From: a virus
Length of the DNA stretch: 24,484 nt
Reading direction: 5' to 3' (one strand)
IMG/VR virus record: IMGVR_UViG_3300032278_000114
Span: 1-24,484 of that record
Position 1 is the first letter of the stretch. Every line of letters begins with the position of its first letter. The notes beneath the pieces were generated by a model. It had not been told where the DNA came from and did not search any database. It was given only the letters and a program-made list of their open reading frames with translations. This document shows, piece after piece, positions 1 to 24,484 of this stretch. A program made the position numbers and the translations under genes.

Positions 1-1137
1 CCTTGGGCCAAGTCTTACTTTGAGATGAACAATGGTTCCCGTCTCATGGCTAAGTCAGTTGGTGGGGCTACTCGTGGTTTCCACCCCGATGTTGTGGTTT
101 GTGATGATATTCTGTGGGGCACAAGCGGGACTGAACTTCAGAGGACGGCGGATTGGTTCTATGGTGTTCTGCTTCCGGTTCTCCATCATACAGCAAAACT
201 GATGATGGTTGGTACTCCTTTCAGTTACAATGACCTTTATGCGGAATTGGAAGAGAAGGAGACTTTCAGAGTTGAGACATACCCTGCGATGAATGGGGAA
301 GGGGTTCCTCTTTGGCCTGAGCGTTGGGGTTTGGATGCATTGGAGCAGAGGCGTTTGTCAATGCCCGCTATACAATTCAGTCGAGAGTACCTTTGTGAGC
401 CTATTCACGATGTAGCCAGTATGTTCCCGATGACTCTTCTTGAAGCGGCTAGAGATACTGACCTTGTTCTTCTTGACAGAGCAGAGAGCAACTACAATGA
501 AGAAGGAGAGCCAGATGGTGTATTCGGTCAGCATTTCATTGGTCATGACCCTGCGATATCTAGTGATAAGAATGCTGATTTTACCGCTATGACCGTCATG
601 AGATTACTACCAGATGACGATATCAAGCAGATTGTTCATTGTGTTCATGAGAGAGGTATGTCTTCTGTTGCTCAAAAGCGAATGATGATTCTATTGAATA
701 ATCGCTTTCAACCAGAACTCATTGAACTTGAGGGTAATAACTTCCAAAGGATGCTTGAGCAGGAGATGAGGGAATTGAGAGCAGATATACCAATACGCAC
801 TTTCATGACTACTCGTACTAAGAAAGAGAGTTTGTTCATGAGCCTTTTACTTGCTTTTGAACAAGGTAGGATTAAACTTCCTTATGGGAATGAGGAAAGC
901 AGGGTTTACACTCATAAGTTAGAAACCGAATTGCATAGATTTGGTATGCAGAAGAGTGGTAAGTTGGAGAGTGTCGGTACTCATGATGACTTAGCGATGA
1001 GTATCGCTCTTGCTAATTGGGCCTCAAAGGAATTCAAAGGTAGTGTTGTTCTACTCGATGATTATATGCCGGGGTTCGACTCATGGGTTTCAAGTAAGCC
1101 TAAATCTGAAGATGATGGTCTTTGGTTCATACCTTAG
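1..1137 (+). CDS. terL: Large terminase subunit (TerL), 5'-truncated
   Basis: ATPase-nuclease motor that packages viral DNA into the procapsid. The frame is open from base 1, so the N-terminus with Walker A lies outside the window; 378 codons remain. Visible residues (counting from base 1): a Walker B strand VVVCDD at 31-36 after a GFHPD turn, then an RNase H-like nuclease domain with GHDPA (D183), IELEGNN (E242/E244) and THDDLAMS (D329/D330), the usual acidic metal-binding set. An ATG at 25 exists but lies just upstream of Walker B and cannot be the true start. The next gene follows after 74 bases, and the portal gene lies downstream, the normal packaging order. Confident family call; Walker B ends DD rather than the more usual DE. 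Confidence 0.9.
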   Translation, partial: PWAKSYFEMNNGSRLMAKSVGGATRGFHPDVVVCDDILWGTSGTELQRTADWFYGVLLPVLHHTAKLMMVGTPFSYNDLYAELEEKETFRVETYPAMNGEGVPLWPERWGLDALEQRRLSMPAIQFSREYLCEPIHDVASMFPMTLLEAARDTDLVLLDRAESNYNEEGEPDGVFGQHFIGHDPAISSDKNADFTAMTVMRLLPDDDIKQIVHCVHERGMSSVAQKRMMILLNNRFQPELIELEGNNFQRMLEQEMRELRADIPIRTFMTTRTKKESLFMSLLLAFEQGRIKLPYGNEESRVYTHKLETELHRFGMQKSGKLESVGTHDDLAMSIALANWASKEFKGSVVLLDDYMPGFDSWVSSKPKSEDDGLWFIP

Positions 1138-1148
1138 TGGTGAATAAA

Positions 1149-1202
1149 ATGAATGATACATATGTGAAAGAAGGAAATGAGAACACAACATTGTGGACTT
1201 AG
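1149..1202 (+). CDS. Possible 17-residue microprotein
   Basis: A tiny frame fills the gap between terminase and the next gene. It starts at an ATG five bases after a GGTGA box (1139-1143) and ends in TAG overlapping the AGGTG box of the following gene. The predicted peptide is MNDTYVKEGNENTTLWT, polar with no recognisable domain. Its spacing and ribosome binding site match real genes in this window, but length alone makes it weak; it may be a short leader coupling translation of the downstream gene. Confidence 0.25.
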   Translation: MNDTYVKEGNENTTLWT

Positions 1203-1211
1203 GTGTTATCT

Positions 1212-2441
1212 ATGTGGGGAAGCGCTTTGTTGGAAGACGATTATGATGAGATTGTCAAAGACGAAGAAACAGAAGTAGTTTCTCTACCTTTTTTGTTTGA
1301 GAAGGGTGTTTTCGCTAGTAACGGTGATGGTTGGTTTGAGAGTAATTTGGGATGCTCTGCTTCTGATTTCGTAAGGCGATTGAGAAAAGCCCGCCGTTAT
1401 AACAAGGGGGAGAAATCAGAAATAGACAATATCATTTCTGATGTGAGGACCATTAAAAGTCTAGAAGTAGATAGCACATTGAGTATGTTTGATTGGGCTC
1501 AGGATAGAGTTGGTGCTATACATGGTCTCGGTTTAAGCGATAAGAATTTGAAATCGTTGAGGAAGTTCGGGAATATCAGGGAAGTGGGTTTGATTCAGGC
1601 TTGTAATTTATGGGGCAAAGCAGAGAATTCTCTCAAGGCTTTGGATGAATATGAACATGTTTGGGGTATTGAAGAAGAGGGTGCTTGGGCTAAAGCGATG
1701 CAAGAGAGAAGCGATGCTCGTAAGATGTGGAAATCGTCGTTACACCAAATAGACAAGTTATCCTCAAAAGAAAGAGATACCTTAGAGAAATGTTCTTTGT
1801 TGTTACAATCTGGGCCTAGTACATCTAGAAACTTACAAGAGGTAATGCAAGAAGAAGGGGTTCTTTACAAAAGTATGAGCACCGCAAAATTAAGTAAACT
1901 TCTTTCTATGTACGGTGAAGAGTTAGATATTATACAAGGGCCAGAGAAAGGTACTTTTGTAAAAATGAGTAATTCAGGTCTTATCATTAAGAATCCTTGG
2001 CCTTATGCTGCTGGTTTCTTAGATGCAGATGGTTATATCACTATTACAGAAAGAGGTGAACCTCGTGCTGGTTTCATAGCAACTGGGACTCGTGGTAAGG
2101 CACATTGCGAAGAGTTGTACAAGACATTGGATTGTGGTGTCCTTCAGTTAAATCAGAAAGTGTATAAGAATAGCAAACGAAGCCAACATCGCTTACAATT
2201 TTATTCCAAAGCCGATATTAGGAAACTATTAGATGGTATTTTACCCCATTTGAAGATGAAAAACCTACAGGCTAAGGCCGTCCTCGCTTTCATAGATGAA
2301 CCTGATTCCTTGAGGAAATTGGAATTGAAAAGGGTTGTGAGGTTTGAGAACTGGAGAGATGATACAGAGAAATCTTCATCATTGTTACAAGAGTGGGGCG
2401 TAGATATGGATAGCGTCGCTAAATGGTCGGAGGGGTTGTGA
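1212..2441 (+). CDS. LAGLIDADG-type endonuclease-like protein
   Basis: A 409-residue protein. Residues about 262-370 resemble a single-motif LAGLIDADG endonuclease: the motif AAGFLDADGYITI (last Asp before Gly is the expected metal ligand), then beta-rich sequence and the late ILPHLKMKNLQAKAVLAFI helix typical of LAGLIDADG_3-like domains. One motif implies a homodimer. The N-terminal 260 residues are helical and charged and may include a winged-helix-like stretch around 180-255; I do not recognise this part. Start chosen at ATG 1212, six bases after AGGTG (1201-1205); a GTG at 1203 overlaps that box. Its TGA shares a base with the portal ATG, so the two are translationally coupled. It could be a homing endonuclease parked in the packaging module, or a packaging nuclease like the HNH proteins found beside many terminases. 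Confidence 0.6.
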   Translation: MWGSALLEDDYDEIVKDEETEVVSLPFLFEKGVFASNGDGWFESNLGCSASDFVRRLRKARRYNKGEKSEIDNIISDVRTIKSLEVDSTLSMFDWAQDRVGAIHGLGLSDKNLKSLRKFGNIREVGLIQACNLWGKAENSLKALDEYEHVWGIEEEGAWAKAMQERSDARKMWKSSLHQIDKLSSKERDTLEKCSLLLQSGPSTSRNLQEVMQEEGVLYKSMSTAKLSKLLSMYGEELDIIQGPEKGTFVKMSNSGLIIKNPWPYAAGFLDADGYITITERGEPRAGFIATGTRGKAHCEELYKTLDCGVLQLNQKVYKNSKRSQHRLQFYSKADIRKLLDGILPHLKMKNLQAKAVLAFIDEPDSLRKLELKRVVRFENWRDDTEKSSSLLQEWGVDMDSVAKWSEGL

Positions 2442-4240
2442 TGGCAGAAAGTGGTAGTAGAATTACAGATTTTCTTTCAAGTTTGAATCCATTCAAAAAG
2501 CGTACAACACCAGAACCGCAAATGCCTTTGCACACAACAGGTATACAGGAACCTGTTCTAGCACAAGGTATCACTCTACCTGCTCTTTTCGCAATAGCAC
2601 ATGAGAACTTGATTCTACGAACTGTGATTGCGAAGTTAGGACAAGAGATATTTAGAAGAGGGTATTACTGGGAAAAGCAGTTTATGAAGAAATGTGATGA
2701 ATGTGAAGAAGAGTTTCAACATAATGTCGAACAGTGCCCAATGTGTAATTATGAGGTTAGAGACCCTGACCCTGATGAATTATTGTATGCTAGATGGCTT
2801 TTGAAGCAAGAGAACTCTATGGAACAGAGTTTCATACAGATTCTTCATGAAATCGAAAGAGACTTGAATATCGTTGATGACGCTTTCCTTCTTATAATCA
2901 AAGAGTACTATGTTGACCCTGATACTAATGCTCCTGCTTTCTATAGGGTGAAGGAATTAGTACGAGGTGACCCGGTATTCATGCGTATTGTTTCTGATAA
3001 AAGAGGGGTCAGAGGTGGACGATACAAAGTTTGCAGATTGCACAGAGACCAGATTTCTTTTCCGGGGCAAGATGAACCATGTCAGGTTTGTAATTCCGAT
3101 ATGGAAGATGTTCATTATGTGAATATGGCTGGTAGTGGGAAAACACAGTACTATCTTGAAGGTGAAGTTATACATCTCAGTAAGTATAACCCTTCCAGAC
3201 TTTATGGTAGAAGTGCTGTGAATACTATCTGGCGTCAAGCAATGACTCTTACTGCTATGGATAATTACATGTATACTTCTTATCAAAAGAGAAGAAGCCC
3301 AAAAGGTATCATTTCAGTTACTACTGATAATCTTGAGTCTATGAAGTCCTTCTGGAAGTCAGTAGACGAGAAGATGGAGCGTGACCCGCACTATATACCG
3401 AAGGTTGGTATCGAGAGTCAGACTGGACGAGGTGGTGTTAATTGGGTTAAGTTCATGGATACATTAGAGGAAATGCAATACATAGCCGTGCGTGACGAGA
3501 TAAGGAACCGTATTGCTGCTTTCTATGGTGTGTCTAGTGTTTTCATGATGGATACCGGCAAGAGTGGAGGTTTGAATAATGAGGGTATGCAAATTTTGGT
3601 TACCAATCGTGCAGTCGAGTTTGGTCAGAAAATTTACACAGATGTGTTATTTCCTCGTGTGTTGAGGGAAATGAATGTGTTTGATTGGAAATTGACGCTT
3701 TATCCCAATGAGGAAGAAGATGAAATCACTCGACTACGGCGTGATGAAATGGAAGTTAACCTTGCGCAGCGTATGTCTATGCTTGGTTACAAACCTGAAT
3801 TAATGGAAGAAGGTGATAGGGACATCAGGTTCACTTATCGAGAAATGCCTCCAGCGCCGCCCGGAAGTCCACCGCCCGGAATGATGCCACCCGGAGGCGG
3901 AGGAATGATGCCACCCGGAGGAATGATGCCCGGAGGAATGATGCCACCCGGAGGAATGATGTCCGGTCATCCAATGGGACACCCAATGGGTGGTGCTGTG
4001 ATGGGAGGACATACTATGGGGTCTAATAATGCACTTCCGCCTAATTTGATGCCCCCGTCACAGCCCGGTGGTGAAGGTGTGGGAATAAGAAGCCCAAGTG
4101 GACCAGCATCTCCGCAAAATCGTACATCTATGGGTATGGGAAGTCCGTTTTCTACTGTTCAACAAAGAGGCGTAGACCCTTCATTAGCACAGAAAGTAAG
4201 TAGGGCTAAGATGGATTCCAGAAGATTGCGTGGAGCATAA
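2441..4240 (+). CDS. Portal protein with zinc-ribbon-like insertions
   Basis: 599 residues. Forms the dodecameric ring at the unique capsid vertex through which DNA enters and the tail attaches. Portal-like features are the early ENLILRTVIAKLGQEIFRRG helix, the central YNPSRLYGRSAVNTIWRQAM segment, and the YGVSSVFMMDTGKSGGLNNEG helix-turn with a following stem region. Two Cys/His clusters are inserted: C85-x2-C88-x10-C99-x2-C102 and C198-x2-H201-x12-C214-x2-C217, consistent with zinc ribbons. The C-terminus (about 465-580) is low-complexity Pro/Gly/Met. ATG 2441 is chosen because GGAGGGG (2429-2435) sits five bases upstream; an in-frame ATG at 2423 lies before that box. Its position directly after the packaging genes supports the call. 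Confidence 0.85.
   Translation: MAESGSRITDFLSSLNPFKKRTTPEPQMPLHTTGIQEPVLAQGITLPALFAIAHENLILRTVIAKLGQEIFRRGYYWEKQFMKKCDECEEEFQHNVEQCPMCNYEVRDPDPDELLYARWLLKQENSMEQSFIQILHEIERDLNIVDDAFLLIIKEYYVDPDTNAPAFYRVKELVRGDPVFMRIVSDKRGVRGGRYKVCRLHRDQISFPGQDEPCQVCNSDMEDVHYVNMAGSGKTQYYLEGEVIHLSKYNPSRLYGRSAVNTIWRQAMTLTAMDNYMYTSYQKRRSPKGIISVTTDNLESMKSFWKSVDEKMERDPHYIPKVGIESQTGRGGVNWVKFMDTLEEMQYIAVRDEIRNRIAAFYGVSSVFMMDTGKSGGLNNEGMQILVTNRAVEFGQKIYTDVLFPRVLREMNVFDWKLTLYPNEEEDEITRLRRDEMEVNLAQRMSMLGYKPELMEEGDRDIRFTYREMPPAPPGSPPPGMMPPGGGGMMPPGGMMPGGMMPPGGMMSGHPMGHPMGGAVMGGHTMGSNNALPPNLMPPSQPGGEGVGIRSPSGPASPQNRTSMGMGSPFSTVQQRGVDPSLAQKVSRAKMDSRRLRGA
3849..3966 (+). repeat. Pro-Gly-Met coding repeat in portal C-terminus
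   Basis: Imperfect tandem copies of a unit close to CCACCCGGAGGAATGATG encode PPGGMM-type repeats. Unit boundaries vary (some copies lack the CCA), as expected from slippage expansion. The reverse strand reads as a His/Ser-rich open frame (3800-4012) that is only an artefact of this repeat. Confidence 0.8.
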
Positions 4241-4280
4241 GTGTAATTAACATAACAGTACTTCGGAGTAATGATATCAT

Positions 4281-4640
4281 ATGGACCTGAGTAAGATGGA
4301 CCCGATGGCGAGGAAGATGAATATGCACACAGAAGCCTTCACTAAGGCTTTGAAAGATGGTGATGCAGAGAACGCAAAAGAGCATTTGGTGGAAGTTTTG
4401 AAATTCGCTGAATATCTACATGGTGACCTTTCTACTAATGTTGAAAAAGCAGAGGAACAGGATTTGCTTGGCTTGAATGAATTCGTAGGTGGTGTCCCAG
4501 TTCTCAAGTATAATGAAAGGGGAACTAAGTTTGATACTTCTCAAAGGGACCGTGTTTTACCCGGTGTTGTGATACCTGCTCGTACTTCTAAGCAAATGTA
4601 TAAGCAAACTAAGACTTTTGGTGGACCTAGAGATGAGTGA
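4281..4640 (+). CDS. Small helical protein of unknown function
   Basis: 119 residues, not recognised. The N-terminal half (MDLSKMDPMARKMNMHTEAF onward to about 65) is predicted helical and rich in Met, Lys and Glu. The C-terminal half is basic and extended (RDRVLPGVVIPARTSKQMYK). Start ATG 4281 is preceded by CGGAG at 4264-4268, a longer than usual spacing; an ATG at 4271 is out of frame and stops after seven codons. The end overlaps the next gene by eight bases, so they are probably translated together. Position between portal and the giant protein suggests a head-associated or assembly role, by location only. Confidence 0.75.
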   Translation: MDLSKMDPMARKMNMHTEAFTKALKDGDAENAKEHLVEVLKFAEYLHGDLSTNVEKAEEQDLLGLNEFVGGVPVLKYNERGTKFDTSQRDRVLPGVVIPARTSKQMYKQTKTFGGPRDE

Positions 4641-4965
4641 TGAACCTGCTCAACTTATGGATACTCTCATCACTAAGATGGAGAGTATGGATAAGGATAT
4701 TCAGTTGTTGATGGATGAGAATCAACAGATGCGCAAGATGATTGATAATCCTGTACATCTAATGAAAAGGGCGGGTTTTGTACCTTCTCGTACTCCATTT
4801 GCTGAAGATTTGCAAACAGACCCGTTTCGTGGTGATGAGTTGTTGAAGGGTGACTCTTCTTCTGATTTGGAAACTTACAGTAATGAGGACATACATGATA
4901 TGAGTTGGGAAGATATACATGATATGGCAGACCAACACAGAGAAATAACACAAAGAAGTCGATGA
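4633..4965 (+). CDS. Small coiled-coil acidic protein with C-terminal scaffold-like motif
   Basis: 110 residues from ATG 4633 (GGTGG at 4620-4624 lies eight bases upstream; the in-frame TTG at 4618 is less likely). The N-terminal 50 residues form a heptad-like helix (ITKMESMDKDIQLLMDENQQ). The middle holds RGDELLKGDSS. The C-terminus carries a near-duplicate, EDIHDM-SW-EDIHDMADQ, whose second copy closely resembles the last residues of the scaffold part of the protease gene (MTWDEVHQLAD). That match suggests a shared partner, perhaps the capsid protein, but this is inference. No known family recognised. Confidence 0.75.
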   Translation: MSDEPAQLMDTLITKMESMDKDIQLLMDENQQMRKMIDNPVHLMKRAGFVPSRTPFAEDLQTDPFRGDELLKGDSSSDLETYSNEDIHDMSWEDIHDMADQHREITQRSR

Positions 4966-4982
4966 ACTAAGGAGTTGTATTA

Positions 4983-5303
4983 ATGGTAGGAAGACCGATA
5001 TTTGAGGAATATGGAAAGGATATGGAAGACCTTTTGGTAAAGGCGGAAAGTTTGGCAAAGAGATTAGATGATATAGAGAAGGCTCAACCTAATTATTCAG
5101 TTGCATTTGAAACTACACCGCATGATATTTCCTTTGAATCTGAGTCTGGTGGTCGTACTAGAAACGCTCATTATCATACCAATAATCATTTGATAGAATC
5201 AGAAGATGTGGCTAACAAGGGTGCTTCGTCTGAGTCGGTTAACTTCGATACTACGCCTATGAATGAGCGTGGGGACAATACGGGCCGTCTTGTTGAAGGA
5301 TGA
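4983..5303 (+). CDS. Small hypothetical protein
   Basis: 106 residues, family not recognised. ATG 4983 follows AAGGAG (4969-4974) with eight bases between. The first 37 residues are a charged helix (YGKDMEDLLVKAESLAKRLD), possibly coiled coil; the remainder is polar, rich in Ser, Thr, Asn, Asp and His, and looks disordered. There are no cysteines, membrane segments or signal peptide. It lies between the coiled-coil protein and the giant protein with short gaps and belongs to the same transcription unit. A role as a minor head or assembly factor is only suggested by position. Confidence 0.7.
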   Translation: MVGRPIFEEYGKDMEDLLVKAESLAKRLDDIEKAQPNYSVAFETTPHDISFESESGGRTRNAHYHTNNHLIESEDVANKGASSESVNFDTTPMNERGDNTGRLVEG

Positions 5304-5322
5304 TATTTGAGGTGGGGTCGGT

Positions 5323-8300
5323 GTGCGAGAAGACGCCCCTGATGTCTTCATAAGAGAAAGAGATAATCTTCTCAAGTCAATGTTTGATGGTCAAGATGTT
5401 GACCTGAGCGTAGGTAATTATCTGCTTGCCAAAGATAATTTGTTCGCTCATGGTTTTGAACCGGATATTACTTGGAGAGAGAGAACCTGCGATTCCTTCT
5501 CTTATGATATTCTAAAGGCCAATCTCAATGTCGCCTCTGGCTCAGATGCCGAGAAAATGACATTGAGAGAACTCGCTAAGAGATTCCCCGGTCATTTGGT
5601 AGACCATCCTTGGGTTGGTAAAATTCGTAATTTGGTTACAGGTAGTGGTGAAAAACCTGAAGAAGATAGGGACAAGATTGCCCAGCGTATTGCTAATTCT
5701 CATTCTTACAAGCATTCAGTTGAACCATTACCTGATGAGCATTTTGGTAAGCCTCATGAGTTCCCCCTGCATGATATTCACAATCCTCTTAGATTTCAAA
5801 ACGCCATTACTGGTCGTCCTGAAATGATTGAGATGATAAGGAGAAACTTCCTTCCTCGTAATCCGGGTGCGCTTTCTGAGATGCAAGAGGAAATGGAAAG
5901 GGACAAATTAGAACAAGAGCATCTTAGGAAGAAGGGAAGCGTCAATTATCATGGAATAAAGGATGAAGATACTGATGAGAGAGAATGGCCTTTCAGAGCA
6001 CCCTTGAAAGGATTGAAAGAGGCTACTTTACAACATCAACATCAGTTGTATGAAAGAGATTATGATAGATGGGGAAAGAGTGGTAGTGCAAAATCTAAGA
6101 GATTGGACTTAGAAGAAGAATATCCTGATTCTCCTGAAAGAGTGGATTACGAATTGAGAAGGGCTCATTTTGAGGACCGTGCAGATAGATGGGAGAGCGA
6201 TGATGTACAATATGAAAGAGGGGAAGAACCTACTCTTGAAGAACTCATGGCTATGGAAGGTGGTTGGGGTAAGCATGGTGCAGATATTAAACCGAAACCA
6301 AAGGTCCAACACGACCATTTTCTTGGTGATGATGGGTATTTCCTAGGATTAGAGTGGCTTACCCCAGAAGAACGCAGTTTGGTGAGAAGTCACATAGAAG
6401 ATAAGGGGCTACATTCACAAGATGCACAAGAGATAGTACTTCCAGACGGACATATTCTAAGCGCTGGTAGAATAATTGACAACATAAGGGCTCGGTATGC
6501 TCCCGCTGCTCATCACTCTGGTAGGAGTGTAGTGCAGAATATTCCTTCTATGCTACCTCTTGTAGAAGAGGATACTGTACCAGAAGAGACACATCAGCAT
6601 TATGCCTTGAATGATATGTTGCATAATTCTGGATTTGACGAAGATGGTAATTATCATCACAAACGCGGCACATCTATTCACCATCATAAGACATCTGTAG
6701 AGGATTTAGACGATGAAGAGAAAGAGATTTTTCCTACTGGAAAACCATTACCACTTACTTCTTTACACGACACCATAACTGATAATTTGAGGAAGACTCT
6801 TGGGCATGAGAAGAAGTACGAGATGGATTCTAAAGGGGAACCTAAGCCTTGGGATGGTAAAAGTTGGAAAGATGAGGTTACTGGTGAAGATGTAGATTCT
6901 TTCCAAGGTATACCTTATTTGACTTCTGATATGTTGAAGAACATCAAAAAGAGTGACCACTTGAAAGAAGCGATAAGAACTTCTTCTCATGGGAAAAATA
7001 GGATACCTCGTGAAGCAATTCTTTTGGCTATGGGATATGATTCTAATGGAAAGCCAATCAATGTAGGAGAACACCCCTATTTGGGTAAACACCATAATGG
7101 GGTTTTGACAGATGAAAATCTGATGCAACAAATATTAGAATCTGCTAGTAAACGCAGTACTCTTAATCAACAGGGTTTTGATATTCGTAATGAGGATTTG
7201 ACTGGTGGTGTGCTTGGTCCTGAAATAGCAGACTTAACACCTGAAGAAAAAGCCCTGTTCAAAGAGCATTCCAGTGGTCATTTGGAAGGTAGGGCCGCAC
7301 GATGGACGGATGCGTGGAAATTAGGTGGTAGGGGGAGAAACCCTCTTTTGGATATGGAACTAAGACATGATGGGATTTCTAAGCATGATAAGGACACTAA
7401 TACCAATACCAGTATGTTCGGTGTCGAGGATTTAGACAGAGATACCTTCACACCTAATCCTAAGACTGCCGGGGCTTTCAGCCCATTCATCCCTCCTGCT
7501 AGTAATCTTGACACTACTAGGCATAACTTGATTTCTGAATTTGGGCATTCATCATCTAGACCCGGTGAGGAAGCGAGGTCTGTCACCCCTAAGACTAACA
7601 TCTATGCGAGAATGAGTCATCTAATGTCTGGGCCAATGAACAGGATTAGGAAATTATCTCAAAATGCCGTTAATAAGTTGTATGGTTCAAAAGTAAAACC
7701 CACTCATATGCCTCTGTTTCACTCTAATCATATGGATGCCTATGGCCCTTATGGGATGGAACAAAGAACAGTATATCGTGGGAAAAAAGAAGGTGAAGAG
7801 ATTCGTGCTGGAGTGGCACATTTAGGTGAGGAAACCTCAGAAGCATCTGTTGATGCTGATACTCCTAAAGAGGAACAAGAGGAAAAGGAATGGGATGCAA
7901 CTCATGGGGCTTTGGGTGGCGAAGGTAAAGGAGAAGAGGGGTTTGTAGATTACTCTGATGCCTTAGAAGGTGATTTCGTAGAAAGAACGGGTAAGTTGCA
8001 TAAGAATAACCACAGGAGAAACAATGCATTGGCTCATCGAAGGAGAGGGGCTGTTCTTGGTTATGGGAGAGACTTCGATGATAGGGCCCCTAGGATGCTC
8101 TCTTCTCTCGACCCGAAGGGGGAAATAGGAACTGGGCGTTATCCTGTCCCTCATGGGACTGAACAGAGAGATTTTGAGAATATAGACAATTTCTTGCGAT
8201 TGACTGGACATAAGCCTAAGCAAAAGCCCCTTGATGAGAGAAGAGTTAGTGTTAGTGAGGAAGAATGGCACTCTATGTTGGATTATCGAGATAAAATGCA

Positions 8301-11300
8301 AAAGAATGGAGAAGACACATCGCATTTAGATGATATCATAGATGAACTTGAAGAAGAGGTGGAGAGGGCTCACGAGCAAGAAACTGGGGAAGGGGATAAA
8401 CCTAGGTCTGATGTCGCGCATAACTTTGAAAGAAAAATGCACGCCGATTATGAAGCCATAACTCAAATGGCTACAATGATGTTAAGCGAAATGTCAGAAG
8501 AGCAGATTAAAAAGCACTTTGACACTTCTAACGGTAACCAATTCATTGACAATGCCGATATGTTATTCAGAGAAGCCAATAGAGCACTCATGCATTTAGA
8601 CCATTCTGTACACGGTTTGACTACATATGGGGAAGACATAGATAAAGTTGAGAAAACTCCTGTTCAAGAGTTAAAAGGAGAAGAAGGAGAAAGCCCACAT
8701 CTGGACCTTGCTGGGCATATGCGAGAGCACGGTCACCTTGTGACTGAAGAAACGAGTGCTAATGATATACTAGAGATGTTAGGTGTAGGTAATGATAAAC
8801 ACTTATTGGATGCTAAAGAAATAATGCTAAAGTATAGTGAAGAGAAGAAGAAGGCACGAGAAGCAGGGTTATTGCCTGAAACAGACCCTGATTATGAAAG
8901 CGCCCATCAAAAGGCAATATCAAAAGTTGGTAGTAGGGCATATGAGAATGCTAGGATTATCACAGACGGTCATAGTCAATTAGTAGACCAAATCAAGAAC
9001 TATGTTGGTGTACATGGACCTCGTATGATAATGAGCAATGGGCAGTTTATGTCCACTAATCCTTCGATTGATGGTTCAGAAACACCCTTTGAGGATTATC
9101 ATGGTGTGAGGGACATAGACATGTTTGTGGGGGCTCAATTCAAAGGTATGAACAAGAAAGCGAGACAAGCAGGGGCTTGGCGACACACTAATGAATTAGC
9201 AAAGATGTTTAGGGGCCCAGAAGAAGAATACAAAGACATGTATGGTTTAGATTTCATACCAGCACCTATAATCAAAACGGGAGAGAAGGACAAGGTATCT
9301 GGTTTTACTGCTGCTCCAGTTGGAAAAATACCCGGTAAGAGATTTGTGCATCAAGGGAGAACGGCTAACGAGGCAGTACATCGTTTGAGGGATATCGTTC
9401 TTCATGACCCTTCTATGGAGTTACAATTTCAAGAAATCAAAGAACCGATAACAAAAGAGGAACTTCATTGGGGGGACGGAAGGAAAATAGATGGTACTTC
9501 ACCTCATGGACATACTGTTTGTGACCTTGCTGTGAGTGGTGGTTTGGAAGATGGTAGGGTTGGTAAACCTACTTTTGGATTCGATTTCAATGAAGGAAAA
9601 TCCTTCATGGGTGAGAACATAACCAAACCAGTAAGTCTTTTACCTACACCTTTTGATAATTTGTATAGGGCATTCTCCAAAGGATTAGGGGTAGATGGTG
9701 AAAAGATGGTTCAAAGTGCTTGGGATAATCAAGAGCCCAGAGAGCAAATCATCACTCCTTCAAATACTCCTGATATCGAAGGTGTAACTCCTAACACCAC
9801 TCCACCATTCTTTGAAGCATTGAGTTTGAGTGAGCCTTCAGATTACGCTTCATTCTTATTGAATCCTGATGTGCTTTTACTGAAAGGGGACAAGAGCCCT
9901 GAATGGGTTCCTCCAATCAGACCGATGCATAGAATTTTTGAATTGAAGGATTTAGAGCAATTAAGAGGTTTTACTGGTAGTTGGGTAGTATCTAAGTGGT
10001 ACGATGGTCAAAGAATAGTGATAACGAGAAAGAAAAATCGAATTACTGCTTACAATGAGAAAGGGGGGAGAATAGGATTACCTGATTGGGCTCGTAAAGG
10101 TTTGAAGAAAATGAATGATAAGACCTACACTATTGATGGGGTATTAGGTGATGATGAATTACATGTCATTGATATCATGCAATATGACGGCACAGATATT
10201 ATGGATTTATCTGCGAATGAAAGATTAAAAGTTCTAAGAGGTCAATTCGATAGTCATGATACTGTTATGATACCCGGCCCATTCGATACTCGTGTAACAG
10301 ACGAAAACGGTTTAGAGGGAGTTGTTAAGGATTTACTCAAGGATTCTGACACTCTTTTACTGAAGGATTCCAATAGTACTTACATGCGTGGGGAGATTCG
10401 TCATCCTAAATGGATTCTTTTGAGACCCGGAAAAGAATTGAATTTCTTGGTACTAGACAGAAGAGGTAGTGGGCCTTTCACATATCGGTTGGGTGCTGGT
10501 CCTCTTCTCGATGATGAGGGACTAGGTAACAGGGCTGTTAATTACAAGGGGTCTGTTTATCTTGATGCGGGGACTGTGGAAAGTCCAAAGCCTTTTGATG
10601 AGGGTGAAATAATCAGAGTAAATGTGAGTGGTGTGAAGCAATTCAACAAAGGAGGTAGAGACATCTATACCGTCACACCGACAGATGTGAAAGGAGAAGG
10701 AGAAGGAGAAGGGGTAGTGAGTATGGAAACTTTGGGTCTTTTGACTAAATCTCTAGAACCGCTTCATTTCCCTCATGATGTGAAAATCATAGACAATAAC
10801 ATACTTGTGAAGATGTATCACGATAATGTTGTTTACGATTTGGAGAAAACACAAGATGGGTATTGGGCTAGTTCTCCAGAAACGGTACTCTCTAATATTT
10901 CCACTAATGATTATTCCATTCGTCTTAGTGAGAGTTTGAAACCATTCTGGGCTCAAGTGGCATCTATGCTTTTGAAAGGAAAGATAGAAAGGGTTGTGGA
11001 AGAGGATAAGATACCAGATAATACTGAAGAAACTATGGAAGAGGAATCTGCTGGGTTACTAAAACCGGGTAAAGACAAGAATCTCCTGCTGAAACCTGAA
11101 GCGATAAAAGGTCTGAAACTCATAGAAGAGGCGTTGGATATTTTAGAAAAAGAGCAATACTACAACACTACTGGACCTAAAGGGCTAGGCATTGATGTGG
11201 GTTCTCTAACTGAAAGTCCAAGGGGACCAACTAAGTTGGTAGGTGAAGAATCAATGCCTGATTATGATATGCGCGTGAGACCTACTGAAGATTCAGAACG

Positions 11301-11427
11301 GCCATACAAAAGTAAAACTCCGCAAAATAGCGAGGTTAAGGGTAAAAAGAGTAAGAAATTAGTCACAGATGAGGGGCAGTCCCTCGATTTGGAGTTAGAT
11401 TCTAAGGAAGCGGTGTTATCTGACTGA
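5323..11427 (+). CDS. Giant 2034-residue protein with degenerate DNA-ligase-like domain
   Basis: Starts at GTG 5323, eight bases after GAGGTG (5309-5314). Residues 1 to about 1480 are highly charged, His-rich and mostly unrecognised. Residues about 1520-1790 resemble an ATP-dependent DNA ligase nucleotidyltransferase plus OB fold: motif I-like SKWYDGQR (K1558), motif III-like TIDGVL (1604-1608) followed by ELHVIDIMQYDGTDI and an NERLKVL helix, motif IV-like TLLLKDSNSTYMRG (K1681, Y1687), motif V-like KWILLRP (W1697), then an OB-like IIRVNVSGVKQF. Key residues deviate: the motif I Lys is one place too far from the Asp-Gly, the motif III Glu is Val, the motif IV Glu is Asp, and a motif V Lys is Leu. 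Catalysis is therefore doubtful. The C-terminal 240 residues are acidic and repeat-prone. Location between portal and protease suggests a virion-packaged or head-assembly protein. Confidence 0.7.
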   Translation: MREDAPDVFIRERDNLLKSMFDGQDVDLSVGNYLLAKDNLFAHGFEPDITWRERTCDSFSYDILKANLNVASGSDAEKMTLRELAKRFPGHLVDHPWVGKIRNLVTGSGEKPEEDRDKIAQRIANSHSYKHSVEPLPDEHFGKPHEFPLHDIHNPLRFQNAITGRPEMIEMIRRNFLPRNPGALSEMQEEMERDKLEQEHLRKKGSVNYHGIKDEDTDEREWPFRAPLKGLKEATLQHQHQLYERDYDRWGKSGSAKSKRLDLEEEYPDSPERVDYELRRAHFEDRADRWESDDVQYERGEEPTLEELMAMEGGWGKHGADIKPKPKVQHDHFLGDDGYFLGLEWLTPEERSLVRSHIEDKGLHSQDAQEIVLPDGHILSAGRIIDNIRARYAPAAHHSGRSVVQNIPSMLPLVEEDTVPEETHQHYALNDMLHNSGFDEDGNYHHKRGTSIHHHKTSVEDLDDEEKEIFPTGKPLPLTSLHDTITDNLRKTLGHEKKYEMDSKGEPKPWDGKSWKDEVTGEDVDSFQGIPYLTSDMLKNIKKSDHLKEAIRTSSHGKNRIPREAILLAMGYDSNGKPINVGEHPYLGKHHNGVLTDENLMQQILESASKRSTLNQQGFDIRNEDLTGGVLGPEIADLTPEEKALFKEHSSGHLEGRAARWTDAWKLGGRGRNPLLDMELRHDGISKHDKDTNTNTSMFGVEDLDRDTFTPNPKTAGAFSPFIPPASNLDTTRHNLISEFGHSSSRPGEEARSVTPKTNIYARMSHLMSGPMNRIRKLSQNAVNKLYGSKVKPTHMPLFHSNHMDAYGPYGMEQRTVYRGKKEGEEIRAGVAHLGEETSEASVDADTPKEEQEEKEWDATHGALGGEGKGEEGFVDYSDALEGDFVERTGKLHKNNHRRNNALAHRRRGAVLGYGRDFDDRAPRMLSSLDPKGEIGTGRYPVPHGTEQRDFENIDNFLRLTGHKPKQKPLDERRVSVSEEEWHSMLDYRDKMQKNGEDTSHLDDIIDELEEEVERAHEQETGEGDKPRSDVAHNFERKMHADYEAITQMATMMLSEMSEEQIKKHFDTSNGNQFIDNADMLFREANRALMHLDHSVHGLTTYGEDIDKVEKTPVQELKGEEGESPHLDLAGHMREHGHLVTEETSANDILEMLGVGNDKHLLDAKEIMLKYSEEKKKAREAGLLPETDPDYESAHQKAISKVGSRAYENARIITDGHSQLVDQIKNYVGVHGPRMIMSNGQFMSTNPSIDGSETPFEDYHGVRDIDMFVGAQFKGMNKKARQAGAWRHTNELAKMFRGPEEEYKDMYGLDFIPAPIIKTGEKDKVSGFTAAPVGKIPGKRFVHQGRTANEAVHRLRDIVLHDPSMELQFQEIKEPITKEELHWGDGRKIDGTSPHGHTVCDLAVSGGLEDGRVGKPTFGFDFNEGKSFMGENITKPVSLLPTPFDNLYRAFSKGLGVDGEKMVQSAWDNQEPREQIITPSNTPDIEGVTPNTTPPFFEALSLSEPSDYASFLLNPDVLLLKGDKSPEWVPPIRPMHRIFELKDLEQLRGFTGSWVVSKWYDGQRIVITRKKNRITAYNEKGGRIGLPDWARKGLKKMNDKTYTIDGVLGDDELHVIDIMQYDGTDIMDLSANERLKVLRGQFDSHDTVMIPGPFDTRVTDENGLEGVVKDLLKDSDTLLLKDSNSTYMRGEIRHPKWILLRPGKELNFLVLDRRGSGPFTYRLGAGPLLDDEGLGNRAVNYKGSVYLDAGTVESPKPFDEGEIIRVNVSGVKQFNKGGRDIYTVTPTDVKGEGEGEGVVSMETLGLLTKSLEPLHFPHDVKIIDNNILVKMYHDNVVYDLEKTQDGYWASSPETVLSNISTNDYSIRLSESLKPFWAQVASMLLKGKIERVVEEDKIPDNTEETMEEESAGLLKPGKDKNLLLKPEAIKGLKLIEEALDILEKEQYYNTTGPKGLGIDVGSLTESPRGPTKLVGEESMPDYDMRVRPTEDSERPYKSKTPQNSEVKGKKSKKLVTDEGQSLDLELDSKEAVLSD

Positions 11428-11432
11428 TGCCG

Positions 11433-11442
11433 TTTAATATAT
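11433..11442 (+). promoter_or_regulatory. Possible archaeal TATA box before protease-capsid genes
   Basis: The short gap after the giant gene holds TTTAATATAT, close to the archaeal TATA consensus TTTAWATA, about 30 bases before the GTG start. No clear BRE purines are seen upstream. It could drive a protease-scaffold-capsid transcript, which needs high output. Weak evidence: the region is AT-rich by chance as well. Confidence 0.3.
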
Positions 11443-11471
11443 GTAGTATGAACATTTAGCGAGTGATTAGT

Positions 11472-12833
11472 GTGTTGTCTTCTGTACGCTCTAAACCCGG
11501 TGAACAATCAGTACTGTTATTGAAAGGTGGAGATTTAGTAGTAGCAGGGTACGCAAGTGTAGAAGTAGTAGACAAGCAAGGTGACAAGATAACCAAAGAA
11601 GCACTCAGAGACGCATTTAAGAAATACATGGAGAGTGACAAGTACCGTAATGTACAACTAGCACATTCAAACATACAAATCGGTGAAGTTATACCAAGTT
11701 ATACAGATAGTGAAGGGAGGTTGTGGAAAAGCGAAGTTGATGATGTCGGAATGTTTGTAGTTGTAGAACTGAGAGAAGACATCGAAAAAGCAAAAGAAGT
11801 CGCTGCCGAAATACGAAAAGGCTCGTTAAGAGGATTTAGTATTGGTGGGCAAGCATTCAAGCGTGTTAGAAAGAGCGACAAAGAACACGGCGACTATCAA
11901 GAAATCAGCAAACTGGAACTGCACGAAGTAACAATCTGTGAGAAAGGAATAAACCCGGAAGCGACATTCAAAATTCTAAAAGAGGATAATGGAAAAAATA
12001 AGGTGAATAAAATGGCAGATGAAGATAACGATATTATGACACAGATGGGCGATGTTCTTACTCGCTTGGAGTCTAGGCTTGATGCCTTTGAGAAGGGAGA
12101 TAAACCTGCCTTCTTGGAGGGGAAAGACGATGATGATAAAAAGGACTCAAAGAAGAAAGAGAATATTGAGGAAGAGTTAGTAGAGAAGGGAGAGGAATAC
12201 TCCGATGTAATTACTTCTGAATATCTAAACTGGATGGAAGATACACTAAAGAGCGCGGGTGTAAACACAATAGCCGCAAGAGAACACTTCGATGATGTGG
12301 AGAAGGCTAATCTTGGTTCTACTCCTGAAGAGTTGGCTGACACTGAGGCTGCTAAGGGCGGTCAAGTCAAGGGCAGGGCGCAGGAGGGCGGTAAGCCTTC
12401 CACTAACGCGGTTGCCCGCACGACTGGAAAGGGTAGTTCGACCAAGAAAGGTGAGTTTCTTCACCCTTCAGAGGTGACCCACTCAGATATTGAGGCTGCT
12501 TACGAGGTTTACAAGGCTGCAGCACTAGAGCAGGAGTTTAGGACTGCGCTAGAGCACGAGTTCACAAATCGCTATGGTAGCGAGAGGACAGAAGAGATTT
12601 CCAAGGCAGAGGCTGCTTCTTTCGATGCACGCAGCCCTCTTGACGAGATAAACAAGTCTATCGCTGCTCTTGGTGAGCGCATAGATACACTTGCTAATCC
12701 TACCGAGCCAGAAGTTGGAGAGGCACTACAGAAGTCTGAGGCTACTGTAGAGATACCCTCAACAATGGATTTGGCTGCTATGACTTGGGATGAGGTACAC
12801 CAACTTGCTGACAAGGCATTTAAGGTAGATTGA
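11472..12833 (+). CDS. Prohead protease fused in frame to scaffold
   Basis: 453 codons from GTG 11472, five bases after GAGTGA (11461-11466); an in-frame GTG at 11463 overlaps that box. Residues 1 to about 178 match a prohead protease of the S78 / XkdF-like type: VVAGYASVEVVDKQGDKI, catalytic-type His in QLAHSN (H65), and a Ser in GSLRGFSIGGQA (S123 or S118), then ELHEVTICEKGINPEA. The remainder is acidic, helical and charged like a scaffolding protein, ending in MTWDEVHQLADKAF. The protease matures the procapsid by cutting scaffold and capsid. At the junction an internal ribosome binding site and ATG lie in frame, and glutamate codon use changes abruptly, so this looks like two genes sharing one frame. 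The capsid gene follows 35 bases later. Confidence 0.82.
   Translation: MLSSVRSKPGEQSVLLLKGGDLVVAGYASVEVVDKQGDKITKEALRDAFKKYMESDKYRNVQLAHSNIQIGEVIPSYTDSEGRLWKSEVDDVGMFVVVELREDIEKAKEVAAEIRKGSLRGFSIGGQAFKRVRKSDKEHGDYQEISKLELHEVTICEKGINPEATFKILKEDNGKNKVNKMADEDNDIMTQMGDVLTRLESRLDAFEKGDKPAFLEGKDDDDKKDSKKKENIEEELVEKGEEYSDVITSEYLNWMEDTLKSAGVNTIAAREHFDDVEKANLGSTPEELADTEAAKGGQVKGRAQEGGKPSTNAVARTTGKGSSTKKGEFLHPSEVTHSDIEAAYEVYKAAALEQEFRTALEHEFTNRYGSERTEEISKAEAASFDARSPLDEINKSIAALGERIDTLANPTEPEVGEALQKSEATVEIPSTMDLAAMTWDEVHQLADKAFKVD
12000..12006 (+). promoter_or_regulatory. Internal ribosome binding site for nested scaffold
   Basis: AAGGTGA lies inside the protease-scaffold frame, five bases before the in-frame ATG at 12012. 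The local text (AAGGTGAATAAAATGGCA) looks like the intergenic leaders elsewhere in the window, such as the one before the capsid gene, rather than like coding sequence. Confidence 0.6.
12012..12833 (+). CDS. Nested in-frame scaffolding protein
   Basis: Internal start at ATG 12012 would give a 273-residue protein sharing the C-terminal part of the protease frame. It begins MADEDNDIMTQMGDVLTRLE, is rich in Asp, Glu and Lys with a KGDDDKKDSKKKE-like linker region, then long helices, and ends in a conserved-looking MTWDEVHQLADKAF tail. This is the arrangement of lambda C/Nu3, where scaffold is translated from within the protease gene. Scaffold ends often bind capsid subunits. Sequence shows the start and the SD; the scaffold role is inferred from composition and position just before the capsid gene. 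Confidence 0.6.
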   Translation: MADEDNDIMTQMGDVLTRLESRLDAFEKGDKPAFLEGKDDDDKKDSKKKENIEEELVEKGEEYSDVITSEYLNWMEDTLKSAGVNTIAAREHFDDVEKANLGSTPEELADTEAAKGGQVKGRAQEGGKPSTNAVARTTGKGSSTKKGEFLHPSEVTHSDIEAAYEVYKAAALEQEFRTALEHEFTNRYGSERTEEISKAEAASFDARSPLDEINKSIAALGERIDTLANPTEPEVGEALQKSEATVEIPSTMDLAAMTWDEVHQLADKAFKVD

Positions 12834-12855
12834 TTGAATAAAAAAGAGGAATAAT

Positions 12856-12862
12856 GAGGTGA
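12856..12862 (+). promoter_or_regulatory. Strong Shine-Dalgarno box of capsid gene
   Basis: GAGGTGA six bases before ATG 12869. It selects that start over an out-of-frame ATG at 12864. The same heptamer precedes the genes at 14043, 14466 and 18564. Confidence 0.7.
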
Positions 12863-12868
12863 AATGAT

Positions 12869-14005
12869 ATGGCAAGAAATTACATACGCACGATTACAGA
12901 TATGGAGCGCTATTACTATGGCGCTGGAAATGCAATGGGTTACTCGTACTCCGGTAGTGAACTACTGAAGGCCGACGCCCCAATGCTCTCAACTACTGCA
13001 GGAACTTATCAGGCGATTTATGGCCGCAAGGTCTGGTCGCAACTGAATCAGGAGTTCAACGCTTTCAGCATACTACCCAAGAAGCCTTGGGACAGGAGTG
13101 GATGGCGAGTTGTCACAGCCAAGCCCAATTCGGGTACTCTACATGGCGGAGTTGCTGAGAACGCAACCCTGCCTGAGACGGTCAAGCCGACTTTCCAGCA
13201 TGTGGCTGCAAAGCCCAAGACGATTGCTCACACCTTCGATATGTCGGAGACAGCAATCTTCCTCGCTGACAAGGACGATGGACTTGGAGACATTCGACAG
13301 GTTCTCAAAGAGGAAATGGGTAAGCACCACGCTGAGATGGTCAATAAGATGCTACTAACCGATGTAGGGACTGTATCAGCAAATAACTTTGAGTCCCTAG
13401 ACAGGATTACTGCAGGTAACACGAACATGACATACGGCGGTGGTGGTTCTGACCACGCTGCTGCTGGTGAAGAGGATATTTACTCGATTGACCGAAGCGC
13501 TAACACTTGGTCCTACGCCGAGGATAACGCTGCTGCGGCAAATCGCACATTGTCTCTAGACCAACTTGATGACTTGTTCCAGAAGATTTGGGTCCGTGGT
13601 GGAAACCCGAAGGTCATTCTAACGAAGTATGACACTCTGATGAGGCTACAGCAACTACTGCAGAGCCAGCAGAGGTTCATGGAAGAAAAGAGGGTCACTC
13701 CCACCTACAACGGTGTGAAGGGTGTGCCGGGTATGGAGGCAGGGTTCATCGTGGCAACTTACAATGGTGTCCCAATCATTCCGACCAAGGACATGCCAGC
13801 AGACGGACTCGGTAGACTATACTACCTAGACACCGACTACATACACTTCAGCACAGCGATACCGACACAATACTTTGAGTCGGGAATCGAGACTGGCGAC
13901 CCGTTCGCCATCAACAGACTGGGCCAAGAGGGACTGTACCGAACCATGGGTGAGGTATGGACGACTTTCTTTGGGGCTCAAGGGAGTATCCGTGACCTGA
14001 GTTGA
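12869..14005 (+). CDS. Major capsid protein (HK97-like fold expected)
   Basis: 378 residues. Builds the icosahedral shell. The call rests on position right after protease and scaffold, length typical of phage capsid proteins, and content: an N-terminal arm with GYSYSGSELLKADAPMLST, a W/K-rich SILPKKPWDRSGWRV region, a long helix around LGDIRQVLKEEMGKHHAEMVNK like the HK97 spine helix, and late AGFIVATYNGVPIIPTKDMP and FESGIETGDPFAINRLGQEG strands typical of P- and A-domain ends. Codon use is markedly C/G-ending compared with neighbours (lysine about 17 AAG to 1 AAA by my count), as expected for a very highly expressed protein. A maturation cut after LLK34 is possible but unproven. Confidence 0.85.
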   Translation: MARNYIRTITDMERYYYGAGNAMGYSYSGSELLKADAPMLSTTAGTYQAIYGRKVWSQLNQEFNAFSILPKKPWDRSGWRVVTAKPNSGTLHGGVAENATLPETVKPTFQHVAAKPKTIAHTFDMSETAIFLADKDDGLGDIRQVLKEEMGKHHAEMVNKMLLTDVGTVSANNFESLDRITAGNTNMTYGGGGSDHAAAGEEDIYSIDRSANTWSYAEDNAAAANRTLSLDQLDDLFQKIWVRGGNPKVILTKYDTLMRLQQLLQSQQRFMEEKRVTPTYNGVKGVPGMEAGFIVATYNGVPIIPTKDMPADGLGRLYYLDTDYIHFSTAIPTQYFESGIETGDPFAINRLGQEGLYRTMGEVWTTFFGAQGSIRDLS

Positions 14006-14042
14006 GGTACATAGGAAGAAAAATGAATAAGAGGTGAAAAAT

Positions 14043-14456
14043 ATGGCAGTAACATTTACAAGAAGTACAGGAAGCAACGGAGTAATGACCGTAGATTTTG
14101 AATTAGACCTATATGCGGGTGCACTAGAGAGTAGCACTCGTTGGTTAGACGGCGCAGCAGGGGTAGCAGATGCTTATCCCGGCGCTATAACTGGGTTCCA
14201 AGCAACCAACGACGATACTATCAATACAGCAGGACGAGGATTGAAACTAGTTGTTGGTACTTGCACTTTGGTGGAGAACAACAACGCCTTCACCGTTGGT
14301 GGAGATGGTGACACAGTTCACGCAATAGTGGTTGGCGGCTCAGGAGTCGCAGCGACATCTTGCTCAGTAGACTCAGGGCTCGGAACAGGGATAATCGTCT
14401 TCGCTTGCGAAGGTAACCTAACTGGAAGCACCGGATTTATGGCAATAGTCTCTTGA
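14043..14456 (+). CDS. Small Gly/Ala/Thr-rich beta protein, possible decoration protein
   Basis: 137 residues from ATG 14043, five bases after GAGGTGA (14031-14037); an in-frame GTG at 14034 lies inside that box. The sequence is beta-strand-like, low in Lys and rich in Gly, Ala, Thr and Val (for example AIVVGGSGVAATSCSVDSGL). It has two Cys and no helical domain. Placement directly after the capsid gene is the usual site of a capsid decoration or cement protein. Codon use favours A-ending codons, unlike the capsid gene before it. Function is inferred from position and composition only. Confidence 0.7.
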   Translation: MAVTFTRSTGSNGVMTVDFELDLYAGALESSTRWLDGAAGVADAYPGAITGFQATNDDTINTAGRGLKLVVGTCTLVENNNAFTVGGDGDTVHAIVVGGSGVAATSCSVDSGLGTGIIVFACEGNLTGSTGFMAIVS

Positions 14457-14461
14457 GGTGA
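14455..14461 (+). promoter_or_regulatory. Shine-Dalgarno box that selects a TTG start
   Basis: GAGGTGA overlaps the stop of the upstream gene by two bases and lies four bases before TTG 14466. No ATG or GTG near it opens the frame, so the TTG start is well supported. Confidence 0.65.
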
Positions 14462-14465
14462 GTAA

Positions 14466-14888
14466 TTGCCTTTAGTGACTTACAAGGGGCCTGAATTTTA
14501 CAGGCGCTCGCCAGATGTCTATCATCCTGATTTCACCAGAGGTGAGGTTAGGGAAGTCAGTCAGGCTTGGTTAGATAAACATCGCAGACGATTAGTTGAG
14601 CCTTATTTCATACTGGAGGGCGATGAACCCCCACATGTGGATGCAGGTAATGATGGGATTCCCGACGCTTCTTGGCGTAGAAAGGAAATCATAGCGTGGT
14701 TAAGCGCTTATGATGTGGAATTGACTGGTGCTTATTACACCAAGTCTGCTCTTCTAGGATTAGTAGATACGATTTTAAGTCCAGAAGCGCCCCAAGAATT
14801 AGAGGCGTTAGAGGAAGAGGCCGTCGAAGCGGAAGCAGAAGTTGAAGCAGAAGTTGAAGCGGAAGAAATAGCAGAAATAACGGAGTGA
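14466..14888 (+). CDS. Head-module protein with HeH/SAP-like helical domain
   Basis: 140 residues from a TTG start. The N-terminal 55 residues include VTYKGPEFYRRSPDVYHPDF and are aromatic-rich, as in small phage head accessory proteins. Residues about 69-104 (SWRRKEIIAWLSAYDVELTG then YTKSALLGLVDTI) fit the helix-extended loop-helix (HeH/LEM/SAP-like) pattern: W-x2-KEIIAWL, a loop, then TKxxLL. Such domains usually bind DNA or protein. The C-terminus is an acidic Glu/Ala/Val repeat. The order capsid, small beta protein, HeH protein resembles other phage head modules. Exact role unknown; it may contact packaged DNA or the neck. Confidence 0.7.
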   Translation: MPLVTYKGPEFYRRSPDVYHPDFTRGEVREVSQAWLDKHRRRLVEPYFILEGDEPPHVDAGNDGIPDASWRRKEIIAWLSAYDVELTGAYYTKSALLGLVDTILSPEAPQELEALEEEAVEAEAEVEAEVEAEEIAEITE

Positions 14889-14895
14889 ATAAATT

Positions 14896-15141
14896 ATGGC
14901 AATAGTATTTGATAATAGACCGACAATATTGGGCAACTTGATGCTCGTAACAGGAACATGGGCCAATAATGACACCGAAGTAGACCTTTCAGGGTACTTG
15001 GCTGATATTCTACATTTCGATGTAACCGCTAACAGCGCAACTGAACAAGCAAACCCTACTGGGTATGTGGGAACTACAGGGCACTTTACGGAGTCTGGTA
15101 GTGATGGTGGGCGTTTCATTGCTCTAGGACACCGCAATTGA
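14896..15141 (+). CDS. Small beta-rich head protein, unknown
   Basis: 81 residues from ATG 14896, with GGAGTGA (14882-14888) seven bases upstream. It begins MAIVFDNRPTILGNLMLVTG and continues with Gly/Thr-rich strands (GYVGTTGHFTESGSDGG). The opening 'GNLMLVTGTW' followed by 'LADILHFDVTAN' resembles short decoration-type proteins found after phage capsid genes, but I cannot name the family. No Cys, no membrane segment. It may form a pair with the 137-residue beta protein upstream. Confidence 0.65.
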   Translation: MAIVFDNRPTILGNLMLVTGTWANNDTEVDLSGYLADILHFDVTANSATEQANPTGYVGTTGHFTESGSDGGRFIALGHRN

Positions 15142-15156
15142 TGGCGGTGACCTTAG

Positions 15157-15339
15157 ATGGCAGCAGTTAGCGTACAAGTATTCAGATTTGGCCCTCATGA
15201 AGTGGCCGAAGGCACTCTTGCTGCATCTTTTGCAGCAGCGTTAGCGGCTAATTCAACTGCTATTACTAGTAGTAACTTGAAACACTTTGAGAAAGAATTA
15301 ATTCGTGGAGAGGTAGTTTATACTGTTCTGTTCTGGTGA
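15157..15339 (+). CDS. 60-residue hypothetical protein
   Basis: ATG 15157 lies six bases after GGTGA (15146-15150). The product starts MAAVSVQVFRFGPHEVAEGT, has an Ala-rich helix (LAASFAAALAANSTAI) and ends in a hydrophobic EVVYTVLFW tail. The helix is short and polar-flanked, so a membrane segment is unlikely. It sits between two small structural genes with tight spacing and has a proper ribosome binding site, which makes it a credible gene despite its size. Function unknown. Confidence 0.6.
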   Translation: MAAVSVQVFRFGPHEVAEGTLAASFAAALAANSTAITSSNLKHFEKELIRGEVVYTVLFW

Positions 15340-15353
15340 GCGTGGTGATATGA

Positions 15354-15653
15354 ATGGGTTTTCAATTAGAAACGCTTGATGCAGACGCTGTTCTACGCGC
15401 AGAAAAGCAAAATGTGAAGTTTTCTTCTTCCGTAGGGGAAGGGGCTGTCTTCAATACAGAGAGACCTCTTGCTGGTGTGATTTCTAAGCAACGGGCTCGT
15501 ACTGAAGAGGTTGCAGATATTCTCGATATTGGTGCTGGTACTCGTTGTACGCATTGTGGTCTTCTTCATTTCCTATGGAGAAAAGACTGTGGTGCTTGCG
15601 GAAAACCTATGGAGTATAACCTTGGAACTCGTAATGAAGAGGCGAGGTTATGA
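15354..15653 (+). CDS. Small zinc-ribbon protein
   Basis: 99 residues from ATG 15354, about five bases after GGTGA (15344-15348). A C-terminal zinc ribbon is clear: C65-x2-C68-x10-C79-x2-C82 (CTHCG then CGACGKPM). The N-terminal 60 residues include EEVADILDIGAGT and are otherwise unrecognised. The Cys spacing equals that of the first cluster in the portal protein. Its TGA overlaps the next ATG (ATGA), so the two genes are coupled. Zinc ribbons are common in archaeal and phage proteins; here it is probably structural or mediates protein contacts. Confidence 0.7.
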   Translation: MGFQLETLDADAVLRAEKQNVKFSSSVGEGAVFNTERPLAGVISKQRARTEEVADILDIGAGTRCTHCGLLHFLWRKDCGACGKPMEYNLGTRNEEARL

Positions 15654-16084
15654 AGATACTAGTGCTCAAAGCGGCTGACCCTAACAGGCGGCGCAAGGTT
15701 CTAACATCTCATTTTGGCGATGAGCAAGAAATGAGAGTGTGGAAGTGGGCTAATCGGCTTGCTGCTCAACAATCAAGAGAGGCTGGTTTACCTTCATCTG
15801 GTCCTGCATGGGAAGAGATGCGAGATGGTTTATTCCAATCTGCTTTAGAAGACCCCGCATCACAGAATCTCATGACGGTAGATTGGCCTAAACCTGAGTC
15901 TGAGGTAAGTCCTGAGTCTGAGGTAAGTCCTGAACCTGAACCTGAACCTGAAGTAGAAGGTAAGAATGAATTAGCGACTATTATGGCGAAGTATCCTCAT
16001 CTCTTTGATGATGAGGGCAATTTGGCAATGGGAGAACCAATGAATTTGGCGTTTGACGCTCTTCTCAAAATGAGGGGAGTTTAA
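15650..16084 (+). CDS. Hypothetical protein with Pro/Glu repeat linker
   Basis: 144 residues. Residues 1-80 are a helical, Trp-containing domain (EQEMRVWKWANRLAAQQSRE, PAWEEMRDGLFQSALEDPAS). A flexible linker of PESEVS and PEPE repeats follows at about 82-104, then a C-terminal helix (AKYPHLFDDEGNLAMGEPMN). Start ATG overlaps the upstream stop, with GAGG-like purines before it. Just upstream of the head-tail adaptor gene, so a neck-assembly role is possible, but I recognise no family. Confidence 0.65.
   Translation: MKILVLKAADPNRRRKVLTSHFGDEQEMRVWKWANRLAAQQSREAGLPSSGPAWEEMRDGLFQSALEDPASQNLMTVDWPKPESEVSPESEVSPEPEPEPEVEGKNELATIMAKYPHLFDDEGNLAMGEPMNLAFDALLKMRGV
15893..15952 (+). repeat. Tandem coding repeat, Pro/Glu linker
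   Basis: Two identical 18-base copies (15893-15910, 15911-15928) encode PESEVS, followed by four 6-base CCTGAA copies encoding PEPEPEPE. The period is a multiple of three, so the frame is kept. A hinge that can expand or shrink by slippage. Confidence 0.85.
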
Positions 16085-16086
16085 GC

Positions 16087-17757
16087 ATGCCACAGGTTTT
16101 CAGCCCCGGAGAGGCAGAAACTCGTCCGTTAGACCCAGATGCTATTGTGTATACCACCACACAGAAGGTCGCTGACCTTCTTGATATCGGCCCGCAGGAG
16201 GCCGTTTTGGTAAGTGGGGATAGCAACGCAAACGGAGTGTATGTTACTGGTGCTGATTTTCGTAATATTGGATTCGCTGTTGGAGATACGATTCTGATTT
16301 ATTCCGATGGAGACCCACTAGGGGTCACTCGTACCATAACTTCGGTTGCTACTGATACTCTAGGTGTGAAATTAGTTTTCGCTGATACTATCACACATGC
16401 CAATTTTCAAGTGATTGATAATGCCTATGTGCAGAATCAGTCTTCCTTTACTGATGGTTTCGGTAAAACCAGAGGATTGACCAAAACTAAGGTGGAAGCA
16501 ATCATCAAAAGGATGCAAGATAGGATAGATAATCAGACACATAATGCTTGGAGACCTTATCTTGTTACAACGGAATACATCAATTTCGACACATACAAGC
16601 CATATAGAAGGCGATATTACACTGATTATGTAGGTACAACCCCACTCTTGTTCCGTAATGTGCAACAAATTTTGAGGCTTGAACTGTGGCAAGGTGATGA
16701 TTATCGAGAAATAGGGGCAGCGGAGGCTAGAGTGAAAGTTAGTGATTATACAGCGTTATCTGGTGATTCTATTTATTTGGCTGCTGGTAATGGGAGTACT
16801 GCTACACTTACTGTAGGAACTGGAACTACCAATTGGCGGTCAGATTTCGATAAAATAACTACTGCTCAGAACATTGTTGACCTCATTAACAAGGAAGATA
16901 GAGTCGGTAAGACCGCAGTAGATTTTGCCCCTGCTTTTACATTAGAGGGGAGTACTAGTAATGTGGCCCTTCATAACGAGTTTCTTGCTACATGTAATTC
17001 TGATTATGGGTCTGGCGTGATTAAGATAACTAGTATGAGGGATACTGTCGGTGGGGAGACTTGTTCTATTGCGGTGAGCGATACTACAGCATTGAATATA
17101 GAACAAACAGGTGATGTAGATGCGTATAGTGCTTCTACTTCTGGTAGTTCAGGTTCCGCAGTTATTACTCTTGGTTATGTCTATGAAGATGGGGTGGCTA
17201 CTACAACTGCTTCAGATAATGCGGGTTTTGTGGAGAAGGGTTTGATACAGGTAGGAGATGAAGTGGTGTCCTATACAGGTAAAACTGCTACTACACTTCA
17301 TCCTGATACTGGGGCGGTTACTGCTTGGGGTACTTTTACTGGTTGTGCTAATTTGAATGGTACGCCTCTTACTACTCTCAATACTACTGGGATACGCATG
17401 TTACAACATAAGTTGTCAATTGACCTTGTAGGTGGTAGTGCTAGTGGAGACAAGGGAAGACTCAAAGATTGGTGGATAGACCCGGAAATGGGCATTATCT
17501 ACTTCAACAACTCATATCCTTTCTTTGAGTGGAACGCTATCAAAGTAGCGTATATTCACGGAGAGAGATATGTCGAGAAAGCAATCGAGGATATGTGCAC
17601 CAAGATGGTGGCGATTGACTTATTGATGAGTGATGACCGAAGCGTACTCATTCCAGAGGGTACGCAGAATGTGGATTTGGCTAGTAAGATACAGTTGTAT
17701 CGTGCAGATGTGGATAGAACAATGCCTCGATATATGGAGGTGGTAGCCTTTGAGTGA
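16087..17757 (+). CDS. Head-tail adaptor (connector) protein with large insertion
   Basis: 556 residues. The likely role is the ring that joins portal and tail. Supporting features: the block around KTKVEAIIKRMQDRIDNQTH followed by YRRRYYTDYVGTTPLLFRNV and ILRLELWQGDDYREI, a pattern of phage head-tail adaptors (long helix, then strands contacting the portal), and a C-terminal helix EDMCTKMVAIDLLMSDD with a final acidic-aromatic MPRYMEVVAFE. Adaptors are usually under 250 residues; here Thr/Ser/Gly-rich beta sequence is inserted at about 225-460 and the N-terminus has an extra 110-residue beta region. Start ATG 16087 follows the previous stop by two bases. The end overlaps the next gene by eight bases. 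Confidence 0.6.
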   Translation: MPQVFSPGEAETRPLDPDAIVYTTTQKVADLLDIGPQEAVLVSGDSNANGVYVTGADFRNIGFAVGDTILIYSDGDPLGVTRTITSVATDTLGVKLVFADTITHANFQVIDNAYVQNQSSFTDGFGKTRGLTKTKVEAIIKRMQDRIDNQTHNAWRPYLVTTEYINFDTYKPYRRRYYTDYVGTTPLLFRNVQQILRLELWQGDDYREIGAAEARVKVSDYTALSGDSIYLAAGNGSTATLTVGTGTTNWRSDFDKITTAQNIVDLINKEDRVGKTAVDFAPAFTLEGSTSNVALHNEFLATCNSDYGSGVIKITSMRDTVGGETCSIAVSDTTALNIEQTGDVDAYSASTSGSSGSAVITLGYVYEDGVATTTASDNAGFVEKGLIQVGDEVVSYTGKTATTLHPDTGAVTAWGTFTGCANLNGTPLTTLNTTGIRMLQHKLSIDLVGGSASGDKGRLKDWWIDPEMGIIYFNNSYPFFEWNAIKVAYIHGERYVEKAIEDMCTKMVAIDLLMSDDRSVLIPEGTQNVDLASKIQLYRADVDRTMPRYMEVVAFE

Positions 17758-18100
17758 CCCGTTTGATGATTTTCATGATGCGCTTGTAACTACCCAAAGG
17801 GAAGATGTGAGACATCAAAACGATATGAAGGAGTACTTCGTGAATAATCCTAAAGAGCATGTAGATAGAATTCATAAACACGAGATGGATGCTTCTGATT
17901 ACATTAAAGAGGATGGGAAGTTGCTTCACAAAGAAAGCAAAGAGCCATTAACAGCAAATCAGAAACAGGCTTTTACTAACAAGGTGAAGCACTTGATTCT
18001 AAGCGGCGCTGTTGGTCCTCATCCTCTTCTTGAAGAACAGAATCTTATCTACAAAGATGGTGCGTTAATCACTAATAGAGAGAAATACAGGGAGGATTGA
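17750..18100 (+). CDS. Small charged helical neck-region protein
   Basis: 116 residues starting at TTG 17750, five bases after GGAGGTGG (17737-17744), which makes this unusual start convincing. The product (MSDPFDDFHDALVTTQREDV onward) is charged and helical, rich in His and Lys, with no known motif. It overlaps the adaptor gene by eight bases and is followed immediately by the tail completion candidate, so it is probably a neck or tail-completion factor. Family not recognised. Confidence 0.7.
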   Translation: MSDPFDDFHDALVTTQREDVRHQNDMKEYFVNNPKEHVDRIHKHEMDASDYIKEDGKLLHKESKEPLTANQKQAFTNKVKHLILSGAVGPHPLLEEQNLIYKDGALITNREKYRED

Positions 18101-18102
18101 GT

Positions 18103-18552
18103 ATGGTTGCAACTTTCCTAGAAGGTATTGATGTACTTCTTGACACCCTTTCCACTAATTGGAACAGGGGAAATACCAACAATTTCAAGCCGATAATCAT
18201 AGATATCGCTGATACAGGAGCAGAGAGAGGAAAGCGTTTGGACTTGAGTAACCATGACTATATTCTAGTCTTTGAGACCGCACACAACGAAGAGACCCCA
18301 GACATACTGTATGACTTCGTTACGACTCGCATCAATATAACGCTAGACTGCAGGACTACTCGCTCTAGGGTACACATGCAAAAGATGGAAAATGAGATAC
18401 GCCGTGCCATCCATTTGAAGCGTAAGGGGGATGGGGCTAACTTCGACAGGTTAGTATACAAAACCCGTACAGACCTATCTGATAGGAGTAAGCATTTGTT
18501 CAGGATTACCTTCCAAGTCGAAGTGATTATTTTCGCAGAACTAATACCATGA
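18103..18552 (+). CDS. Tail terminator / head-tail joining candidate
   Basis: 149 residues from ATG 18103, seven bases after GGAGG (18091-18095); an in-frame TTG at 18097 is too close to that box. Opens with an amphipathic helix (TFLEGIDVLLDTLSTNW), then alternating strands (YILVFETAH, FVTTRINITLDCRTT), a helix (RVHMQKMENEIRRAIHLKRK) and late strands (LFRITFQVEVIIFAELI). This alpha/beta order and size match tail completion (terminator) proteins, which cap the tail tube at the head-proximal end. Position directly before the tail tube gene agrees. Family assignment is by pattern, not by a specific motif. Confidence 0.6.
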   Translation: MVATFLEGIDVLLDTLSTNWNRGNTNNFKPIIIDIADTGAERGKRLDLSNHDYILVFETAHNEETPDILYDFVTTRINITLDCRTTRSRVHMQKMENEIRRAIHLKRKGDGANFDRLVYKTRTDLSDRSKHLFRITFQVEVIIFAELIP

Positions 18553-18563
18553 GGTGAAAAAAG

Positions 18564-20567
18564 ATGCCGCCATCAACAGTCTACAAGGGTGATTTAACAG
18601 AAGTTACTTTCGGTCACGAAAGCGGTATGGATTTGACGGATAATTATGGAAGTTCATTTCATTTCATAGCAAAAGCAGATGTTAGTTGGCCTAATATTGA
18701 CACGAGTATAATCACCTTTAGTGGTGGGGCTTCTGGCTCTCCGGTAAATAGTGGTGTACTGAATTATCCTACTGGTATGTTGGTAGGTTCTAGATTGGTC
18801 TTCTCTGGAATCACAAGTGATTTCCTTCCGGCTGATAATCATTCTAATGGTGGACCTTCGTATACTATTGTGAAGCATGTGGTTGTTGGTGGGGCAACTG
18901 AACTAACCATCAGTCCTGCTTTGAAAACGGACCATAGTAGCGCGGTTACTTCTACTAATGGGACATTGCATATCCTTCCTTACAAGACCCCTTCGATGGA
19001 TACGGGTATGGTGTATCATGCAAATGCCAATGAGTCTGGTGAGAGGGTTCTCACGGACCAATTCGTTGGACTGGTAGGCACTATTGCCCTTCCTGAGACG
19101 ACTGTGGACCTCAAGCGCTACCATGTTGTAGGTCTTGGTCGTGATGTTGCGGTACAGGTTCCCGGTAGGTTCCTCAACCAAGGTGGCTCTTTTGAGACGA
19201 ATCTGCATAACTCTCGTTGGTTCTATTACGCACTTGGTCATGAAGTCACGAGTGTGGGTACACCTCAAGACGCACATGCTACTGAAACTTACCGCCTTAA
19301 TGCGGATATATCGGCTGGTGACAGTTCATTCACATACGATTCAAGTGGTAATACTGCTCCTGCTCTTGATGGTGTAGATATAGGACCGGGGGATAACATT
19401 GTCTTGATAGAAACAAACACCACAGATATCAATGTGCACAGAGAGACCACTAGTGATGGCACATGGCCGACTGTGACTTCTCAAGGTATCATAAGTAAGG
19501 CAATAAAGCAAGAAACTCGCCGTGTAGTTGCTATAACATCGTCTGGGTCACCGAATGTCGGGAGAATTTGGGTAGATGACCCTTTCAATTTCTCACATGC
19601 TGATAATATTGTAGTTGAGTTTGTTAGATTTGAAGACTCTTCACAGCGTGGTAGTCCACATATGTCTACCTCAACTGCTTCTTATGGGACTATCTCAAAT
19701 CCAACAAAACGCCTTCTCTTCTCTCGTACAACGGTTCCTTCATTCGCTATGGAAGTGAGTATCAGGAGAAACGACTCTGATTCTGGTGTTTTGACTACTG
19801 AGGTTACGGATGGTGGCCCTTCTGACTCAAAGCAACTCACTCGTATGTTCAGAGGTTGCAAAGTGAAGGACTGGTCTCTTACTGCTGATACCGATGCTGC
19901 AGTTCGCATGACTGTGAACTTCGATGCTGCTCTTTGCTATACCGATACAGGTAGGTTAGAAGGTACTGCTAATGATGGAGATAGATATGACTGTCATCGG
20001 TTGTTTGAGGACACAGCGCATAATGAGACGGCTAGAAAGGTGTCTGGTATAGCCAAGAGGACTCAGAAACCCTTCATGTTCTACAATGGGACAATGCAAG
20101 TAGGGGGGGTTACTATTGGGCAGGTTGTGAGTTTCACTTTGAACGGTTCTACTGGTGTAGAGCAGTACTATACGATAACAGGTGCTAATGTACCGGATTC
20201 CGCTACTGACCAAGTTCCGTTTGCTGGGACTAGGAATCCCGCTATTGCTGTAGAGGGCAAGACAGAGTACGACCTTGAGATGGAAATCATTGTTGATGAC
20301 CCCCTGTTCTATCACAAGATGCGTAGAGCAGTAGACCATTTCGATGATGATACGAGTGATACAACAGATGCTGATATGATTCGCCTTTCTTTCACCAAAC
20401 AGGGTACAGGTGCTACAAGGGAGACTATGGATATAGTCATGGATGATTACTTCATCGTGGAGGCCCCCTTACCCATACCTGAAGACAAGGGACCAATCAG
20501 GAGCACATTGAAGATTCTACCTAAGTCTGTTAGAGTGGTTGCGGTAGACACACTATTACATTCATGA
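18564..20567 (+). CDS. Major tail tube protein, oversized
   Basis: 667 residues from ATG 18564, after GAGGTGA (18551-18557). Opens with GDLTEVTFGHESGMDLTDNY, and has DLKRYHVVGLGRDVAVQVPG and FLNQGGSFETNLHNSRWFYY, then late KVKDWSLTADTDAAVRMTVN, GTMQVGGVTIGQVVSFTLNG and EYDLEMEIIVDDPLFYHKM. These describe a beta-barrel unit of a tail tube fold, with the 'gGsie..l' loop and a paired 'sftl..n' strand. Usual tail tube proteins are 150-350 residues; here additional beta-rich stretches are inserted (about 35-130 and 235-360). Position between terminator and tail chaperones is exactly that of the tube gene. Probably polymerises around the tape measure. Confidence 0.7.
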   Translation: MPPSTVYKGDLTEVTFGHESGMDLTDNYGSSFHFIAKADVSWPNIDTSIITFSGGASGSPVNSGVLNYPTGMLVGSRLVFSGITSDFLPADNHSNGGPSYTIVKHVVVGGATELTISPALKTDHSSAVTSTNGTLHILPYKTPSMDTGMVYHANANESGERVLTDQFVGLVGTIALPETTVDLKRYHVVGLGRDVAVQVPGRFLNQGGSFETNLHNSRWFYYALGHEVTSVGTPQDAHATETYRLNADISAGDSSFTYDSSGNTAPALDGVDIGPGDNIVLIETNTTDINVHRETTSDGTWPTVTSQGIISKAIKQETRRVVAITSSGSPNVGRIWVDDPFNFSHADNIVVEFVRFEDSSQRGSPHMSTSTASYGTISNPTKRLLFSRTTVPSFAMEVSIRRNDSDSGVLTTEVTDGGPSDSKQLTRMFRGCKVKDWSLTADTDAAVRMTVNFDAALCYTDTGRLEGTANDGDRYDCHRLFEDTAHNETARKVSGIAKRTQKPFMFYNGTMQVGGVTIGQVVSFTLNGSTGVEQYYTITGANVPDSATDQVPFAGTRNPAIAVEGKTEYDLEMEIIVDDPLFYHKMRRAVDHFDDDTSDTTDADMIRLSFTKQGTGATRETMDIVMDDYFIVEAPLPIPEDKGPIRSTLKILPKSVRVVAVDTLLHS

Positions 20568-20576
20568 GGGAGTCGT

Positions 20577-21290
20577 ATGCTACCACCAGAATTGACAAGA
20601 GCCAAGTATTTCAATCGCAATGGGCGAGATGCTTATCTTGAGTGGGTATTGGATATCACAGGTATTCCCTTTAGTGCTAAGATGCTCAAATATGGGACTA
20701 GGCCACCAATAGATGCTATTCTTATGACGGGTATACCTCAAGAGGAAGAGGAAGAGGAAGAGCCGGAATGGGTTCAAGCAGCAATTGATGTGCCGGGAAT
20801 CAGTTTGACTAATCCTGATGACGATGGGGGCCTTGTATTAACACCGCCAATAGAAACACCGTTGATAGAATCAGAACCGGAAGAGGCTCTTCCACCAGTT
20901 GAGGAAGAAATGGTGATAGAAGAAATCCAACAACCGGAACCAGAAATAGCAGAAGAGGAACAGGTAGAGACTGAAATTGTTTCCTCATTGGTTATCCCTA
21001 CGATGGATAACCCATTTAGCAGTATTGATTACAATTCATGGACTGTCAGAGAACTACAGGAGGAATGTAGAGAACGCGGTATTACCATTCGTGGTACTAA
21101 AGCCGAAGTTGTCTTACGCCTACGAAGGAATGATGACGGTATCATGGATGACACCGCAAACGGCGAGTCTGAAGCCCCCTCGGAAGAGGCTGCTGAAGAA
21201 ACGCAGGATGCCCCCTCGGAAGAGGCTGTAACCATAGGTGATGAAAATGCAAATAGCGAACAAGGAGAGTATACTAGCGAAGAAGAGTGA
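20577..21290 (+). CDS. Acidic protein with C-terminal SAP domain
   Basis: 237 residues from ATG 20577 with GAGGGAG upstream. The N-terminal 60 residues (LTRAKYFNRNGRDAYLEWVL) look folded. A long acidic, Pro-rich linker with runs of Glu follows (about 61-145). Residues about 155-183 match a SAP motif: WTVRELQEECRERGI, TKAEVVLRLR. SAP domains bind DNA or sometimes protein. The last 45 residues are acidic with two APSEEA repeats. It overlaps the next gene by 44 bases. In a tail module it may be a tail assembly factor or attach to DNA at the neck; function unproven. Confidence 0.7.
   Translation: MLPPELTRAKYFNRNGRDAYLEWVLDITGIPFSAKMLKYGTRPPIDAILMTGIPQEEEEEEEPEWVQAAIDVPGISLTNPDDDGGLVLTPPIETPLIESEPEEALPPVEEEMVIEEIQQPEPEIAEEEQVETEIVSSLVIPTMDNPFSSIDYNSWTVRELQEECRERGITIRGTKAEVVLRLRRNDDGIMDDTANGESEAPSEEAAEETQDAPSEEAVTIGDENANSEQGEYTSEEE
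21174..21228 (+). repeat. 19-base direct repeat in acidic tail
   Basis: GCCCCCTCGGAAGAGGCTG occurs at 21174-21192 and again at 21210-21228, with a 36-base period. It encodes APSEEA twice inside the acidic C-terminus, so it is a coding repeat rather than a site for recombination. Confidence 0.85.
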
Positions 21291-21609
21291 ACAGAGACAT
21301 GAGGTACAGGTTGACAGGGATAACCCTGACAGCGTGTTGGAAGTGTGGGTGAGGGATATCACCTTTTTTGATATCCAGAAAGCCGCACAAAGCATGTTTG
21401 TGTTAGAAGGGGAAGAGGTTTCTTTAGACCTTGAAGGATATTGGCGCTACGCCTTTACTAATTGGGTAGTGCGTACCAATCCAGAACTGACCCCGGATGA
21501 ATTGGGGCAGATTAACGCCTATGTTGGAGAGCAAATAGCGTCCTTGCTCCCTAAGCCAGATGAACTGGCGGAGGCGATGCAAGGGGGTTTTACCAAGGCG
21601 AACAACTGA
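21247..21609 (+). CDS. Tail assembly chaperone, G-like short form
   Basis: 120 residues from ATG 21247, five bases after AGGTGA (21236-21241); earlier in-frame GTG 21238 and ATG 21241 overlap that box. Contains RDNPDSVLEVWVRDITFFDI, an FVLEGEEVSLDLEGYWRYAF helix region, ELTPDELGQINAYVGEQIAS and LPKPDELAEAMQGGFTKANN. Placement just before the tape measure, and a frameshift site near its 3' end, identify it as the G form of a G/GT chaperone pair that keeps the tape measure soluble and recruits tube subunits. It terminates at TGA 21607-21609 unless the -1 shift occurs. Confidence 0.8.
   Translation: MQIANKESILAKKSEQRHEVQVDRDNPDSVLEVWVRDITFFDIQKAAQSMFVLEGEEVSLDLEGYWRYAFTNWVVRTNPELTPDELGQINAYVGEQIASLLPKPDELAEAMQGGFTKANN
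21585..21591 (+). other. Programmed -1 frameshift site GGGTTTT
   Basis: The zero-frame codons are GGT TTT with a preceding G, so the heptamer reads G GGT TTT, an exact X XXY YYZ slippery site. Slipping back by one base re-pairs as GGG TTT and enters a frame open to 21887. The zero-frame stop is 16 bases downstream of the site. I did not find a clear stem-loop by eye. Confidence 0.8.
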
Positions 21610-21887
21610 AGATTCAGCAGTTCCTCAAGAAAAAGACAATTGAGAACGCTGAAGACCTGAGACTTCAGGTAGAGTTGTTCGCCTATATCATAGCAAAACA
21701 TTACAACATATCACTCAAGGAAGTATACAGTATGGATGACAATCTTTTCACACAATCTCTCTCATGGGCCCTTGCCATCCAAGAGGAAGAGGCTAGAGAG
21801 AATGCTAGGCAGAGAATGGAAGCCAATACCGGACAAGAAGCCATATCTATGGATTATGATTTCTTACAAATGGAGGATGATTTCTAA
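21591..21887 (+). CDS. T-domain extension of tail chaperone (GT form)
   Basis: After the -1 shift the frame continues YQGEQLKIQQFLKKKTIENA and on to the TAA at 21885-21887 without a stop, adding 98 residues for a GT product of about 213. The extension is helical (LRLQVELFAYIIAKHYNISL, SLSWALAIQEEEARENARQR) as expected for the T part that binds the tape measure. There is no good ribosome binding site before the TTG at 21675, so an independent gene is unlikely. The last base of its stop is the first base of the tape measure ATG. Confidence 0.8.
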   Translation, partial: YQGEQLKIQQFLKKKTIENAEDLRLQVELFAYIIAKHYNISLKEVYSMDDNLFTQSLSWALAIQEEEARENARQRMEANTGQEAISMDYDFLQMEDDF

Positions 21888-22726
21888 TGGCGCTTGGTAG
21901 TTTGATTACCAGTTTAGCCGCTGTGAGTTCTTCAACTGGTAGTATATCTCGCGCCTTTTCCTCTTTCTTTCCCACACTGAAACTGTTGAAGGCAAGACTT
22001 GCGGAGGTTTTCTCAAATGGGAAAACGAAAGCCATAGAGATGTGGGAAGATGCAAAAGCCAGTTTCAAAGAACACATGCTTAATCTCTGGGAAGGGTTTG
22101 AAGACAGATTCCCTAATCTCGCTGCATTCATAGTGAATGTGAAGAAAGCCTTCTCTACTGCTAGAACGAATATTTCTGAATTCTTTGGTGGTTTAGGTGA
22201 ACGCTGGGATAATTTCAAGGAAAGAATAACCACATTTAGTTTGAAAGGTTGGTTATCAAATCAAAAAAATAACTTCTTTGAGTGGTTAGGGAAAATAAAA
22301 ATGAAGGTTATAGAAACTTGGAATGGCCTTAAGATGAAAATTGGAAATATGGCTTCAGGTGCTGGGAATACTATTTCTGGGGGGGCAAATGATTTACTTA
22401 CAACTCTGCTTAATTTTTCTGCTGCAGGTAGAGGTGTGAATTATATAAGGGAAAATTATGCTGGTGGTGGAATTGCTAGTGGGCCTACAAGTGGCTATCC
22501 TGCTATGTTACATGGAAGAGAGGCTGTTATCCCCTTGAGTGGGGGTAGGAGCGTTCCAGTAGAAATGAGGGGCGGCGCAGGTCAGGTATTCAATATCAAG
22601 ATAGATGTATCAGGTGTTGTGGACCGCACCGATAAACGCGCCCTTGCTCGTGAGATAGGCAATCTGATTCAATCTGAAGTCGCCCGTTCAATGGGCGGTC
22701 AAACTCGTAGAGGAAGGAGAGCCTGA
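21887..22726 (+). CDS. Tape measure protein, unusually short
   Basis: 279 residues starting at ATG 21887 (TAATG overlap). It sets tail length and is injected with the genome in many phages. The C-terminal region shows the common tape measure ending: an AGGGIASGPTSGYPAMLHGR block with REAVIPLSGGRSVPVEM, followed by FNIKIDVSGVVDRTDKRALA and a final Arg-rich helix. The N-terminal 180 residues are amphipathic helices with regularly spaced Trp and Phe (EMWEDAKASFKEHMLNLWEG). Family members are often 600 to over 1500 residues. If 0.15 nm per residue applies, the tail would be near 42 nm. The next gene overlaps by one base (TGATG). Confidence 0.8.
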   Translation: MALGSLITSLAAVSSSTGSISRAFSSFFPTLKLLKARLAEVFSNGKTKAIEMWEDAKASFKEHMLNLWEGFEDRFPNLAAFIVNVKKAFSTARTNISEFFGGLGERWDNFKERITTFSLKGWLSNQKNNFFEWLGKIKMKVIETWNGLKMKIGNMASGAGNTISGGANDLLTTLLNFSAAGRGVNYIRENYAGGGIASGPTSGYPAMLHGREAVIPLSGGRSVPVEMRGGAGQVFNIKIDVSGVVDRTDKRALAREIGNLIQSEVARSMGGQTRRGRRA

Positions 22727-23892
22727 TGCCTGAAGCGAATGGTGTCCCGATTCGCCTTGTACATGAGAATGGCTCTTTGACGGAGTTGATGGCTACAGAA
22801 ATCAACCTCAATGTTGACCGTAAGATATCCGGTCACTCTATGCCCGGTACTGGTGGTATGCTATGGGGATTGGAATTCAATGTGCCTAATTCCATGATAG
22901 AAATAGAAGGAATCTTTACTGACGATAAAACCGCTATTGGTGCTACTGCTGGTATTGCTACTCTTGACTTCTCATGTGTCAAAAGGAATACAGGAGAACA
23001 ATTCGTTACAACTCAAAATATGACGGCCATTCTTACTGGTGCTAAGTTGAAATTGAAGGATGGTAATGGGTTAATTCATGAAATTCCCTTTGCCGCTTCT
23101 GCTGTTGGCAGTCATACTGCTTACTATGATTCAACTGGTAATGGTCAAGTTTTGATTAACAAAACGCAGTTGTTAGCGTTGGATGCGGAAACCCGTGCTG
23201 AGAGATTCGCGTTGACTATCAAGCAATTCATAGACGGCGAACTGTCTGCATATTTCTCTACTGCTCTTGTCCCTTCAGATTTTAATACAGATTTTACTAC
23301 TGCTGTTCTCAAGGTTACGCAGAAGGTAACAGGGGATGCTGGTAACCAACCGTATCCTATTTGGGATGGTTCTAGTGATGTACCATATGAATTTCTTCCG
23401 TGTTATTTCACCGTATTCTCTGGTGGTTCTAATGGTGTGCAGAAGTCTGCTGGTGACAAGGTACAGGATATGTATGGGATACTGAACAACAGTTCTAGAC
23501 ACCATGTGGACCCTGCAGAAATGGTCAAACGAGATTATACTGGCCCCGTAGGTATCTTTGGGTCTATTAAAGATACTGGGGCTTGGAGTGGTGTAGTAGG
23601 GGATTATATTGTAGGGATACAGATACCCTACAATTCTATGGTACAGGCTACAGCAGGGAGTGATAAGTATGTACCTCGTAATTTCTTTCGCAAAACTGGT
23701 TCTACTACAAAGACATCTGAAAAGGGTTCTGAAGCCAATGATGTATCCGTTAGTGCGAGTTTCACTACTGAAGGCCATGCAACGATGACTGGTGTGCAAG
23801 GGGCAGTTCACAAGATAGACATCACTTACGAGGCCGGTCAAGCGGTCTATGGTTTCGTACTACTATTCGCTCCTATAGATAAGATACTTTGA
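22726..23892 (+). CDS. Tail tip / distal tail protein candidate
   Basis: 388 residues, coupled to the tape measure by a TGATG overlap. Starts PEANGVPIRLVHENGSLTEL, continues with ATEINLNVDRKISGHSMPGT and a WGLEFNVPNSMIEIEGIFTD strand region that resembles the ring domain of distal tail proteins. Later KKTQLLALDAETRAERFALT-like helix text (INKTQLLALDAETRAERF) and many Gly/Ser/Thr-rich strands follow; the last segment is beta-rich and hydrophobic (YGFVLLFAPIDKIL). The position after the tape measure is that of Dit or a baseplate hub protein. No specific motif secures it; a tail-fibre base is the alternative. Confidence 0.55.
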   Translation: MPEANGVPIRLVHENGSLTELMATEINLNVDRKISGHSMPGTGGMLWGLEFNVPNSMIEIEGIFTDDKTAIGATAGIATLDFSCVKRNTGEQFVTTQNMTAILTGAKLKLKDGNGLIHEIPFAASAVGSHTAYYDSTGNGQVLINKTQLLALDAETRAERFALTIKQFIDGELSAYFSTALVPSDFNTDFTTAVLKVTQKVTGDAGNQPYPIWDGSSDVPYEFLPCYFTVFSGGSNGVQKSAGDKVQDMYGILNNSSRHHVDPAEMVKRDYTGPVGIFGSIKDTGAWSGVVGDYIVGIQIPYNSMVQATAGSDKYVPRNFFRKTGSTTKTSEKGSEANDVSVSASFTTEGHATMTGVQGAVHKIDITYEAGQAVYGFVLLFAPIDKIL

Positions 23893-23902
23893 TGGTGGAA
23901 AT

Positions 23903-24484
23903 ATGGCAGTTATTGGTCGTAGGAATCACGCTTTGGCATTCAATGGTGTGAATGATAGTATCATCATACCTCAAGGTCGTATGACCAGATTGGGTCAAGC
24001 GACCACAGAGGGTACTAAGAGTCCGTTACCCATACTAGGCGAGAGTGCGCATGGTACGAAGGATGGAGATTTGCTCTCTGGTGAGTTCTACGATACCATG
24101 ACTATCGAGGCTTGGGTCATACCTGATTGTGGTGGGGTGATTGTAGAAAAAGAGGGAATGTTCTCTCTCAGCATAGGTAATGTGGATACCCCCGGTCCTG
24201 CTGTCTTTGAAGTTTTGATTGATACTCCTGCCGGTTTAGAGACAGTTCGCCTCGCTACTGCTACTGATGCTACTACTAGGTATGAGGGTACAGTATACCC
24301 CCCTGCTAATCTAGGCGGCATGCATGATTCCTACAACAGATTCACGAATTCTGATGACGGTACATCTCTCAATATCAACCATCGCCCACTCATACATGTG
24401 GTAGCGTCATTGAATACTACTAGTGCTGTCTTATCCATCAATGGGGAAATAATGGTCAGGAAGGAAATGAAGAACAAGGATTTC
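23903..24484 (+). CDS. LamG-like tail or adhesion protein, 3'-truncated
   Basis: 194 codons from ATG 23903, after GGTGG (23894-23898), open to the window end, so the C-terminus is missing. The start AVIGRRNHALAFNGVNDSII, then FYDTMTIEAWVIPDCGGVIV and IHVVASLNTTSAVLSINGEI are hallmarks of a LamG/concanavalin-A-like jelly roll (AFNGxNDyI, mTIEAWV, VxxxlNG). Such domains in tail genes bind surface sugars or proteins and often form the receptor-binding part. Position after the tail-tip candidate fits. The size of the complete protein cannot be told from this window. Confidence 0.7.
   Translation, partial: MAVIGRRNHALAFNGVNDSIIIPQGRMTRLGQATTEGTKSPLPILGESAHGTKDGDLLSGEFYDTMTIEAWVIPDCGGVIVEKEGMFSLSIGNVDTPGPAVFEVLIDTPAGLETVRLATATDATTRYEGTVYPPANLGGMHDSYNRFTNSDDGTSLNINHRPLIHVVASLNTTSAVLSINGEIMVRKEMKNKDF

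Follow-up and report, generated by a model that had tools for sequence, protein, structure and literature searches.

The stretch of viral DNA examined here (the window; all 24,484 nucleotides of it, positions 1 to 24,484 of the IMG/VR record IMGVR_UViG_3300032278_000114) carries a recognizable set of virion genes. A portal protein (2423..4240, + strand; PF04860, 1.2e-10; phrog_18178, 1.1e-58), a prohead protease of the S78 type (11463..12833, + strand; PF04586, 7.2e-11) and a major capsid protein, or MCP (12869..14005, + strand; phrog_24667, 7.4e-56), were identified by profile matches, and the last of these is 71-83% identical to the MCPs of related viruses. The large subunit of the terminase lies at 1-1137 and is cut by the start of the contig, such that its frame is open from base 1 and phrog_38 is matched only from position 385 onwards. 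Between it and the portal gene is a 412-aa homing-endonuclease-like ORF (1203-2441; phrog_5046 HNH endonuclease, 2.2e-6, and a weak LAGLIDADG match), and an HNH endonuclease occupies the matching position in the haloarchaeal virus HVTV-2. Further downstream, at 18564-20567, a 667-aa protein gives a weak match to a tail-tube family (PF18906, 0.0011) and is long for a tube protein.

A single very large ORF with a GTG start, encoding 2034 aa (5323..11427, + strand), lies between the portal and the protease, and ORFs of ~1800-2085 aa are found at the same place in relatives. Its N-terminal ~1507 residues (5323..9843, +) diverge rapidly, with 12-25% identity to 20 relatives over a region in which no domain was recognized. 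This is followed on the same strand by a nucleotidyltransferase (NTase) fold of the kind that carries out adenylylation in DNA ligases (residues 1528-1701; 9904..10425), an OB fold (residues 1702-1795; 10426..10707), an additional segment consisting of a strand and a helix in the structure model (residues 1819-1884; 10777..10974) and a C-terminal tail with the conserved pattern TG..GLG.D...ESPRGPT...PD in the family alignment (11170..11268). The original prediction, which drew attention to a degenerate ligase-like domain in this protein, listed a series of landmarks that are all present and in the order expected of a ligase: SKWYDGQR, TIDGVL, HVIDIMQYDG, NERLKVL, LLLKDSNSTYMRG and KWILLRP.

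Relatives of the giant protein were collected from IMG/VR both through the domain and through the capsid protein. The order portal, small ORFs, giant, prohead protease and capsid recurs in 111 related loci, in agreement with the predicted location of the gene between portal and protease. The portal lies within 2.5 kb upstream in 82 of the 83 loci that have room upstream, and the protease begins cleanly after the giant in 93 of the 102 that have room downstream; in the nine exceptions listed, the open frame of the protease overlaps the end of the giant by ~60 bases and the order is unchanged. When loci were recovered through the MCP (80 loci), the domain was carried by every one of the 70 that had room upstream of the protease. 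Pairwise identities of the module and of the MCP are correlated (Spearman 0.87 over 52 loci, the pairs not being independent of each other). We conclude with considerable confidence that the giant is a protein of the head module, and its gene order suggests that it is present in the virus head.

The evidence for a ligase fold grows with the number of relatives that are taken into account. For the domain of the window alone, the match to PF01068 (DNA_ligase_A_M) is weak (E 2.4e-4, 21.3 bits, against a cut-off of 26.2), so that the ligase claim based on this one sequence is suggestive only, and it becomes firm when relatives are added. Two of these exceed the curated cut-off (3.5e-7, 30.5 bits for locus L009; 5.2e-6, 26.7 bits for locus L017), and searches of the PDB with profiles made from relatives rank archaeal DNA ligases first (4eq5, at 1.5e-6 and 6.3e-6). 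A first AlphaFold2 model, based on 10 sequences, had a mean pLDDT of 47 with a core at 70-83, and that core already matched ligases (VIA Z 15.6). It was replaced by a model of the stretch 9844-11424 with 60 relatives in the alignment, for which the mean pLDDT is 79 and reaches ~90 across the NTase and OB folds, including the OB strands that follow motif V (model positions 198-285). VIA-align superimposes this second model on the ATP-dependent ligase of Pyrococcus furiosus (2cfm) with Z 22.0 over 273 residues at an rmsd of 3.9, the match extending from model positions 17-311 to chain positions 216-561 and thus covering both the NTase and OB folds; the values for other ligases are 20.7 (T. sibiricus) and 18-21 (human ligases). 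Foldseek likewise returns archaeal ligases, with an E of 3.2e-14 to 6wbo. As modelled, residues ~1528-1795 (nt 9904-10707) are folded as the NTase and OB pair of an archaeal-type ATP-dependent DNA ligase, both folds being recognized because of the VIA-align and Foldseek matches. The fold that had been proposed is therefore borne out by family profiles, model, overlay and structure search, and we are as good as certain that it is derived from a ligase. Chance similarity to ligases was considered and is ruled out by the combined fold and profile evidence. Among viral proteins in the BFVD, the best structural match by far is A0A516LT18 (827 aa, E 4.3e-26, 25% identity), which is possibly a shorter or partial homologue.

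The resemblance to the archaeal ATP-dependent ligases (2cfm, the Thermococcus enzymes 4eq5, 6wbo and 3rr5, and A. fulgidus 3gde) includes the NTase and OB folds, the order of the motifs and the pattern [S/T]xY..G.R...W between motifs IV and V. Unlike these enzymes, the module is located inside a head-module protein of 2000 aa, lacks the N-terminal DNA-binding domain and the nucleophilic Lys, and has replacements of the catalytic residues of motifs Ia, III, IV and V. A Pfam search of 21 N-terminal regions, with matches accepted up to E 1, did not return DNA_ligase_A_N. Small viral and bacterial ligases may do without this N-terminal domain.

The loss of catalytic residues is a property of the family rather than of the window. 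The collected sequences were aligned to the family profile (118-121 distinct rows), and columns were assigned to ligase motifs from HMMER alignments, the roles of the residues being those in human LIG1. In the motif I remnant, SKWYDGQR (residues 1557-1564; 9991..10014, +), the position of the catalytic Lys is occupied by Trp1559, with Lys1558 immediately before it, as the original prediction had noted. Over 118 sequences this column is W in 76, Y in 24, F in 10 and I in 8, and never K; none of KYDG, KLDG, KWDG and KFDG occurs in any row of the family alignment, and the Asp of motif I is D in fewer than half of the rows. The column of the motif Ia Arg, which contacts DNA and phosphate in active ligases, is E, A, T, S, V, G, D or I and never R. 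In TIDGV (10129..10143, +) the Glu of the ligase xGE motif is replaced by I, V or L in 118 of 118 sequences. The motif III remnant VIDIMQYDG (10165..10191, +) retains an invariant Asp1617 and has I, V, L, M or S in the column of the Phe. In the region from motif IV to motif V (10348..10425, +), the motif IV Glu is kept in only 14 of ~120 sequences, the motif IV Lys is changed to Arg in 116, and the two motif V lysines are replaced by L/V/M and by R/S/T/D/N, respectively. Judged from these tallies, which confirm across 118-121 distinct sequences the replacements first noticed in one, the family is catalytically dead, and we hold with great confidence that it has no ligase activity.

An active ligase was therefore rejected on the residue tallies, and a variant of that idea, in which the nucleophile has been relocated to a lysine such as Lys1558 or Lys1696, is hardly credible. 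The fold is the right one for it and Lys1696 is invariant; Lys1558, on the other hand, is found in 56 of 118 sequences and is otherwise L, S, A, H, I, V or R, and a moved nucleophile would still have to operate with the motif Ia Arg, the xGE Glu, the motif III Phe, the motif IV Glu and the motif V lysines replaced or unconserved.

The absence of catalytic residues does not reflect decay of the gene, as a pseudogene is ruled out by the open frames of 1800-2085 aa and by low dN/dS. In ten pairs with measurable divergence, dN/dS is 0.00-0.10 for the NTase module and 0.10-0.39 for the N-terminal part, some of the synonymous distances being saturated. The hairpin TYMxGExRHPKW, situated between motifs IV and V, stands out among the invariant or nearly invariant elements, which further include MHRIF, LRGF.G.W, D1617, R1634 and R1639. 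Low dN/dS together with these conserved residues indicates that the module is maintained for a function other than ligation. Two parts of the original description are affected by these results. The term "degenerate" is apt with regard to the lost catalytic residues, but it does not describe a one-off degenerate copy, since purifying selection on the module is strong; and the statement that this is not a standard head gene has to be reversed, because a module that is conserved under purifying selection and keeps its place in the gene order of almost all relatives checked represents a standard head gene of this group of viruses.

The distribution of conserved residues also bears on what the module might bind. 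Conservation peaks in the hairpin, and all of the canonical residues of the ATP pocket are replaced or unconserved, so that the sensing of ATP, which had been offered as one possible role, is disfavoured. A related possibility is a sensor of nucleotides or caps like snurportin-1, whose m3G-cap-binding domain (PF21974) is a guanylyltransferase-like, catalytically dead nucleotidyltransferase fold that is used for binding. The domain of one relative (L016:8998-10035) matches PF21974 at 6.4e-6 and 26.7 bits, just under the cut-off of 27, and fits that family better than it fits the ligase family (0.0046); in addition, the snurportin chain 3nby_B appeared among the Foldseek matches of the first model. 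We nevertheless consider a cap sensor very unlikely. The sub-threshold match is confined to that one relative, and the window itself gives only 0.095 and 13.1 bits; the pocket positions are replaced or variable throughout the family, the cap-binding residues of snurportin-1 being unconserved, and the aromatic residue at 1621 is not kept (Y in 66 sequences and mostly T, A, S, C or I otherwise).

As the best explanation, with about an even chance of being correct, we propose that a pseudo-ligase has been retained in the giant head protein as a module for binding or assembly that has no catalytic role. The NTase and OB pair, without an N-terminal DNA-binding domain or catalytic residues, would constitute the C-terminal module of a giant protein of head morphogenesis that is incorporated into the procapsid close to the portal. 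The pair would neither adenylylate nor seal DNA and would, by means of the TYMxGExRHPKW hairpin, hold either duplex DNA (a packaged or incoming end) or a partner protein of the head. That DNA specifically is gripped is a more tentative proposal, to which we give clearly less than even weight: ligase ancestry and a conserved basic hairpin speak for it, and a near-neutral to acidic domain and the loss of the motif Ia Arg speak against it. The invariant Glu, Arg, His and Lys of the hairpin may also have been turned to new chemistry. The most far-reaching version, in which the dead NTase and OB pair is a structural clamp that holds the genome near the portal or the hairpin is a new active site and, in addition, there is no such enzyme as the "virus-encoded ligase" of this abundant group of ocean viruses, is possible though rather doubtful as a whole.

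The main rival to a binding or assembly module of this kind is one devoted purely to assembly, in which the NTase and OB folds form no more than a rigid scaffold for docking to the portal, the protease or the capsid proteins and DNA is not a ligand. The location of the gene beside those for portal, protease and MCP, the co-inheritance with the MCP and the net charge of the NTase region, which averages -4 over 60 relatives, are all in keeping with such a scaffold, but the most conserved surface element is the hairpin, with a charge of +3, and the matching hairpin of ligases, between motifs IV and V, is close to the phosphates of DNA and AMP. We regard pure assembly as unlikely, if the strongest of the competing explanations.

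A different fate for the protein is suggested by the haloarchaeal Druskaviridae (HVTV-1/2 and HCTV-1/5), which contain the nearest named records for both MCP and portal, at ~27-33% identity. Their gap between portal and protease is also occupied by large proteins with enzyme-like domains, namely the product of a MuF-like gene and a protein of 1313 aa with annotated zeta-toxin and ADP-ribosyltransferase domains, annotations that the giant does not share. By analogy, the giant might be packaged and delivered with the genome; contact with the host would then be made by its N-terminal part, and the pseudo-ligase would hold the DNA as it enters or disturb the DNA ends of the host. Compared with the MCP, the N-terminal part has diverged far more quickly, but its dN/dS is still well below 1 and the giant has no detectable homology to the Druskaviridae head genes. 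Comparison of the N-terminal region with HVTV-2 gp113, gp114 and gp115 by hhalign gave no match; 21 N-terminal regions searched in Pfam at E up to 1 gave no credible match, nor did the N-terminal region in PHROG, and in these sequence and profile comparisons no likeness to MuF or SPP1 gp7 was found. The whole protein compared with PADLOC gave nothing credible. Injection is accordingly an improbable explanation, well behind that of a binding or assembly module built into the head.

The pseudo-ligase might have consequences for the annotation of a known group of viruses. All 12 of the long relatives encode a Cpn60-type chaperonin and 11 of the 12 a PolB, and one further relative encodes TFIIB and a clamp-loader-like AAA ATPase. 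When compared with the traits of the Magrovirales (marine archaeal tailed viruses of ~90-110 kb with PolB, chaperonin, TFB, a clamp loader and a halovirus-related MCP), these viruses look like magroviruses, and their gene content fits that of the magroviruses of Poseidoniales described in the literature (PMC5332604, PMC10768690, PMC12999244). A DNA ligase has been reported for almost all magrovirus vOTUs (PMC10160649), two ICTV profiles count an ATP-dependent DNA ligase among the replisome components, and in a Group A magrovirus the "ATP-dependent DNA ligase" adjoins the prohead protease (PMC7318539).

The giant ORF is the sole PF01068 match in twelve contigs of 80-108 kb, and no match to the NAD and RNA ligase families (PF01653, PF09414) was found in fourteen contigs; PF01068 is blind to several contigs of a far clade, which have no match at all and whose apparent lack of a ligase says little. 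One contig (G010, 107,632 bp) carries a terminal repeat of 75 bp, which suggests that it is a complete genome; in this contig the giant was the only hit both of a scan for the KxDG motif and of a phmmer search with a fragment of an archaeal ligase. It is thus likely that the published calls of a magrovirus ligase refer to the gene of the giant, the "ATP-dependent DNA ligase" of these reports (PMC10160649, PMC10768690, PMC12999244, PMC7318539) probably being the same gene next to the prohead protease. The published protein is counted as an enzyme of the replisome, whereas the giant belongs to the head module and is without catalytic residues.

Magroviruses have been described as needing few host factors, in part on account of their ATP-dependent DNA ligase (PMC10768690, PMC12999244, PMC10160649). 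If the published ligase is a dead protein of the head module, the virus must use the ligase of its host and the annotation should change. What we have here is a pseudoenzyme whose fold is well known and whose setting is unusual, together with a probable annotation error that is of some consequence, and the recruitment of a conserved pseudo-ligase into virion assembly would be an unusual case. No description of an inactive ligase in a head protein was found in the literature searched, the coverage of which was incomplete, and a scan of 84,980 GTDB genomes by short peptide patterns found no cellular or provirus copies. Large ORFs in the contigs of relatives include frames of 3686 aa (L041:8931-19991) and 2501 aa (L045:26-7531).
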